A DNA stretch of 64,000 nucleotides, from NCBI RefSeq assembly GCF_011764445.1, contig NZ_BLPG01000001.1, positions 4,464,001 to 4,528,000 on the forward strand, read 5' to 3'. The notes below the pieces were generated by a model. It ran no database searches. It was not told where the DNA came from and was given only the letters and a program-made list of their open reading frames with translations. Source of the stretch: Phytohabitans rumicis. GTDB taxonomy: Bacteria > Actinomycetota > Actinomycetes > Mycobacteriales > Micromonosporaceae. The position numbers and the translations under genes were made by a program. Positions 1 to 64,000 of this stretch are shown here, piece by piece (the stretch's first letter is position 1; each line of letters begins with the position of its first letter).

Positions 1-1
1 G

Positions 2-2020
2 GGCTTCCAGGACCACGAGGGCATCGACCTGAAGGGCATCGCCCGCGCCGCGTGGAACAACTTCACCGGCGGCGACACCCAGGGCGCCTCGACGATCACC
101 CAGCAGTACGCCCGGCACGCGGCCGAACTGACCGGCATCAACTACAACCGGAAGATCCGTGAGGCGGTGCTCGCCCGCCGGTTGGAGCAGACGTACAGCA
201 AGGACGAGATCCTCGGGTTCTACCTCAACGCGATCTACTTCGGCCGGGGCTGCCACGGCATCGAGGCCGCGGCGCAGTGCTTCTTCGGCAAGTCGGCCCT
301 CACCCAGCCCGGACAGCCGGGCGCCCTCACCAAGGAAGAGGCGGCCGTCCTCGCCTCGGTGATCAAGCAGCCGGAGCCGTCGTCCACGCACAAGGGCTAC
401 GACCCGCAGCTCAACCTGGAGGCGGCCACCGAGCGGTGGAACTACACCCTCGGCAACATGGTCGAAAAGGGCTGGATGACGGCCGACGAGCGGGCGAAGG
501 CGGTCTACCCGACCAAGACGCTCAAGAAGTACGACCCGAAGACGTGCAACATCGGGTGTGGCGCCGACAAGCCGACCGGCAACGTGATCAACTACGTCCG
601 GGACGAGCTTGAGGCGATGGGGATCCCGCCGTCCGAGTGGAAGGCGAAGGGCGGATACCGGATCACCACCACGATCCTCCCGAAGGCGCAGAAGGCCGCC
701 GAGAACGCCACCCGCCGGCAGTCCAAGGAATCGCCGATGAACAAGCTTCCGGCGTACTACAAGGCGGCGCTGGTGGCGATCGACCCGTCGAACGGCCGGG
801 TGATCGCGTACTACGGCGGCGAGAACGGCACCGGGTACGACTACGCCGGCCTCAACGACGACGGCAACTCCGGTGGGCACGCGCCCGGCTCGACGTTCAA
901 GATCTACACGCTGGCGGCGGCGATGCGCGCCGAGATCCCGATGGACTCGCGCTGGGACGCGACCAAGGACCAGGACGGGGCCCGCAAGATCTCGAACGCC
1001 GGACGCGAGGGGAACGAGATCGCCTGTGGAAAGACCTGCACGCTGGAACAGTCCACGATCTCGTCGTTCAACGTGCCGTTCTACTGGATCGCCGACGGCA
1101 TCGGGCCGGACAAGGTCGTCGCGGCCGCCCGCGACGCCGGCATCCACACCATGTTCGACACCAGCAAGGGCAAGCCGCACGACCTCACCAAGAGCAAGCC
1201 GGAGGACCTGGCGCCGGAGGAGTTCGACAACGAGGTGGCGTTCGGCCAGTACCCGGTGACCGTGCTCGACCACGCGAACGGCGTGGCCACGCTCGCCAAC
1301 CGGGGCGCCTACAACAAGGCCCACTTCATCCGGTCGGTGGAGAAGCGCGACCCGGCGACCGGCAAGTACGTCAAGGTCGCCGGGGTCGGTGAGAAGCTCG
1401 ACCCGCAGCAGAAGTTCGTCGCGAACCAGATCGACGACATCAACTCCGTGCTACAGAAGATCCCCGGCTCGATCGACAACAAGCTCGAGGACGGCCGCCC
1501 GGCGACCGGCAAGACCGGTACCTGGGAGCTCAACCAGGAGCGCAACGCGACCGGCGACGCCTGGATGGTCGGCGCGACGCCACAGATCGCGTCCGCGGTC
1601 TGGGTCGGCACCGAGGGCAAACGACGAGCCATCAAGGAGCCCGGCGGCTCAAAGAACATGAGCGGCTCCGGCACGCCCGCCGCCATCTGGGAAAAGTTCA
1701 TGGACGAGGCGCACAAGGCCCTCAACTACGAGATCAAGCGGTTCGAGGACCGGAAGAACACCGGCGACCCGGACAGCCCGTACCCGAACGGCCAGTCGCC
1801 CCCTCCGCCGACGACGGGTCCGGACGAGAACCTGCTGTGCCGGCAGTTCCCGTTCCTGCCGCAGTGTGACCGGGACGGCAACGACGACAACAACGGCAAC
1901 GGCAACGGGAATGGCAACAACAACAACGGCAACCTGCCGACGACCCCGTCGCCCGGCACCGGTGGCGGCGGGGGCGGCGTGATCGTCATACCCACGCCGA
2001 CGACCCGGGCCCGAGAGTGA
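2..2020 (+). CDS. Class A penicillin-binding protein (transglycosylase/transpeptidase), 5' truncated by the window edge
   Basis: Bifunctional peptidoglycan synthase; the visible part is 672 residues and its start lies before base 1. The open frame begins inside the GT51 glycosyltransferase domain, with the QGASTITQQ motif near base 86. The penicillin-binding transpeptidase domain follows, with all three active-site motifs: STFK (catalytic Ser, about base 892), SSFN (SxN type, about base 1063) and KTGT (about base 1510). The C-terminus is a low-complexity tail rich in Pro, Asn and Gly (about bases 1790-2000), common in actinobacterial class A PBPs. It should be membrane anchored with an extracytoplasmic catalytic part; the N-terminal membrane segment is outside the window. 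The next gene starts 61 bases downstream on the same strand. Confidence 0.93.
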   Translation, partial: GFQDHEGIDLKGIARAAWNNFTGGDTQGASTITQQYARHAAELTGINYNRKIREAVLARRLEQTYSKDEILGFYLNAIYFGRGCHGIEAAAQCFFGKSALTQPGQPGALTKEEAAVLASVIKQPEPSSTHKGYDPQLNLEAATERWNYTLGNMVEKGWMTADERAKAVYPTKTLKKYDPKTCNIGCGADKPTGNVINYVRDELEAMGIPPSEWKAKGGYRITTTILPKAQKAAENATRRQSKESPMNKLPAYYKAALVAIDPSNGRVIAYYGGENGTGYDYAGLNDDGNSGGHAPGSTFKIYTLAAAMRAEIPMDSRWDATKDQDGARKISNAGREGNEIACGKTCTLEQSTISSFNVPFYWIADGIGPDKVVAAARDAGIHTMFDTSKGKPHDLTKSKPEDLAPEEFDNEVAFGQYPVTVLDHANGVATLANRGAYNKAHFIRSVEKRDPATGKYVKVAGVGEKLDPQQKFVANQIDDINSVLQKIPGSIDNKLEDGRPATGKTGTWELNQERNATGDAWMVGATPQIASAVWVGTEGKRRAIKEPGGSKNMSGSGTPAAIWEKFMDEAHKALNYEIKRFEDRKNTGDPDSPYPNGQSPPPPTTGPDENLLCRQFPFLPQCDRDGNDDNNGNGNGNGNNNNGNLPTTPSPGTGGGGGGVIVIPTPTTRARE

Positions 2021-2081
2021 TAAGTGCCAAATCGGCACCGGGCCCCGCAGGCCCGGTGCCGATGCGGCAAGATGCCATTTC

Positions 2082-3821
2082 ATGAGCGTACGGTCGGCCG
2101 ACATCGACGGTCCTGAACGTGTGGACCATCCGGCACAGTCGGATGCCTTCGTCCGCGGCCTCTCCGAAGCGATCGGTGGGCCGATCGGTGAGCACGCCAC
2201 CGGCGCCGACCGGCCGCAGCGGCAGTGGGGCGGTCGGTTCTGGACCGCGACCCGCATCGTCATCGCGCTGACCTGTCTCACCCTGGCCCTGCACTGGGTG
2301 CAAAAGTCGCCCTGCCGCGACGGCGCCTGGGCGGACCATGTCCAGTACACCAAGTTCTGCTACACCGACGTGCTGGCGCTGTACTACGCCGAAGGGCTCA
2401 ACGAGGGCAAGGTGCCCTACCGCGATCACCCGGTGGAATACCCGGTGCTGACCGGCTACTTCATGGGCGCCCTCGGCCTGCCGGTGCACGCCCTCGGCCA
2501 GAGCCGACCCGAGCTCAACCAGGCGCTCTGGTTCTACGACGCCAACGCGCTCGTGCTGAGCGCGCTCGCCGTCGCGACCGTCGGGATGATCCTCGGCCTG
2601 CGCCGACGACGACCCTGGGACGCGGCGATGTTCGCGCTGTCCCCCGCGCTCCTCGTCACCGCGACCGTCAACTGGGACTTTCTCGCCATCGGCCTGTTCG
2701 CGTTCGGCCTGTACGCCTGGGCGAAACGACGACCCGTGGCGGCCGGCATCCTGATCGGCCTCGCCGGAGCGGCGAAGATGTGGCCACTGTTCATCCTCGG
2801 GCCGCTGCTCGTCCTCGGCCTCCGGTCGGGACGGATCAAACATGCGGTCATCGCGACCGTTACCGCCCTCGTCTCCCTCGTCCTGGTCAACCTGCCGGTC
2901 GCGATCCCGTACCGGGAAAGCTGGGACCGCTTCTTCGAGCTCAACACCGAGCGCCCGATCGACTGGGGCACCTTCTGGTACGTCGGGCGCTACCTGGACG
3001 GCAAGTGGAACACGGGCGCACCCGGCGACGAGGGGCCGTTCCAGTGGCTGAGCAACCACGTCGACCCGCAGCTCAACTACCTGACGTACGGCCTGTTCGG
3101 CCTGGCCTGCCTGGCGATCGCGGGACTGGCGCTCTTCGCGCCGCGCCGGCCACGGCTGTCCGCACTGGCATTCCTCGTCGTCGCGGCCTTCCTCATCTTC
3201 AGCAAGGTCTGGTCCCAGCAGTACGTGCTGTGGCTGCTCCCGCTCGCCGTACTGGCCCGGCCGCGGTGGGGTGCCTTCCTCGCCTGGCAGGTGGCCGAGG
3301 TCCTCTACTTCGTGTCGTTCTACGGCGAGCTGCTGGGCGCCTCGGGTAAGCAGGTATTTCCCGAGGGCGTCTTCGTGCTGGCCGCCACGCTCCGGCTCGT
3401 CACCGTGGCCGTCCTATGTGGATTCGTCGTCCGCGACATCCTGAAGCCGGAGCGCGACCCGGTCCGCCAGACGTACGAGGACGACCCGGACGGCGGCGTC
3501 TACGACGGCGCCGAGGACGCACCATGGCTGGCGCGATGGCGCAACCGCCGCGCCGAACTCCCCACCTCCCCACCCCCACCCCGGCCTAACCGCCTCCGGC
3601 AGTACCACGTCGGAGGCCCGCGTCCCGCGAGGCCGGCGTCCCGCGAGGCCGGCGTCCGGCGGGTCCGCGTCCGGCGGGGCCCGCGTCCCCGGCGGCACCA
3701 CGTTGGAGGGCTGCGTCCGGCGGGCCTGCGTCCGGCGGGCGGCGCCGGAGGCCCGCGTCCGGCGGCGGCTGCGTCGATCAAGGACTTTTCCGTCGATCAA
3801 GGGCGAACGGTCGTGCTTTGA
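2082..3821 (+). CDS. GT87-type integral membrane glycosyltransferase
   Basis: 579-residue polytopic membrane protein of the GT87/DUF2029 (polyprenyl-phosphate mannosyltransferase-like) type. Many hydrophobic segments run from about residue 45 to 450, with an early loop containing the RDHPVEYP motif typical of the family (about base 2420). The last 90 or so residues are a Pro/Arg/Gly-rich tail encoded by GC-rich degenerate repeats. The stop codon lies in the spacer of a large inverted repeat (3776-3870), so the native C-terminus may have been altered by that element. ATG 2082 is chosen as the first in-frame start after the PBP gene. The exact sugar donor and acceptor cannot be read from sequence. 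Confidence 0.82.
   Translation: MSVRSADIDGPERVDHPAQSDAFVRGLSEAIGGPIGEHATGADRPQRQWGGRFWTATRIVIALTCLTLALHWVQKSPCRDGAWADHVQYTKFCYTDVLALYYAEGLNEGKVPYRDHPVEYPVLTGYFMGALGLPVHALGQSRPELNQALWFYDANALVLSALAVATVGMILGLRRRRPWDAAMFALSPALLVTATVNWDFLAIGLFAFGLYAWAKRRPVAAGILIGLAGAAKMWPLFILGPLLVLGLRSGRIKHAVIATVTALVSLVLVNLPVAIPYRESWDRFFELNTERPIDWGTFWYVGRYLDGKWNTGAPGDEGPFQWLSNHVDPQLNYLTYGLFGLACLAIAGLALFAPRRPRLSALAFLVVAAFLIFSKVWSQQYVLWLLPLAVLARPRWGAFLAWQVAEVLYFVSFYGELLGASGKQVFPEGVFVLAATLRLVTVAVLCGFVVRDILKPERDPVRQTYEDDPDGGVYDGAEDAPWLARWRNRRAELPTSPPPPRPNRLRQYHVGGPRPARPASREAGVRRVRVRRGPRPRRHHVGGLRPAGLRPAGGAGGPRPAAAASIKDFSVDQGRTVVL
3615..3775. repeat. GC-rich degenerate tandem repeats at the 3' end of the GT87 gene
   Basis: The sequence iterates a unit close to GGCCCGCGTCCGGCGG, about 15 bases long with variable spacing, roughly eight to ten times. 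It lies within the final coding part of the GT87 gene and yields its low-complexity tail. It directly abuts the inverted repeat at 3776-3870. Confidence 0.6.
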
Positions 3822-3870
3822 TCTCTGATCCACGGCCGTTTGCCCTTGATCGACGCGCAAGTCCTTGATC
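3776..3870. repeat. 40-bp inverted repeat between convergent genes (GATCA-core palindrome)
   Basis: Left arm 3776-3815 and right arm 3831-3870 are reverse complements over 40 bases with about five mismatches, separated by a 15-base spacer. Each arm contains the GATCAAGG core twice. The stop codon of the GT87 gene (3819-3821) lies in the spacer. The position between convergent genes suggests it could act as a bidirectional terminator. Its size and internal repeats look like a dispersed REP/MITE-type element. Confidence 0.75.
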
Positions 3871-4132
3871 GGCGGGCGCCACGAGCGATGAAGGCCGCAG
3901 GGGATGGGCGCTGCGGGCGGCGTGCGGCGGGGGCCGCAGAGTCTGGACGCCGCAGGCGGCGTGCACCGCGGGCGATGAGGGCTGCGGGCGGCGGGGCCCG
4001 CAGGGTCTGGGCGCCGCGGGCCGCGGGCGCCGCGGCCGGCGCGTGGGCGAGGTCGGGCGAGGTTTGGGGTGTGCGGAGCCGGCGCGGGAGCGGGGCGCGT
4101 CCTACTGCGTCCGGGGGCGCGGCCCGCTCGTG
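3871..4132. repeat. Non-coding GC-rich repeats between convergent genes
   Basis: No credible gene is seen here. From about 3890 to 4030 the sequence iterates variants of GATGAGGGCTGCGGGCGGCG and GGGTCTGGGCGCCGCGGGC. The frames crossing it encode only Arg/Ala/Gly-rich low complexity. It is the downstream flank of the membrane protein gene that ends at 4133. Confidence 0.5.
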
Positions 4133-6223
4133 TCAGAGGTGGAAGACGATGGTGTTGCCGACGACTTCGCGCTGGATGCCCAGGGCGTCGACGGGCATGT
4201 CCACGGCGGCCTGCCACGGGGTGTCGACCAGTTGGTCGCGTAGCAGCACCACCGTCTTGACGCCCAACTCGCGCAGGTAGTCGACGCTCGCCTGGTCGGG
4301 GAAGGTTTGCGTGATCTCCCGCGTCTCGGCCTGCCCGGTCGGGGTGAAGCCGCTGCCGCCGTTGACCACCGGTTGGAAGCGGGTGGTCGACCAGAGCATG
4401 ACGTTTTGGTCGATCTTGAGGGTGCTCGGCAGGACGAGGATCGGGCCCGGGTCGACCCGCATGACCTCGGGTTGCTGGGGGACGACCGGGTGCGGGGTGG
4501 TGTTGAGGCCCTCGACCAGCACCAGGACCAGCGGCAGGAGGGTGGCCAGGCGGAGCAGCGCGCCGGGCCGTGGGGGCACCCGGGTCGCCGTGATGTCGCC
4601 GACCCGCCGGACGAACGCGCTTACCGCTCCGGCCGCGAGGATGCCGAGCAGGAGCGTGGTCCAGAGCATGAGGCGGCCCGGCGTACGCAGGCCGTCCCAG
4701 CCGGGCAGGTGCTCGAAGAGCGGAAGGTAGGTGTAGCGGCCGCCGAAGAACCGCGGGCCCATGGCGAGGATGCCGCTGGCCAGTACGCCGACGAGCAGCA
4801 GGATCCGGTGGCGCACCTTCCAGATCGAGAAGAACAGGCCGGCGATGGCGAGGCCGTACAGCACGAAGCCGGGCAGCAGCGTCATCTCGGGCGCCCAGGG
4901 CAGCCCTTCGCGGGCCTGCTCGTGTAGGCCGCCCCAGATGCGCGACTCCGCCGGCGCGATGAAGAACCCGCTCGCCGGTGGCGAGTAGGCGCGCAGGGCG
5001 TCGACCGTACGCTCCGCCTCCGGGTGCAGGTGTGCCACGTCGAAGTACGCGAGGGAGAGCAGCACTCCGGTCGCGGCAAAGAGCAGGCCGCCGACCAGGT
5101 CGGTGGCCAGCAGCAGCGCTCCGAACGGCCGCCGTACCGGCCTGCGCCGCACCTTGCCCACGTACCAGGTGACCATCGAGACGAGCGCGATCAGCCCCAG
5201 GACGTACGCGAAGGGCAGGCCGATGCCGAAGCCGAGGCTGATCTGCCAGGCCGCGACCGCCCACCCGGCCAGCGCCCAGCCCGGTTGGCGGCGGTCCGGG
5301 CGGTAGCCGTCGCGAAGGGACCAGCCGTGCCCGCGGGCGAGCATGGCCAACGCCAGGGGGATGCCGCCGTTGGACACGATGTGCAGGTGCCCGGCCTGGG
5401 AGAGCAGCCAGGGCGCGTAGGTGTAGGCGGCAGCGGCGACGACCGCTCCGGTGCGGCCCGCGCCGAGCTGGCGGACCAGCGCGTACGCCCCGAGGGTGGC
5501 CAGCGCGTGCGCCAGCACGAACATGATGTTGTAGCGGACGACCGCCGCCACCGGGCCGTCGCCGATCATGCCGGCCGGCGCGTAGCCGAGCAGGGTGTCG
5601 GAGAACGCGAAGCTGAGCCGCTCGGGGAAGAACGTGTTGGAGTTCCACAGCTGGGCCGGGTCACTGATCAGGATGTGCCCCGACCAGGCCATCTGCCACG
5701 CCTGGAGGGTCGGGTCCCAGATGTCCTGCGGCAGCGTGTGCTGTGGATAGCGCAGCGTCGGCCAGGTCATGAGCACGGCGAGCAGCAGGGAGCCCGCGAT
5801 GGCGAGCGTCCACTCGTGGATCAGGAACCGCCCGATCGCCCGGCCGACCCGCCGGCGCCGGGTGGGCGGCCGCTCCGGCTCGGGGGCGAACGCCTCCCAA
5901 CGCTCGGGCGCCGCCGCCTTCGGCTTGCGCTCGTCGGCCTTGGTGTCGTCGGACTTTGTGTCAACAACGGCCGTGTCGTCGCCCGTGGCATCGACGACCA
6001 CGGTGTCGGCCTTGGTATCGACGACGACCGCGGTGTCGGCCTTGGTGTCCACGACTGCCGTGTCGTCGCTCTTGGTATCAACGACCGCGGTGTCGTCGCC
6101 ATTGGCGTCCATGACCGCGGTGTCGTCGGCACCGGTGTCAACGACCGCCGTGTCGTCGGCCTGCACGCTCGACTCCGGAACCGTCGGGTCTTCCTTGACG
6201 ACCTGCGGCTGCTCCGTACTCAT
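4133..6223 (-). CDS. Polytopic membrane protein with an acidic tandem-repeat N-terminus (glycosyltransferase-like)
   Basis: 696 residues. The first 110 or so form a cytoplasmic-looking, highly acidic extension of about seven copies of a 9-11 residue unit close to DDTAVVDTKS. A basic stretch with RRRR follows, then a large multi-pass membrane domain (about residue 135 onward) resembling membrane-bound GT-C-type glycosyltransferases, with WDP and SNTFFPE sequences in the first long loop. Only a general GT-C-like fold is suggested, by hydrophobicity pattern. ATG 6223 is preceded by the endonuclease IV stop 13 bases upstream, so the two are probably cotranscribed. Confidence 0.7.
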   Translation of the reverse strand: MSTEQPQVVKEDPTVPESSVQADDTAVVDTGADDTAVMDANGDDTAVVDTKSDDTAVVDTKADTAVVVDTKADTVVVDATGDDTAVVDTKSDDTKADERKPKAAAPERWEAFAPEPERPPTRRRRVGRAIGRFLIHEWTLAIAGSLLLAVLMTWPTLRYPQHTLPQDIWDPTLQAWQMAWSGHILISDPAQLWNSNTFFPERLSFAFSDTLLGYAPAGMIGDGPVAAVVRYNIMFVLAHALATLGAYALVRQLGAGRTGAVVAAAAYTYAPWLLSQAGHLHIVSNGGIPLALAMLARGHGWSLRDGYRPDRRQPGWALAGWAVAAWQISLGFGIGLPFAYVLGLIALVSMVTWYVGKVRRRPVRRPFGALLLATDLVGGLLFAATGVLLSLAYFDVAHLHPEAERTVDALRAYSPPASGFFIAPAESRIWGGLHEQAREGLPWAPEMTLLPGFVLYGLAIAGLFFSIWKVRHRILLLVGVLASGILAMGPRFFGGRYTYLPLFEHLPGWDGLRTPGRLMLWTTLLLGILAAGAVSAFVRRVGDITATRVPPRPGALLRLATLLPLVLVLVEGLNTTPHPVVPQQPEVMRVDPGPILVLPSTLKIDQNVMLWSTTRFQPVVNGGSGFTPTGQAETREITQTFPDQASVDYLRELGVKTVVLLRDQLVDTPWQAAVDMPVDALGIQREVVGNTIVFHL

Positions 6224-6235
6224 CGGTCATGGCCC

Positions 6236-7011
6236 CTATCGGCCGGCCCGGTCACGCAGGAACGCGATGTCGGCGGCCTGGCCCTCGACGCCGCCCGGGG
6301 TTTCGACCACGACAGGAGCCCCGGCGGCTCGTACGACGGCGACCACCAGATTGGGGTCGATCATCCCCTTGCCCAGGTTGTCGTGGCGGTCCCGGCCGGA
6401 GTCGAACCCGTCCTTGGAGTCGTTGGCGTGGATCAGGTCGATGCGGCCGGTGATCGCCTTGATCCGGTCGACGGCGTCGAGCAGGTCTTCCCCGCCGGCG
6501 TGCGCGTGGCAGGTGTCGAGGCAGAAGCCCGGCTCGAACTCGCCGATCGCGTCCCACAACCGGGCCAGCGCGTCGAACCGGCGGGCACAGGCGTTGTCGC
6601 CCCCGCGGTGTTTTCGATCAGCACCGGGAGCGGGAAGCCGCCCGACTTCGCCGCGTACTCGAATGCCTTGCGCCAGTTGTCGAAGCCGATGGCGACGTCT
6701 TCACCCTTTTCGACGTGTCCACCATGGACGATCAACCCCTTGGCGCCGACGGCGGCCGCGCCCTGGGCGTGGCTCATCAGCAGCTTGCGGCTGGGGATGC
6801 GGATGCGGTTGTTGAGCGTCGCCACATTGATGCGGTACGGCGCGTGGATATAGATGTCGATCTCGGACGCGAGCAGCGCCTCGGCGTCGTCGCGCGGGGC
6901 CGGGTCCTTCCACGCCTGCGGGTCGGTGAGGAAGAACTGCACGGTCTCGGCGTCGCGGGCGGTCGCGGCGCCCAGCGGGTCGGTCGAGTCGACGTGGGCT
7001 CCGATACGCAT
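6236..7011 (-). CDS. nfo: Endonuclease IV (AP endonuclease), frameshifted
   Basis: Zinc-dependent apurinic/apyrimidinic endonuclease of base excision repair (TIM-barrel, AP endonuclease family 2). The start ATG 7011 gives [10 protein letters not shown]. Family motifs follow: [50 protein letters not shown]. The frame changes after ENTAG: a 5-C run at 6600-6604 (plus strand) lacks one base. Restoring it gives a continuous 258-residue protein of normal family length, so all catalytic His/Asp/Glu motifs are present but split over two frames. This could be a sequencing error or a true pseudogene; the intact motifs on both sides favour error. Confidence 0.85.
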
Positions 7012-7164
7012 GGAGGCGAGCCTACGTCTTAGGTCCGACACCGGCGCGAGGGACGTAGCCCGGAGAACAACATCTGGGTCGGTACGTGACAAATCACCCG
7101 TCACCGGCGACTCGCCCGATTCGTTAGCCCGATAGATCCAAGCCGCCGACCTGGGAGATGGTGA

Positions 7165-7944
7165 ATGCCGCCGCTGGCCCGACATCGTGCCGCCGCTACA
7201 GCGGTTGCCGCCGTTTTCGCCGCCGCGCCGCTGCTGACCGCCACCGCGGCCCAGGCCGAGCCGCTGGAGAGCGGCAAGGAAGTGGTGTTCAGCGGCGACC
7301 GTGGGCTGCTGGGGGTCTCTTGCGAGGCCAACCCGAGCGCGTCCACGGTGACCATCCCGGCGGAGACCACGCTGCGTGTGGTCAACCGGACCGGCTACCG
7401 GGCGAAGCTGCTCATCGACGGCGCCGCACAGGGCGAGATCGAGAACGGTGGCGCCGCGCCGGTCGTGTTCCACCGCGGGCCGGTCACGCTCGGGCTCAAG
7501 CCGAGCTGCATGCTCGCCGACGAGGCGGCGGTACGCGTCGAGGTGGTCGCGGCACCGCGTACGGGGGCGCCGGGGACCAAGCCGGGCACGAGCGCACCGG
7601 GCCGGCCGGCGGGCGGTACGCGTACCCAACGGGAAGAGCAACCGCAGGCGGCGGTGTCGGCCGCGCCGGACGCCAGCCCCACGGCGGCCGAGGTCGGCCC
7701 CGAACAGGCGATCCCTGCGGACGACGGTGGCGACCCGGCGGCGGCCGTGGATACCGTGGATGAAACAGCAGGCACCGGCACGGAAGGGGCGGCCGCCGAG
7801 GCGCTGTCTTCGGTCCAGCCGGTGCGGGAAAGCGGACCAATCGGACTGCTTGCACTTATCGCCACAGTCTGCGTGGTTGGTGTGCTAGCGGGAGCAATCC
7901 GGGCTATTATCGCTCAACGTGCAACCCGGACGGGTGTCGCGTAA
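7165..7944 (+). CDS. Secreted, C-terminally membrane-anchored protein of unknown function
   Basis: 259 residues with three parts. An N-terminal signal peptide (about residues 1-31) ends in an AxA-type site, TAAQA. A compact extracytoplasmic domain (about 32-135) contains two cysteines that could pair, followed by a Pro/Ala/Glu-rich disordered spacer. Near residues 226-248 there is one transmembrane segment and a basic tail. The pattern fits a surface protein tethered by a C-terminal helix. ATG 7165 is supported by GGGAG eight bases upstream. I do not recognise the family. Confidence 0.65.
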   Translation: MPPLARHRAAATAVAAVFAAAPLLTATAAQAEPLESGKEVVFSGDRGLLGVSCEANPSASTVTIPAETTLRVVNRTGYRAKLLIDGAAQGEIENGGAAPVVFHRGPVTLGLKPSCMLADEAAVRVEVVAAPRTGAPGTKPGTSAPGRPAGGTRTQREEQPQAAVSAAPDASPTAAEVGPEQAIPADDGGDPAAAVDTVDETAGTGTEGAAAEALSSVQPVRESGPIGLLALIATVCVVGVLAGAIRAIIAQRATRTGVA

Positions 7945-7966
7945 TATACAAGTAAACACACAGGCT

Positions 7967-8051
7967 CCGCGGGGCGCCTTCTATCCAACCTCGTCGGTGT
8001 GGTCGTTCCTCCCCAGGTCCCACCCAAAGAAGAGGATAGGGCGCCCCGCGG
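7967..8051. terminator. Large stem-loop downstream of the anchored protein / upstream of rpsF
   Basis: CCGCGGGGCGCC (from 7967) pairs perfectly with GGCGCCCCGCGG (ending 8051), and the stem extends into TATCC/GGATA with a two-base bulge. The loop is about 47 bases. It could terminate the upstream gene or form part of the rpsF operon leader. There is no U-tract. Confidence 0.4.
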
Positions 8052-8097
8052 CTCTCTATGCCGGGCCCGCCCGGTACTCTTGTTCGGTTCGCTCGTT

Positions 8098-8118
8098 GCC
8101 GTGGGCCTATCCCACGGC
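8098..8118 (+). promoter_or_regulatory. Perfect 8-bp hairpin in the rpsF leader
   Basis: GCCGTGGG and CCCACGGC flank a five-base loop, CCTAT. It sits about 80 bases before the rpsF start in the presumed 5' untranslated region, upstream of a second hairpin that covers the ribosome binding site. Confidence 0.4.
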
Positions 8119-8143
8119 TTCACTTATGCGAACAGACGCACGA

Positions 8144-8185
8144 CCTCCTGCCACGGATGGACCGTGGCCACTAGCCCAGAGGAGG
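8144..8185 (+). promoter_or_regulatory. Candidate ribosomal-protein autoregulatory hairpin sequestering the rpsF ribosome binding site
   Basis: CCTCCT (8144-8149) can pair with AGGAGG (8180-8185), the Shine-Dalgarno sequence of rpsF. An inner hairpin, CCACGG-ATGGA-CCGTGG (8151-8167), is stacked inside, with an asymmetric bulge on the 3' side. Leaders that bind the S6:S18 complex and repress rpsF translation are known from several bacterial groups. The placement and the sequestered ribosome binding site fit that mechanism; specific binding residues were not verified. Confidence 0.5.
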
Positions 8186-8195
8186 TGAGCAAGTC

Positions 8196-8486
8196 TTGCG
8201 TCATTACGAGATCATGGTGATCCTCGATCCAAGCCTTGAGGAGCGCACCGTCGCCCCGTCGCTGGACACGTATCTGAACGTGATCCGCACCGCGGGTGGC
8301 TCGGTGGAAAAGCTCGACGTCTGGGGTCGCCGGCGCCTGCAATTCGAGATCAACAAGAAGGCCGAGGGTATCTACGCGGTCATCGATCTGCAGGCATCCC
8401 CCGATGCGGTCGCCGAGCTGGATCGTCAGCTCCGGCTGAACGAGTCCGTTCTGCGGACCAAGGTCATCCGGCCGGACGTCCGCTGA
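8196..8486 (+). CDS. rpsF: 30S ribosomal protein S6
   Basis: 96 residues, opening [12 protein letters not shown], a standard S6 N-terminus, and containing the [13 protein letters not shown] region. S6 pairs with S18 on the platform of the small subunit. The start is TTG 8196, with AGGAGG (8180-8185) ten bases upstream; no in-frame ATG would give the full S6 fold. It is the first gene of the rpsF-ssb-rpsR-rplI operon. Confidence 0.97.
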
Positions 8487-8577
8487 CGCGGCGCCGGCCC
8501 GCCCGGATCGACCTCATTTTCTTGTCGTACGGCTCTGGCAGCCTGGCGGCAAACGATGAGGGCGCGAGGAGTTGGTC

Positions 8578-9102
8578 ATGGCAGGAGACACCACCATCAC
8601 GGTCATCGGCAACCTGACCGATGACCCCGAGTTGCGCTTCACCCCGTCGGGTGCGGCGGTCGCCAAGTTCCGGGTCGCTTCGACGCCCCGGTTCATGGAC
8701 CGCACGTCCGGCGAGTGGAAGGACGGCGAGCCGCTCTTCCTGTCGTGCACGGTGTGGCGGCAGGCGGCGGAAAACGTCGCGGAGTCGCTGCAGCGGGGCG
8801 CCCGCGTGATCGTCTCGGGTCGGCTGCGCCAGCGGTCGTACGAGACGCGCGAGGGTGAGAAGCGCACCGTCATCGAGCTGGAGGTCGACGAGATCGGCCC
8901 CTCGCTGCGGTACGCCACGGCGAAGGTGCAAAAGATGTCGCGTTCCAGCGGCGGCGGCGGTGGTTTCGGCGCCTCCGGTGGTGGCGGCGGCCAGGGCGGC
9001 GGAGGCAACTTCGACGACCCGTGGGCCACTGCGACGCCGGCACCCTCGGGCTCCGGTTCGGGCGGCGGCAGCAGCAACTTCGACGAAGAGCCCCCGTTCT
9101 AA
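8578..9102 (+). CDS. ssb: Single-stranded DNA-binding protein
   Basis: 174 residues. An OB-fold (about 1-115) opens [14 protein letters not shown] long Gly/Ser-rich linker follows, and the protein ends in the acidic tip FDEEPPF that recruits replication and repair partners. ATG 8578 is chosen over an in-frame start two codons upstream because GAGGAG lies eight bases before it and actinobacterial SSBs begin this way. Position in the ribosomal operon is the usual actinobacterial arrangement. Confidence 0.96.
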
Positions 9103-9149
9103 TGCGGAGTCCCAGGAGGGGCAACGCAGGATCATCAGGAGCAAGAGCA

Positions 9150-9389
9150 ATGGCTAAGGCTGCGGCGCTTCGCAAGCCGAAGAAGAAGGTGAACCCGCTC
9201 GACAAGGAGGGGATCACCTACATCGACTACAAGGACACCGCGCTGCTGCGCAAGTTCATCTCCGACCGCGGCAAGATCCGCGCTCGGCGGGTGACCGGGG
9301 TGACTTCCCAGCAGCAGCGGCAGATCGCCCGCGCGGTCAAGAACGCCCGCGAGATGGCGCTCCTGCCGTACACCGCCACGGCGCGCTGA
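9150..9389 (+). CDS. rpsR: 30S ribosomal protein S18, cysteine-free (zinc-independent) form
   Basis: 79 residues with the S18 core [19 protein letters not shown] and the C-terminal [12 protein letters not shown]. The N-terminal region that carries zinc-binding cysteines in C+ S18 proteins reads [11 protein letters not shown] here, with no cysteine anywhere in the protein, so this is a C- form. It nonetheless sits in the canonical operon between ssb and rplI. The start is ATG 9150. Confidence 0.96.
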
Positions 9390-9403
9390 GGGGAGGCACC
9401 GAG

Positions 9404-9856
9404 ATGAAGATCATTCTGACTCAGGAGGTGTCCGGCCTCGGCGCTCCCGGCGATGTCGTGGAGGTCAAGGACGGCTACGGCCGTAACTACCTGCTTCCGC
9501 AGGGCTTCGCGATCCTGTGGTCAAAGGGCGCGGAGAAGCAGGTCACGGTGATCCGTCGGGCCCGTTCGGCCCGGGAGATCCGGGACCTCGGCCACGCCAA
9601 CGAGGTCAAGGCGCAGATCGAGGGCCTGAGCAAGATCAGCCTGTCGGCCCGGGCCGGCGACGGTGGCCGGCTCTTCGGCTCGGTCACCCCGGCCGAGGTC
9701 GTCGACGCGGTGAAGGCCGCCGGCGGCCCGGCACTCGACCGGCGCCGGCTCGAGCTGCCCGGCCACATCAAGTCGCTGGGCGCCCACCAGGTGCGGGTAA
9801 AGCTGCACCCGGAGGTCACCGCCAAGTTCGACCTGACGGTGGTCAAGGCCAAGTAA
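9404..9856 (+). CDS. rplI: 50S ribosomal protein L9
   Basis: 150 residues. The N-terminal rRNA-binding domain has [12 protein letters not shown] and the [11 protein letters not shown] signature; a central helix connects it to the C-terminal domain ending FDLTVVKAK. It is the last gene of the rpsF operon, 14 bases after rpsR and with its own GGGAGG before ATG 9404. A strong hairpin terminator follows. Confidence 0.97.
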
Positions 9857-9870
9857 CGGCAAGTGCGTGA

Positions 9871-9896
9871 AGCGGGGGCGCCCAGGCGCCCCCGCT
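9871..9896. terminator. Intrinsic-type terminator after rplI, shared by convergent genes
   Basis: AGCGGGGGCGCC (9871-9882) and GGCGCCCCCGCT (9885-9896) form a perfect 12-bp stem with a two-base spacer. It lies between rplI (plus) and the VWA gene (minus) and probably serves both. Confidence 0.75.
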
Positions 9897-9907
9897 TTCG
9901 CGTTCGT

Positions 9908-11380
9908 TCAGTCCAGCCGGCTGGCACGGTCGATGAGCTCGGCCAGCTCCCGCACCTTCGGGTCCTCCGTGGAGTCCGCCGCCCGGTCGGCCACCCGGGC
10001 GAGGTCGTCGTACGACGCCTCCCGGCCGCCGCGGAGCGTCTCGGCGAAGAAGCCGGCGGCGTAGCACACCTGCAGCCGCGGCGCCGCGCCCTCGAACGCG
10101 CCGCCCAGGTCCGCGACCCGCACCGACTCGGACACCTCCGACGGCTCCCGGTCGGCCGGGTCGAGCCACCGTACGCGTACCCGGGCCACCTGGTCGCCGT
10201 CGCTCGCCCCCTCGGCGAGGCGTACGGCGTACAGGGCGGTGACGCTGTGTCCCGGCCCGATCTCGCCACCGTCCACCCGGTCGTCGCGGAAGTCCTGGTC
10301 GGCGAGGGCCCGGTTCTCGTACCCGATCAGCCGGTACGACTCGACCGCCTCGGAGTCGAAGGTGACCTGCGCCTTGGCGTCCAGCGCCCGTACGGCCAGC
10401 GAGGCGGGCAGCTGCTTCACGAACACCTCGCGAGCCTGGGCGCGCTCGCTGACGTACACGACGAAGCCGTCACCGCGGTCGGCGAGCTGCTCCATGAGGC
10501 TGTCGCCGTACTCGCTGCCGACACCGACGCCCAGCAACGCGATCTCCTTGGCGGCCTCCTCGCGTACCTGGCTCAGGATCGGCGCGGCGTCGGTGTTGCC
10601 GACGTTGGCCAGGCCGTCGGAGAGGATGATCACCCGGTTGGAGGCGCCGGACCGGAACCCGTCCCGCGCCACCCGGTAACCGAGCACAAGGCCACCCTCC
10701 AGGTTGGTGCTGCTCTCGGTGTGCAGCGAGTCGATGGCGTCGTGCAGCGAGCCGGCGTCGGACACCCGGGTCATCTCCCGGACCACCCGCGCCTCACCGC
10801 TGAACGCGACGATGGCGACCGAGTCGGTCGGCCGGAGCTCGTCGACGAGCGTGTGCAGCGCGTCCTGGACGAGGTCGAGGCGGCCCCGCTCGGACATCGA
10901 GCCGGAGACGTCGATGACGAACGTCAGCGCGGCGTCCTTGCGGGTCTCCGTGTCCTCCCGCCGGGTTTGCAGGCCCACGCGCATGAGGCGTACCTCCGAG
11001 CCCGCCTCATGGAACGACGGCGGCCGCGCCCCGTCCACGTACACGGCGAAGCCATCCCCGCTCGGCTCCCGGTAGTCCTGGGCGAAGGAGTTGACGAACT
11101 CCTCGGCGCGGATCTCGGAGCGATCCGGCAGCCGGCCGTCCTGGATGAGGCGGCGCGCGTAGCCGTACGACGCGGTGTCCACGTCGAGGGCGAACGTCGA
11201 CTGCGGATCCTCGTCGGTGCCGGTCTCCCCCGCCGAATCCTCCCCCGGGGCGACCGGCGGGCGCTGGAGGGGTGCGGACGCGCCACTGTCGCTGGTGTGG
11301 TCCGCGGTGCAACCCGCCAGCGCCAGCACGGTGGCGGCCCCGATAAGCAGCAAATTACGCGTACTGGTGGTCGTCGTCAT
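9908..11380 (-). CDS. VWA-domain lipoprotein (YfbK-like)
   Basis: 490 residues. The signal peptide ends in a lipobox LAGC at residues 21-24, so the protein should be lipid anchored outside the membrane. An N-terminal vWA-associated region contains the ALDVDTASYGYARR motif. A von Willebrand factor A domain follows with an intact MIDAS, DVSGSMS (about residue 155). The C-terminal part resembles the region found after VWA in YfbK-type proteins. ATG 11380 directly precedes the signal peptide. The ligand is unknown. Confidence 0.85.
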   Translation of the reverse strand: MTTTTSTRNLLLIGAATVLALAGCTADHTSDSGASAPLQRPPVAPGEDSAGETGTDEDPQSTFALDVDTASYGYARRLIQDGRLPDRSEIRAEEFVNSFAQDYREPSGDGFAVYVDGARPPSFHEAGSEVRLMRVGLQTRREDTETRKDAALTFVIDVSGSMSERGRLDLVQDALHTLVDELRPTDSVAIVAFSGEARVVREMTRVSDAGSLHDAIDSLHTESSTNLEGGLVLGYRVARDGFRSGASNRVIILSDGLANVGNTDAAPILSQVREEAAKEIALLGVGVGSEYGDSLMEQLADRGDGFVVYVSERAQAREVFVKQLPASLAVRALDAKAQVTFDSEAVESYRLIGYENRALADQDFRDDRVDGGEIGPGHSVTALYAVRLAEGASDGDQVARVRVRWLDPADREPSEVSESVRVADLGGAFEGAAPRLQVCYAAGFFAETLRGGREASYDDLARVADRAADSTEDPKVRELAELIDRASRLD

Positions 11381-11470
11381 GGCCCGTTCGACGGGCGTAC
11401 CCGATCAGCCGCTCCGGGTGTGGCCGAGCCGATACCCAAGCGTGAGCGGCGCGCTACAGACCTAACCGGC

Positions 11471-13006
11471 TCAACCGATGGGCTGGCCGCTGATCGCGGA
11501 CAGGAGCACAGTGGACAGCCCACCGCCGACCACCGCCGCGGCGAGGCCCACACTCACCGATCGCCAACTCGTGCTCACCCAACGCAACAGCACGGCCACG
11601 ATCAGGCTGATCGCCAGCGCCGCGGCGAACCGGGTGGCGCTGCCGGACAGCGACCCGAGCGCCAGCGAGTTGTCACTCTGGAAGAGCGTGTAGACGACGA
11701 AGAGGACCAGCGGCACCGCGTACCACCCGAGGGTGGCGAGGACGGCGGCGAGCACGCCGCCCGGCGTCCGCTCGGCGAAGTCGTCGTCCATCTCCTCAGC
11801 GCTCGGTCGCCGCCGGATCGACGGCGCCGAGGCCGGGCGCTGGCGGCTGGACGGCGCGACGGGCCGCTGCCAGCCGGTCGCCGCCGTACGGCTGGAGGTC
11901 TCCTCCCGATACCGCGGCCGCGCCGCTGGGCGCGGCTCCTCGCCGTAGCGGGGCTCCTCCGGATAGCGCGGCTCCGGCGAGCGGTATCGGCCCGGGTCGG
12001 TCCGGAAGGACGAGGCCGAACGGCGCTCGCGGAAATCTTCCGGCTCGTCCCGCTCCGGCGGATCATCCGGGTACGCCACCGCGGGTGACCGCGGTGCCGA
12101 CGAGGGGATGCCGACCCACCGCGGGTCGTCGTCAGACAGGCGTGCGGTGCTCTCCTCACCGCGGCCGTTCGGCCAGCGGGGCTCGATCTGATCCTGCCAG
12201 GAACGCCGGCGGCGGGCGCTCGGCGCCGGATCGCGGCCGACCGCCCAATCCGGACGCCCGGCGGAACGCTCGCTCCGCTCCTCGGTCGCCTGCTCGTCGC
12301 GTGGCGCCACCCACTCGCTGGTGTCGGTGAAGCGGTCGCGGCGCCGCGGCTCGGCCGGCTCCTGCGGGGGAGGCGGGTCATCGGCCGGCGCGGGCAGCTC
12401 CCGCCAGTCCGGCAGCGCCCGCCGGCCGGTGCTGGGCTCCGCCTCGCGGCGCCGGCGGCCACCCCGGGTGTCGTCCCGCCCGGTGTCCTCCCACGAGGCC
12501 GGCCGCTTCCACTCCCCCGTGTGCGCGCCCCTGCTGCTCCACTCCCCGCTCGGCTCCTCGCGGCTCCACTCGCCGGTGTACGCCTCGCGGGTCCACTCGC
12601 TCGTGCTGGCGCCGGGCGTCCAGCCGCTGGTCGGTGTCGCGGGCGTCCATCCACTGGTCGGCGCAGCCGGGGTCCAGCCACTCGTCGGGGCGTCGCTCTG
12701 CTCGCCCGGCTCCTCGTATCTGCTCCAGGTGCCGGTGCTGTCGTCCTGCTCCGGCTGCCAGCGAGCGCGGGCACTTCGGCGACCGTACGGCCGGTCATCG
12801 GCCATCGAATCGTCCTGCTGGCGCCGGCGACCGCGGTAGACACTGCCCGATCCCGAAGAGGGCTCGTCAGCGCGGTGTGCACCCGACGTTGACGCTCCGT
12901 AAATCTCGCCGGTGTACTCCGAGCTCTGCGGACGCGCGTCATCGCCGGACCGGCGCTCGCGCCGGCCGCGTGTGTCGTACCCCCAGTCCCGGTAGTCCAC
13001 CGCCAA
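11471..13006 (-). CDS. Large disordered protein with C-terminal membrane domain and Trp-containing tandem repeats
   Basis: About 511 residues, rich in Arg, Glu, Asp, Ser and Pro, and probably disordered for the first 400. Residues about 125-200 hold seven 9-10 residue repeats of the form TSGWTPA, drifting to TGEWSRE. The C-terminal 100 or so residues contain three or four hydrophobic segments with the sequence GWYAVPLVLFVVYTLF. The TTG start at 13006 is preferred because GGAAGG lies seven bases upstream; GTG 13000 is an alternative, and the frame stays open further upstream. It is divergent from dnaB. No family recognised. Confidence 0.6.
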   Translation of the reverse strand: MAVDYRDWGYDTRGRRERRSGDDARPQSSEYTGEIYGASTSGAHRADEPSSGSGSVYRGRRRQQDDSMADDRPYGRRSARARWQPEQDDSTGTWSRYEEPGEQSDAPTSGWTPAAPTSGWTPATPTSGWTPGASTSEWTREAYTGEWSREEPSGEWSSRGAHTGEWKRPASWEDTGRDDTRGGRRRREAEPSTGRRALPDWRELPAPADDPPPPQEPAEPRRRDRFTDTSEWVAPRDEQATEERSERSAGRPDWAVGRDPAPSARRRRSWQDQIEPRWPNGRGEESTARLSDDDPRWVGIPSSAPRSPAVAYPDDPPERDEPEDFRERRSASSFRTDPGRYRSPEPRYPEEPRYGEEPRPAARPRYREETSSRTAATGWQRPVAPSSRQRPASAPSIRRRPSAEEMDDDFAERTPGGVLAAVLATLGWYAVPLVLFVVYTLFQSDNSLALGSLSGSATRFAAALAISLIVAVLLRWVSTSWRSVSVGLAAAVVGGGLSTVLLSAISGQPIG

Positions 13007-13107
13007 AGCGTGACCTTCCTGGTGCCAGATCCGCAACTGGCCCTCAAGACACATACGTCGATGGCCATGATATGCCGCGAACGGGCCCTCAGCCGACCCT
13101 GAATTTC

Positions 13108-13225
13108 TTCTCCACAACTTGGGGACTGAGCATGCCCACGTCACACCGTACCTGGCCGCTCGTCCCCAGTGGTTATACACAACCTGTGCACAGGCTGCAC
13201 ACACCCCGCCGGGTGACTGTCCACA
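13108..13225. promoter_or_regulatory. Cluster of DnaA-box-like 9-mers upstream of dnaB
   Basis: Between two divergent genes there are several near matches to the DnaA box: TTCTCCACA (13108-13116), TTATACACA (13173-13181) and CTGTCCACA (13217-13225). A related TGTGCACAG lies around 13186. They are embedded in more AT-rich DNA than the surroundings. DnaA-mediated control of dnaB or DnaA titration is plausible. There is no dnaA or dnaN nearby, so I do not call it oriC. Confidence 0.35.
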
Positions 13226-13367
13226 GGTTGTCCCGAGCCTCATCCACCGCTCGTTTTGCTGAGCTGACCTGCGGTTTCGTATGGTGTTCGTTCGGCCTCA
13301 GCGAGAAAACTGTCACACCTCTGCGGTTCGCTTGCGGGTGCAGCCGATCGGGCGGAGGGGGGCTTGG

Positions 13368-16309
13368 GTGTCGGTCACCGATGACGTGCGGGCGGCCGGA
13401 AGGCCACCGTATGAGCCACCGCCCAACGGTCCTCCCCCGGCGGCACCGGCGGGCAGTTCGACAAGACTCCCCCGCAAGACATCGCGGCCGAGCAGTGCGT
13501 GCTCGGCGGGATGCTGCTGTCCAAGGACGCGATCGCCGACGTCGTCGAGATCCTGAAGCCGGGCGACTTCTACCGGCCCGTGCACGCCACCGTCTTCGAC
13601 GCGATCCTCGACCTGTACGGGCGGGGCGAGCCGGCCGACCCCATCACGGTCGCGGCGGCCCTGGCCGACACCGGCGACCTGGGCCGCATCGGCGGGGCGC
13701 CCTACCTGCACACGCTCATCGCCAGCGTGCCGACGGCCGCCAACGCCGCGTACTACGCCCGGATCGTGGGCGAACGGGCCGTGCTGCGTCGCCTGGTCGA
13801 GGCCGGCACCCGGATCGTCCAGCTCGGCTACGGTTCGGCCGGCGGCGGCGGGCGCGACGTCGACGACGTGGTCGACCTGGCCCAGCAAGCCGTGTACGAC
13901 GTGACCGAGCGCCGGGTCAGCGAAGACTTCGCCGTCCTCGCCGACATGCTCCAGCCGACCCTCGACGAGATCGAGGCGGTCGGCGCGCAGGGCGGCGTGA
14001 TGACCGGTGTGCCCACCGGCTTCACCGACCTCGACCGGCTGCTCAACGGCCTGCACGCGGGCCAGTTGATCATTGTTGCTGGACGACCTGGTCTGGGTAA
14101 GGCGCTGGCGACGGACACCCCCATCCCGACGCCGGACGGCTGGACCACCATGGGCGACCTCAAGGCCGGCGACCGGGTGCTCGGGGCTGACGGACAGCCC
14201 ACGACCGTCACCCAGGCATACGACCTCAGGCACGATCGTCCGTGCTACGAGGTGGTGTTCTCAGACGGCTCGACGATCGTCGCCGACGCCGAGCACCTGT
14301 GGAAGACGACCACTCGCGCCAGCCGCCGCCAGAAGGCCGAGGCCAAGCGTTCTCACCAGTGGTCCGCAGACGCCAGGGCCGCCGTCGCCGCGGCCCACAA
14401 GACGGTGACTGCCGAGCCGGACAAGCTCGTCCCATTCGGCGAGGCGGTAAGCCTGGTCGGTGATGAGTTCCGGCATGTTCTGCATGTCGTCGGAAAAGAG
14501 GTTGGATTCGACGGCGGCGTGACTCACGAATACATCCGGGCGGATAGGCCATGGCGGCGAGAGCTACCGGCGTACTCCCGGCAAGCACTCGTGTCGGCAC
14601 TCTCACAGCGCGTCAATCGGTACATGAACGCGGAGACGACAGTGGTCCATCCGGGGGTCGTCACCACGAGCGAGATCGCCGCCACGTTGCGCCACCCGGC
14701 GGACGGGCGACTCAACCACGCCGTCGAGAACTGCAGCCCTCTCGCCTTGCCGGAGCGGGACGATCTGCCCATACCGCCGTACACGCTGGGTGTTTGGCTG
14801 GGCGACGGGCACTCCACCGCCGCCCGGTTCACCACCGCGGACCCGGAGATGGTGTCGTACGTCGAGGCAGACGGGTTCGTGGTCCGTCCCAGCGGGCCCA
14901 TGGTCTACTCGATTTTCCCTCCGGCCCTAGAACCCTTACCGGAGCGCGACTGCGTCGTCTGCGGCAAGCGTTTCACCCCCCGTGGGCCTAGCGTCCGCAC
15001 CTGTGGCCAGTCCTGCGGAGGGCGGGCCAGAGGGCTGGTTGCTCCGGACGAGCGCGAGGGTTGCGAGACATGCGGGCGCGTTACCGCTAGCTCCTGGAAC
15101 GGCAGCCGCCGTTGTGCGGACTGCCACCGGCGGTACGGGTCGTTCCAGGGCTACCTTCGGGCTGCGGACGTCCTGGGCGACAAGCACATCCCGGTCGCAT
15201 ACCTGCGCGGGTCGGAGAGTCAGCGCAGGGCGTTGCTCGCCGGCCTACTCGACACGGACGGCACCGTCGGACCGAGCGGTAACGTCCAGTTCTGCTCAAC
15301 CTCGCACCGGCTCGCCAAGGGCGCCTACGAGTTGGTGGTCAGCCTCGGCTATCGCTGCACCATGACCCGCAGACCAGTGCGGGGCCGCACAGCTGCCTCG
15401 TCGACCGCGTACACACTGAACTTCACCACCCTTGACGAGGTCTTCCGCCTGGAACGTAAGCGAAAGGCGCAGCAGGAGCGGGCGCGAGCCACGAACAGCG
15501 CCCGCACCGGTTCCCGGTTCATCGTGGACGTTCGCCCGGTGGCGAGCGTCCCGGTGCGGTGCATCACCGTCGACAACGCCGACCACATGTACCTGGCCGG
15601 CCATTCGATGATCCCGACACACAACTCGACGGCATCTATGGACTTTGCTCGAAATGCCGCAGTGCGCCACAACCTGGCGAGCGCCATCTTCTCGCTGGAA
15701 ATGAGCAAGGTCGAGATCGTCATGCGACTGCTCTCGGCCGAGGCGCGGGTGCCGCTGCACATCCTGCGCTCCGGGCAGCTCTCCGACGACGACTGGACCA
15801 AGCTCGCCCGGCGGATGGGCGAGATCAGCGAGGCCCCGCTCTTCGTCGACGACACGCCCAACATGAACCTGATGGAGATCAGGGCCAAGGCGCGCCGGCT
15901 CAAGCAGCGCCACGACCTCAAGCTGATCGTGGTCGACTACCTGCAGCTGATGTCCTCGCCGAAGCGGACGGAGAGCCGGCAGCAGGAGGTCGCCGAGCTG
16001 TCCCGTGGGCTCAAGCTGCTCGCCAAGGAGGTCGAGTGCCCGGTGATCGCGGTGAGTCAGCTCAACCGTGGTCCCGAGCAGCGCACCGACAAGCGTCCCC
16101 AGCTGTCCGATCTGCGCGAATCTGGGTCAATTGAGCAGGATGCCGACGTTGTCATCCTTCTGCATCGCGACGACTACTACGACAAGGAGTCCCCGCGAGC
16201 GGGCGAAGCGGACTTCATCGTCGCCAAGCACCGAAACGGGCCGACCGACACGGTGACGGTGGCCGCCCAGCTCCACCTGTCCCGTTTCGTCGACATGGCG
16301 ATCGTCTAG
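13368..16309 (+). CDS. dnaB: Replicative DNA helicase DnaB, intein-containing, with a frameshift near its 5' end
   Basis: Hexameric replication fork helicase. The extein reads TPPQDIAAEQ, then the DnaB N-terminal domain, a Walker A GRPGLGK-ST split by the intein, IFSLEMSK, Walker B IVVDYLQLM, and RESGSIEQDADVV near the C-terminus. With the intein (14102-15625) removed and one base restored, the extein is about 472 residues, normal for DnaB. GTG 13368 opens VSVTDDVRAAG, a typical actinobacterial start, but lies in another frame from the rest. Adding one C to the run at 13434-13438 joins them. Without that correction the only usable downstream start (13499) would delete the N-terminus. DnaB is essential, so a sequence error is likely. 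Confidence 0.92.
14102..15625 (+). mobile_element. Class 3 intein with LAGLIDADG homing endonuclease in DnaB (P-loop site)
   Basis: A 508-residue insertion exactly between GRPGLGK and Ser-Thr of the DnaB P-loop. It begins with Ala, not Cys or Ser, and ends THN followed by Ser. It has the class 3 triad: Trp67 in block B (EHLW), Cys487 in block F (RCITV) and Thr506 in block G (PTHN). In this class the block F Cys starts splicing instead of residue 1. Two LAGLIDADG-type blocks, LGVWLGDG (about 228-236) and LLAGLLDTDG (about 377-386), mark a DOD homing endonuclease. Between them lie paired CxxC motifs. Confidence 0.92.
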
Positions 16310-16317
16310 CGAAAGGG

Positions 16318-16350
16318 CGTGGGGCCCCTCAAACCGCGAGGAGCCCCACG
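16318..16350. terminator. Terminator hairpin between dnaB and the zinc-ribbon gene
   Basis: CGTGGGGC (16318-16325) pairs with GCCCCACG (16343-16350). The stem extends through CCTC/GAGG with small bulges. It lies between convergent genes and probably serves both. Confidence 0.6.
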
Positions 16351-16356
16351 AACTCG

Positions 16357-16731
16357 TCAGTCGAAGAGTTCGCCCAGGAAGCCCTTGCGCCGCTTGTGAC
16401 GGTAGTGGCCGTGGTACCCGTAGTGCTGGCCGTACGCCGGGGCGGGCGCGGGCGCCGGGTAACCGTGGGTGGGTTGCGGTGGCGGGGGTGCGTACCCGCC
16501 GGGCGGCGGCGGAGGCGGCGGGGCGTACCCGCCGGGGGCCGGGGCCGGCGGCCGCTGCTGGGCTGCCGGGGCGGTTTGCTGCTGGTTCCAGTTCGCCTCG
16601 GCCTCGAAGAGCTTCTCCAGCTCGCCCCGATCGAGGAAGATCCCTCGGCACTCGGAGCACTGGTCAACGGTGACGCCGCTGCGCTCGTACTGGCGCATCT
16701 CGCCATGGCACTTCGGACAGGTCATCTGCAT
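16357..16731 (-). CDS. Zinc-ribbon (zf-TFIIB type) protein with Pro-rich tail
   Basis: 124 residues. The N-terminal 45 form a zinc ribbon with CPKC and CSEC pairs around a RGIFLDRGELEKL helix, characteristic of the zf-TFIIB family. A long Pro/Gly/Tyr-rich linker follows, then a basic tail, HKRRKGFLGELFD. Function unknown; the family is usually small and cytoplasmic. It is convergent with dnaB across the hairpin at 16318-16350. Confidence 0.8.
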   Translation of the reverse strand: MQMTCPKCHGEMRQYERSGVTVDQCSECRGIFLDRGELEKLFEAEANWNQQQTAPAAQQRPPAPAPGGYAPPPPPPPGGYAPPPPQPTHGYPAPAPAPAYGQHYGYHGHYRHKRRKGFLGELFD

Positions 16732-16753
16732 TGCTCGACGGTACCGGGTGCGG

Positions 16754-17416
16754 TCACCCCAATGCTGTCAAGACGGCGCCGACCTCGGCGTCCGTGACTT
16801 GATGGAAGTCGCGGTAGAAGCGGCTCACCGCGCCGAAGTCGGCCGGGTGCACCGGGCACACCACCTCGTCGACCACGGTGGTCAGGCCCTCGCACGCCTC
16901 CACCGATCCGACCGGGGCGGCCAGCACGACGCGAGCCGCGCCCATTCGCTTGGCCACGAGGGCGGCGGCCCGCGCGGTGGCGCCGGTGGCGAGCCCGTCG
17001 TCGACCAGGACGGCGGTGCGCCCGGTCAGGTTCAGCGACGGGCGCCCGGCCCGGTACCGGTCCTCGCGGCGGCGCAGCTCGGCCTCTTCCCGCTGGGTCA
17101 CCTCGGCGATCTCCTCGGGCTCCAGTTTTTCGGCGATGCTGTCGTTGAGCACCCGCACCCCGTGCGGGCCCAGCGCCCCGAACGCCACCTCGGGCGCCCA
17201 CGGCACCCCGAGTTTGCGGACGACCAGCACATCCAGGGCGACGCCCAGCCGCTCGGCGACCTCGGCGGCCACCGGCACGCCGCCGCGGACCAAGCCGAGG
17301 ACGACCACATCCGGCCGGCCGGCGTACGCGCGCAGCTGGTCGGCGAGCGCCGCTCCGGCCGTCCGCCGGTCGCGGTAGACGGCTCCCACCTCTCTAGGTG
17401 TACGCCGGTCAGGCAA
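16754..17416 (-). CDS. Phosphoribosyltransferase-fold protein
   Basis: 220 residues. The PRPP-binding motif VLVDDGLATGATA is clear (about residues 136-148), and a YRDR...AG opening is typical of stand-alone PRTase-domain proteins in actinobacteria. The substrate is unknown; it is not a recognisable hpt, apt, upp or pyrE. TTG 17416 overlaps the stop of the upstream crcB gene by eight bases. GTG 17389 is an alternative start that fits family N-termini better but has no well-placed ribosome binding site. It is the last gene of the overlapping minus-strand chain that begins at 21866. Confidence 0.8.
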   Translation of the reverse strand: MPDRRTPREVGAVYRDRRTAGAALADQLRAYAGRPDVVVLGLVRGGVPVAAEVAERLGVALDVLVVRKLGVPWAPEVAFGALGPHGVRVLNDSIAEKLEPEEIAEVTQREEAELRRREDRYRAGRPSLNLTGRTAVLVDDGLATGATARAAALVAKRMGAARVVLAAPVGSVEACEGLTTVVDEVVCPVHPADFGAVSRFYRDFHQVTDAEVGAVLTALG

Positions 17417-17750
17417 GTTGGGCGAGTTGCCAGCCGAGTGCCGCGGCGCCGAACCCGGCCGCGAGGGTGAGCGCCACGTTGAGGATCGCGTAGCGCCGGG
17501 GCAGCCGGACCGTCTCCAGGCCGAATGTCGAATACGTGGTCAGCGCCCCGCAGAAACCGACACCGACCAGTGAACCAACCCAACCCGGCAGTATTGTGCT
17601 GAAACCGGCCAGGAGGCCGAGCAGCGCCGAGCCGGCCACGTTGACCAGGAACGTGCCCCACGGCAGCACGCGGTCCCGCAGGAGATGGCCGGCGAGGTGA
17701 CGGGCCACCGCGCCGAAGGCGCCACCGATCAGCACGAGCACCAGGGTCAT
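17409..17750 (-). CDS. crcB: Fluoride ion channel subunit CrcB/Fluc (second copy)
   Basis: 113-residue small membrane protein with four hydrophobic segments. It carries the family signatures GGAFGAVARH, NVAGSALLG and TTYSTFGLE (the Na+-binding break in TM3). Fluc channels export fluoride as dual-topology dimers, and paired genes often make heterodimers. ATG 17750 overlaps the stop of the first copy by four bases, so translation is probably coupled. Confidence 0.93.
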   Translation of the reverse strand: MTLVLVLIGGAFGAVARHLAGHLLRDRVLPWGTFLVNVAGSALLGLLAGFSTILPGWVGSLVGVGFCGALTTYSTFGLETVRLPRRYAILNVALTLAAGFGAAALGWQLAQLA

Positions 17751-18121
17751 CCGGGCCGCCGCAGCCGTCGTACCCCGAGGATGCCCAGTTGGACGGCGGC
17801 GAGGGCGGCGATCAGCGTGCCCACGACGTAGGCGGCCGCTGTCCAGGGGCGGCCGTCGGCCAGGAGCGTGCGCGTCTCCACCGCGTAGGTGGAGAACGTG
17901 GTGTAGCCGCCGAGCACGCCGGTGCCCAGGAAGGGCCGGGCCAGCCGGTGCGGGGGTGACAGTTCCGCGAGGGCTCCGATGAGGAGGCACCCGGTGACGT
18001 TGACGACCAGGGTGGCCAGGAAGTGCGGCCAGGCGAGGCCCACGCCGTAGCGGGCGGCGGCGCCGAGCGCGCCGCCGGCGGCGACCGCGGCGAGCACGTC
18101 CCAGCTGGCGCGGCGGGTCAT
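17747..18121 (-). CDS. crcB: Fluoride ion channel subunit CrcB/Fluc (first copy)
   Basis: 124-residue partner of the next crcB. Motifs are GGALGAAARYG, NVTGCLLIG and TTFSTYAVE. Its ATG at 18121 overlaps the stop codon of the upstream membrane protein gene by four bases. No fluoride riboswitch was recognised in the chain, and regulation appears to come from the promoter far upstream at the GGDEF-EAL gene. Confidence 0.93.
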   Translation of the reverse strand: MTRRASWDVLAAVAAGGALGAAARYGVGLAWPHFLATLVVNVTGCLLIGALAELSPPHRLARPFLGTGVLGGYTTFSTYAVETRTLLADGRPWTAAAYVVGTLIAALAAVQLGILGVRRLRRPG

Positions 18122-19317
18122 GCGGGCCGGCGCAGCGCGGGTGCCCAGGCCAGGAACGCTACGGGGTAGAGCAGGTACCCGAACCGGGTCGAGGGCATCA
18201 GCAGGATCGCGGCCAGCAGGCCGTACCCGCAGACGATCGTGGCGGCGGCGGCCGTGCGCGGCGGGCGGCGGGCGAGCCAGACGGCGATCGCCACGCCCGC
18301 GGCGGCGAGGAGCGCGCCGGCGATCACGCGGCCGCCGGGCAGGTTCGAGGCGATCAGGTAGCCGGGGAACGGGGACTGCGCAGGGCTGGTCACCACGCCT
18401 TCACCGAGCGGGAAGCGGATCACGTTGTCGACGAACGCGGTCGGATCGACCAGCAGCGCGGGCAGCAGGGCCGCCACGGGCAGGCCGATCGCGCCGGCGG
18501 CGAGCCGCGCCGCCGATCGCCGTCCGGCGGTGAGCGCGTGGACCAGCAGGACGAGCACGACCGGCCACGCGAAGAGCTTGAGCGCGGCGGCCGATCCCAC
18601 CGCGAGGCCCGCCGCGCCGTAACGCCCAGCGGCGCACAGGGCCAGAGCCAAGAGACACAGCGCGAGTACGGGTACGTCGTCGCCGCCGGTCGCCATGGTG
18701 AGCGGAACGAGCGGGAGTACGGCGGTGAGCTGCATCGCGCGCAGCAGCGCGTCCCCGCCTTGGAGCATGGATGCGGCGAGGCCGAGCGCGGCGATCGTCA
18801 CCACGGCGAACCAGATCCGCGCGTCCGTCCACCACACGTCCCCGACCAGCGCGCGCGGCAGCCCGAAGAGGGCCATGCCCGGCTGGTACGGCAGGTAGCC
18901 GAGCAGTTGCTCGCCCGGTGGCAGGGCGGCGATCGCGCCGCCCTCGAGGTACGGGGTGCCATGGTCGAGCAGGCGCTGCCCGCCGTGCTCGATGACGATC
19001 ACTTCTTCCTGCGCCCGGTCGGTGCGCCCACCGGCCCGCTGGACGGCCTGCACGACCATCGGCAGCAACGCGGTGGTGACGAACGCGAAGCCGGCCAGCA
19101 CCGTGCGTTCCCGCGTGCTCGGGGTGCGGCCGGTGAGGAGTTGGGTGCCGACGGCGAGCGCCGCGATCGCGTACCCGGATGCGGCGACCGCGCCCCATGC
19201 GCGGTGCGGCAGCAGCGTCGAGGTGTACGCGGTGATCACGGCGAACGCCGCCGAGAGGCCGTAAAGGGCCAGGTCAGCGGCGAGCGTCCGGGTCTTGGTG
19301 GCGGCCGCGACAGTCAC
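18118..19317 (-). CDS. Polytopic membrane protein, GT87/GT-C-like
   Basis: 399 residues with about ten hydrophobic segments and a loop containing EHGGQRLLDHGTPYLEGG, reminiscent of the acceptor loop in GT87-type mannosyltransferases. The C-terminus has MPSTRFGYLLYP. GTG 19317 overlaps the upstream GGDEF-EAL stop codon (GTGA), arguing for translational coupling. The true start could also be upstream in the overlapping frame, but the GTGA junction is the simplest reading. Enzymatic role not established. Confidence 0.72.
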   Translation of the reverse strand: MTVAAATKTRTLAADLALYGLSAAFAVITAYTSTLLPHRAWGAVAASGYAIAALAVGTQLLTGRTPSTRERTVLAGFAFVTTALLPMVVQAVQRAGGRTDRAQEEVIVIEHGGQRLLDHGTPYLEGGAIAALPPGEQLLGYLPYQPGMALFGLPRALVGDVWWTDARIWFAVVTIAALGLAASMLQGGDALLRAMQLTAVLPLVPLTMATGGDDVPVLALCLLALALCAAGRYGAAGLAVGSAAALKLFAWPVVLVLLVHALTAGRRSAARLAAGAIGLPVAALLPALLVDPTAFVDNVIRFPLGEGVVTSPAQSPFPGYLIASNLPGGRVIAGALLAAAGVAIAVWLARRPPRTAAAATIVCGYGLLAAILLMPSTRFGYLLYPVAFLAWAPALRRPA

Positions 19318-21866
19318 GCGGGCAAGTGTGGCAGACGGTCCGACTTGCGGCTGGCACGGCGGTTGGGTGACAGGCGGATGACCGAGCCTTCGTCGTGCAG
19401 CGCGGGCGCGAGCGTGCCGGGACGGCCGCCGGAGCCGCGGTGCAGGGCGGCGAGCAGGCGGGCGGACGGCATCGGGCGGGCGAAGAGGTGGCCCTGGCCG
19501 GCGGTGCAGCCCATCTCCCACAGGGCCCGGCGCTGCGGCTCGCTCTCCACGCCCTCGGCGACCACGACCAGGTTGAGGCTGCGGCCGAGGTCCAGTGTGG
19601 ACCGGATGACCGCCGCCGACTCGGCCGACGTCTCCATGTCCCGGACGAACCCGCGGTCGATCTTCAGCTCGTGTACGGGGATCCGGGACAGCACCGACAG
19701 CGAGGAGTACCCGGTGCCGAAATCGTCCAGGGCCAGTCGTACGCCCGCGTCCCGCAGCTGGCCGAGCACCTGGTCGACCACCTCGAGCTGGCTGATCGTG
19801 AGGGTCTCGGTCAGCTCCAGGAAGAGCCGGTCGGGTGGCAGGTCATGGGCGCGCAGGCGGGCCACGACGGCGCTCGGGAAGCGCGGGTCGAGGAGGCTGC
19901 GTGGCGACACGTTGACGGCCACCGGCAGGTCGAACCCGGCGTCGCGCCAGTCCCCGGCCGCGATCAGCGACTGGTCGAGCACGGCGTCCGCGAAGGCGGG
20001 CAGCAGGCCGGAGCGTTCGACGGTCTCCAGGAAGCGCAGCGGGTCGAGGTTGCCGCGGTCCGGGTGGCGCCAGCGGGCGAGCGCCTCGGCGGCCACCACC
20101 TCGCCGGTGGCGAGGTCGACGATCGGCTGGAAGTTGACCGTGAACTCGTGCTGCGTGAGCGCCCGCGGCAGGTCGCCACCCAGGGCGAGCCGGCCCACGT
20201 CGGCGGTGTCCCGCGCCCGCGCGTACGTCGCGGTGCGCTGACCCGACCGCTTGGCCTGGTACATCGCCACGTCGGCCCGGCGCAGCAGCTCGGGCATCCC
20301 GCCGCTGCCCGGCGCGACCGCGATGCCGCCGCTCGCCTCCACGCTGATCCGCATCCCGTCGATCGCGATGGGCTCGTGCAGGGCGGCGAGCAGCCCTTCG
20401 GCCCGGTGGGCGGCGATGGCGGGTGCCGGCAGTCCGGTGATGAGCACCGCGAACTCGTCGCCGCCCAGCCGCGCGACCATGTCGTCGGTGCGGGCCTCGC
20501 GGCGGAGCCGGCCGGCGACCTCGATCAGCACCCGGTCGCCGGCGGCGTGACCGAGCGTGTCGTTGACCTCTTTGAAGTGGTTGAGGTCGATCAGGACGAG
20601 CGCGGTGACCCCGTCGGCGTGCCGGTTGGCGAGCAGCTCGGTGCCGTGTTCGAGGAGCTGCCGGCGGTTGGCCAGGCCGGTGAGGGCGTCATGGGCGGCG
20701 GCTCGGGCGTGCTCGGCGGCGACCCGGGTCAGCTCCTCGTACGCGGAGGCGTTGCGGACCGCGGTGCAGAGCGCGGAGGTGAACGTGCGCAGCGTGTACT
20801 GCTCCCGCTCGGACAGCTTCACCGGACCGCGGAAGCGCAGCCGCAGCTCGCCGACGTCGGCGGTGCCGTCGTGCCCTTCCAGGGCGGTGAGGATGACCGA
20901 GCCGGTCGTGGCGGGCGCACCGGCGACGGAGCCGTCGTACGTGACGCCATCGGCGTTGCCGCGGACCAGCCGGGGCCGGCCATGCAACTCCACTTCGACC
21001 TCGTCGACGGAGAAGAGCTCGGAGGCCCGGATGACCGCGCTGGTGAGTACGGCGTCGAGGTTGACGTCGTTGAGCGCGTCGGTCGTCTGCGCCAGCCGCT
21101 GCCACGCCTTGCGTTCCTCACGGCTGCGAAAACGCGCCGAGTACGCGAGATGAAGGCTCACCACCAGGGGCGGCACCGCTAAGAGCAGGAGGCTGTCGAC
21201 CTGGAGGAGGACCAGGGAGCAGAGCGCCACCAGAAACCGTACGGCCCAGCCAACGAGCCGCAGGTCCCAGTTGGCGCGAAAATGTTGCAGGACCTTGGTG
21301 CGGGTGGCGAGGGCGATCACGGGTATCGCGAGCACCTCGTCGAGGAGCGCGGCCGTGATGTACGCGGCGGCCAACGGGCCGGCCATCGCGTCGAGGCTCT
21401 CTGGCGGCCAATGCCAGTCCAGCAGGCCAAGCGTAACGCCGGCTCCCCCCGCCACCAGCATGTTCTTGCCGATGGCGAAGAACATCTTGATCGAAGCCAT
21501 CCGTCTCGCGACGGATACGGCCACGCCAATGCCGGTGCACAGCACGACCCATGACACGGGCGCGATGGCCAGGCCGATCACGATGGCCGTCTCGGTCCAC
21601 GAGATGTAGTGGGTGCCCGACCGGATCCGGATCGGCGCCTTGACGGTGATGCCAACGGCGATCAAGAAAATCAGCAGCACCACGGTCGCGGCGTCGCGAA
21701 GTGAGTCGGGCGGCTCGATGATGGTGTGGTACGTCGCGGAGATTCCGACTAATCCGGCAAAAACGACGACGAGACCGACGAGCAGCAAGAGCCGCCGATC
21801 GGTCCCAGTGTCGCGTCGCTCCGTCTGAACCACGATCGTCCTTGGCGCACCCGGTGGATGAGTCAC
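19314..21866 (-). CDS. Membrane-bound GGDEF-EAL cyclic-di-GMP protein
   Basis: 850 residues. About eight hydrophobic segments (residues 25-235) form an N-terminal sensor, then a GAF-like region, a GGDEF diguanylate cyclase domain with intact RLGGDEFAV, and an EAL phosphodiesterase domain. The EAL domain has EALARW, NVSPRS, LELTET, DDFGTGYSS, KIDRGFV and AEGVE. Both catalytic motifs are intact, so either activity is possible. It heads a chain of five overlapping minus-strand genes. A palindrome about 85 bases before the start (21951-21985) is a possible operator. Confidence 0.95.
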   Translation of the reverse strand: MTHPPGAPRTIVVQTERRDTGTDRRLLLLVGLVVVFAGLVGISATYHTIIEPPDSLRDAATVVLLIFLIAVGITVKAPIRIRSGTHYISWTETAIVIGLAIAPVSWVVLCTGIGVAVSVARRMASIKMFFAIGKNMLVAGGAGVTLGLLDWHWPPESLDAMAGPLAAAYITAALLDEVLAIPVIALATRTKVLQHFRANWDLRLVGWAVRFLVALCSLVLLQVDSLLLLAVPPLVVSLHLAYSARFRSREERKAWQRLAQTTDALNDVNLDAVLTSAVIRASELFSVDEVEVELHGRPRLVRGNADGVTYDGSVAGAPATTGSVILTALEGHDGTADVGELRLRFRGPVKLSEREQYTLRTFTSALCTAVRNASAYEELTRVAAEHARAAAHDALTGLANRRQLLEHGTELLANRHADGVTALVLIDLNHFKEVNDTLGHAAGDRVLIEVAGRLRREARTDDMVARLGGDEFAVLITGLPAPAIAAHRAEGLLAALHEPIAIDGMRISVEASGGIAVAPGSGGMPELLRRADVAMYQAKRSGQRTATYARARDTADVGRLALGGDLPRALTQHEFTVNFQPIVDLATGEVVAAEALARWRHPDRGNLDPLRFLETVERSGLLPAFADAVLDQSLIAAGDWRDAGFDLPVAVNVSPRSLLDPRFPSAVVARLRAHDLPPDRLFLELTETLTISQLEVVDQVLGQLRDAGVRLALDDFGTGYSSLSVLSRIPVHELKIDRGFVRDMETSAESAAVIRSTLDLGRSLNLVVVAEGVESEPQRRALWEMGCTAGQGHLFARPMPSARLLAALHRGSGGRPGTLAPALHDEGSVIRLSPNRRASRKSDRLPHLPA

Positions 21867-21950
21867 CGTAGCGTACTTCGGCGAGGCGTGGTTGGTCTTA
21901 AGTGTCTAGCCCCATTCGTTGCCGCGCATGACGTCTCCCTCGCCATAGAT

Positions 21951-21985
21951 GCACATGGCGCGAATTTGTTTGGCGCGCTATGTGC
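21951..21985. promoter_or_regulatory. Imperfect palindrome upstream of the GGDEF-EAL gene
   Basis: GCACAT-GG-CGCG and CGCG-CT-ATGTGC are arranged around an 11-base spacer. The dyad lies about 85 bases before the start at 21866, suitable for an operator. No regulator can be assigned. Confidence 0.35.
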
Positions 21986-22497
21986 GGATCCGACCCCCGT
22001 CTTGCTGTGAAGGAGCCTAAGGTAGACGTCGCGCGTTAAGTACTAATTAGTGTCCCAATGCGCAGTATCAGTAACTATGGCCTGAATTGTCACGCCTAGT
22101 TCGCAAGCGTGAACGCAGCGCAATCGCTCAACTGAGAAGAGCGTTTCTTCCGCATCTACAGTTACGCGGATTGTTACAAGATGGAAGACTCGATCTTGTA
22201 GATCACCTGATCACGTGGCGTCGCGCCCCCAAGTTGTACCAACCCGGAAGCCGCCCGATACGCACGTTGTGGGGCACATCTCAGCCGCTTGAGCGCCTGA
22301 TCTGTCGCCAATTTGATCAGATTGCTAAAACCCTTCAATCCACCGATGGCCCAATTCGCACGACTGTTCCCCTGCAACGGGACATAAATGCAACGCGCAG
22401 GGTCGAAGTTCTTCCCGTCACTCGGTTACCCGGCCTCCTTGGTGGCCGACACTATATCGATCCTCCTCTCTGGGAGACAACGGTGTCAGGAGTGGAA

Positions 22498-22524
22498 AAG
22501 GAGCGGTCACCGGGGGCGCTCCTT
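22498..22524 (+). promoter_or_regulatory. Hairpin immediately upstream of moaC
   Basis: AAGGAGCG (22498-22505) pairs with CGCTCCTT (22517-22524) across an 11-base loop, 30 bases before the moaC start. It may be a leader element. It does not match the molybdenum cofactor riboswitch as far as I can see. Confidence 0.3.
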
Positions 22525-22554
22525 CCCCGGGTTGCGGGGGCATAGGCTCGCCTC

Positions 22555-23046
22555 GTGACGCATTCCGCCCATCTCACCCACGTCGACGAGGCCGGCGCCG
22601 CCCGCATGGTCGACGTATCGGCCAAGTCGGTGTCGGTACGCCGAGCGGTCGCCGCCGGACGGCTCCACACCACGCCCGAGGTCCTTGACCTGCTGCGCCG
22701 CGACGGCCTGCCGAAGGGCGACGCGCTCGCGGTCGCCCGGATCGCGGGCATCATGGGCGCCAAGCGCACGCCGGACCTCGTACCGCTGTGCCATCCGATC
22801 GCGCTGCACGGCGTCACCGTCGACTTCGAGCTCACCGGCGACACGGTCGAGATCACCGCGAGCACCAAGACGGCGGACCGGACCGGGGTGGAGATGGAGG
22901 CGTTGACGGCGGTGGCCGCCGCCGGGCTCGCCCTGGTCGACATGGTCAAGGCCGTCGACCCCGCCGCCTCCATCGAGGGGGTACGCGTGCTGCGCAAGGA
23001 GGGCGGCAAGACCGGAGATTGGGTACGCCCCGAGGACCGGCCGTGA
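22555..23046 (+). CDS. moaC: Cyclic pyranopterin monophosphate synthase MoaC
   Basis: 163 residues. With MoaA, it converts GTP to cyclic pyranopterin monophosphate, the first stage of molybdenum cofactor synthesis. Motifs: RMVDVSAK, KGDALAVARIAGI, LVPLCHPIALHG, EMEALTAVAAAGL and the DMVKAVD active-site stretch. GTG 22555 is chosen. It is first in the moaC-mog-moeA-moaE run; its partner moaA lies 22 kb away at 44574-45593. Confidence 0.96.
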   Translation: MTHSAHLTHVDEAGAARMVDVSAKSVSVRRAVAAGRLHTTPEVLDLLRRDGLPKGDALAVARIAGIMGAKRTPDLVPLCHPIALHGVTVDFELTGDTVEITASTKTADRTGVEMEALTAVAAAGLALVDMVKAVDPAASIEGVRVLRKEGGKTGDWVRPEDRP

Positions 23047-23513
23047 TCCGGGCCCGGGTGGTGGTGGCCTCCAACCGGGCGGCCGCCGGGGTGTACGCCG
23101 ACACGAGCGGGCCGCTGCTCGTCACCGGCCTGCGGGAGCTCGGCTGCGAGGTGGACGAGCCGGTGGTCGTACCCGATGGGGATCCGGTCGGGGAGGAGTT
23201 GCGCCGCGCGGTCGCCGATCGCATCGACGTCGTGCTGACCAGCGGCGGCACCGGCATCACGCCGACGGACCGGACGCCCGACGTGACCCGGGCGGTGCTC
23301 GACTACGAGATCCCCGGCATCGCCGAGGCGATCCGGGCGTACGGCCGGGCCAAGGTCCCGACCGCCGCGCTCTCCCGTGGACTGTCGGGGGTCGCCGGCC
23401 GGACGCTGGTGGTCAACCTGCCCGGCTCCACCGGCGGGGCACGTGACGGGCTCGCGGTGCTGGGGCCGCTCCTCGCGCACGCGGTGGATCAACTCCGCGG
23501 CGGCGACCACTGA
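23043..23513 (+). CDS. mog: Molybdopterin adenylyltransferase (Mog/MoaB family)
   Basis: 156 residues with the MPT-binding motif TSGGTGITPTD, followed by SRGLSGVAGRTLVVNLPGSTGG. The family adenylates molybdopterin before molybdate insertion. GTG 23043 overlaps the moaC stop by four bases. Whether to call it mogA or moaB cannot be settled from sequence alone. Confidence 0.93.
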   Translation: MIRARVVVASNRAAAGVYADTSGPLLVTGLRELGCEVDEPVVVPDGDPVGEELRRAVADRIDVVLTSGGTGITPTDRTPDVTRAVLDYEIPGIAEAIRAYGRAKVPTAALSRGLSGVAGRTLVVNLPGSTGGARDGLAVLGPLLAHAVDQLRGGDH

Positions 23514-23537
23514 CCGGTGCGGCGATAGGCTCAGCGG

Positions 23538-24755
23538 GTGACGACTAAGACGGTGCCGGTCGGCTGGGTGCAGGCGCGGTCACGGGTGTATTCGGCCGGT
23601 CTGGCCGCCGCGCCGCCGGCCGTCGCCGTGCCGCTGGGCGAGGCGGACGGGCACACGCTGGCCGAGCCGCTGACCACGCTGACCGACCTGCCCGCGTTCC
23701 CGACGTCCAGCGTGGACGGTTGGGCGGTGCGGGGTCCGGGACCGTGGCGGGTCGTCGGCCGGGTGCTGGCCGGGGGCAGCCCGCCACCGCTGGACGAGGA
23801 CGGCACCACAGTGGAGATCGCCACCGGCGCGATGCTGCCGGCCGGGGTGACCGCCGTGCTCCGGATCGAGGAGTCGACGCGCACCGGGGGCCTGGTGATC
23901 GGCACGCCGCGCGCCCAGCCCGAGTGGCGCGCGCCCGGTGAGGAGGCCCGGCGCGGCGAGGTGCTGCTGCCGGCCGGCGCCGCCGTCAACCCCGGCGTGG
24001 TCGGCCTCGCGGCGTCCTGCGGTTACGACACGTTGTCCGTACGCCGGCCGCCGAAGGCCGCCGTGCTGGTCTTCGGCGACGAGCTGCTGACCGCCGGCCT
24101 GCCGGGCGCCGGGCGGGTCCGCGACGCGCTGGGCGTGCCGGTTCCGGCCTGGCTGCGCCGGTTCGGTGCGGAGTCGGGCCCGTTCGTCGGCCCGGTCGAG
24201 GACACCCTCGGCGCGCACGTGTCGGCCATCCAGAAGGCGTTGGAGAAGGCCGACCTGGTGTGCACCACCGGCGGCACGATGCGCGGACCCGTCGACCACC
24301 TGCACCCCGCCCTGGAGGAGCTCGGCGGGGAGTACGTGGTGAACAGCGTCGCCGTACGGCCCGGTTTTCCGATGCTCGTCGCCACCGTGCCCGGCCCGGA
24401 CGGGCGGCCCCGCTTCCTCGCCGGCCTGCCGGGCAACCCGCAGTCCGCCATCGTGGCGCTGGTCTCGCTCGTTGCGCCGCTGCTCGCCGGCCTGCACGGC
24501 CGGCCCGAGCCGGCACTGCCGCAGGTCACCCTGGTGGAGGCGGTGCCGGGTCGCGGCGACTACACCCACCTGGCGCTGGTGCGGGTCGACCCGGTCGACC
24601 GCACGGCCCATCCGGTACGGCACGTCGGCTCGGCCATGCTCCGCGGCCTCGCCCAGGCGGACGGGTTCGCGGTGATCGCGCCGGGCACCACGGGTGAGCC
24701 GGGGGCGGTGGTTCCCTTCGTACCCCTGCCGCTCTTGAACGGAGAACGGCCATGA
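23538..24755 (+). CDS. moeA: Molybdopterin molybdenumtransferase MoeA-like
   Basis: 405 residues. The MoeA order is kept: SSVDGWAVRG near residue 57, EIATGAMLPAGVTAV near 95, and a MPT-binding-like domain with a CTTGGT motif and LAGLPGNPQSA. The usual sequence after TTGG, GVSxGDYD, is replaced by TMRGPVDHLHP, so the conserved Gly-Asp pair is altered; catalysis may differ or this may be a divergent paralogue. GTG 23538 follows mog by 24 bases. The end overlaps moaE by four bases. Confidence 0.88.
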   Translation: MTTKTVPVGWVQARSRVYSAGLAAAPPAVAVPLGEADGHTLAEPLTTLTDLPAFPTSSVDGWAVRGPGPWRVVGRVLAGGSPPPLDEDGTTVEIATGAMLPAGVTAVLRIEESTRTGGLVIGTPRAQPEWRAPGEEARRGEVLLPAGAAVNPGVVGLAASCGYDTLSVRRPPKAAVLVFGDELLTAGLPGAGRVRDALGVPVPAWLRRFGAESGPFVGPVEDTLGAHVSAIQKALEKADLVCTTGGTMRGPVDHLHPALEELGGEYVVNSVAVRPGFPMLVATVPGPDGRPRFLAGLPGNPQSAIVALVSLVAPLLAGLHGRPEPALPQVTLVEAVPGRGDYTHLALVRVDPVDRTAHPVRHVGSAMLRGLAQADGFAVIAPGTTGEPGAVVPFVPLPLLNGERP

Positions 24756-25159
24756 TCGAAATTTCCACCGAACCGCTGGACGTCGCGGCCCACGAGGCGG
24801 CCGTCGCCGGCCCTCGGGCCGGCGCGGTGGTGTCGTTCCAGGGCGTGGTGCGCGACCACGACCACGGGCGCGCGGTGACCAAGCTGGAGTACGAGGGGCA
24901 CCCGAGCGCCGAGCGGGTGCTCCGCGAGGTGGCGGCGGAGATCGCCGCCGACCCCGAGGTGTACGCGGTCGCCGTCTCGCACCGGATCGGGCCGCTGGAG
25001 ATCGGCGACGCCGCGCTGGTGGCCGCGGTGAGCACGGCCCACCGCGCGGCGGCCTTCACGGCCTGCGCCCGCCTCGTCGACGAGGTGAAGGCGCGGTTGC
25101 CGATCTGGAAGCGTCAGATCTTCGCCGACGGCACCGAAGAGTGGGTCAACTGCCCCTGA
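24752..25159 (+). CDS. moaE: Molybdopterin synthase catalytic subunit MoaE
   Basis: 135 residues with FQGVVRDHDHGRAVTKLEYEGHPSA and the catalytic LPIWKRQIFADGTEEWVN near the C-terminus. It transfers sulfur from MoaD (44330-44572) to cyclic pyranopterin monophosphate. ATG 24752 overlaps the moeA stop. Its 3' end overlaps the convergent GT87 gene by 46 bases. Confidence 0.96.
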   Translation: MIEISTEPLDVAAHEAAVAGPRAGAVVSFQGVVRDHDHGRAVTKLEYEGHPSAERVLREVAAEIAADPEVYAVAVSHRIGPLEIGDAALVAAVSTAHRAAAFTACARLVDEVKARLPIWKRQIFADGTEEWVNCP

Positions 25160-26622
25160 CCGTCCGTGTTGCGCGGGCGCACGAGGCGGCGGTGCTCGGC
25201 CGCGAACGCGGGAGCGTAGAACGCCGGCTCGGCGCCTGGCCGCCACGGCAGGGCCGCGACGAGCACGATCAGCGCGAGGGCGAGCGAGTTCTCCATCAGC
25301 GCGCCCCACAGCCCATCGGCGTAGTGCGAGACCTCCGGGAGCCGGTGCTCGTACGGCCAGATCGGCGACACCACGAAGAGCACGAAGAGGCCGGCCGCGG
25401 CGGCGGCGTGCCGTACCCCGGTGAGCGCCGGGAACCAGATCGGGCTGCGCAGGCCGGTCATGCCCGACAGGCCGGAGCCGCCCGACGATGATCCGCCGCG
25501 GCGGGTCAGGCCCTGGCTGGCCGCGCGGCGCCGCAGCGCCCCGTCGGCGAGCACCAGGATGGCCGGGATCACGAAGACCAGGTGGTGCGACCAGGAGATC
25601 GGGCTGATCACGTTGGCGGTGAGGCCGACCAGCACGAACGCGGTCAGCTCGTCGCCGTCGGCGTGCGAGTGCGCCGCCCGGGACAGGCCCACCGCCAGGA
25701 TCAGCAGCGAGAACGTCAGCCAGAGCAGGCCGGGGGCCTCGACCGAGTCGTACATCCGGGCGAGCACGCCGGCGAGCGACTGGTTGGGCGTCATGTCCGC
25801 CGCACCCACCCGCTCGGTCTGCCAGAGCACGTGGGTGAAGTACGTCATCGACTCGTGCCCGGCCACCGCGAAGGTCGCGACGGTGGTGCCGACGGCGGTG
25901 CCGACCGCGGTGAGCGCGACCCGCCACTGCCGGGTGACCAGCAGATAGACGATGAACAGCGCCGGCGTGAGCTTGATCGAGGTGGCCAGGCCGATGCCGG
26001 CCCCGGCCCAGGCGCCGCTGTAGAAGAACCGGGCGAGCTGGGTGCGTCCGGCCCGCACGCGCGGGTTGGCCCGGCCCCGGGCCCGCCAGCGCAGCGCCAC
26101 CAGGTCGGCCATGATCAGCGCGAAGAGGAGCAGGTTGACCTGCCCGTACCCGAGGGTTTCGCGGACCGGTTCGGTCGCCGTGGCGAGCGCGGTGGCCACC
26201 CCGACGACGAACCACAGGGACCAGCCGTAGCGGCGGGCGATCGGGCTCAGGAGCGCGGCCAGCACGACGGCGAGCGCCGCGAGGCTAGCGACGATGTTGA
26301 CGAACCCGGCCGCACCCACTGGCAGCGGGGCCATGGGCAACATGGCCAAGCCCGCGAACGGCGGATACGTGTATCCGAGTGTCGTGCCCGGCGCGATGAA
26401 CGCGTAGAGCTCGTTGCCGCTCGCCCACCAGACCACCGCGCCGTGGTAGATCTTCATGTCGAAAAAGTCGTAAAAGCGCCCATACGCCTGGATGGCAAGC
26501 CACGCAGCGTAGAAGACACCGGCCACTATGCCGATCCGTACGACCGTCCAACTGTCGATACCACGAAGTACACGGCGGACTGGGGCGAAGCGGCCCATCC
26601 GTCTCCCGACGGTCGCCGGCAT
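25114..26622 (-). CDS. GT87-type membrane mannosyltransferase
   Basis: 502 residues with about ten transmembrane segments; the GT87 signature loop reads YTYPPFAGLAMLP (about residues 100-112), preceded by FFDMKIYHGAV with an acidic residue at the membrane face. Such enzymes use polyprenyl-phosphate mannose in actinobacterial envelope glycans. ATG 26622 is chosen, with GGGGGTGG upstream; ATG 26598 is an alternative, and the frame stays open to 26736. The 3' end overlaps moaE in the opposite orientation. Confidence 0.86.
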   Translation of the reverse strand: MPATVGRRMGRFAPVRRVLRGIDSWTVVRIGIVAGVFYAAWLAIQAYGRFYDFFDMKIYHGAVVWWASGNELYAFIAPGTTLGYTYPPFAGLAMLPMAPLPVGAAGFVNIVASLAALAVVLAALLSPIARRYGWSLWFVVGVATALATATEPVRETLGYGQVNLLLFALIMADLVALRWRARGRANPRVRAGRTQLARFFYSGAWAGAGIGLATSIKLTPALFIVYLLVTRQWRVALTAVGTAVGTTVATFAVAGHESMTYFTHVLWQTERVGAADMTPNQSLAGVLARMYDSVEAPGLLWLTFSLLILAVGLSRAAHSHADGDELTAFVLVGLTANVISPISWSHHLVFVIPAILVLADGALRRRAASQGLTRRGGSSSGGSGLSGMTGLRSPIWFPALTGVRHAAAAAGLFVLFVVSPIWPYEHRLPEVSHYADGLWGALMENSLALALIVLVAALPWRPGAEPAFYAPAFAAEHRRLVRPRNTDGQGQLTHSSVPSAKI

Positions 26623-26759
26623 GGCGTGGCCACCCCCGTACCAATGTCGTAATACCCACCCAGGTCCGCCTAGAAGCCTAGAACGGCCTGTCACTCCAAC
26701 CCCTCCTGCGTTACCCGACCGTGTCCGATCCCACACTGGTTCGCGACATTTCCAACCGG

Positions 26760-27341
26760 TTAACGTACGGTGTGTAGTTCAGGTGATTCGTGTCGGTTAT
26801 CCCGGCAGGTTGCGTGCCGCTGCGGCCGATTTGACCGCAATTCGCGCGTCGCGCCGCACCGTGCGGACCGTGCGCCCCAGCGCGCGGCGCCGATTGCCGA
26901 CAAAGTGACTAGTCCGGTAGCGCAGGCCGGGACGCCCCGGGTGTCGACGGCCGCGAAGAGCAGGCCGCCCACCAGTCCGAGGTTCTTGAGGAACTGGACC
27001 TGGTGGACCCGCCGCTCCGCCGGGTCCTCGTACGTCCAGAACGGGTGGCCGGCGAGCGTCGTCGGCACCATCGTGCCGGCCAGGACCGCGGCGGCGGCCC
27101 GGGTGAAGTGGCCGGTCGCGAGCAGCAGCCCGCCCGCCACCTGCATGGCGCCGTTGAGCTGCACGAGGGTGCGCGCCTCGGTGGGGATCCGCGGGTCGAC
27201 GCGTTCCAGCAGCGGTGCGACCCGGTCCGTCACCACCTTGGCCCGCGGGACGAGCTGCTCCGGGTCGGCCAGGGCGCGCGCACCGCTGGCCACGAAGATC
27301 CCGCTGAGCAGGGCGCGCGCGGCGGTGCGTACGGGTCTCAT
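26760..27341 (-). CDS. DoxX family membrane protein
   Basis: 193 residues, four hydrophobic segments, with the DoxX features LLSGIFVASGARAL, LNGAMQVAGGLLLATG and HPFWTYEDPAERRVHQVQFLKNLGLVG spread across about residues 9-125. DoxX proteins are small integral membrane proteins linked to redox processes. The C-terminal 35 residues are Arg-rich and probably cytoplasmic. A hairpin separates it from the AAA ATPase gene upstream. Confidence 0.87.
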   Translation of the reverse strand: MRPVRTAARALLSGIFVASGARALADPEQLVPRAKVVTDRVAPLLERVDPRIPTEARTLVQLNGAMQVAGGLLLATGHFTRAAAAVLAGTMVPTTLAGHPFWTYEDPAERRVHQVQFLKNLGLVGGLLFAAVDTRGVPACATGLVTLSAIGAARWGARSARCGATRELRSNRPQRHATCRDNRHESPELHTVR

Positions 27342-27363
27342 ACGCCCTTCATACCCGCTTGGG

Positions 27364-27399
27364 TCGGCCGTTACCCCACGGTTCGGAGGTAACGGCCGA
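27364..27399. terminator. 12-bp hairpin spanning the stop codon of the AAA ATPase gene
   Basis: TCGGCCGTTACC (27364-27375) and GGTAACGGCCGA (27388-27399) are perfect complements around a 12-base loop. The stop codon of the minus-strand ATPase gene (27371-27373) lies inside the arm, so the hairpin forms in the mRNA 3' end. It is a probable terminator before the DoxX gene. Confidence 0.55.
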
Positions 27400-28585
27400 A
27401 GTGCGGCACGGTGAAGGCCACCGTGCCGCGCTCGCCGGAATAGATCAGGCCCTTCTTGATGAGCGCGTCCCGGGCCGGGGACAGGCTGGCGGGCTTGCGC
27501 CCGAGCGCCTTGGCGACGTCCGCGGTGGGCACGGCGGCGTCGAGGTCGTCGGCGGGCTCGGCGGCCGAGAGCGTCGCCATCGCCCGCATGTACTCCCGCT
27601 CGGCCGGCGTGGCCCGCTCGTACCGGGAGCCGAAGAACCCGACGGCCAGCTCGGCCTCCGCCTCCGGTGCCGCCACGCGTACGTCACCCGCGGTCACCGG
27701 GGAGCGCGGGGCGTGATCCCAGGTGGCCTTCCCGTACGCCTGCACGAAGTAGGGGTAGCCACCCGACTTCTCGTAGAGCAGGTCGAGCGCCTTCTGCTCG
27801 TACTCGACGTCCTCGCGGCCCGCCGGCGCGCCGAGCGCCTGGTCGGCGGAGAGGCGGTCGAGCCGGTCGATCCGCTGATAGCGGAAGAGCCTTTCGGAGT
27901 ACGACTTGGCGGCCGAGAGCACGGCCGGCAGGTGCGGCAGGCCGGCGCCCACCACGATGAGCGGTGCGCCCAGCTGGGAAAGCTCGTGGCAGGCGGCGCA
28001 GAGCGCGGAGACGTCCTCCGGGCCGAGGTCCTGCATCTCGTCGATGAAGAGCGCTATGCCGGTGCCGACGTCGGTCGCCACGCTGGCCGCGTCGGTGAAG
28101 AGCTCGACCAGGTCGATCTCGATGTCGCCGGAGTCGGCCCGGCCGGCGCGGGCGGGCGCGTCGATGCCCGGCTGCCAGCGGTCGCGCAGCTTGGCGTTCG
28201 CGGCGTTGGCGCGCATGGCGAACGCCTTGAGCACGCCGAGGAACTCGTCGATGCGGTCGGGCGCCCGGTGGTGCGGGGCCAGCTCCCGGACGGCCATGTG
28301 CAGGGCGGCGCTGACCGGCCGGCGCAGCGACTGGTCCGGCCGTGCCTCGATCTTGCCGGTGCCCCACAGCCGGCCGATCGCCTGCGAGCGGAGCGTGTTG
28401 AGCAGCACCGTCTTGCCGACGCCGCGCAGACCGGTGAGCATCAGGCTGCGCTCGGGGCGGCCGCGGGCCACCCGTTCGAGCACGACGTCGAAGACCTCCA
28501 GCTCGCGGTCGCGACCGGCGAGCTCGGGCGGGCGCTGACCGGCGCCCGGCGCGTACGGGTTCCGAACCGGATCCACGTATCGCAC
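27371..28585 (-). CDS. Orc1/Cdc6-like AAA ATPase
   Basis: 404 residues. Walker A is GLRGVGKT (about residues 52-59) and Walker B is LFIDEMQD (about 177-184), within an AAA fold followed by a winged-helix-like C-terminus (VAKALGRKPASLSPARDALIKKG). Such stand-alone ATPases are common in actinobacteria and resemble the Orc1/Cdc6 and STAND groups; the cellular role is unknown. GTG 28585 is chosen. No partner gene is adjacent that would mark it as part of a defence module. Confidence 0.82.
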   Translation of the reverse strand: MRYVDPVRNPYAPGAGQRPPELAGRDRELEVFDVVLERVARGRPERSLMLTGLRGVGKTVLLNTLRSQAIGRLWGTGKIEARPDQSLRRPVSAALHMAVRELAPHHRAPDRIDEFLGVLKAFAMRANAANAKLRDRWQPGIDAPARAGRADSGDIEIDLVELFTDAASVATDVGTGIALFIDEMQDLGPEDVSALCAACHELSQLGAPLIVVGAGLPHLPAVLSAAKSYSERLFRYQRIDRLDRLSADQALGAPAGREDVEYEQKALDLLYEKSGGYPYFVQAYGKATWDHAPRSPVTAGDVRVAAPEAEAELAVGFFGSRYERATPAEREYMRAMATLSAAEPADDLDAAVPTADVAKALGRKPASLSPARDALIKKGLIYSGERGTVAFTVPHFGRYLRTVG

Positions 28586-28679
28586 CGTATCGGGTTATCT
28601 ACCGTGAACCCTAGATTGACGTATAGGCGTGTCGAGGTCGTCGAAATCTAGCTCTGGCCCTAGAAAGCGGTATACGGAC

Positions 28680-29480
28680 CTATCGCTGCTTGAGGCACAG
28701 GACGAAGTCGAGCGGGTTGAGCTCGCTGTCGAAGAAGTAGTGGAACTGGTACTCCTTGACGGACTTGCACTTGGCCTCGTAGTCGATGGTCCCGTCGAAG
28801 CGGGCCACTACCTCGAACGTCTTCGGGGCGCACTCCACGATCTTCAGGGCGGGCTTCTGGTTGGAGCCCTCGTTGACGACGCACTGGCCGGCCTTCACGA
28901 AGCGGGCATCCGTCGACGAGCCCGGCGCGGGAGAGGCGGACGCGCCCGCCGGGTCGGAAGCGGCGGCGCTCGGGTCATCGGTCGTCGCCGGCTCCGAGGT
29001 GCTCTGCGCAACCTGGTTGTTGTTGCCGTCGTCGTCGGAGCCGCCGAGCTTGACCACCGCCGCCGCCGCGCCGCCCACCACCAGGACGGCCAGGACGGCG
29101 ATCACCGTGATGAGTACGCCGTTGCCGCGCTTGCGGGGCGGCGGCGCCGTCGGCTGGCTCCACACCTGATCGGGCGCCATCGGCTGGGCGTACCCCGGCT
29201 CGTACTGCCTGGTCGCCCCGTACGCCGGGCCCGGCGGGTAGCCCTGGTCGCGATATCCGCCCTGGTCGTAGCCGGGTCCGCCCTGGTCATAGCCGGGGTA
29301 ATAGCCGGCGTCGCCGGTCGGCGACCCGGGACCGCCGGGCGGCGAGGACGACGGCTGACCGCCCCAGGGATCCGCTTGCTGGCCACCCCAGGGGTCGGAC
29401 GGCTGCCCATACGGCTCCTGCGGCTGCCGCCCGGGCCAAGGCTCCTGCGGCGGGCCCGGATACGGACCGTAGTTAGACAT
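28680..29480 (-). CDS. Single-pass membrane protein with Pro/Gly/Tyr-rich N-terminus (LppU/SCO3897-like)
   Basis: 266 residues. Residues 1-115 are a low-complexity cytoplasmic segment with YPGYDQGG-type repeats. One transmembrane helix follows (about 121-142), then a Ser/Asp/Pro spacer and an extracytoplasmic domain (about 190-266) with four cysteines, VVNEGSNQKPALKIVEC and a C-terminal FVLCLKQR. The layout matches the LppU/SCO3897 type of actinobacterial surface protein, whose function is unknown. Confidence 0.72.
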   Translation of the reverse strand: MSNYGPYPGPPQEPWPGRQPQEPYGQPSDPWGGQQADPWGGQPSSSPPGGPGSPTGDAGYYPGYDQGGPGYDQGGYRDQGYPPGPAYGATRQYEPGYAQPMAPDQVWSQPTAPPPRKRGNGVLITVIAVLAVLVVGGAAAAVVKLGGSDDDGNNNQVAQSTSEPATTDDPSAAASDPAGASASPAPGSSTDARFVKAGQCVVNEGSNQKPALKIVECAPKTFEVVARFDGTIDYEAKCKSVKEYQFHYFFDSELNPLDFVLCLKQR

Positions 29481-29575
29481 GTGAACCGACCCCTTCTAAA
29501 CTGCGACGCTCACGTCACCGTAGCGTGGTGACCCGGCCCGTTGACCTCCCGGAACCGCGCCAATTCTCGGATAGC

Positions 29576-30292
29576 ATGCTGCCGCATGTCCGCCCCACCA
29601 TCGCCACCTGCGCCGTCCTGGGCGCGGTCGTCGGATGGCTGACTCCGGTCACCGCGTACCGGCTCTCGGTGGAGTACGGATCGCCGCCCCGGTCGACCTG
29701 TGGCGACTGCGCGGGCCCGCTGCCCATCGCCGGACGGTGCCCCGGCTGCCGCGCCGTACTCGGGCCGACGGCCTGGCTGACCGTCCCGGTGGGAGCGCTG
29801 GCGTTCGCCCTGATCGCCTCGGCCTTGGGACCGGCGCCGGAACTGCCCGCGTACCTCGGCGTGGCCGGCGTCGGCGTGCTGCTCGCCTTCATCGACCTGG
29901 CCTGCCTGCGGCTGCCCGACCCGCTGGTCGGCGCCGCCACCATCCTGGGCGTGGCCCCGCTGCTGCTGGTCGCGGCGCTGGACGGCACAGCCGGGCCGCT
30001 CGGCCGGGCGGCGCTGGCCGCGCTCCTGATGGCCGGCATCTACCTGGTGCTCGCGCTCGTCCCCGGGGCCGGGCTCGGCCTGGGCGACGTCAAGCTGTCC
30101 GGCGTGCTCGGCTTCACGCTCGGCTGGCTCGGCTGGCCCGCCGTCCTGCTCGGCCTGGTGCTGCCACACCTGCTCAACGGGCCGATCGCGCTGGTGCTGT
30201 TGCTGTCCGGCCGGGCGGGCCGCCGCACCGACCTGCCGCTGGGGCCCGCCCTGTTGGCGGGCTGGCTGCTGGCCGTGGTGGTTACCGCCTGA
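29576..30292 (+). CDS. Prepilin peptidase (type IV leader peptidase, A24 family)
   Basis: 238 residues, about seven membrane segments. The two catalytic aspartates sit in AFIDLACLRLPD and GLGLGDVKL, as in A24 aspartyl proteases. A CGDC...CPGC zinc-binding loop lies near the N-terminus. It should cleave the Flp prepilin encoded about 320 bases downstream. ATG 29576 is chosen because hydrophobic TM1 follows directly; GTG 29525 gives 17 more polar residues. Confidence 0.9.
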   Translation: MLPHVRPTIATCAVLGAVVGWLTPVTAYRLSVEYGSPPRSTCGDCAGPLPIAGRCPGCRAVLGPTAWLTVPVGALAFALIASALGPAPELPAYLGVAGVGVLLAFIDLACLRLPDPLVGAATILGVAPLLLVAALDGTAGPLGRAALAALLMAGIYLVLALVPGAGLGLGDVKLSGVLGFTLGWLGWPAVLLGLVLPHLLNGPIALVLLLSGRAGRRTDLPLGPALLAGWLLAVVVTA

Positions 30293-30352
30293 AATAACGC
30301 TAAACCTTCGATCAGGTATCTGACACGACCGAGATACGAAGCCAACCGGTGC

Positions 30353-30388
30353 ATCCGGGCTGGCCGGAAAGCCAGCGCCCAGCCGGAT
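30353..30388 (+). terminator. Two-tier hairpin between the prepilin peptidase and flp genes
   Basis: Outer stem ATCCGG (30353-30358) / CCGGAT (30383-30388) encloses an inner stem GCTGGC/GCCAGC with loop CGGAAA and a 3' bulge. T-rich sequence follows. It may terminate the peptidase transcript. It lies in a 317-base gap that otherwise holds the presumed flp promoter and leader. Confidence 0.4.
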
Positions 30389-30408
30389 TTCGTCCTTCTT
30401 GGACCGTC

Positions 30409-30437
30409 TTGACCTAGGCCATTTGGAGGATTAGCTG
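30409..30437 (+). promoter_or_regulatory. Candidate sigma-70-type promoter for the flp/tad operon
   Basis: TTGACC (30409-30414) is followed after 17 bases by TAGCTG (30432-30437). This would start a leader of roughly 170 bases before flp. It is read by eye only; the -10 element is imperfect. Confidence 0.35.
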
Positions 30438-30609
30438 TCGTCCCAGGATGTCATCCCCGGAGGACACGGCGCGGCGATCGGTGCCGGCTGGGCGCCGCTC
30501 GCCTGACTGGTGCGTGAGCAGGGGCGATAGGCAGGCTTCCATCGCGGCCATCCGGCCGCCACAGGCGTTGGCACCGCGTGGCGCGGCGCACGAAAGGGGC
30601 CTATTTAAA

Positions 30610-30798
30610 ATGATCAAGCTGATCACCTCGACCAAGAACCGGATCAAGGCGCTGGCCGCGCGGCCGGACCGCGGCGCGACGGCGGCCGAGTACGCGTTGA
30701 TCATCCTCCTGGTGACGGGGGCGATCGTCGCCGGCGTGACAGCCCTCGGCGTGAACATCGCCGCCGCTTTCAACAACATCGCCGGCCAGATCGTCTAG
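30610..30798 (+). CDS. flp: Flp-type pilin
   Basis: 62 residues: a short basic leader, then the processing and assembly motif RGATAAEYALIILLV. Cleavage is expected after Gly, with Glu at +5 and Tyr at +6 of the mature protein, as in Flp/Fap pilins. The rest is one hydrophobic helix and a short tail ending AGQIV. ATG 30610 has AAAGGGG about 11 bases upstream. It is the major subunit of the Tad pilus built by the genes downstream. Confidence 0.93.
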   Translation: MIKLITSTKNRIKALAARPDRGATAAEYALIILLVTGAIVAGVTALGVNIAAAFNNIAGQIV

Positions 30799-30839
30799 TC
30801 CTTCTCCCGGACGCTCGCGCTGGTGGAAAGAGGTTCGGC

Positions 30840-31234
30840 GTGGCGCGACGGCGAAACACGCGGCGGGATCGTGGTGCGACCGCGGTCGAGGCCGCACTGG
30901 TCCTGCCAATTGTTCTGATGGTCGTCTTCGGCATCATCGACTTCGGGCGGCTGCTCAACGCACAGATCGTCGTCAGCCAGGCGGCGCGCGAAGGCGCACG
31001 TGCGGAGGCCGTCGGCGGGAATCCGGTCGCCCGCGCCACCGATGCCGCCGGCAGCCTCGGCCCCGTGGCCGTGGGGGTCGGGGCGGCCTGCCCGGCCAAT
31101 CCCGGTGCGAACGCGGCGGCCAGCGTCACCGTCACCTTCACCTTCCAGTTCATCACGCCGGTGGTGGCGCTGGCGGACCTGGTCGCGGGCCCCATCAACG
31201 TGGATGCCAGGGGGTCATGCCGTGCCGCGGATGA
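30840..31234 (+). CDS. tadE: TadE-like minor pilin, frameshifted at its 3' end
   Basis: About 131 residues: basic start, RGATAVEAALVLPIVLMVVF (TadE N-terminal helix with Glu), DFGRLLNAQIVVSQAAREGAR, and a C-terminal ITPVV...INVDARG. As given, the frame runs on after DARGS into a 37-residue unrelated tail overlapping the next gene. Adding one G to the 5-G run at 31210-31214 gives DARGVMPCRG and a stop at 31232-31234. That is the usual TadE ending, and it creates an ATGA overlap with the next gene. GTG 30840 is the start. Confidence 0.88.
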
Positions 31235-32415
31235 CCCTGCTGCGCCGGCTCGGCGGCGCCCCGGGCGACCGGGGCGCCGTTGCCGCGCTGGTGGCGGTGC
31301 TGCTCAGCGGCAACGTCCTGCTCGGCATGGCGGCGCTCACCATTGACGTCGGGTTGCTCTACGCCGAACGTGAGGAACTCCAGAGCGGCGCGGACGCCGC
31401 CGCGGTGGCCGTGGCGAAGGCATGCGTCAACGGCAACAACGTCACCTGCCGCGCCGCCACGGTGGCGGGCCTGGCCAGCAGCTTCGCCAACCAGAACGCC
31501 AGCGACGGCGTGTCGAACGCGACCCTGTGCGGCCGCGTGCCCACGCTGCCCTCCGGGTCCGGCAACCTGCTTCCGCCCTGCGGCGCCCCTGGTGGCGGGC
31601 TGTCGAGCTGCATCGGCGCACCTCCTCCGGCGCCGCAGCCGTTCGTCGAGGTACGCACGGACACGCAGACTGCTGGCGGGGGCACGATCCTGCCGTACGC
31701 GTTCGCCCAGACCGTCGTCGGCGCCCCCGGCTCCGACGTGGGCGCCTGCTCGCGGGTGAGCTGGGGCCCGGTCGACGAGGTCGACAGCGGCGACACGCTG
31801 GGCATCGCCATCTCCCGCCGCGAGTTCGACGCGGTGTACAGCAGGACGGGCCTGGAGCCCTGGCCGGATGGCGGGCACCGCGCTCGGCGTTCGAGCGAGG
31901 TGACGCTGCTGTTCCGCCAGCCGCGCTGTCCCGGAGGCGGTGGTGGTGGCGGTGGCGCGTGTGGCGGCCCGCGCGGCGGCTTCGGCTTCTTGACGAACGG
32001 CTTGTGCCGCCCCGCACTCGACGTCGGCGACGGCGAGATGGGTTACCGGCTGCCAACCGATCCACGTGTCAGGCCGAGGGTGCCGAACGGCTGCGGCAAC
32101 CGGATCGCGAACCTGCACGACAACCTGACCCCCATCGCCGTGCCGCTCTTCAACAGCACGACGACCAGAGACTTCATCGTCGCTGGCATCGCCGTCTTCG
32201 TGGTGACGGGATGGTTCGCCACCGATGAATGGCGGAGTCCGCCCAACCCGCCCAGGCACTCATCAGACCTCACCGGCGCCGCCGGGTGTCCAGGCTCCGA
32301 TCCCCGGCGCTTCTGCATCTACGGCTACTTCACCACCCGCGTCTTCGACGCCGGCGACCGGGCGACGCTGGGCGATCCCCACTTCGGCGCCGTCCACGTC
32401 CGGACCATCGGCTAA
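31231..32415 (+). CDS. TadG-like pilus-assembly protein
   Basis: 394 residues. The N-terminus DRGAVAALVAVLLSG...LTIDVGLLYAEREELQSGADAAALA-like pattern is characteristic of TadG/TadE-class putative Flp pilus-assembly proteins: one helix followed by a signature around the ADA region. The large extracytoplasmic part is Cys/Gly-rich, with a run of eight glycines near 31935-31960. ATG 31231 is chosen; it overlaps the corrected tadE stop by four bases. Confidence 0.85.
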   Translation: MTLLRRLGGAPGDRGAVAALVAVLLSGNVLLGMAALTIDVGLLYAEREELQSGADAAAVAVAKACVNGNNVTCRAATVAGLASSFANQNASDGVSNATLCGRVPTLPSGSGNLLPPCGAPGGGLSSCIGAPPPAPQPFVEVRTDTQTAGGGTILPYAFAQTVVGAPGSDVGACSRVSWGPVDEVDSGDTLGIAISRREFDAVYSRTGLEPWPDGGHRARRSSEVTLLFRQPRCPGGGGGGGGACGGPRGGFGFLTNGLCRPALDVGDGEMGYRLPTDPRVRPRVPNGCGNRIANLHDNLTPIAVPLFNSTTTRDFIVAGIAVFVVTGWFATDEWRSPPNPPRHSSDLTGAAGCPGSDPRRFCIYGYFTTRVFDAGDRATLGDPHFGAVHVRTIG

Positions 32416-32442
32416 ACCACATTCCAGAACGGACCGCACGCC

Positions 32443-33234
32443 ATGACCCGTCGCATCCTCGCCGTCTTCCTCGCGATCGTGCTCGCCGTGCTGGGCACCG
32501 CGGCGGTGCTCTTCTATGTCAGCCGGGCCGACGACAGAGCCGTCGCCGACGCCAGCCCGGTCGAGGTGCTCGTGGCGAAACAGCGGATCCCCGCCGGTAC
32601 GACGGGTGAGAACGTCCGGAAGAAAGACCTGGTCGAGCCGATGCGGATGCCGCTGGGCAGCCTTCCGGAGGACGAGGTGCTCACCGAGGTCCCCACCGAG
32701 GTGGACAAGCTGGTGCTCACCTCCGACCTGCAGCCGGGCCAACTATTGCTGCGCCGCATGTTCAGCGAGTCCACGCGGACCTCCGGGGGCCTCGCGATCC
32801 CCGAGGGCAAGCTGGCCGTCAGCTTCGAGGCCACCATGGCCGAGCAGGTCGCCGGCTTCGTGCGGCCGGGCTCGCAGGTGGCGCTCTTCGTCACGTACCG
32901 GATCGTGCCGGATACCAAGGTGAAGTCGGTGGGTCGGGATACCGGCGATGATCCACAGGGCACGTCGGTGCTGCTGTCCAAGGCGGAGGTGATCGCGGTG
33001 GGCACGTACGGCGGCGACGGGGAAACGACGGTTACGCCGCTGGACGAGGAAACCCAGGAGGACTCGGACAACGACCGGCAGACCGTCGTGCTCGTGACCG
33101 TCGCGGCCACCGACGTCGAGGCGGCGAAGATCATCCACGCGGCCGAGGGTGACGCCATCTACCTGGCGCTCCTCTCGGATAGCTCCGAGGTCAAGCCCGG
33201 TACGGGCGTCGACAGCTACAACTTCTTGCGGTGA
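32443..33234 (+). CDS. cpaB: Flp pilus assembly protein CpaB/RcpC
   Basis: 263 residues. An N-terminal membrane helix (about 5-27) is followed by an SAF domain, EVLVAKQRIPAGTTGENVRKKDL, and the CpaB/RcpC domain (AIPEGKLAVSFEATMAEQVAGFVRPGSQVALFVTY region, about residues 120-165). The periplasmic/extracytoplasmic protein is thought to stabilise the pilus secretion channel. ATG 32443; it lies between the TadG-like and tadZ genes. Confidence 0.9.
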   Translation: MTRRILAVFLAIVLAVLGTAAVLFYVSRADDRAVADASPVEVLVAKQRIPAGTTGENVRKKDLVEPMRMPLGSLPEDEVLTEVPTEVDKLVLTSDLQPGQLLLRRMFSESTRTSGGLAIPEGKLAVSFEATMAEQVAGFVRPGSQVALFVTYRIVPDTKVKSVGRDTGDDPQGTSVLLSKAEVIAVGTYGGDGETTVTPLDEETQEDSDNDRQTVVLVTVAATDVEAAKIIHAAEGDAIYLALLSDSSEVKPGTGVDSYNFLR

Positions 33235-33241
33235 TCCGGCG

Positions 33242-34411
33242 ATGACCATCCTGTACGAACCGTCGCGCCAGGTGGCGCAGCACTTCGCCATGCTCATCGG
33301 CGGCGACGTGCGCACGGCCGGCAGTCTCGACGAGACGCACATGCTGCTGGATGAGGACCCGGATGAGCAGTTGGTGCTCTTCGGCCCCAACACGCCGCTG
33401 ATGGAGGCGGTCGGCCTCGCGGCTCGGTTCCGGCTGGCCCGGCCGGCGCTCGGTGTGGTGCTGCTGCGCCATTCGCTCGAGGTCAACGTGCTCGCCGACG
33501 CCATCCGGTCCGGTGTGCGCGAGGTCGCGGACGTCAACGACCCGACCAGCATCCTCGCGGCCTGCGCCCGCTCGCAGGACCTGTCCCGGCGGCTCACCGG
33601 CGGGAGCCGGGCCGGCGCCGAGCCGGCCGCGGACGGCCGCGTCGTCACGGTCTACAGCGCCAAAGGCGGCTGCGGAAAGACGATGATCGCCACGAACCTG
33701 GCGATCGCGTTGGCCAGCGGCGGGGCGAAGCGGGTCTGCCTCATCGACCTGGACCTGACCCTCGGCGACGTGGCGCTGATGCTGCAACTGCAACCGGAGC
33801 GGACGATCGCGGACGCCGTCCCGGTCGCGGACCGGATCGACGAGACCGGCCTGCGCACGATGGTGACGCCGTTCTGCCCGGGGGTGGACGCCCTACTGGC
33901 GCCCGTGGTGCCGACCGTTGCCGAACAGATCAACCGGGAACTTGTCACGGAGATCCTCTATCTGGCCCGCAGCATGTACGACTACGTCGTGATCGACACG
34001 CCGCCGGTGTTCAGCGAGCACGTGCTGGCCGCGCTCGACTCGTCCCACCAGTACCTGCTGGTCGCCACGCCGGCGGTGACCGCGATGAAGAACCTCCGCA
34101 TCCTGCTGGACACCTTCGACGTCCTGGACTATCGCAAGGAGAACAGGCTGGTCGTGCTCAACCGGGCCGACCCGCGGCTCGGGGTGACGCCCGCCGACAT
34201 CGAACGGGTGCTGCGCATCCCGATCAGCAACCACATCCCGATGAGCCGGGACGTATCCATATCGATCAACCGGGGTGTGCCGATCGTGCTCGACTCACCC
34301 ACCCACGCCGTGAGCGAGGCGATCCGCGAGGTGGCCAGCAAGCGCATCGGGGCCGAGATGGCCTCGCCCAAGGGTCTGAAGTCCATGCTGTCCCGGCGGG
34401 CGAAGAGGTGA
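33242..34411 (+). CDS. tadZ: Pilus localisation ATPase TadZ/CpaE
   Basis: 389 residues. A receiver-like N-terminal domain (about 1-125) precedes a ParA/MinD-type ATPase with deviant Walker A SAKGGCGKT (about 139-147), switch DLDLTLGDV and DYVVIDTPP. CpaE/TadZ proteins mark the cell position at which the Tad machine assembles. ATG 33242 lies seven bases after cpaB, within the tight tad run. Confidence 0.92.
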   Translation: MTILYEPSRQVAQHFAMLIGGDVRTAGSLDETHMLLDEDPDEQLVLFGPNTPLMEAVGLAARFRLARPALGVVLLRHSLEVNVLADAIRSGVREVADVNDPTSILAACARSQDLSRRLTGGSRAGAEPAADGRVVTVYSAKGGCGKTMIATNLAIALASGGAKRVCLIDLDLTLGDVALMLQLQPERTIADAVPVADRIDETGLRTMVTPFCPGVDALLAPVVPTVAEQINRELVTEILYLARSMYDYVVIDTPPVFSEHVLAALDSSHQYLLVATPAVTAMKNLRILLDTFDVLDYRKENRLVVLNRADPRLGVTPADIERVLRIPISNHIPMSRDVSISINRGVPIVLDSPTHAVSEAIREVASKRIGAEMASPKGLKSMLSRRAKR

Positions 34412-34417
34412 TCTGCG

Positions 34418-35910
<1,493 letters not shown>

Positions 35911-35914
<4 letters not shown>

Positions 35915-36906
35915 ACGGGCTCGACGACATCCCACCGGAACTGCTCTACCTGGGCGTCGCGGTGGTCGTGTTCATCGCGCTGGTGACGCTGTTCCTGATC
36001 ATCTTCGCGCCCCTGTTCGGCGGTGTGGAGCGGCGGCGCCGGCTCGCCCAGATCGACCTGTACGCCCGGACCGCCCGTGGCGAGGCGCCGCCGCCGGCTC
36101 AGGCGGGTGGCGCCCTGGCCCAGGGCGCACTCGCGGTCACCGAGCGGGTGGTACGCCGGGGCGGCTGGGAGGATCGGTTCGCGGCCCAACTCGACCGCGC
36201 GGGGATGAGCTGGCGCCCCCAGGAATGGGTGCTGCTGCGCGTCGGCATCGCGGTCGGCCTGGCCGTGCTGCTCGCCATCCCGCTCAAGCTGGTCGGGGTG
36301 GCGCTCGGCCTGATCATGGGCTGGTTGGTCACCGCCGTCTACCACCGCCGCCGGGCCCGGAGGCGGCTGGAGAAGTTCGCCTCCCTGCTGCCCGACGCGC
36401 TCCGGTTGGTGATCGGCTCGTTGCGTTCCGGGTTCTCGCTGCCGCAGGCGCTGGACGCCATGGTCAAGGAGGTGCCGGAGCCGGTCGCCACCGAGTTCAG
36501 CCGGGCCATGACCCAGGTCCGGCTCGGCATGGACCTGGAAGAGGCGCTCGACCGGCTGGCCCGCCGGGTCCGCAACCGAGACCTGGCCTGGACCGTCATG
36601 GCCATCCGGGTGCAACGGGAGGTCGGCGGCAACCTTGCCGAGGTGCTGTCCACCACCGTCGCGACGATCCGGGAGCGGGAGGCCCTGCGCGGCCACGTCC
36701 GATCGCTGTCCGCCGAGGGCCGGTTCTCCGCGATGGTCCTGCTGGCGCTGCCGGGCATCGCAGCGCTGGTCATGTTCGCCGTACGGCGGGACTACATCTC
36801 TCCGCTGTGGACGGATCCGCGCGGCGTCGTGCTCCTGGTCGTGTGCATCGGCCTGCTCGGGCTGGGCGCTTTCTGGCTCAGTCGACTGGTGCGGGTGGAG
36901 GTCTAG
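35911..36906 (+). CDS. tadB: Pilus platform protein TadB
   Basis: 331 residues with two N-terminal membrane segments (about 10-32 and 110-145), a cytoplasmic T2SSF domain containing LPDALRLVIGSLRSGFSLPQAL, and two C-terminal membrane helices. It pairs with TadC to form the inner-membrane platform driven by TadA. ATG 35911 overlaps tadA. Confidence 0.94.
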
Positions 36907-36907
36907 C

Positions 36908-37849
36908 GTGGACATCGACTTCGTCGTACTCGCCGTCGGGCTGTGCGCGGTCTTCCTCGGCCTGGTCACGGCGCTGCTCACCCTCGCGTTCGGCAGCACC
37001 GGCCGCAGCGGGGTGGCCCGCGCGCTGGCCGACATCGACCAGATCTACTCCACGGGCGTGCCGGCGCGGGCCGAGTCGCTGACCGAGCGGGCGCTGCGGC
37101 CCCTCGCCGGTGTGCTCACCGCGCTCGCCCGCGCGTTGACGCCGTCCGGCGCGGCGGCGCGGCTGCAGCGCTGGCTGGACTACGCGGGCAACCCGCAGGC
37201 GTGGCCCGCGGCCCGGATCATGGAGGCGCAGGGCGTGGGGCTGGTCGTGCTCGGCGCGGCGGGCGCGCTCGGCGGCCTCGGCTTGGCGTTCGCGCTGGAG
37301 TACCCGCTCGCGGTGGGCATCCTGCTCGGCCTGGTGGGCGGCGCGCTGGTGGGACTGTGGTTGCCGGTCGGTGTGATCTTCGATCTCGGCCAGCGGCGCC
37401 AGCAAAAGATCCGCGACGCGCTGCCCGACGCCCTCGACATGCTCACCCTCTGTGTTGAGGCCGGCCTCGGCTTCGACGCGGCGCTCGCCCAGGTGGCGGG
37501 CGGCGTGGGCGGGCCGCTGGGCCGGGAGATCGCGCGGGCGCTGCACGAGATGCAGATGGGCAAGCGCCGGGCGGACGCGATGCGCTCGCTGGCCCACCGG
37601 ACCACCGTGCCCGAGCTACGCACCATCTCCGTGGCGGTGGTGCAGGCGACCGAGCTGGGCATCCCCATCGCGACCGTGCTGCGCGAGCAGGCGAGCGAGA
37701 TGCGGGTACGCCGCCGGCAGCGGGCCGAGGAGAAGGCTCGGAAGGTGCCGGTCAAGGTGCTCTTCCCGCTGGTTTTCTGCCTGTTCCCCGCGCTCTTCAT
37801 CATCGTGCTCGGCCCCGGCGTGCTGCGCCTCATCGACACCGTCTTTTAG
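36908..37849 (+). CDS. tadC: Pilus platform protein TadC
   Basis: 313 residues, T2SSF domain with ALPDALDMLTLCVEAGLGFDAAL and the C-terminal KVPVKVLFPLVFCLFPALFIIVLGP membrane region (about residues 275-303). GTG 36908 follows tadB by one base. Its stop overlaps the convergent luxR stop (TTAG, 37846-37849). It is the last gene of the tad unit. Confidence 0.94.
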   Translation: MDIDFVVLAVGLCAVFLGLVTALLTLAFGSTGRSGVARALADIDQIYSTGVPARAESLTERALRPLAGVLTALARALTPSGAAARLQRWLDYAGNPQAWPAARIMEAQGVGLVVLGAAGALGGLGLAFALEYPLAVGILLGLVGGALVGLWLPVGVIFDLGQRRQQKIRDALPDALDMLTLCVEAGLGFDAALAQVAGGVGGPLGREIARALHEMQMGKRRADAMRSLAHRTTVPELRTISVAVVQATELGIPIATVLREQASEMRVRRRQRAEEKARKVPVKVLFPLVFCLFPALFIIVLGPGVLRLIDTVF

Positions 37850-38463
37850 TCGAGCAGGCCACGCTCCGCAGCGACGAGTACGGCCTGGCTGCGGCCGTGC
37901 ACGCCCAGCTTGTCGTACAGCCGAGCCAGGTACGTCTTGACCGTCGAGTCGCTGACCTGGAGCGTCAGCGCGATCGCGGACGTGGGTACGCCGTCGCCGA
38001 TCAGGCGCAGGACGTCCCGTTCGCGTGGGCTCAACGCGGCGGTTTGGCCGCGCCGGCGTCGCGCCATCGCGGCGGCGATCTGTGGCGCGGTGAACGACGA
38101 CGGGGCCGCCGCCGCGTACCGGACAGCCGCGAGCAGCACGTTCACCGGAGCGGTCTGCGGGACGTACGCGGAAAGGCCGGCGTCGAGGGCGCGGAAGAGC
38201 AGGTGGTCGTCGTCGGCGCCGACCAGCACGACGCCCGGGTGGGGGTGGTTCTGACGGAGCCAGGCCCCGTACCCCACCGCGTCGCCACCGACGTGGATGT
38301 CAAGGAGGACGACCGCCGGGCGCAGGCGCTCGATCAGTAGCCGCGCCTCCCCGATGTCCGCGGCCACACCTCCAAGCTGGAGGTCGCTCTGCCCACCGAG
38401 GACGGACGCCATGCCGGCGCGGACGAGTGTCCCCTCCGCGACCGCGATGACGGTGATAGCCAC
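37846..38463 (-). CDS. LuxR/NarL-type response regulator
   Basis: 205 residues. The N-terminal receiver domain has VVLLDIHVGGDAVG with the phosphorylatable Asp, although the acidic pocket near the N-terminus (AVAEGTLVRAGM) is reduced, so phosphorylation may be absent. The C-terminal LuxR HTH reads LSPRERDVLRLIGDGVPTSAIAL...STVKTYLARLYDKLGV. GTG 38463 starts the receiver fold. It is convergent with and adjacent to the tad locus, a likely but unproven target. No histidine kinase is adjacent. Confidence 0.88.
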   Translation of the reverse strand: MAITVIAVAEGTLVRAGMASVLGGQSDLQLGGVAADIGEARLLIERLRPAVVLLDIHVGGDAVGYGAWLRQNHPHPGVVLVGADDDHLLFRALDAGLSAYVPQTAPVNVLLAAVRYAAAAPSSFTAPQIAAAMARRRRGQTAALSPRERDVLRLIGDGVPTSAIALTLQVSDSTVKTYLARLYDKLGVHGRSQAVLVAAERGLLD

Positions 38464-38523
38464 GCACCGGAGTGTGAACCCTCCAGGGCGTTCGTGGTGG
38501 TCAAATAGCTGACAGTTTCGCCG

Positions 38524-38638
38524 TAGGGCGTGTCTGGCGGATCTTTGTGGGGCTGCGGCGGGTCCAGACGACGACCGGCGGCACCGGACGCCGCCTGGAC
38601 CTCGCCTCGCACCCACAAGATCCACCAGACACGCCCTA
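38524..38638. mobile_element. 115-bp palindromic MITE-like element
   Basis: The terminal arms TAGGGCGTGTCTGGCGGATC... (38524-38551) and ...GATCCACCAGACACGCCCTA (38612-38638) are inverted repeats with two or three differences. A second inner pair, GTCCAG.../...CTGGAC (38562-38600), extends the dyad to the centre, so almost the whole element folds on itself. It contains no coding sequence. The outermost TAG of the right arm, read on the minus strand, is the stop codon of the EndoQ-UvrD gene. Confidence 0.7.
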
Positions 38639-41600
38639 CAACAGCCGAAGCTGGCGGTCCTTCGGCTTGCGCGGGCCGGCGTCGCCGAGCCGCTCGAAGA
38701 GGCCGGCGTCGATCGCGTCCAGGAACTGTGTCGGCCGGCAGTCACGCTCCGTGCCGAATCGGGTACGGCGTGCCGCGTGGCTCACGTACAGGCGATCCTG
38801 GGCCCGGGTGAGGCCGACGAAGAAGAGCCGGCGCTCCTCGGCGAGCTCGTCGTCCGTGGCCGGCTTGCCCGGGAACCGCAGCGGGAGCAGCCCGTCCTCG
38901 CAGCCGACCAGGAAGACGACCGGAAACTCCAGGCCCTTGGCGGCGTGCAGGGTGAGCAGGGTGACCGCCTCGGCCCGCGGGTCGAGCGCGTCGACCTCGG
39001 CCCCGGTCGCCAGTTGGGAGAGGAAGAGCGGCAGGTCGTCGCCGCACCGCTGGGCGAGCGGGGTCAGTACCTCCACGGCGGCCCACACGTCTTCGGGGGT
39101 GACGGTCGGGGCCGCGTCCAGCGTCGGCGCGGTGAACCGCTGCGCCAGCACCTGGCCGGCCAGGCGTACCCGAGCGGCCAGTGAACCGCCCAGCCCGTCG
39201 GCGTGCCGCAGCTCCCGGGCGATCGCGCCGACGCCCGGGCGGTCGCGGAGCCGGTTGTGCGACCGCTTCTGCACCGGGATGCCCGCGCGGGAAAGCGCGT
39301 CGACGATCGCGGCGGCCTGTGCGTCGGTGCGGTAGAGCACCGCGACGTCGGAGAACGACACGGTCGAGGACCGCCCGTCGATCCGCCCCGAGTCGAGGGA
39401 GCGGTGGGACACGCCGCCGACCAGATCGTCGACCGTACGCCGGACGAAGTCGGCCTCGTCGGCGGCGGACCCCGCGGCGTACAGGCCGACCAGGGCCGCC
39501 TCCGGGTCGAGCCGGGCCGGGTCGAGGCGCCGGCCCCGCACCAGCGTCGACGGCGCGATCGCCTGCACCGCGGTCGCCACGATCGGCGCGGCGGAGCGGT
39601 AGTTGCGGGTCAGCCGGACCAGCCGGGCGTCGGTGAAGTCCTGCGAGAAGCGCATGAAGTACGTCACGTCCGCGCCGCGGAACGAGTAGATCGCCTGGTC
39701 CGGGTCGCCGATCGCGCACAGGTTGCCGTCCGGCGGGCTGAGCAGGCGCAGCAACTCGTACTGGACGGCGTCCACGTCCTGGTACTCGTCCACGAAGATC
39801 CACCGCCACCGGTCCCGGTAGCGCTCGACCAGCTCGGGGTCGTCGCGCAGCAGCGCCACCGGCAGCTCGACGAGCTCGTCGAGGTCGACGAGGTTCTGCT
39901 GGCGCAGCAGCTTGACGTACGCGTCCCGGTCCTCGCCGGCCTCGGTCTTGGCCTCCGCGCGCTGGGCGTCGTCGGCGATCCCGAAGCCGTCCGCCAGGCC
40001 GGCGGCCGCCGCGTGGTCGCGCAGGATCGACAGGCCGAGCGAGTGGAACGTGGCGACCGTGACGTCCTCGGCGACGGGCCCGAGGAGTCCGTCGAGCCGT
40101 TCGCGCAGCTCTTCGGCCGCCCGCCGGGTGAAGGTGATCGCCAGGCAGTGCTCGGGGTAGACGTTGAGCTCCGCGCACAGGTACGCGATCCGGTGCGTCA
40201 GCGTGCGCGTCTTGCCGGTGCCCGGACCGGCGACGATCAGCAGCGGGCCTCCTGGCGCCGACGCGGCCACCCGCTGCAGCGCGTCCAGCCGGTCCAGCAG
40301 GCCGGTGCCGACCTCCTCCATCCCGGACAGCATCGGCTCGAACGGCTCGTGCGGGGACGGCGGCGGGGGAATGGGCGGCGCCGCTTTCGCGGCGGGACGC
40401 CGGGCTTCGACCTTCTTCTTCGGCGCCGACTCCGCGGGGCGTCGCTGCGCCGGCACGGGTACGTCGAAAAGCGCGTCCGCCTGGTGACCGTGGCCCCCGC
40501 GGGGCAGCTCGCCGGGCTGGAAGACGGTAATGACGCCGTACTCCCCGTCGTACCCCGGAAGGCGCCGCACCTGACCGCGGCGAAGGCGCCCGACGGCCTC
40601 GGCGAGCAGTTCGCCGCCGGCCTGGCCGATGTCGGCCAGCGGCGTGCGGGTGAGGATCTCCAGCTCCGGGCCGAGCGCCGCGACCAGCGTGTTGACGTGG
40701 CCGTCGACGGTCTTGGACCGCGGCCCGACGCCGTGGATCTCGCCGACGATCTGCGGCAGCGACAGCAGATGGGTGACCTGCTTGGCGCCGGCGCGCGGCT
40801 CCTCGCGGTCGGCGAGGTCTTCCACCCGGCTGAGCACGCCCACGGTCAGCGGTTTTCCGCACTCGGGGCAGCGGCCGCCGGCGGCGCGGGTCTGGTCGGG
40901 CTGCCAGTTGACGCCGCAGGCGCGGTGGCCGTCGGCGTGATACTTGCCCTCCTCCGGGAAGAACTCGATGGTGCCGTGCAGCCCGTCGCCGGTGCGCAGC
41001 GCCTCGCGGATCGCGTAGTAGTCCAGCGGCGCGGTGAGCACGGTCGCCTCGCGCGCGAGGGCCGGCGGCGAGTGCGCGTCCGAGTTGGACACCAGCTGGT
41101 AGCGGTCCAGGCTGGACACCCGCCCGTTCATCTCCGGGTCGGAGGAGAGCCCGGTCTCCACGGCGAAGATGTGGTCGGCCAGGTCCGCGTAGCAGTCGGC
41201 GATCGCGTCGAAGCCCGACTTCGAGCCCAGCGCGGAGAACCAGGGCGTCCAGATGTGTGCCGGTACGAGGTATCCGTCCGGACTGGCCTCCAGCGTGATT
41301 TCCAGCAGGTCGCGCGAGTCGAGCCCGAGGATGGGCCGGCCGTCCGCGCCGAGGTTGCCGATCCGGCCCAGCGCGGTGTTGAAGCGGGCCACCGCGTCGA
41401 GGTCCGGCAGGTAGATGAGATGGTGCACCTTGCGGGTACGGTCGTCGCGCTTGTAGATCGTGGAGATCTCCACGCTGAGCATGAACCGGACCGGGTTGGC
41501 CTCGGCGGCGCTGGCCAGCCGGGGCGGAAGCTTGCGGGCGATGTCGCGCTCGTCCTCGGGGCTGAGCCGGTAGAGGCCCGGCTCGGCGGGGTGCAGCGTC

Positions 41601-41818
41601 TCGCGCAGGTGGTCGTACCAGGCGGGGTGGGTGAAGTCGCCGGTGCCCAGTACGCTCACGCCCTTGCGCCGGGCCCACCAGGCGAGGTTGGGCATGTTCA
41701 GGTCACGGCTGCAGGCGCGGGAGTACTTGGAGTGGATGTGCAGATCCGCGACGTACGGTTCGCCGGTCGAGCTGCCCTGAGGTGCAACGCTGAACGGAGG
41801 CACGCCGCATAGTGCCAT
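38636..41818 (-). CDS. Fusion of an EndoQ-type PHP endonuclease with a UvrD/Rep helicase
   Basis: 1060 residues. Residues about 20-420 form a PHP-superfamily nuclease of the endonuclease Q (TIGR00375/YqxK) type: DLHIHSKYS (His27, His29), GTGDFTHP, SNSDAHS and a zinc-knuckle region CGVNW...CPECGK. EndoQ nicks DNA 5' of deaminated bases. A Pro/Lys-rich linker (about 465-510) leads to a full superfamily 1A helicase: AGPGTGKTRT (I), TFTRRAAEEL (Ia), FVDEYQDVD (II), GDPDQAIYSFRG (III), LTRNYRS (IV), TLHAAKGLEF (V), FVGLTRAQDRLYV (VI). ATG 41818 has AAGG five bases upstream; GTG 41824 is an alternative. The stop is supplied by the adjoining palindromic element. Confidence 0.9.
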   Translation of the reverse strand: MALCGVPPFSVAPQGSSTGEPYVADLHIHSKYSRACSRDLNMPNLAWWARRKGVSVLGTGDFTHPAWYDHLRETLHPAEPGLYRLSPEDERDIARKLPPRLASAAEANPVRFMLSVEISTIYKRDDRTRKVHHLIYLPDLDAVARFNTALGRIGNLGADGRPILGLDSRDLLEITLEASPDGYLVPAHIWTPWFSALGSKSGFDAIADCYADLADHIFAVETGLSSDPEMNGRVSSLDRYQLVSNSDAHSPPALAREATVLTAPLDYYAIREALRTGDGLHGTIEFFPEEGKYHADGHRACGVNWQPDQTRAAGGRCPECGKPLTVGVLSRVEDLADREEPRAGAKQVTHLLSLPQIVGEIHGVGPRSKTVDGHVNTLVAALGPELEILTRTPLADIGQAGGELLAEAVGRLRRGQVRRLPGYDGEYGVITVFQPGELPRGGHGHQADALFDVPVPAQRRPAESAPKKKVEARRPAAKAAPPIPPPPSPHEPFEPMLSGMEEVGTGLLDRLDALQRVAASAPGGPLLIVAGPGTGKTRTLTHRIAYLCAELNVYPEHCLAITFTRRAAEELRERLDGLLGPVAEDVTVATFHSLGLSILRDHAAAAGLADGFGIADDAQRAEAKTEAGEDRDAYVKLLRQQNLVDLDELVELPVALLRDDPELVERYRDRWRWIFVDEYQDVDAVQYELLRLLSPPDGNLCAIGDPDQAIYSFRGADVTYFMRFSQDFTDARLVRLTRNYRSAAPIVATAVQAIAPSTLVRGRRLDPARLDPEAALVGLYAAGSAADEADFVRRTVDDLVGGVSHRSLDSGRIDGRSSTVSFSDVAVLYRTDAQAAAIVDALSRAGIPVQKRSHNRLRDRPGVGAIARELRHADGLGGSLAARVRLAGQVLAQRFTAPTLDAAPTVTPEDVWAAVEVLTPLAQRCGDDLPLFLSQLATGAEVDALDPRAEAVTLLTLHAAKGLEFPVVFLVGCEDGLLPLRFPGKPATDDELAEERRLFFVGLTRAQDRLYVSHAARRTRFGTERDCRPTQFLDAIDAGLFERLGDAGPRKPKDRQLRLL

Positions 41819-41960
41819 GCCCACCTTGGTTCAGGTGCGGCGCCACGCGCGAGCGTGAGATGCACGATGCCAACCCGCCCGACACTTTCGGCTGTTCAGC
41901 CGACCAGCACCAGCGCCTTAATGCCCCGCGCCACCGTCAGCGTGGTGCGACACTTGCGGC

Positions 41961-42638
41961 GTGGTGAGCGTGTTGGACCGGGAGATGTACTCCGAGGCGG
42001 AGGCAGCCAGGCTGCTCGGCGTCCCGCAGTCGACGCTGCACTACTGGCTCGAAGGCGGCGAACGTCGAGGGCGGAGGTACCGACCGGTGATCCGGCCGGA
42101 GCCGCGCAGGACACGCATCGTCACCTGGGCAGAGTTCGTAGAGGCGGGGTGGCTGCTGCAGTATCGCAACCGCAATGTCCCGATGGTCGAACTGCGGGCC
42201 TTCATCGACCAGTTGCGGGATCAGTTCGGCGTTCCGTATCCCCTGGCGGACCGGCGCCCACTGGTTTCTGGCCGCCAACTCGTGTTCGACGCGCAGAGCG
42301 CCGTCCAGCTCGGTGCCGAATTCTGCCTGGTATCGGTGGTCAACGGCCAACTCTTGCTCACGCCGCCGGGCCAGGCGTTCGTGGAGCGGATCGAGTGGGA
42401 CGGTGACATAGCGATCCGGTATCGGCCCGACCCCAACCCGGATTCTCCCGTGCGCATCGAGCCGGACGTGCGCTTTGGCCGGCCGGCGATCAAGGGGATC
42501 AGCACCGAGGCGATCTGGGAGCAGGCCGAGGTCGGTGAGGAAACCGACCAGATCGCGCAGGTGTACGGGCTAGACGTAGCGGACGTGCGCTGGGCGCTCG
42601 CATATGAGAACGCCAAGAGCGCAAAGCGCGCGGCGTGA
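41961..42638 (+). CDS. VapB45-like antitoxin (MerR-type HTH plus DUF433)
   Basis: 225 residues. The N-terminal HTH YSEAEAARLLGVPQSTLHYWLEG is MerR-like. The C-terminal DUF433 region reads VRFGRPAIKGISTEAIWEQAEVGE...VYGLDVADVRWALAYE. Length and order match the Mycobacterium tuberculosis VapB45 (Rv2018) type. It probably binds its own promoter and the toxin. GTG 41961 is chosen (GTG 41964 equally possible). The stop overlaps the toxin start by four bases (GTGA). Confidence 0.82.
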   Translation: MVSVLDREMYSEAEAARLLGVPQSTLHYWLEGGERRGRRYRPVIRPEPRRTRIVTWAEFVEAGWLLQYRNRNVPMVELRAFIDQLRDQFGVPYPLADRRPLVSGRQLVFDAQSAVQLGAEFCLVSVVNGQLLLTPPGQAFVERIEWDGDIAIRYRPDPNPDSPVRIEPDVRFGRPAIKGISTEAIWEQAEVGEETDQIAQVYGLDVADVRWALAYENAKSAKRAA

Positions 42639-43081
42639 GCCGGGTCAAGCCCGCAGAGGTCCGCATCTACGTCGACGCCGACATCCTCGGCGTGGGCCAC
42701 GTGTTGGCGGGCCTGCGCTCTGACATCACCTACCCGGGCGACACCGGCGCGGTCATACACAAACGCAGACGTCCATCCTGTTCGGTTACTACACCAGCGA
42801 CGCCCGACCCGATATGGATTCCGGAGGCCACCCGCCAAGGCTGGCTTATCATCACGCGTGATCGACACATCCAGGACCATCGGCAGGAGATCGCGGCTGT
42901 TCGCCAGCATGGCGCCCGGATGGTCGCGCTCTCCGGCGTGGAGGCCCGGAGCACGTTCGACCAACTCGAGGTCCTCATGTGCCAGTGGCGGTCGATCGAG
43001 CAGCTTCTGCTCAAACCAGGTCCGTTCATCTACACCGCCACGAGAACGACGCTCCGACCGGTGGATCTCGACGACCTCTAG
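42635..43081 (+). CDS. VapC45-like PIN-domain toxin
   Basis: 148 residues, PIN-like fold with early IYVDADILGVG and a second acidic stretch IITRDRHIQDH that would complete the metal site of a ribonuclease. The order, size and GTGA overlap with the DUF433 antitoxin resemble VapBC45. GTG 42635. The gene appears intact. Typical VapC targets are tRNA or rRNA; the target here is unknown. Confidence 0.8.
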   Translation: MSRVKPAEVRIYVDADILGVGHVLAGLRSDITYPGDTGAVIHKRRRPSCSVTTPATPDPIWIPEATRQGWLIITRDRHIQDHRQEIAAVRQHGARMVALSGVEARSTFDQLEVLMCQWRSIEQLLLKPGPFIYTATRTTLRPVDLDDL

Positions 43082-43090
43082 CCGCTGCGG

Positions 43091-44326
43091 TTAGGTCGCG
43101 GCGCGGAGCTCCACCAGGGTGACCTGTGGGGGTGCGCCCACGCGTACCGGCGGTCCCCAGAAGCCGGCGCCGTTGGTGACGTACACCTTCGTGCCGTCCA
43201 CCGTGCCCAGTCCGGACAGGACCGGCTGTTCGAGCGCGACGAGCAGGCTGAACGGGACCATCTGGCCGCCGTGCGTGTGCCCGGACAGTTGGAGGTCGAC
43301 GCCGTGCTTGGCGGCATCGTGCGCCTGCACCGGCTGGTGTGCCAGCAGCACGACCGGCCGGCTGGTGTCCCGCCCGTCGAAGGTCTTGGCGAAGTCCGGC
43401 CCGTCGTCGTAATCCTCGCCGACGACGTCGTTGACCCCGGCGAGGTCGAGGCCGTCGATCTCCAGGCGCTCGTTGCGCAGCGGCCGCAGGCCAAGCCGGG
43501 CCACCTCGTCGACCCACTCGGCGTAGCCCGAGAAGTATTCATGGTTGCCGGTCACGAAGTAGCTGCCCCGCTTGGCCCGCAGGTCGCGCAGCGGGGCGGC
43601 GGCCACGCCAAGCTCTTCGACCGAGCCGTCAACCAGGTCGCCGACCACGGCCACGATGTCGGCGTCCATCCCGTTGATCATGTTGACGATCCGCTCGGTG
43701 TGGCTGCGCCCGCGCAGCGGACCGAGGTGGATGTCGGACACCAGCGCGATGCGCAGGCCGTCCATCGTGCGCGGCAGCTTGGCCAGCGGGATGGTGACCC
43801 GGTCGAGCTGCGGCGCCCCGAGCGCGCTGCGTATCCCGTACCCGGAGACCCCCACCGCGGTGAGCCCCGCGAAGATCGCCGCCCCGCGCGCCAGCAGCAG
43901 CCGCCGGTCGAGATCGGCTCCCCGCGTACCCGGTTGATCAGGGAGCTGCTCTGGCGTGTCGTGGTGCGCCGCGGGAGGAGCTCCCTGATCAACGCCTACG
44001 CCTACGCCGACCAGCGCGGAGGTGTGGGTGGGGTTACGCCGCCGCAGCCACAGCTTGGCCACCAGCATCGGCAGCTCGAGCAGCACCAGCATGACGATCA
44101 GGTAGAACATGACGGCCAGCCACATGTAGCCGGGCCACGCCAGCCACCACTGTCCCATCCGGGTGCCGACGAGCGTGACCGGCAGCAGTACGGCCAGCGC
44201 GATCGCGGCGACGGTGCCGGCCCGGCGCCAGCGGCCCTTCCGGGTGGTGTCGCGTACCAGCCGCTTCCACAGGTACAGGTGGATGAGCGCGATCATGCCG
44301 AAGGCGAACAGGATGAACCCGAGCAA
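43091..44326 (-). CDS. Membrane-anchored metallophosphoesterase
   Basis: 411 residues. Membrane segments at the N-terminus (about 1-95, three or four helices) and another near 145-165 precede a calcineurin-like phosphoesterase domain with SDIHLGP, VGDLVDG, GNHEYF and SGHTHGGQ. These supply all metal ligands of the dinuclear site. A palindrome (43933-43993) lies inside the gene and encodes the linker of about residues 110-132 between the membrane part and the later helix. Substrate unknown. Confidence 0.9.
   Translation of the reverse strand: MLGFILFAFGMIALIHLYLWKRLVRDTTRKGRWRRAGTVAAIALAVLLPVTLVGTRMGQWWLAWPGYMWLAVMFYLIVMLVLLELPMLVAKLWLRRRNPTHTSALVGVGVGVDQGAPPAAHHDTPEQLPDQPGTRGADLDRRLLLARGAAIFAGLTAVGVSGYGIRSALGAPQLDRVTIPLAKLPRTMDGLRIALVSDIHLGPLRGRSHTERIVNMINGMDADIVAVVGDLVDGSVEELGVAAAPLRDLRAKRGSYFVTGNHEYFSGYAEWVDEVARLGLRPLRNERLEIDGLDLAGVNDVVGEDYDDGPDFAKTFDGRDTSRPVVLLAHQPVQAHDAAKHGVDLQLSGHTHGGQMVPFSLLVALEQPVLSGLGTVDGTKVYVTNGAGFWGPPVRVGAPPQVTLVELRAAT
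43933..43993. repeat. 19-bp inverted repeat inserted inside the metallophosphoesterase gene
   Basis: GTTGATCAGGGAGCTGCTC (43933-43951) and its complement (43975-43993) differ at one base and enclose 23 bases. The GATCAGGG core is shared with the repeats at 3776-3870 and 59875-59936. It stays in frame and encodes part of a linker. Confidence 0.65.
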
Positions 44327-44329
44327 GTT

Positions 44330-44572
44330 TTACCCTCCGGCGAACGGTGGCAGTACGTCGATGGTCACTCCGCCGGGCAGGGCCTGCTGGCGGTCGTGGC
44401 AGGCAACCCCGTCGACCAGGTAGCTGGCCGCCTTGAGCACCGTACCCAGCCGATCCCCGTGCGCGGCCGTGAGGTGAGCCGCCAGGTCTTCGAGCGACAG
44501 CCCGCTCGGCGCGGTCTCCTCGGGCACGCCCGCCGCGGCGCGCGCCCCCGCGAAGTACCGCACAGTGATCAC
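44330..44572 (-). CDS. moaD: Molybdopterin synthase sulfur carrier subunit MoaD
   Basis: 80-residue ubiquitin-like protein starting MITVRYFAGARAAAG and ending in the Gly-Gly tail PPFAGG, which is thiocarboxylated to carry sulfur to MoaE (24752-25159). It follows moaA with a one-base gap. Start GTG 44572. Confidence 0.95.
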   Translation of the reverse strand: MITVRYFAGARAAAGVPEETAPSGLSLEDLAAHLTAAHGDRLGTVLKAASYLVDGVACHDRQQALPGGVTIDVLPPFAGG

Positions 44573-44573
44573 C

Positions 44574-45593
44574 TCAGCCGCCGATCGCGCTCATGGGGCG
44601 GGCGGGCTGGAGGAAGGCGGGGTTGTCGATGCCGTGGCCGGCGCGCTTGGTCCACATCGCGGCCCGCCAGCGTCGGGCGATCTCCTCGTCGTCGGCGCCG
44701 CCGCGCAGGGCGCCCCGCAGGTCGGACTCCTCGGTGGCGAACAGGCACGCGCGTACCTGGCCGTCGGCGGTCAGCCGGGTGCGGTCGCAGTCACCGCAGA
44801 ACGGGCGGGTCACGCTGCCGATCACGCCGACCTTCGCGGGCTCGCCGTCCGGCGCGGTCCAGCCGGCCACCAGCCACGTCTCGGCCGGCGCTCCGCCGCG
44901 CTCGGCCGGGTCGGCCTGCAGCGTGAACTCGGCCTGCAGCGACGCCAGGATCTCCGCCGCGGTGATCATTTTGGTGCGGTCCCAGGCGTGCTGGGCGTCC
45001 AGCGGCATCTGCTCGATGAAGCGCAGCTCGTATCCGGCCGCCAGGGCGAAGCGCAGCAGCGCGGGCGCCTCGTCGTCGTTGACGCCCCGCATGAGCACAG
45101 AGTTGATCTTTACGGGGTGCAGTCCGGTGGCTCCCGCGGCGACCAGCCCGGCCAGTACGTCGGGCAGGCGCCGCCGGTGCGTCAGCCGCTCGAACCGGTC
45201 GGCGTCGAGCGTGTCCAGCGAGACGTTCACCCGGTCCAGCCCGGCCGCGCGCAGCGAGCGGGCTAGCTTGTCCAGGCCGATCCCGTTGGTGGTCAGGGAG
45301 AGCTGCGGCCGCGGCGCCAGCTCGGCGGAGGCCGCGACGATCTTCGTCAGGCCGGGCCGGATCAGCGGCTCACCCCCGGTGAACCGCACCTCCCGCACCC
45401 CGAGCCGCTCGACCGCGATCCGGACCAGCCGGATGATCTCGTCGTCGGTCAGCACGTCGGAGTTGGGCAGCCAGGGCAGGCCCTCGGGCGGCATGCAGTA
45501 CGAACAGCGCAGGTTGCACCGGTCGGTGAGCGAGACCCGCAGGTCGGTCGCCACCCGCCCGTACCGGTCAACGAGCCCCGCGGAGGTCACCAC
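44574..45593 (-). CDS. moaA: GTP 3',8-cyclase MoaA
   Basis: 339-residue radical SAM enzyme, first step of Moco synthesis with MoaC. The N-terminal cluster is CNLRCSYC; FTGGEPL follows. The C-terminal cluster is CGDCDRTRL...C, and the protein ends IGG, the conserved Gly-Gly tail. GTG 45593 is chosen (45590 is also possible). It is cotranscribed with moaD. Confidence 0.97.
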   Translation of the reverse strand: MVTSAGLVDRYGRVATDLRVSLTDRCNLRCSYCMPPEGLPWLPNSDVLTDDEIIRLVRIAVERLGVREVRFTGGEPLIRPGLTKIVAASAELAPRPQLSLTTNGIGLDKLARSLRAAGLDRVNVSLDTLDADRFERLTHRRRLPDVLAGLVAAGATGLHPVKINSVLMRGVNDDEAPALLRFALAAGYELRFIEQMPLDAQHAWDRTKMITAAEILASLQAEFTLQADPAERGGAPAETWLVAGWTAPDGEPAKVGVIGSVTRPFCGDCDRTRLTADGQVRACLFATEESDLRGALRGGADDEEIARRWRAAMWTKRAGHGIDNPAFLQPARPMSAIGG

Positions 45594-45607
45594 TTGACGT
45601 TACCCCG

Positions 45608-46494
45608 TCACGCCCGCAACGCGGCACCGGCCGTTGTGCGGACCGCGTCCCGGTAGGCACCGCCGAACAGTGCCGTGTGCACGAGCATCAGGTGCAACTG
45701 GTGCAGCGGCACGCGCTCGCGCCAGCCGTCGGACAGCGGCCACTCCTCGCGGTAGGCGGCCAGCAACCGGTCTCCGTGCGGCACCCCGCCGAAGAGCGCC
45801 AGCTGGGCCAGGTCCGTCTCCCGGTGGCCACCGTGCGCCGCCGGATCCACCAGCCACGCCCGCCCGTCCGCTCCCCACAGCACGTTGCCGGGCCACAGGT
45901 CGCCGTGGATCCGGGCGGGCGGCTCGCTTCCGCCGTACCCCTCGATCCGGGAGATGACGTGCTCGACCAGCGCGACGTCGTCCGCGGAGAGTGCGCCGCT
46001 GTCGGCGGACATCCGCAGGTAAGGCCGGAGGCGGCGCTCGGCGAACCAGCCCGGCCAGGGGCCGGGCGACGGCGTGTTGTCAGCGGGCAGCGCGCCGATG
46101 AAGCCCCGCCACTGCGCCCCGAACGCCTCCGCGCCGGCCCGGTGCAGCGCCGCGAGGTCGCGGCCCAGGCGCTCGGCGGCGGCGGGGGAGGCCGCGCCCG
46201 GTTCGACCCATTCGAGCGCGAGCAGGTCGGGCAGCGCGGCGATCACCTCCGGCACCGGCACGGCGTCCGCCGCGCGCAGCCACCGCAGGCCAGCGGCCTC
46301 CGCAGCGAAAAATTCAGCTGGTACGCCGTCCGCCTCCCCACCCCAAGCTTTGGCGAAGAGGGACGTGCCGTCGTCCAGGGTGAGGCGGGAGGCCGTGCAG
46401 ATGCTCCCCCGGGGACCGGTGTCTCGCGGATCCGTTGATGGGTCAGGAAGGCAGTGAGGTGCTGGGGGTGCGCCCGGAGGTACGCGAGGTCCAT
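45608..46494 (-). CDS. Fructosamine-3-kinase-family protein, frameshifted
   Basis: Fructosamine kinase-like/aminoglycoside phosphotransferase-fold protein. It has LEWVEPG, a RLGRDLAALH motif, the catalytic IHGDLWPGNVLW and the metal-binding LVDPAAHGGHRETDLAQL. ATG 46494 gives MDLAYLRAHPQHL, a normal family start, but the frame breaks after ETPVPGG. Adding one base to the 5-C run at 46406-46410 (plus strand) yields PVPGGSICTASRLTLDDG and a continuous 295-residue protein. It likely repairs glycated proteins if intact. It is divergent from the GNAT gene. Confidence 0.82.
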
Positions 46495-46553
46495 ACCGAC
46501 CACTCTTACCAAGTGGGTGTCACAGCCGGCGGAACAGGGGTAAGTATGACGTC

Positions 46554-47057
46554 ATGGCGGTGACGATCCGGTCGTACCGGCCGGGCGACCATAGCGCCGG
46601 GCGGCGACTCTGGGTCGAGCTGGCCGAGCGGCACCGGGCGCTCTACGAGGACCCGGGCTACGGCGGCGCGGACCCGGGTGCGGCATTCGAGGACTATCTG
46701 ACCAGGCTGGACCTGTCCGGCATGTGGGTGGCCGACCACGGGAGGACGGGTGGTGGGCCTGGTCGGCCTGATCATGAAGGGTCGGGCGGGCGAGATCGAG
46801 CCGGTGGTCGTCACCGAGGCTCGGCGCGGGCAGGGGATCGGCCGGGCGCTGCTGGAGCACGTGGCCGCCGAGGCGCGGCGGCGCGGGCTCACGTACCTGA
46901 CCATCTCCCCGAGTCACGCAACGTGGACGCGATCCGGAGCCTGCACGCGGCGGGCTACGACGTGCTGTCCGCCGTGCAGCTCACGCTCGATCTGGGCCGG
47001 CGCGAGCACGAGTGGCGGGACGGCATTGACATGCACGAGCTTCGATTTAAGTCCTAG
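46554..47057 (+). CDS. GNAT family N-acetyltransferase with two compensating frameshifts
   Basis: 167-residue acetyltransferase fold. It begins MAVTIRSYRPGDHSAGR and ends in the frame it began in. Between about 46742 and 46907 the GNAT core is in another frame: VVGLVGLIMKGRAGEIEP, then the acetyl-CoA motif RRGQGIGRALLEHV. Removing one G from the run at 46740-46742 and adding one C to the run at 46907-46910 gives one continuous protein with ISPESRNVDAIRSLHAAGY. As given, the cofactor-binding motif is lost. Acceptor unknown. Confidence 0.78.
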   Translation: MAVTIRSYRPGDHSAGRRLWVELAERHRALYEDPGYGGADPGAAFEDYLTRLDLSGMWVADHGRTGGGPGRPDHEGSGGRDRAGGRHRGSARAGDRPGAAGARGRRGAAARAHVPDHLPESRNVDAIRSLHAAGYDVLSAVQLTLDLGRREHEWRDGIDMHELRFKS

Positions 47058-47078
47058 CAGGGCAAATACGCACGGTAG

Positions 47079-47107
47079 CTGTGGATAACTTGGCGTGTTA
47101 TCCACAG
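47079..47107. promoter_or_regulatory. Palindromic pair of perfect DnaA boxes
   Basis: CTGTGGATAA (47079-47088) and TTATCCACAG (47098-47107) flank nine bases. Each half contains a perfect TTATCCACA DnaA box, facing outwards. It lies 41 bases upstream of the DUF4192 start, so DnaA could control this gene. Such a perfect dyad is unlikely by chance in GC-rich DNA. Confidence 0.65.
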
Positions 47108-47147
47108 GGGGTACCAGGCGGTGTGGACGACCACGAGGCTCCTCCGC

Positions 47148-48176
47148 ATGACGCCGAAGCTCTCCCTCCGCTCTCCCGCCGAGCTGATCTCCGCAGTCCC
47201 GTACCTGCTCGGCTTCCACCCCAGCGACAGCGTGGTCGTGGTCGGACTGCGGGCGAAACAGCTCGTCTTCGCCGCGCGCGGCGACCTGGACAGCCCGCCC
47301 GGCTCGGTGGAGTACATGACCTCGGTCATCATGCGGCAGGGCGTCGACTCGGCGGCGGTCATCGGATTCGGCGCCGCCGAGCGGGTGCACAATCCGATCA
47401 TCGCGCTCAGCGCCGCGCTGGAGAACCATCGGGTCGACGTCGTCGAGGCGCTGCGGGTGGCCGACGGCCGCTACTGGTCGTACATGTGCGAAAACCAGGA
47501 CTGCTGCTCCCCGGACGGCATGCCGTACGACCCGGCGGCCAGCGAGATCGCCGCCGCGGCCACGATGGCGGGCCAGGTCGCGCTGCCCGACCGCGCGGCG
47601 CTCGTCCGCCAGGTCGCGCCGATCGGCGGCCTCACCAGGGAGTCGATGCGCCAGGCGACCGACCGCGCCGCCGTACGCCTCGCCGACCTGCTCACCACCG
47701 CAACCCCCGGTGACGTGCTGGGCAGCCGTGCGCTGCGCCGGGCCGGCGAGGCGGCCGTACGGGAGGCGATGCAGCGCCACCGCGAGGGCGGCCGGCTCAC
47801 CGATGACGAGGTGGCCTGGCTGACGGTGCTGCTGGTGCACCTGCCGGTCCGCGACTTCGCGTGGGAGCGGCTCGGGCCCGGCGACTGGCACGTCGAGCTG
47901 TGGATCGACGTGTTGCGCCGGGCCGAGTTCGAGCTGGTGCCGGCGCCGGCGTGCCTGCTCGCGTTCGCCGCCTGGCGGTCCGGTCAGGGCGCGCTGGCCC
48001 ACGCCGCGGTCGAGCGGGCCCGGCGCGCCGACCCGACGTACTCGATGGCGCAGCTGCTCGACGAGGTGCTCGGGCGCGGCGTCCCGCCGTCCATAATGGA
48101 CGATTTCCCGTTGTCGCGGCGGTCGCGGCCGGGAGCGCGAAAGCCGCGCCGCCGCCCACGCCGCGCTAAGGCTTGA
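47148..48176 (+). CDS. DUF4192 domain protein
   Basis: 342 residues, beginning [34 protein letters not shown], typical of the actinobacterial DUF4192 family (function unknown). A Cys-rich patch [11 protein letters not shown] lies near residue 112. The basic C-terminal tail [16 protein letters not shown] suggests nucleic-acid binding. ATG 47148 has GAGG nine bases upstream; GTG 47121 is an upstream alternative. The 3' end overlaps fdhD on the other strand by 11 bases. Confidence 0.85.
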
Positions 48177-49008
48177 CCCGATGGCTGGCCGTGTAGATGT
48201 TCATCGTGGCGCCGCGGAGAAAGCCGACCAGCGTCATGCCCGCCTCGTCCGCCAGGTCTGCCGCCAGCGTGCTGGGCGCGGAGACCGCCGCGAGCAGGGG
48301 CAGGCCGGCCATCCACGCCTTCTGGGTCAGCTCGAAGCTGGCCCGCCCGGAGACCAGGAGCACGTGGCCGCGCAGGGGCAGGCGCTGCTCGCGGGCCGCC
48401 CAGCCGATCAGCTTGTCGACCGCGTTGTGCCGCCCCACGTCCTCGCGGAGCGCCACCAGCTCGCCCTGCGGGGTGAAGAGCCCGGCCGCGTGCAGCCCGC
48501 CGGTGCGCTCGAAGACCCGCTGGGCGGTGCGCAGCCGGTCCGGGAGCGCGGCGAGCACGTCCGCGCCGACCGCCACGGGGTCGCCGGCCACGTCGTACGG
48601 CGACCGGGTGCGCACCGCGTCGATGCTGGCCTTGCCGCAGACGCCGCAGGAGCTGGTGGTGTAGAAGTTGCGGGTCGGATCCGTCTCCGGCGGCGGCACG
48701 TGCCCCGCCAGCACCACGTCCACCACGTTGTACGTGTTGGGACTGTCCGCGCCGGCGCAGAGCTGGGCGGTCACCACGTCGTCGGCCGCCCGGATCACGC
48801 CCTCGGTGAGCAGGAAGCCGATCGCCAGGTCCAGGTCGTCGCCGGGCGTGCGCATGGTCACGGCCAGCGGGCGCCGCCGCCCCGGTCCGGCCGGGCCGAC
48901 CCGGATCTCCAGCGGTTCCTCGGCGGCGAGGGTGTCCCGCCGCTCGACGGCCCGATGCCCGCCCGCGTCGATCCGCAGCACCTTACGCCGATCCGTCGCG
49001 CGTCCCAT
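48166..49008 (-). CDS. fdhD: Formate dehydrogenase accessory sulfurtransferase FdhD
   Basis: 280 residues. The Cys loop is SSCGVCGK (the CxxC that passes sulfur to the Mo-bisMGD cofactor). Other motifs are [36 protein letters not shown] and the nucleotide-binding [12 protein letters not shown]. It activates the formate dehydrogenase-type enzyme encoded at 54398-56665. ATG 49008 is chosen over 49017 because the ribosome binding site is too close to the latter. Confidence 0.95.
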
Positions 49009-49130
49009 GTCGCCCATCTTCTCTCCCCAATTCGTGCCACTCCCACATCGGCGCCCAATCAGGCACGAAGGTCCCTCCGAAGCCCTCGTAGAAGCCGGCC
49101 GTCCGGCCGGGGCACTGAGGGAGGAACCTG

Positions 49131-50810
49131 ATGGGTTCGAGGAAAGGAACGGTCAAGCGGGTATCGCTGACCGCGACCGCACTGACCGCGGGGCTCGCCG
49201 GAGCGGCCATCGTCGCGGTCGCGACCGGGATGGTCTCGATCGGCACGTGGGTCCCGGGCAACGACGAGCCGGCGACCGAGCTGGCCGGGGCGAGGAGCAA
49301 GGCGGGCGACGGCTACGGCGACCGCGGTGACCTCTTCGTCGCCACCCAGGACAACCGCCTCTACCGGTTCGACAAGCTGGGCGCCGGCAAGCAGGAGCTC
49401 AACGTGGCCATCACCGGCCTGGCGTCTGGCGAGAAGCTGGTCGGCATCGACACCCGGCCCGCCAACGGCCAGCTGTACGCCGTCGGCAGCACCAGCCGCC
49501 TGTACGTCATCGACCCGATCAGCGGCATGGCCAGCCCGGTCGGCACCCCGTTCGCCACCGCGCTGTCCGGCAAGCGGTTCGGCGTCGACTTCAACCCCAC
49601 CGTCGACCGGCTGCGCATCATCAGCGACACCGGCCAAAACCTGCGCATCGACCCGACGACCGGTGCGGTGGCGGGCGTCGACACGGCCCTGAACCGCCAG
49701 GGCGTGACGGCCGCCGGCTACACGAACAGCGTGGCCGGGGCGACCTCGACCGCCCTGTACGACATCGACAGCAAGAAGGACAGCCTGGTGTTGCAGGGCT
49801 CCAAGCCCGGCGTCACCCCGGTCGTCTCGCCGAACACCGGCCAGCTCTTCCCGGTCGGCCGGCTCGGCGTCGACGTCGTGGGCCTGGACGGGTTCGACAT
49901 CGTGGGCGCCGCGAAGAGCGCGATGTTCAACGAGTCGGACTACACCGCGCTGGCCGCGGTCCGGATCAAGGGCAGCGACGACACCCGGCTGGTCCGGATC
50001 GACCTGCGCAGCGGCAAGGCGACCTCGAAGGCGAAGCTGCCCAAGAACGTCGTCGGCATCACCGCCTCGGCCGGCGCCCCGCAGACCGTGTACGCCACGA
50101 CGGCCAAGAACGACCTGGTCAGCTTCGACCGGGACAGCCTGAAGATCCGTTCGCAGCAGCCGATCACCGGGCTGGCGTCCGGCGAGAAGGTGCTGGGCAT
50201 CGACGTGCGGCCGGCCAACGGCCAGCTCTACGTGCTCGGCAGCACCAACCAGATCTACACGGTCAACCCGCTGACCGCGGCCGCCACCAAGGTGGGCACC
50301 CCGTTCAGCCCGGCCGTATACGGCAACGGCGTCGGCTTCGACGTCAACCCCGCCGTCGACCGGCTGCGCGTGGTCACCTCCACCGGGCAGAACCTCCGCC
50401 TCGTCCCCGACACCGCCGCCGTGGCCGGCGTGGACAAGGCCCTCGCGTACGCCGCCGACGACCGCAACGCCAAGTCCAAGCCCAAGGTGGCGCACGCCGC
50501 GTACACCAACAACCGGGTGGGCACGGCCAGCACGACCCTGTACGACGTCGACACCAACCTCGACGTGCTCGCCGTGCAGAACCCGCCGAACGACGGCACC
50601 CTGCGTACCACCGGCAAGCTGAAGCTGAACGTGGACAGCGCGGGCGGCTTCGACATCGCGGCCGACGGTGACGCCATCGCGGCGTTCTCCCGCTCGGGCG
50701 GCAGCCGGATCTACTGGGTGGACCTGAACTCCGGCCAGGCGAAGCTCATCGGCAAGTTGGGCCGTGGCAGCGTCCTCACCAGCCTCACCGTCGCTCCCCG
50801 CGGCGTCTAA
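49131..50810 (+). CDS. Secreted protein with two tandem DUF4394 domains
   Basis: 559 residues. An N-terminal membrane/signal segment (about 10-33) precedes two copies of a repeat of about 240-250 residues, each opening with a DNRLYRFD- or DLVSFDRD-type strand, then ITGLASGEK, [17 protein letters not shown], GVxFNPxVDRLRxxxxTGQNLR and GVD. The copies are roughly residues 65-300 and 310-555. DUF4394 predicts a beta-propeller-like exported protein of unknown function. Start ATG 49131 with GGGAGG upstream; fdhD is divergent. Confidence 0.9.
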
Positions 50811-50830
50811 CGCCTCACTTCCCGCACAGA

Positions 50831-50862
50831 CCGCCCCGGCCCTCTTATGAGAGCCGGGGCGG
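50831..50862 (+). terminator. Terminator hairpin after the DUF4394 gene
   Basis: CCGCCCCGGC (50831-50840) pairs with GCCGGGGCGG (50853-50862), with a smaller CTC/GAG pairing nearer the loop. It begins 20 bases after the stop codon. Confidence 0.7.
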
Positions 50863-51019
50863 GTTACGTGCCGGCCCGTTGGCGCTACGGCGCCACCGTG
50901 TTTGCGGGACCACACCTCGTCGTACGCGCGGCATACCCTGCCCAAGTCAAAACCCCGGCGGCTTGCCGAAGCAGAGGCGACCGGGGTCTTCGCCGACAAG
51001 GTTACCAGGGAGCGGTCCG

Positions 51020-51549
51020 GTGACACCCGCCGAACTGACCACGCTCGAACAACGACTGTCTGCCGAACGCCTCGCCCCGTACCGGATCGCCGTCGGCGGC
51101 GACGTGCACCAGGCGGTCAAACTCTACGAGTGGAACGCCGACGCGTCGGCCGCCTTCTGGGCCACGCTCGGCCATGTCGAGATCCTGCTCCGAAACGCAA
51201 TGCATGATCAGCTCACATTGTGGTCCATCAGCGACCACAATGAGCCCCTCTGGTACCTGGACCCGGGCCAGCTCCTCACCGTCGAAGCACGCCAGGACAT
51301 CGCGAACGCGCGGAGACGCGCTACCCGGACCGGTCAGTCCGAGACGCCGGGCCGCGTGGTCGCCGAGCTGACGCTGGGGTTCTGGCGATTCCTTCTCGCC
51401 GGGCGATCTACAACCGCCCGCTCATGGACCTGCACGAGTCCGCACTGAGTGTCGCGGACTGGATCTGCCCGACGAGCCGCGCATGGATCGAGGGCCGATG
51501 CCCAGTGCGCCAGGTGTTGACCACGCGGCCCAGCGCCCTCGCGATCTAA
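51020..51549 (+). pseudogene. Abi-like (abortive infection family) gene with internal deletion
   Basis: The start GTG 51020 has AGGGAG seven bases upstream and opens VTPAELTTLEQRLSAERL. It continues with ALRNA-like VEILLRNAMHDQL and VVAELTLGFWRFLLAG, as in Abi-like proteins. The reading frame then shifts near 51400: the next frame gives IYNRPLMDLHESALSVADWICPTSRAWI to the TAA at 51547, matching the family C-terminus. The middle section of roughly 55 residues with the RNRIAHHEP-type motif is missing. An internal deletion, not a single-base change, best explains this. Confidence 0.65.
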
Positions 51550-51611
51550 GGCGATAGGAGGTGGCGCTGCCAGTCGTGGTCGCCGGACGCGGGGTGGGTG
51601 AAGGTGGACAT
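51546..51611 (-). CDS. Possible 21-codon small protein
   Basis: ATG 51611 is preceded by GGGAGGT with a four-base spacing and encodes MSTFTHPASGDHDWQRHL plus three residues, then TAG. The stop overlaps the Abi-like pseudogene stop in the opposite orientation. No family is recognised. The ribosome binding site is the only support, and a leader peptide or chance are both possible. Confidence 0.25.
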   Translation of the reverse strand: MSTFTHPASGDHDWQRHLLSP

Positions 51612-51789
51612 GGCGACCTCCCTCGGCACGCCGAGTGTCTACTGTGGACAGACGGATTGCACTCCGATCCCTTGGCAGGGGAGGGAGTGGGAGCCTGGGT
51701 TTGGCTGCAAGGCAAACCCTTGAGCTACCGATGACGGTACGGTGTGTTACGGGTGCGCACCACTGAGTTTCCGGCGTTACGGTGAAGCC

Positions 51790-52386
51790 ATGGATAACGT
51801 CGCGGCGATCGTGCTGGCGGGCGGTGCGGGGCGCAGGCTGGGCGGCGTCGACAAGCCCGCGCTGTTCGTCGGCCGCCGGAGCATGCTCGACCGGGTGCTC
51901 GCCGCGTCCACCATCGCGACCCAGCGCATCGTGGTCGGGTCGGTCGGGGAGGTGCCTCCCGACGTCCTGACCACGGTCGAGGATCCGCCCGGTGGGGGCC
52001 CGGTCGCGGCCACCGCCGCCGGCCTCGCGCTCGTCGAGCCGTGGGTGGACTTCGTGGCGGTCCTCGCCGCCGACCTTCCGTTCATGAGCCGGATGGCGCT
52101 CGGACTCCTCCAGCTCGACGTCGAGTTCTCCGGAAAAGACGGCGCGGTGTTCGTCGACGGGGACGGCCGCCGGCAGTTGCTGTGTGGCATGTGGCGGGTG
52201 TTCCTGCTGCGCGAGGCGATCAAACGCCTCGCCGAGCGTCGCGGCGAGCTTGCCGGCGCCTCCATGCGGGAGCTCGTGGACGGGATGACGGTCCAGGAGT
52301 CGCGTTGGAAGGACCGCGGGCCGCCGCCGTGGTTCGATTGCGACACCGAGGAAGATTTGCGGCGAGCGAAGAAGTGGGCGCGATGA
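51790..52386 (+). CDS. mobA: Molybdenum cofactor guanylyltransferase MobA-like
   Basis: 198-residue nucleotidyltransferase with LAGGAGRRLGGVDKPAL, the GTP-binding signature of MobA, then VEDPPGGGPVAATAAGL and AADLPFM. The C-terminus has WFDCDTEEDLRRA, shared by MobA/NTP-transferase proteins. It attaches GMP to Mo-molybdopterin to make MGD, as used by FdhF/YdeP enzymes. ATG 51790; its stop overlaps the next gene by four bases. Confidence 0.9.
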   Translation: MDNVAAIVLAGGAGRRLGGVDKPALFVGRRSMLDRVLAASTIATQRIVVGSVGEVPPDVLTTVEDPPGGGPVAATAAGLALVEPWVDFVAVLAADLPFMSRMALGLLQLDVEFSGKDGAVFVDGDGRRQLLCGMWRVFLLREAIKRLAERRGELAGASMRELVDGMTVQESRWKDRGPPPWFDCDTEEDLRRAKKWAR

Positions 52387-52604
52387 CGCTGGACGAGTGG
52401 ACCGTGGCGGCCTGCGCCGAGCTGGGCCTGGACGAGGGCGATGCGGCCACCACGCTCGTCCTCGATCTCGCCCGCGACGTGGCGCACAACGTGGTGCGCC
52501 CGGCCGCCCCGGTGACGGCGTACCTGTTGGGGCTCGCGGTGGGCCGCGGCGCCGACGCTGCCGACGCCGCGGCCCGTCTCACCGCCCTGTCCAGTCGATC
52601 CTGA
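52383..52604 (+). CDS. DUF6457-like small protein
   Basis: 73 residues, MTLDEWTVAACAELGLDEG...LARDVAHNVVRPAAPVTAYLLGLAVGRGAD. It matches my recollection of the DUF6457 family, found next to mobA in actinobacteria, sometimes fused to it. The ATGA overlap with mobA suggests coupled translation and a role in Moco guanylylation. Confidence 0.8.
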   Translation: MTLDEWTVAACAELGLDEGDAATTLVLDLARDVAHNVVRPAAPVTAYLLGLAVGRGADAADAAARLTALSSRS

Positions 52605-52622
52605 CGATCGACGGTCGAAGGG

Positions 52623-54200
52623 CTACGGGTCGATCACCACGGTGCAGGTGTACGTGCCCGGGATGAGATCTTGGAAGGTCTCACTGGTGTCGTCGAAGGC
52701 GCTCGGCGTGCCATCGGGTGGCGTGGCGGTCAGGCCGGTGCACGCGATCGTGGCGGCGGTACCGCCCGGCACCTGCGACTCGAACGACACTGTGATCTTG
52801 GAGAGCGGTGTGTTCGTGAACGTCACCGTCTCGCCGGCGTACGGGGTGTCCGCACAGCTGGCGCTGTTGTTCACCGTGACGTTCTTGTCCGCCTCGCCCT
52901 GGTAGTTGGCCGGGGTGGTCTCGTGCACGGTGTAGCTGCCGAAGAGCAGGTTGTCGAAGCATGCCTGCCCGTTCGCGTCGGTTGCCTTGGTGACACCGTT
53001 GACGGTGAAGTCGACGCCCGCGTGCGGGTGGTCGCCGGCGCCGTCCGCGACGTGCTTGCGCAGCTTGGTGACCAGGATGGCGCCGCGCTGGCGCGGGTCG
53101 ACGAACGTGAGCTCGACGGTGGAGTCCGCGGTCACCGTTACGTGCTGGTCAGCCGCGCCCTCATGGCCGGGCGGGACCACGGTCTCGACCACCCAGTATT
53201 CGCCCTGCAGGACCGCGGTGATCGTGCAGCTGCCGGTGGGCAGCGTGGTCGTGCAGGACTTGCCCGCGACGAGGGTGTCCTCGGCGCCGCGGCTGCCGCC
53301 GACCGGCGCGTTGTCCGCGTACAGCTGGAACGTGGCGCCGGCCAGCTTGGTGCCGGCGTCGTCGACCTTCAGGATCTTGACGGAGCCGCAGTTGCTGATG
53401 TTGACCGGCACCGGTGGCACGAAGTCCTTCAGCGCCGCGGTGAACGAGTCGGACGAGCGGCTCTTGAGGTACGCCGCGCCGAATCCGGCGCACACGTTCG
53501 GGTTGGGGAACAGCGCCGACAGCTTGACCTGCGCCTCACCGAACGTGCGTGCGCTCTGTCCGCCCAGCCCGTCGCTGTCGGCTGCCGGAATGTTCGAGGT
53601 GTTGATCGAGCCGGTGGCCAGGTTCGAGGCGGTCAGGTCGGTCGCCGGTCCCCACGCGCTGCCGGTCCAGCGGCGGATGAACAGCTGCGGGTTGGTGCCG
53701 CCCTGCGACAGGTCGTAGATGATGAGCAGGTCGCCAGCGGTCCGCACGGGGGTCACCCCGTTCGACGAGAGCGTGCTGCTCTGGTTGAACTCGAAGTCCA
53801 TGTTGGTGGTGCCCTGCGGGTCCTGCACCCGGGACCAGAACAGGTTCAGGAACCCGGTCGCGGTGGTGCCCTCCTGGTACACGCCGAAGAACTTCAGGTC
53901 GCTCTTGTTGGGCGGAATGCTGCCATCGACCACCGACGGCACTGCGGTGTCCTCTTTGGACCCTTGACCGAACGACTCGTCGGTGGGGCCGCTGGCCGTG
54001 TCCTGCTTGCGGGTCTCAGCGACGCTCGCCCAGTCGATCGACGGCGCGGGGTCGTCGACCTTGAGGTTCGCGTCGGTGTCGATCTCAAAGTTGCTGCCGG
54101 GCAGGCTCACCTCCGGGTGACTCGCCGCAGCCATCGTGGGCGCGAGGACCATTGCTCCGCCCACCACCGCGACCAGCGCGGCGCGACTCCATCGGTACAT
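52623..54200 (-). CDS. Secreted protein with prealbumin-like (SpaA/Cna-B) repeats
   Basis: 525 residues. A signal peptide (about 1-30) ends at MAAASH. Residues about 35-270 form a DUF-type beta-rich region with several TTN/ASN motifs. Then come three prealbumin-fold modules, each starting with a strand such as VKILKVDDAGTKLAGATFQLY or ILVTKLRKH and ending GEYWVVET or GSYTVHET. No LPxTG sorting motif is present, so anchoring is not explained. ATG 54200 with GGGGGA upstream; longer in-frame starts exist but lack a signal peptide arrangement. Confidence 0.83.
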   Translation of the reverse strand: MYRWSRAALVAVVGGAMVLAPTMAAASHPEVSLPGSNFEIDTDANLKVDDPAPSIDWASVAETRKQDTASGPTDESFGQGSKEDTAVPSVVDGSIPPNKSDLKFFGVYQEGTTATGFLNLFWSRVQDPQGTTNMDFEFNQSSTLSSNGVTPVRTAGDLLIIYDLSQGGTNPQLFIRRWTGSAWGPATDLTASNLATGSINTSNIPAADSDGLGGQSARTFGEAQVKLSALFPNPNVCAGFGAAYLKSRSSDSFTAALKDFVPPVPVNISNCGSVKILKVDDAGTKLAGATFQLYADNAPVGGSRGAEDTLVAGKSCTTTLPTGSCTITAVLQGEYWVVETVVPPGHEGAADQHVTVTADSTVELTFVDPRQRGAILVTKLRKHVADGAGDHPHAGVDFTVNGVTKATDANGQACFDNLLFGSYTVHETTPANYQGEADKNVTVNNSASCADTPYAGETVTFTNTPLSKITVSFESQVPGGTAATIACTGLTATPPDGTPSAFDDTSETFQDLIPGTYTCTVVIDP

Positions 54201-54321
54201 GACCGATCCCCCAAAACTCCCTGAGGAGTGCAGGGGCTGCGCCGGCTGGTTCACCGTTAAGCCCGCCGCCCCGAGGACGCAGCCGATACACCAATCGGCG
54301 CAAACGCTAGGCCGGGCGGTT

Positions 54322-54348
54322 GTTCACTTTCTGTTAACGGAAAGTAAC
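54322..54348. promoter_or_regulatory. 27-bp imperfect palindrome centred on GTTAAC
   Basis: GTTCACTTTC-T-GTTAAC-G-GAAAGTAAC reads almost as its own complement (two mismatches). It is in the 197-base gap between the surface protein start and the oxidoreductase stop. An operator for the surface protein gene, whose start is about 120 bases away, is plausible. Confidence 0.4.
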
Positions 54349-54397
54349 TGTACGTTCGGCGTCCGAAATAGGCTGAATCGGCAGGCGAATGTGCAGG

Positions 54398-56665
54398 TCA
54401 GGCCGGTTCGAGGCGGATAATGATCTGCTTGGAGGTCGGGGTGTTGGAGCCGGTCGCGGTGGAGTCCAGCGGGACGAGAACGTTGGCCTCGGGGAAGTAC
54501 GTGGCGGCGCAGCCGCGCGCCGACGGGTAGGCGACCACGCGGAACCGCGGCGCCCGCCGCTCGACCTCGTCGGACCACTCCGAGACCAGGTCGACCATCG
54601 TGCCGTCGGCGATGCCCAGGGCCTTGAGGTCGTCCGGGTTGACGAAGACCACCCGGCGACCCGCGTGGATGCCCCGGTAACGGTCGTCCATCCCGTAGAT
54701 CGTGGTGTTGTACTGGTCGTGGCTGCGCACGGTCTGCAGCAGCAGCCGGCCCTCGGGCACCTCGATCAGCGACAGCGCCCCCGCGGTGAAGTGGGCCTTG
54801 CCGGACGGGGTCGGAAACTCCAGCCGGTCGCGCGGCGGGTGCGGCAGCGTGAAACCGCCCGGACGGGCCACCCGGGCCTCGAAGTCATCGAAACCGGGCA
54901 CGGTCGCCGCGATCACGTCGCGGATCGCCCGGTAGTCCGCCTCGTACTCGGCCCAGGGGATCGGCGAATCGGGCGCCAGCGCACGGGCCAGCCGGGACAC
55001 GATCGACACCTCGGACAGCAGCGTCTCGGCGGCCGGGGCCAGGCGGCCGCGCGAGGAGTGCACGGCGGACATCGAGTCCTCGACGGTGACGAACTGCTCG
55101 CCGGAGAGCTGCCGGTCGCGCTCGGTGCGCCCGAGGCAGGGCAGGATCAGCGAGGTCTCGCCGGGGACCACGTGCGAGCGGTTGAGCTTCGTGGACACGT
55201 GCACCGTCAGCGCGCAGGACCGCAGCGCCGCCTCGGTCACCGCCGTGTCCGGGGTGGCGGCCGCGAAGTTGCCGCCGAGCGCCATGAAGACGCGTACCCG
55301 TCCGTCGCGCATCGCCCGGAGGGCAGCGACCGTGTCGTACCCAGTGGTCGTCGGCATGGCGACGCCGAGCAGGTCGCCGACGGCGGCCGACCAGCGCGGC
55401 GGCTCGTGCCAGATGCCCATGGTGCGGTCGCCCTGGACGTTGGAGTGGCCGCGGACCGGGCACAGGCCGGCGCCGGGCCGGCCGATCATGCCGCGCAGCA
55501 GTTGCACGTTGACGAGCTCGCGGATGGTGGCGACCGCCTCGCGCTGCTGGGTCAGGCCCATCGCCCAGCACACGATCGTCGCGTCGGAGGCGGCGAACAT
55601 CTTGGCCGCCGCCACGATCTCTTCGCGCGCCAGGCCGGTCGCCGCCGCCACGCCGGCCCAGTCGAGGGTACGGAGTACGGCCCGGTAGCCGTCGAAACCG
55701 CTCGTGTAGCGGTCCACAAAGGACCGGTCGACCTCGCCCCACTCGACGAGCAGCGAGGCGATGGCGCGGAAGAGCGCCTGGTCGCCGCCGACCCGGATGT
55801 GCAGGAAGCGGTCGGCCAGCGGCGTGCCCTTGCCGACCAGGCCACGCGGCTTCTGCGGGTTGCGGAAATTGATCAGTCCGGCCTCGGGCAGCGGGTTGAT
55901 CGCCAGGATCTTGGCGCCGCGGCGCTTGGCCTCCTCCAGGGCGGAGAGCATGCGCGGATGGTTGGTGCCGGGGTTCTGGCCCACCACGACGATCAGCGCG
56001 GCCCGGTGGATGTCCTCCAGGGTGACCGAGCCCTTGCCGACCCCGATGGCGCCGGTCAGCGCGACACCGGACGACTCGTGGCACATGTTGGAGCAGTCCG
56101 GCAGGTTGTTGGTGCCGTGCGCGCGGGCCAGCAGTTGGTAGAGGAACGCGGCCTCGTTGGACGTACGGCCGGAGGTGTAGAAGACCGACTCCGCCGGCTC
56201 GGCCTCGCGCAGGTGCCGGGCGGTCAGCGCGAACGCGTCGTCCCACGAGATCGGGGTGTAGTGGTCGGCGCCGGGGGCGCGGACCATCGGCGAGGTGAGC
56301 CGGCCCTGCTGCCCGAGCCAGTGGTCGGACTGCTCGGCCAGAGCGGAGATCGGGTGCTCGGCGAAGAACTCCGGCGTGATCCGGCGCAGGGTGGCTTCCT
56401 CGGCGACCGCCTTGGCGCCGTTCTCGCAGAACTCGGTGTGCGAGCGCGCGCCGGGGGCCGGCTCGGGCCAGGCGCAGCCCGGACAGTCGAAGCCGTTCGC
56501 CTGGTTGATCCGCAAGAGGGTGAGGGCGGTACGGCGTACCCCCATCTGCGCGAAGCTCGCGCCCAGCGCGTGGGTGACCCCCGGCAGCCCGGCCGCGGAC
56601 CGCTCCGGGGGCTCGATCCGCAGGTCGCGGTCGCCGATGTCGTCTTTTGGCGGCTTCCTTGCCAT
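54398..56665 (-). CDS. FdhF/YdeP family molybdopterin-dependent oxidoreductase (formate dehydrogenase alpha-like)
   Basis: 755 residues. N-terminal CPGC with a downstream Cys; the molybdopterin domains include SNMCHESSG (the Cys is a candidate Mo ligand), VVVGQNPGTNHPRM, GRPGAGLCPVRGHSNVQGDRTMG and the C-terminal molybdopterin dinucleotide-binding domain with TVRSHDQYNTTIYG. It probably carries a bis-MGD cofactor, consistent with mobA and fdhD nearby. ATG 56665 opens MARKPPKDDIGDRDLRI. The true physiological substrate of the family is not settled. Confidence 0.93.
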   Translation of the reverse strand: MARKPPKDDIGDRDLRIEPPERSAAGLPGVTHALGASFAQMGVRRTALTLLRINQANGFDCPGCAWPEPAPGARSHTEFCENGAKAVAEEATLRRITPEFFAEHPISALAEQSDHWLGQQGRLTSPMVRAPGADHYTPISWDDAFALTARHLREAEPAESVFYTSGRTSNEAAFLYQLLARAHGTNNLPDCSNMCHESSGVALTGAIGVGKGSVTLEDIHRAALIVVVGQNPGTNHPRMLSALEEAKRRGAKILAINPLPEAGLINFRNPQKPRGLVGKGTPLADRFLHIRVGGDQALFRAIASLLVEWGEVDRSFVDRYTSGFDGYRAVLRTLDWAGVAAATGLAREEIVAAAKMFAASDATIVCWAMGLTQQREAVATIRELVNVQLLRGMIGRPGAGLCPVRGHSNVQGDRTMGIWHEPPRWSAAVGDLLGVAMPTTTGYDTVAALRAMRDGRVRVFMALGGNFAAATPDTAVTEAALRSCALTVHVSTKLNRSHVVPGETSLILPCLGRTERDRQLSGEQFVTVEDSMSAVHSSRGRLAPAAETLLSEVSIVSRLARALAPDSPIPWAEYEADYRAIRDVIAATVPGFDDFEARVARPGGFTLPHPPRDRLEFPTPSGKAHFTAGALSLIEVPEGRLLLQTVRSHDQYNTTIYGMDDRYRGIHAGRRVVFVNPDDLKALGIADGTMVDLVSEWSDEVERRAPRFRVVAYPSARGCAATYFPEANVLVPLDSTATGSNTPTSKQIIIRLEPA

Positions 56666-56726
56666 GCTCGCACGATAGCGCGGTGCGGTCGCTCGATAGG
56701 GTGTGGCTGACCGTACGGAGGCGATC

Positions 56727-57791
56727 ATGAACAACGAGGCCATCGAGCCCACCGAGCAGCCGCAAGATTCGATCCTGCTCGATGAGCCGTCAACGGCTGA
56801 CCTGCGCGCCAAGGTGACCGAGGCGTGGCGGGAGTTCGCCGCGGCGCTGGCCGCCGTCCTCCCGACCCTGCCGCCCGGCGCGATGCTGGAACTGACCCTG
56901 GATCCGACCGCGTCGGGCACCGGCGACGCGATCTACTCGGTGACCATCGGGGTCGCCGAGGAGGGGCGGATCAACGCGCTGGCCGTCGGCAACGCCGGGC
57001 TACCGCCGGGCTTCCGGATGGACCGCGCGGCGGTCGCGGACCTGGTCGCGCTCGGCTGGTCGCCGCCCGGGGTCGTGGAGGGTTCCGGGGACTCCTTCGG
57101 CCTGCGCGCGCCGGTGTCCGGCGCGACCCGCCTCGCCGCCACGATCTCCAGGACGCTCCGCGACGTGTACGGGGCGCCGCACCCCGCGTTCCTGGTCTAT
57201 CTGGTGCACGACGCCGACGACGCGCCGCTGTCGGTGCCCCCGCTCGGCACCGCCCGGCCCGAGGGCGCGATCGACGAGGCCGACATCGACCTGGCAGCGA
57301 GCGTGCGCGAGAGCGGGCTCGGCGACGTGATCGACCTGGACGAGCAGGTGCGGATGGTGGTCGGCGCGCTGATGAAGAGCGCGCCGGACCAGCTTCAGGT
57401 CGACTCGGACGGCGACATCGGCATCCGGGCCGGCTCCGCGATGGTGTTCGTCCGGGTACGCGACAACCCGCCCCTGGTGGACGTCTTCTCGCCGGTGCTG
57501 ACCGAGGTCGAGCCGACCGAGCAGCTGTACGTCAAGCTGTCCGAGCTGACCAACCGGATGCCGATCGGCCGGCTCTACTGCACCAACGACACGGTCTGGG
57601 CGTCGATCCCGGTCATGGGCCGCAACTTCCAGCCCACGCACCTGATGCTCGCGGTGCAGGTGATGACCGGCCTGGCCGACGAGCTGGACGACCGGCTGCA
57701 CGGCGAGTTCGGCGGCAAGCGCTTCTTCGGCGAGGGCGACAAGCCGAGCAACCGCGACGCCGACGACCACCGCACCGGGATGTACCTGTAG
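56727..57791 (+). CDS. YbjN/T3SS-chaperone-like protein
   Basis: 354 residues. The C-terminal half (about 200-350) has the YbjN-type chaperone fold: VRMVVGALMKSAPDQLQVDSDGDIGIR, then FVRVRDNPPLVDVFSPVL, LYCTNDTVWASIPVMGRNF. The N-terminal half appears to be a second divergent module with ELTLDPTASGTGDAIYSVTIG. Such proteins are thought to chaperone peptides, but their role in actinobacteria is unknown. ATG 56727 with CGGAGG five bases upstream. Confidence 0.75.
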   Translation: MNNEAIEPTEQPQDSILLDEPSTADLRAKVTEAWREFAAALAAVLPTLPPGAMLELTLDPTASGTGDAIYSVTIGVAEEGRINALAVGNAGLPPGFRMDRAAVADLVALGWSPPGVVEGSGDSFGLRAPVSGATRLAATISRTLRDVYGAPHPAFLVYLVHDADDAPLSVPPLGTARPEGAIDEADIDLAASVRESGLGDVIDLDEQVRMVVGALMKSAPDQLQVDSDGDIGIRAGSAMVFVRVRDNPPLVDVFSPVLTEVEPTEQLYVKLSELTNRMPIGRLYCTNDTVWASIPVMGRNFQPTHLMLAVQVMTGLADELDDRLHGEFGGKRFFGEGDKPSNRDADDHRTGMYL

Positions 57792-57797
57792 CTCTCA

Positions 57798-57828
57798 GCA
57801 GGTGCGGCGCTTGCGGCGCCGCACCTGC
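57798..57828. terminator. 13-bp perfect terminator hairpin between convergent genes
   Basis: GCAGGTGCGGCGC (57798-57810) and GCGCCGCACCTGC (57816-57828) are perfect complements with a five-base loop. It lies just after the YbjN-like gene (ends 57791) and before the end of the beta-propeller gene (57890). Confidence 0.78.
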
Positions 57829-57889
57829 CAAGCACGCGGCTCGTTCTTGCCGGTACACGGGACGAGCTGCGTGTCCCCGAGTGGGGCCA

Positions 57890-59827
57890 TCAGTTGCTCC
57901 AGCGCAGCCAGGCTTGGGTGTCCATGGTGGACATCGTGGTGGCCTTGATGCCCGTGTCGGAGACGGTCCACAGCGTGTCGCCGACGACCAGGGAGCGCCG
58001 GATCATGCCCATGCCCGGCTCCTTGGGGGCGTGCGAGACGCTGCCCAGCTCGGTGAAGCCCGATTCGCCGACCCGCAGGACCAGTGCCCCGCTGTTGTCC
58101 GTCTTTTCGGTGTACACGGTCAGCGGCACGACGAGCAGCCGTTCCTGTGGCCAGTAGAGGAACGCGTGCGGGTCGTACTCGGCCTCGGAGTGGCCGTACT
58201 TGACGTGGTGCTGGGCCAGCCGGGCCGGACTGTCCAGGTTGGACACGTCGAAGAGGGAGACCTGGGTGCCCTGGGCGCGGCCCTCGTTGTTGGCTTCCTG
58301 GCCGATGCCGATGACCCGTCCGGGCTCGGTCGGGTGCAGGTACGCCGAGTAGCCCGTGATCTTCAGCTCGCCGGCCACCCGGGGCTTCGCCGGGTCGGAG
58401 AGGTCCACTGTGTACAGCGGGTCGGTCTGGCGGAAGGTCACCACGTACCCCGTCGTGCCGGCGAAGCGTACGGCGTAGATGCGCTCGCCCTTGCCGAGGC
58501 CGGTGACGCGTCCGGTCTCCTTCAGGGCGCCGTCGCCCACCCGCAGGACGTATACGGTCGAGACGGACTTCGGTGCGTCGCCCCACGTCTGGCCGGTGGT
58601 GGTCGCCACCCGCAGGTGACCGTCCCATTCGGACATCGCGTACTGGTTGACGAGCCAGCCGCGTACCGAGGCGGAGGCCACGTACGACGGCCGGCCGGGC
58701 TTGGACGTGTCGAACTGGTAGATCTCGGTGGTCTGGTCCTCCGGCTTCGGCTCGGCGTTCCTCTGCTGCAGCCACGGCAGTACGCGCCACCGCTGGTCGT
58801 TGGCGACGTACAGGTTGATGCCGTTGCTGTAGACGGTGTCGCCGTCGGCCACCACGCCCACCGGGTCGCCCTCGCCGAGGGCGTTGGCGCCGAGGTCGAA
58901 GCTGAGCACGGTGACCATCGAGGTGCCGGAGTACGTCGTCGGGCGGGAGAAGAGGTCGCAGCCGACCACGCCTTCGGTGGTCCTGCCGCCGGTCTTGATC
59001 GTGTAGTGCGGGAACCAGTCGTTGGTGCCGGCCTTGTCGATGATCTTCTTGTTGGCGGCGAGCCGCTGCGCGTCCGTGCCCTTCTCGCGGTACGGGAACT
59101 CCAGGCGTGGCGAGGAGCGGATGACGACGCGGGCGGTGGCGCCGACCTGCCGGGCGTCCACCAGGCTGCCGTCGATCGTGTACTCGCTGAGCACCTTCGG
59201 CGCGCCGGCCAGGTCGATGAGGATCAGGCGCGCGCTGGTGCTCTGCGGACCCTTGCTTCGTACGGTGTCCGCCGCATAGAGGAAGTAGTCGCGCACGAGG
59301 ATCAGCGCGTGGTCGCCGCTGAGCAGGAGGCTGGAGTCGGCCCAGCGGGTGGGGTCGTTCGGGCCGGACGCCAGGTCGAGCTTGCCGGTGACCCTGCGGC
59401 TGGCCGGGTCGACCACGTGCAGCACGCCCTGGTTGATCGTGACTATGCGCCGGCCGTCGGTCTTGACCAGGTCCGGCTCGTCGACGCCGGCCTCGTGGGT
59501 GTTGGTGCCAGAGAAGCTCTGTGCCGTGTCGCGATCGGCCTTCGCCGTGTCCGCCGCCCCGCCCGTCGCGGCCCGCGCCCCGTCGGCCGACTCCGCGAAG
59601 AGGCGGTTGTCGCCGCCGAAGCCCCACGGCGTGACGTACTCCTTCGCCGCCTTCTTGAGCCGGCCGAGCGCGTCGTCGCACGAGTCGAAGGCGACCAGCC
59701 GGAACTGCTGCCCGACGGGCACGCCGGGGTCGCGGGGCGGGGCAGGCTCCGGCTTGGATGTACATCCGGAGAGCGCGACGAGAAGGGCGAGCGGTGCGCC
59801 CGCGGCCACCGCGAGTCTGGGTGTCAT
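57890..59827 (-). CDS. Beta-propeller lipoprotein
   Basis: 645 residues. A signal peptide with lipobox ALSGC (Cys22) is followed by a large domain of the exported beta-propeller (distant WD40) family. Sequences include TNTHEAGVDEPDLVKTDGRRIVTI, LRVATTTGQTWG, GYVVTFRQTDPLYTVDLSDP and LYWPQERLLVVP. It is predicted to be anchored to the outer face of the membrane, and its ligand is unknown. ATG 59827; the palindrome at 59875-59936 lies directly upstream. Confidence 0.9.
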   Translation of the reverse strand: MTPRLAVAAGAPLALLVALSGCTSKPEPAPPRDPGVPVGQQFRLVAFDSCDDALGRLKKAAKEYVTPWGFGGDNRLFAESADGARAATGGAADTAKADRDTAQSFSGTNTHEAGVDEPDLVKTDGRRIVTINQGVLHVVDPASRRVTGKLDLASGPNDPTRWADSSLLLSGDHALILVRDYFLYAADTVRSKGPQSTSARLILIDLAGAPKVLSEYTIDGSLVDARQVGATARVVIRSSPRLEFPYREKGTDAQRLAANKKIIDKAGTNDWFPHYTIKTGGRTTEGVVGCDLFSRPTTYSGTSMVTVLSFDLGANALGEGDPVGVVADGDTVYSNGINLYVANDQRWRVLPWLQQRNAEPKPEDQTTEIYQFDTSKPGRPSYVASASVRGWLVNQYAMSEWDGHLRVATTTGQTWGDAPKSVSTVYVLRVGDGALKETGRVTGLGKGERIYAVRFAGTTGYVVTFRQTDPLYTVDLSDPAKPRVAGELKITGYSAYLHPTEPGRVIGIGQEANNEGRAQGTQVSLFDVSNLDSPARLAQHHVKYGHSEAEYDPHAFLYWPQERLLVVPLTVYTEKTDNSGALVLRVGESGFTELGSVSHAPKEPGMGMIRRSLVVGDTLWTVSDTGIKATTMSTMDTQAWLRWSN

Positions 59828-59874
59828 GCCGGCTTGGACGCGGCGGGCACGGCGACCGTTCCCCGCTCTTTTCT

Positions 59875-59936
59875 TTCCGTGATCAGGGCGTCCTTCAAGT
59901 CGTCATAGCGACTTGAAGGACGCCCTGATCACGGAA
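59875..59936. repeat. Perfect 28-bp palindrome at the end of the Lrp-type gene
   Basis: Arms 59875-59902 and 59909-59936 are perfectly complementary over 28 bases with a six-base spacer (TCATAG). Each contains GATCAGGGCG. The stop codon of the minus-strand Lrp-type gene (59929-59931) lies in the right arm. It is a strong terminator candidate and a member of the GATCA-core repeat family. Confidence 0.8.
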
Positions 59937-60399
59937 GAACGGGATCGGGGGCGGCGACCACGGTGGGGGAGTCGACCAGCCGGGACAGCACGATCACGCT
60001 GCGGGTGGAGGTGACGAACGGCTGGTTGCGCAGGCGTTCGAGGGCGTTCTCCAGGTGGGCGATGTCGGCCGCGCGGAGGTGGACCAGCGCGTCGGCCTCG
60101 CCGGAGACGGTGTACGCGCCGATCACTTCGGGGAGGCGCCGCACCGCGGCCCCGATCTGGGCCGGTGTGGTGCGCCCGGCGCAGAAGAGCTCCACGAACG
60201 CCTCGGTGGTCCAGCCGACCGCGGCCGGGTCGATGACGGCCGTGAATCCCCGGATCACGCCGGCCGAGCGCAGCCGGTCGACCCTGCGCTTGACCGCCGG
60301 CGCGGAGAGGGAGACACGGGCGCCGATCTCCGCGTACGAAGCGCGGGCGTCTGCCACCAATGACGCAATGATTCGCTGGTCTACGTCGTCGATCTGCAA
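59929..60399 (-). CDS. Lrp/AsnC family transcriptional regulator
   Basis: 156 residues. The N-terminal HTH is DVDQRIIASLVADARASYAEIGARVSLSAPAVKRRVDRLRSAGVI (about residues 5-50); the RAM effector-binding domain follows with YTVSGEADALVHLRAADIAHLE. TTG 60399 has GAGAGGGGGAAC just upstream; a TTG eight codons further up (60423) is less likely. It is divergent from ddaH, so it probably regulates that gene in response to an amino acid. Confidence 0.87.
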   Translation of the reverse strand: MQIDDVDQRIIASLVADARASYAEIGARVSLSAPAVKRRVDRLRSAGVIRGFTAVIDPAAVGWTTEAFVELFCAGRTTPAQIGAAVRRLPEVIGAYTVSGEADALVHLRAADIAHLENALERLRNQPFVTSTRSVIVLSRLVDSPTVVAAPDPVLP

Positions 60400-60465
60400 C
60401 GTTCCCCCTCTCCGACGCAACAATTTCGGCTGTCACCGATCATGCAGCGTACCTACTCTTTGTGC

Positions 60466-61290
60466 GTGACCCAGCACCGCATGCCGCGAAACCGGACATA
60501 TCTCATGTGCCCACCGGAGTACTACGAGGTGGCGTACGCGATCAACCCGTGGATGGACACCGCCACGCCGGTCGACACCGAGCTTGCGCTCAAGCAGTGG
60601 GAGCGGCTTCGGGAGACGCTGACCGGGCTCGGCCACACCGTTCACGTGCTGACCCCCGAGGCGAACCTGCCCGACATGGTTTACGCGGCCAACGGCGCGT
60701 TCATGGTCGACGGCACGGCGTACGGCGCGCGCTTCAAGCATCCGCAGCGCACCGCCGAGGCGATCGCGCACCGGGCGTTCTACGAGTCCAACGGCTGGAC
60801 GTACGTGGCGCCGGCGCAGACCAACGAGGGCGAGGGCGACTTCGCGTTCCTGCCCGACGCGTACGGCGGCCTGGTGCTGGCCGGGTACGGCTTCCGTACC
60901 GAGGTGGCGGCGCACGCCGAGGCGCAGGACGTGCTGGGCCGGCCGGTGGTCTCGCTGCGGCTGGTCGAACCGCGCTTCTACCACCTGGACACCGCGCTCG
61001 CCGCCCTCGACGACGGCGCGATCGCCTACTACCCGGCGGCCTTCTCCGAGCCGTCGCAGCGGGTGCTGCGCCAGCTCTTCCCGGACGCGGTAACCGCCGA
61101 CGACGCCGACGCGCACGCCTTCGGGCTCAACCTGGTCAGCGACGGGCGGCATGTCGTCCTCAACAGCGAGGCCACCGGCATGGCGCAGAAGCTGGCGGAC
61201 GCCGGTTACGTACCCGTGCTGGTCGAGCTGTCCGAGCTGAAGAAGGGCGGCGGCAGCGTGAAGTGCTGCGTGGCGGAGCTGCGCCCCTAA
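60466..61290 (+). CDS. ddaH: Dimethylargininase (DDAH)-like guanidino hydrolase
   Basis: 274 residues of the amidinotransferase fold. Motifs are LPDMVYAANGAFMVDG, TNEGEGDFAFLPD, a His-containing HAFGLNLVSDG and the C-terminal catalytic Cys in KGGGSVKCCVAELR. It probably hydrolyses an N-omega-substituted arginine or a related guanidine. GTG 60466 is chosen; a TACTCT -10-like box seven bases before it suggests a leaderless transcript. ATG 60442 and ATG 60481 are alternatives. Its stop overlaps the convergent SBP stop (61287-61290). Confidence 0.86.
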   Translation: MTQHRMPRNRTYLMCPPEYYEVAYAINPWMDTATPVDTELALKQWERLRETLTGLGHTVHVLTPEANLPDMVYAANGAFMVDGTAYGARFKHPQRTAEAIAHRAFYESNGWTYVAPAQTNEGEGDFAFLPDAYGGLVLAGYGFRTEVAAHAEAQDVLGRPVVSLRLVEPRFYHLDTALAALDDGAIAYYPAAFSEPSQRVLRQLFPDAVTADDADAHAFGLNLVSDGRHVVLNSEATGMAQKLADAGYVPVLVELSELKKGGGSVKCCVAELRP

Positions 61291-62480
61291 CCCAGCGTCG
61301 CCAGCTCGCTCAGCAGCACGTTCGACAGCACCTGGCCGTCCTGCCGCACCTCGCGCAGGTACCACTTCTGCTGCGGCGTACGTGGCTGGTTGAACTGCCA
61401 GGTGCCGCGCGGGCTGTCGATCTGACCGACCCGGCCGAGCATCAGGTTGACCTGCTGCGGGGTGGGCCGGCCGCCGGCGAGCCGGATGGCCCGGTCGAGC
61501 ACCTGCGCCGAGTCGTACGAGGCCATGGCGGACGCCGAGGGCGCGACGTCGTGCTCCCGGCGGTACGCCGTGGCGAAGAGCCGGTTGGCCGCGTTGTTGA
61601 GGTCCGACGAGTAGTTCATCGCGGTGAAGATGCCCTCGGCCTCGTCGCCCATCTCGGTCAGGACCGTGCCGTCGGTGAAGAACCCGGGCGCGTAGATCTT
61701 CGCGTCGAGGCCGCGCGCGCGGAACTGCTTCACGAACTCGACCGCGACCGGGCCGGAGTAGAACGCGTACACCGCGTCGGGCTTGAGCGTGTCCACCTGG
61801 GCCAGCGTCGCCTGGAAGAAGTTCTTGCTCGCGGTGGCCGACGGCTGGGTCCAGAGCGTCTCGGTCAGCCGGCTGTCGGTCGGGCCGAACGCCTGCCGGA
61901 ACGTGTCCACCGCGTCCTGCCCGGTCTCGCTGTTCGGCGCGATGACGGTGAGCCGGTCGCCGGAGGGCATCACGCCGGTCAGGTAGCTGCCGAGCGCCTG
62001 GCTCGGGTCGCTGTCGACGAACGAGGCGGACCAGATGTAGAGCACGCCCTGCAGGCTGCTCGGTACGCCGTTCGACGCGATCAGCGGCACCTTGGCGCCT
62101 TCGATGGTGTCGCGCACGGCCCCCAGCGCCGTCGAGTTGGCCACGCCGGTGAGCGCCAGCACGCCCTGCTGCAGCAGCGAGTCGATGGCCGCCTTGGCGG
62201 ACTTGTCGTCGCCGCCCTCGTCCGCGGTCACCAACTCGACCGGGTGCCCGCCGAGGCGGTTCTGGTTCAGCGCAAGGTAGAGCTGGAACCCGTTGACGAT
62301 GTCGTCGCCGACCACCTTCAGCGACCCGGTCTGCGGGGCCACCAGGCCGATCTTCACGGGCTCGTCGCTGAGCTGCGGATCAGCGTCGGCGTCGTCGTCC
62401 GTGGCGCATGCGGCAGCGAACCCCGCCGCACCCAGGGCGGCGAAGAGCTTGAGCGCCTGCCGGCGATCTAATGGCGACAC
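61287..62480 (-). CDS. ABC transporter substrate-binding protein, branched-chain amino acid type (periplasmic-binding protein fold I)
   Basis: 397 residues. Signal peptide with RRQALKLFAALGAAGF and lipobox AAAC (Cys about 25), so it is a lipoprotein. The fold begins VKIGLVAPQTGSLKVVGDDIVNGFQLYLALN; later ISNGVPSSLQ-type region and AMASYDSAQVLDRAIRLAGG. It should bind a small amino-acid-like ligand, but no transporter genes are visible here. GTG 62480 has GGAGG seven bases upstream. The next upstream gene is a hydrolase in the same direction. Confidence 0.88.
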   Translation of the reverse strand: MSPLDRRQALKLFAALGAAGFAAACATDDDADADPQLSDEPVKIGLVAPQTGSLKVVGDDIVNGFQLYLALNQNRLGGHPVELVTADEGGDDKSAKAAIDSLLQQGVLALTGVANSTALGAVRDTIEGAKVPLIASNGVPSSLQGVLYIWSASFVDSDPSQALGSYLTGVMPSGDRLTVIAPNSETGQDAVDTFRQAFGPTDSRLTETLWTQPSATASKNFFQATLAQVDTLKPDAVYAFYSGPVAVEFVKQFRARGLDAKIYAPGFFTDGTVLTEMGDEAEGIFTAMNYSSDLNNAANRLFATAYRREHDVAPSASAMASYDSAQVLDRAIRLAGGRPTPQQVNLMLGRVGQIDSPRGTWQFNQPRTPQQKWYLREVRQDGQVLSNVLLSELATLG

Positions 62481-62569
62481 GGTCTTTCCTCCCACGGTTC
62501 CCTTGCAGGCCGGATCGCGACCCATCCGGCTGTCTACCCGGTTCGCGACGCTGCGTCAATATCAGGTGA

Positions 62570-63348
62570 TCAGCGGTGCAGCGATTGCAATGCGCTCGTC
62601 ACCACCGGCCAGGCTCCCGATTGCGGGTCGATAAGGGAAAAATGCTCCACGTCGGGCAGCTCAACCAGTGTGACGTCGGCTCCGGCGGCGCGGGCGACCG
62701 ACGCGTACCGGCGGCTCAGCTCGACCGGAACCTGTCGATCGATCACACCGTGGATGATCACGCTCCGTGTACCTCGGGGAGTCCGCCCGGAGGGGTCGGC
62801 CTCCGCGTACCGGTCCGGCACCTCGCGCGGGCCGCCGCCGAGAAGCGCGGCCACCGCGCCACCATCCAGATCCAGCCGGTACGCCTCGGCGAGGTCGGCG
62901 ACCGGGGCCAGCGCCACTACGCCGAGCACCGGCGCCGGACCCGCCATCGAGTACCACAGCGCCAACTGGCCGCCGGCCGAGTGGCCGAGCAGGATCGGCG
63001 GGGTTGAGTCGAGGCTCAGCAGCCGGGGCACGGTCGTGATCCCGGACACGATGTCGGCGAAGGTGCCCGGCCAGCCACCGCCCGGCTGCCCGGTCCGCCG
63101 GTACTCCAACTGGATCACCGGGTAGCCGCTCGCGGCCAGCTCGGCGGCGAGCGGGCCGGTGTGTGACCGATCCCACTCGGATCGCCAGAATCCGCCGTGC
63201 AGCACGATCACCACCGGTCGCGCCGGAGCGTCCGGGGTACGCGCCGGAAACCGTACGTCCGCGACCTGGTCGGGGTGGTCGCCGTAGCGAATGGTGGCGT
63301 CCGGTGGCGGCGCCGGGCGATTCAGGACACCACGGGGTCGGGGGACAT
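62570..63348 (-). CDS. Alpha/beta-hydrolase, possibly frameshifted near its start
   Basis: The hydrolase core has VVIVLHGGFWRSEWDRSH (oxyanion region), QLEYRRTGQPGGGWPG, LGHSAGGQLALW (nucleophile elbow GHSAG), and Asp/His in DRQVPVELS and VEHFSLID. It looks like the BD-FAE/kynurenine-formamidase type. The core frame has no start codon upstream except a GTG inside the first strand (63214). A probable start ATG 63348 gives MSPDPVVS then stops. Adding one G to GG at 63325-63326 joins it to LNRPAPPPDATIRYGD and a 259-residue protein. A TAGCGT box seven bases before ATG suggests a leaderless start. Confidence 0.72.
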
Positions 63349-63403
63349 GCGAGTGACGCTATCCCGCGTACCGGCGCGCGGGTGGCAGGGGTGCTGAGCG
63401 AAG

Positions 63404-63994
63404 ATGGACGGCATGACCGAAGCACACCGCAACCCGGAAGAGCCCGGCGTCCGTCCGGGCACCGTCGTGGTGGTCGGTCCGGACGGACGTCCGGTCGGCA
63501 CCGTCGAGACCGACCTGCAGATCGACGCCGAAGACCCGTCGCGCCTGGTCGAGCAGCCGGCGAAGGTGATGCGCATCGGCAGCATGATCAAGCAGCTGCT
63601 GGAGGAGGTGCGCGCCGCGCCGCTTGACGAGGCGAGCCGCACCCGGCTCCGCGAGATCCACCAGCGGTCGATCATCGAGCTGGAGGACGGTCTAGCCCCC
63701 GAGCTACGCGACGAGCTGGAGCGGCTGTCGCTGCCGTTCGAGGAGGGCACGACGCCCAGCGAGGGCGAGCTGCGGGTCGCCCAGGCCCAGCTCGTCGGCT
63801 GGCTGGAAGGGCTCTTCCACGGCATCCAGGCGGCGCTGGTGGCCCAGCAGATGGCGGCCCGGATGCAGCTGGAGCAGATGCGCACCGGCCGGCCGGCGCT
63901 GCCGATGGCCCCGGGCGGGGGCCTCGTCCCCGGGATGCAGATCCAGCCCGGACAGGCCACCGAGGGCCAGGGCAAGACCGGCCAGTACCTCTAA
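63404..63994 (+). CDS. bpa: Bacterial proteasome activator Bpa
   Basis: 196 residues, matching the DUF2587 family (M. tuberculosis Rv3780). A four-helix core (about 55-160) contains KVMRIGSMIKQLLEEVRAAPLD and LVGWLEGLFHGIQAALVAQQMAARMQLEQM. The flexible C-terminus ends GQYL, the motif that docks into the 20S proteasome alpha ring. ATG 63404 is used; ATG 63413 is an alternative. Bpa opens the 20S gate without ATP. It is divergent from the hydrolase gene across 55 bases. Confidence 0.94.
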   Translation: MDGMTEAHRNPEEPGVRPGTVVVVGPDGRPVGTVETDLQIDAEDPSRLVEQPAKVMRIGSMIKQLLEEVRAAPLDEASRTRLREIHQRSIIELEDGLAPELRDELERLSLPFEEGTTPSEGELRVAQAQLVGWLEGLFHGIQAALVAQQMAARMQLEQMRTGRPALPMAPGGGLVPGMQIQPGQATEGQGKTGQYL

Positions 63995-64000
63995 TCAGAG

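Follow-up and report, generated by a model that had tools for sequence, protein, structure and literature searches.

The fused gene and its surroundings

The window analysed here, a stretch of 64,000 nucleotides from Phytohabitans rumicis (contig NZ_BLPG01000001.1, positions 4,464,001 to 4,528,000 of the forward strand), carries on its minus strand a single unbroken frame in which an EndoQ-type nuclease precedes a UvrD/PcrA-type helicase (38636..41824, stop included). Read from its longest start, a GTG, the frame encodes 1062 aa; an ATG at 41818, which is residue 3 and lies two codons inside that start, is found at the matching position in the relatives L014, L017 and L019, as read from their sequences, and is likely the true start of the gene, giving 1060 aa. 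An earlier note on this DNA had placed the gene at 38636..41818, and that frame is real, its upper limit being this ATG. From the N-terminus, the protein consists of an EndoQ domain (40499..41761, minus strand, residues 22-442), a proline-rich linker predicted to be disordered (40307..40498, minus strand, about residues 443-506) and an SF1A motor (38699..40306, minus strand, residues 507-1042). The stop codon comes from a short, MITE-like inverted repeat (38523..38639, no strand assigned; 56-nt arms, 75% complementary) that was not seen at the corresponding place in L009-L013; the repeat is an insertion and no part of the enzyme.

Neighbours of the fused gene in the window are a LuxR-type regulator and a DUF433/PIN_10 pair, and the nearest genes scanned also include a metallophosphoesterase. 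In the six relatives examined, the gene before the fused one belongs to the metallophosphoesterase family (F2); several relatives also have, after the fused gene, one without a Pfam match (F1). No replication gene was found among the neighbours scanned for the window's family, the Micromonosporaceae. At loci L109, L110, L111 and L221, the fusion has dnaN upstream, its end some 0.7 to 1.6 kb away, and gyrB farther out; in a first set of loci dnaN was nearby in 3/10 fused against 1/70 others, and in a second set it was upstream in 1/20 fused against 0/20 stand-alone stretches, one of the latter being only 1.7 kb long. In the same genome, the UDG family is matched four times, EndoV once (over 112 of 198 positions) and Nfo once in full.

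The nuclease half

Residues 26-434 of the whole protein match PfuEndoQ at E 4.4e-41 to 2.2e-40, and when residues 20-440 are used as the query, PfuEndoQ (5zb8) is matched at E 1.7e-42. The alignment to 7k30/7k31 is one stretch covering positions 7-415 of the 421 in the query; the half thus resembles a solved EndoQ over its whole length. It has the EndoQ fold. At the level of profiles, the half matches TIGR00375 (NCBIfam) at 135.6 bits, which falls below the curated cut-off of 326.6, and no Pfam model is matched at E <= 0.1. This cut-off is reached by 0/247 Desulfobacterota genomes (90 of the 150 matches listed for that comparison are frames under 875 aa) but by 2/14 controls, which suggests an overly narrow cut-off more than a protein foreign to the family.

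The residues on which EndoQ activity depends are conserved. According to passages of PMC8307549, Glu76, His84 and His139 of PfuEndoQ are zinc ligands, each single change to Ala abolishing activity, while His139, Gly169 and Ser171 obstruct T and A. By alignment, E76, H84, H139, G169 and S171 correspond here to E119, H134, H190, G225 and S227, which are identical in all 57 distinct fused domains and, apart from the S171 position (99/101), in 101/101 of the other domains. The PHP motif 1 DLHIHS (41729..41746, minus strand, residues 27-32), GTGD (60-63) and SNSDAHS (246-252) are all present as the earlier note had described; its "zinc cysteines", however, prove to be one His and three Cys. The positions aligned to the zinc-ribbon ligands of PfuEndoQ, which has four Cys, are H300, C303, C319 and C322 (40859..40927, minus strand), a putative ribbon; His occupies the first position in the 57 fused and the 101 other bacterial domains alike (158/158).

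The motor half

Similarity to PcrA falls in three stretches within residues 508-1047 (E 1.3e-81), and Pfam recognizes UvrD-helicase (1.9e-63) and UvrD_C (3.5e-31). Taken with the PfuEndoQ match, these results, which lie far outside what chance would give, confirm that an EndoQ-type nuclease is fused to a UvrD helicase in one polypeptide. Motifs I to VI, another claim that stood, are intact and lie between residues 533 and 1008; 16 of the 17 motor motif residues tested are identical in 52/52 near-complete fusions, the other being R998 (47/52). The PcrA equivalog TIGR01073 is not reached, at 371.3 bits against a cut-off of 911.2.

What sets the motor apart is the shortening of its 1B and 2B regions, neither of which is of full size. 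The spacing from TFH to DExx is 87 aa and that from motif IV to motif V is 135 aa in the window's protein, whereas in the rows found with the PcrA profile the former spans 129-138 aa (10 of 14 rows measured) and the latter 201-217 aa for 9 of 10 rows measured, with L210, a long-branch row, at 154. A short TFH-to-DExx spacing (70-87 aa, 7 rows) is characteristic of the window's family; the IV-to-V spacing is short in other Actinomycetota too (122-148 aa, 6 measured), and in fusions of other phyla it is 132-157 aa in 8/15 measured and 196-206 aa in the other 7. Compared across fusions, 1B is therefore most reduced in the window's family, and many fusions have a short 2B. Removal of 2B is known to activate the Rep monomer; the window's motor, short in both regions, might translocate without unwinding.

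Linker and clamp-type motifs

In the structure model of the fused protein (pTM 0.51), pLDDT is under 50 at model residues 424-488, equivalent to protein residues 443-507, which corresponds to the linker. Proteins bind the bacterial sliding clamp through short peptides close to the consensus QL[SD]LF, and two candidate peptides of this type are present: QADALF in the linker (40466..40483, minus strand, residues 448-453) and QLRLL at the C-terminus (38639..38653, minus strand, residues 1058-1062). The former, as in the rest of the window's family, is one residue longer than the usual pentapeptide, and the latter does not have the usual final F.

The C-terminal motif was scored in the last 14 residues as Qxx[LIMF][FLIMY] and in one stricter form. 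Among 53 complete, distinct fused proteins (21 from the window's family and 32 from elsewhere), the looser form is present in 52 and the stricter in 48, and among 97 stand-alone EndoQ proteins in 83 and 56, respectively; by contrast, the 510 controls, other non-overlapping ORFs of at least 250 aa in the fetched loci (open frames and not confirmed genes), gave 1/510 and 0/510. As the motif-bearing sequences are related, these counts overstate independence, yet the sequences span phyla. The sole fused protein without the motif, L121 (1/53), has a broken frame, and the motif is absent from the PcrA-like protein of the window's genome (L002). In the two-gene operon L192, the motor terminates in QMELFS and the EndoQ in GQMRLL. 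The linker motif, Q-x(2,3)-[LIM]F, occurs in 36/57 distinct linkers against 1.54 expected from shuffles (the linker of L014 came out empty and was scored as a miss), and it lies near where a stand-alone EndoQ would end. New here, relative to the motifs already noted in EndoQ homologs, is the one at the helicase C-terminus, with an older site often persisting in the linker.

Binding of EndoQ to a clamp has precedent. Passages of PMC4858679 report that the C-terminal PIP box of archaeal EndoQ binds PCNA with a KD of 55 nM and that PCNA stimulates EndoQ, and they already note clamp motifs in bacterial EndoQ homologs; a passage of PMC3820547 has a COG1379 protein associated with PCNA in P. abyssi. 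By analogy, the fused protein may bind DnaN through the C-terminal QLRLL and perhaps through the linker motif too.

Distribution of the fusion

Matches at E <= 1e-60 were found in 30/37 genomes of the window's family, the window's own genome included, and in 4/24 genomes of the same order outside the family; the absence of a match in the remaining 7/37 family genomes makes the gene look dispensable. Both halves lie in one frame in 31 of these 34 matching genomes, as judged by open-frame lengths, which answers the concern that the fusion could be an assembly artefact. In an even sample of Actinomycetota, TIGR00375 was matched at E <= 1e-5 in 8/396 genomes: five matches are frames of 1064-1165 aa, one is cut by a contig end, one is stand-alone (499 aa) and one is weak and partial.

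Outside this phylum, matches were found in 160/247 Desulfobacterota genomes; among the 150 matches listed, a count by eye puts 60 in frames of at least 875 aa (the centre G453 included), and 19/19 fetched loci with such frames are fusions. All 10 matches from 198 Bacteroidota genomes lie in frames of 1004-1163 aa, the fusion having been checked in the centre G454 alone (L115), and the 5/201 matching Chloroflexota genomes give six rows: frames of 1067 and 1136 aa, one of 586 aa at a contig end and three short ones. The best 80 of 586 loci comprise 11 fused, 66 stand-alone (a split pair, L103, among them) and 3 cut loci, but since they were chosen by their match to a stand-alone EndoQ query, the fused share says little. 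The 11 fused loci are labelled as Elusimicrobia, Chloroflexi/Anaerolineales, Fibrobacteres, Bacteroidota and Deltaproteobacteria/Desulfobacterales, with one labelled only "bacterium"; these five phylum groups together with Actinomycetota bring the fusion to six phyla. The fused protein belongs to a widespread bacterial branch of the EndoQ family.

Phylogeny of the two halves

The EndoQ tree was built from 96 of the 158 available rows (44/57 fused and 52/101 others). One branch (SH-aLRT 96) separates the 44 fused rows together with L103, whose halves lie in different frames, and L031, which is cut by a contig end, from 50 stand-alone rows. The fused or stand-alone label needs 3 changes on this tree against a shuffled mean near 32. 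The data neither support nor reject (p-AU 0.192) a grouping of L165, the EndoQ belonging to the two-gene operon, with the fused clade.

The locus L192 offers a view of the two halves as neighbours, with EndoQ at 506-1780, a single base and then a 563-aa helicase at 1782-3473. In the helicase tree of all 58 rows, the fused motors are not one group, and L180 and L192 fall on the PcrA side. A 54-row tree left out L207, a second copy of L192, and the long-branch rows L206, L210 and L211; here the fused and split rows alone need two changes, a tree uniting them is not rejected (p-AU 0.709), and with L192 added 43 rows stand on one side against 11 on the other (SH-aLRT 100). The 11 outside rows are relatives that came from the PcrA profile search or from the genome of the window. 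As the trees are unrooted, we infer the direction of this history, in which operon partners would have come first, followed by a single fusion, wide spread and a rare later split.

Proposed mechanism and alternatives

The explanation that best accommodates these data, and to which somewhat better than even odds can be given, is that the fused protein is a clamp-tethered repair enzyme that incises and then displaces. The DnaN clamp would first be bound through QLRLL, perhaps with the linker motif, as suggested by motif conservation and by the biochemistry of archaeal EndoQ and PCNA. The EndoQ half, whose residues for the task are present, would then flip out a uracil, hypoxanthine or abasic residue and cut the phosphodiester 5' of it, to give 3'-OH and 5'-phosphate ends in the lesion strand, as a passage of PMC4357722 describes for EndoQ. 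After such a nick the downstream strand begins, at its 5' end, with the lesion, so that the helicase would perform the displacement. SF1A motors walk 3' to 5'; loaded at the nick on the intact strand, the motor would enter the downstream duplex and strip away the lesion strand starting at its 5' end, with a polymerase held on the clamp synthesizing from the 3'-OH behind it. Host enzymes would finally remove the flap and seal the nick.

This proposal draws on the conservation of both active centres (nuclease residues in 57/57, motor residues 16/17 in 52/52), on the frequency of the clamp-type motif (52/53 fused, 83/97 stand-alone and 1/510 controls) alongside the archaeal binding data, on the operon partnership at L192, where both proteins carry the motif and the helicase groups with the fused motors in the 54-row tree, on the co-inheritance of the two halves, and on dnaN and gyrB upstream at four loci. 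Against it are set the short 1B and 2B regions, the long linker motif and the missing final F of QLRLL; the rarity of a nearby dnaN and the UDG-family, EndoV and Nfo genes of the same genome; and the family genomes without a match and the 58-row tree without a single motor group. A further claim is more tentative and stands a little below an even chance: that this is a dedicated bacterial excision pathway in one polypeptide, where clamp-held incision and directional displacement of the strand are coupled in cis, and that it arose a single time, when an EndoQ and an SF1A motor belonging to a clade of its own, both clamp-binding, were joined, and has been retained across six or more phyla. As a whole, the earlier interpretation, a single protein that nicks at deaminated bases and unwinds from the nick, is partly supported.

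Clamp-type motifs at two places in the protein would also suit an enzyme that trails the replication fork and removes misincorporated dUMP or dIMP, its motor used chiefly to clear roadblocks or as a translocase, and a translocase is what the short 1B and 2B regions of the window's motor would suit. A passage of PMC8307549 suggests that EndoQ may be part of a replication complex, and the dnaN-gyrB neighbourhood points the same way; that neighbourhood holds in few loci, however, and is matched by no replication gene among the scanned neighbours of the window's family, leaving this account unlikely. Joining of the two activities for co-expression only, with the motor a generic accessory UvrD working outside EndoQ repair, is quite improbable: the long linker, predicted to be disordered, and the existence of both fused and unfused versions in bacteria are consistent with it, but fusions from several phyla have EndoQ halves that form one clade, and in the 54-row tree, although not in the 58-row tree, the fused motors fall with the helicase that partners a stand-alone EndoQ in an operon, and not among PcrA-profile relatives. 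An attack by the pair on phage DNA with uracil or other odd bases is more doubtful still. In its favour, possible antiviral roles of Bacillus EndoQ are mentioned in a passage of PMC8307549, and GajB models match the motor half (best E 2.9e-70), as expected for a UvrD-type motor. Against it, no PADLOC model is hit by the EndoQ half at E <= 0.001, a search of 72,556 plasmid and 50,697 phage records with that half gave nothing at E <= 1e-5, and the gene is found in most genomes of the window's family, several with shared neighbours.

Relation to known systems and implications

Among characterized systems, Endonuclease Q (PfuEndoQ, PDB 5zb8/7k30; TIGR00375; COG1379) shares the fold, the catalytic and lesion-pocket residues, the position of a putative zinc ribbon and a C-terminal clamp-type motif; the fused protein differs in its helicase, in the His that replaces the first zinc-ribbon Cys, in carrying the clamp-type motif at the helicase end and in falling under the TIGR00375 cut-off. 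PcrA, UvrD and Rep (PDB 1pjr, 2is6, 1uaa) have the same RecA-like core and motifs I to VI, but not the short 1B and 2B regions, the terminal clamp-type motif or the N-terminal EndoQ, and the PcrA equivalog score is well under its cut-off. The archaeal EndoQ-PCNA repair of PMC4858679, as far as its passages describe it, is alike in that a clamp-held enzyme makes a lesion-specific nick; here the clamp would be the bacterial one in place of PCNA, and the motor is built in. Gabija GajB (PDB 8iud, 8sm3) is likewise a UvrD-type motor paired with a nuclease, but the nuclease here is PHP-type and fused, and no GajA was seen among the nearest genes scanned.

In the titles, abstract openings and some passages of the open-licence literature, no description of an EndoQ-helicase fusion was found, so this branch of bacterial EndoQ seemingly has gone undescribed. 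Having no Pfam match in its nuclease half and missing the TIGR00375 cut-off, the gene would pass as a plain UvrD helicase, which constitutes a gap in annotation. Passages of earlier papers (PMC4357722 and another) place bacterial EndoQ in "some limited groups" or "only a few bacterial genuses"; it is commoner than that. The fusion offers a candidate motor for the removal of the lesion after the EndoQ nick, and its clamp-type motifs a candidate platform, making the downstream half of the EndoQ pathway testable in a single protein. If the one-polypeptide reading is true, it would amount to a glycosylase-independent pathway for deaminated bases in which the displacement step is driven by an enzyme, and it would explain the persistence of bacterial EndoQ beside UDG and EndoV.

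The 3′ end of the gene for the EndoQ-UvrD-type fusion protein is overlapped by an inverted-repeat element (window 38523-38639), which lies at the last codon and the stop and is composed of two 56-nt arms, 75% complementary, separated by a 5-nt spacer. The stop codon, TAG, comes from the element, yet the protein still ends in QLRLL. The element was not seen at the matching place in the five same-genus relatives checked (L009-L013). Divergent from the fusion gene lie a DUF433 gene and a PIN_10-like gene (window 41961-43081), which overlap each other and look like a toxin-antitoxin pair.

In L193 (the same locus as L103), from a Desulfobacterales MAG, the EndoQ and helicase halves occupy separate frames and span 2139-5596, with a 61-nt overlap between their stop-to-stop stretches, which may reflect either a frameshift error or a true gene split. 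The fusion of L121 (4854-8311; genome G057) is broken across two frames, and QLRLI is kept at the end of the second. At the stand-alone EndoQ loci L047 and L052, large UvrD-type proteins with a cysteine-rich tail at the end are encoded ~2.8 to 3.7 kb upstream of EndoQ.

An endonuclease IV-like gene on the minus strand (window 6260-7005) is in two parts in different frames, the break being either real or a sequencing error; a full Nfo is encoded on the same genome's contig C1 (2524967-2525791).

The curated cut-off of TIGR00375, the NCBIfam EndoQ profile, was reached by none of the genomes sampled from Actinomycetota (0/396), Desulfobacterota (0/247), Chloroflexota (0/201) and Bacteroidota (0/198); thus, the bacterial EndoQ diversity in these four phyla is missed by that cut-off.
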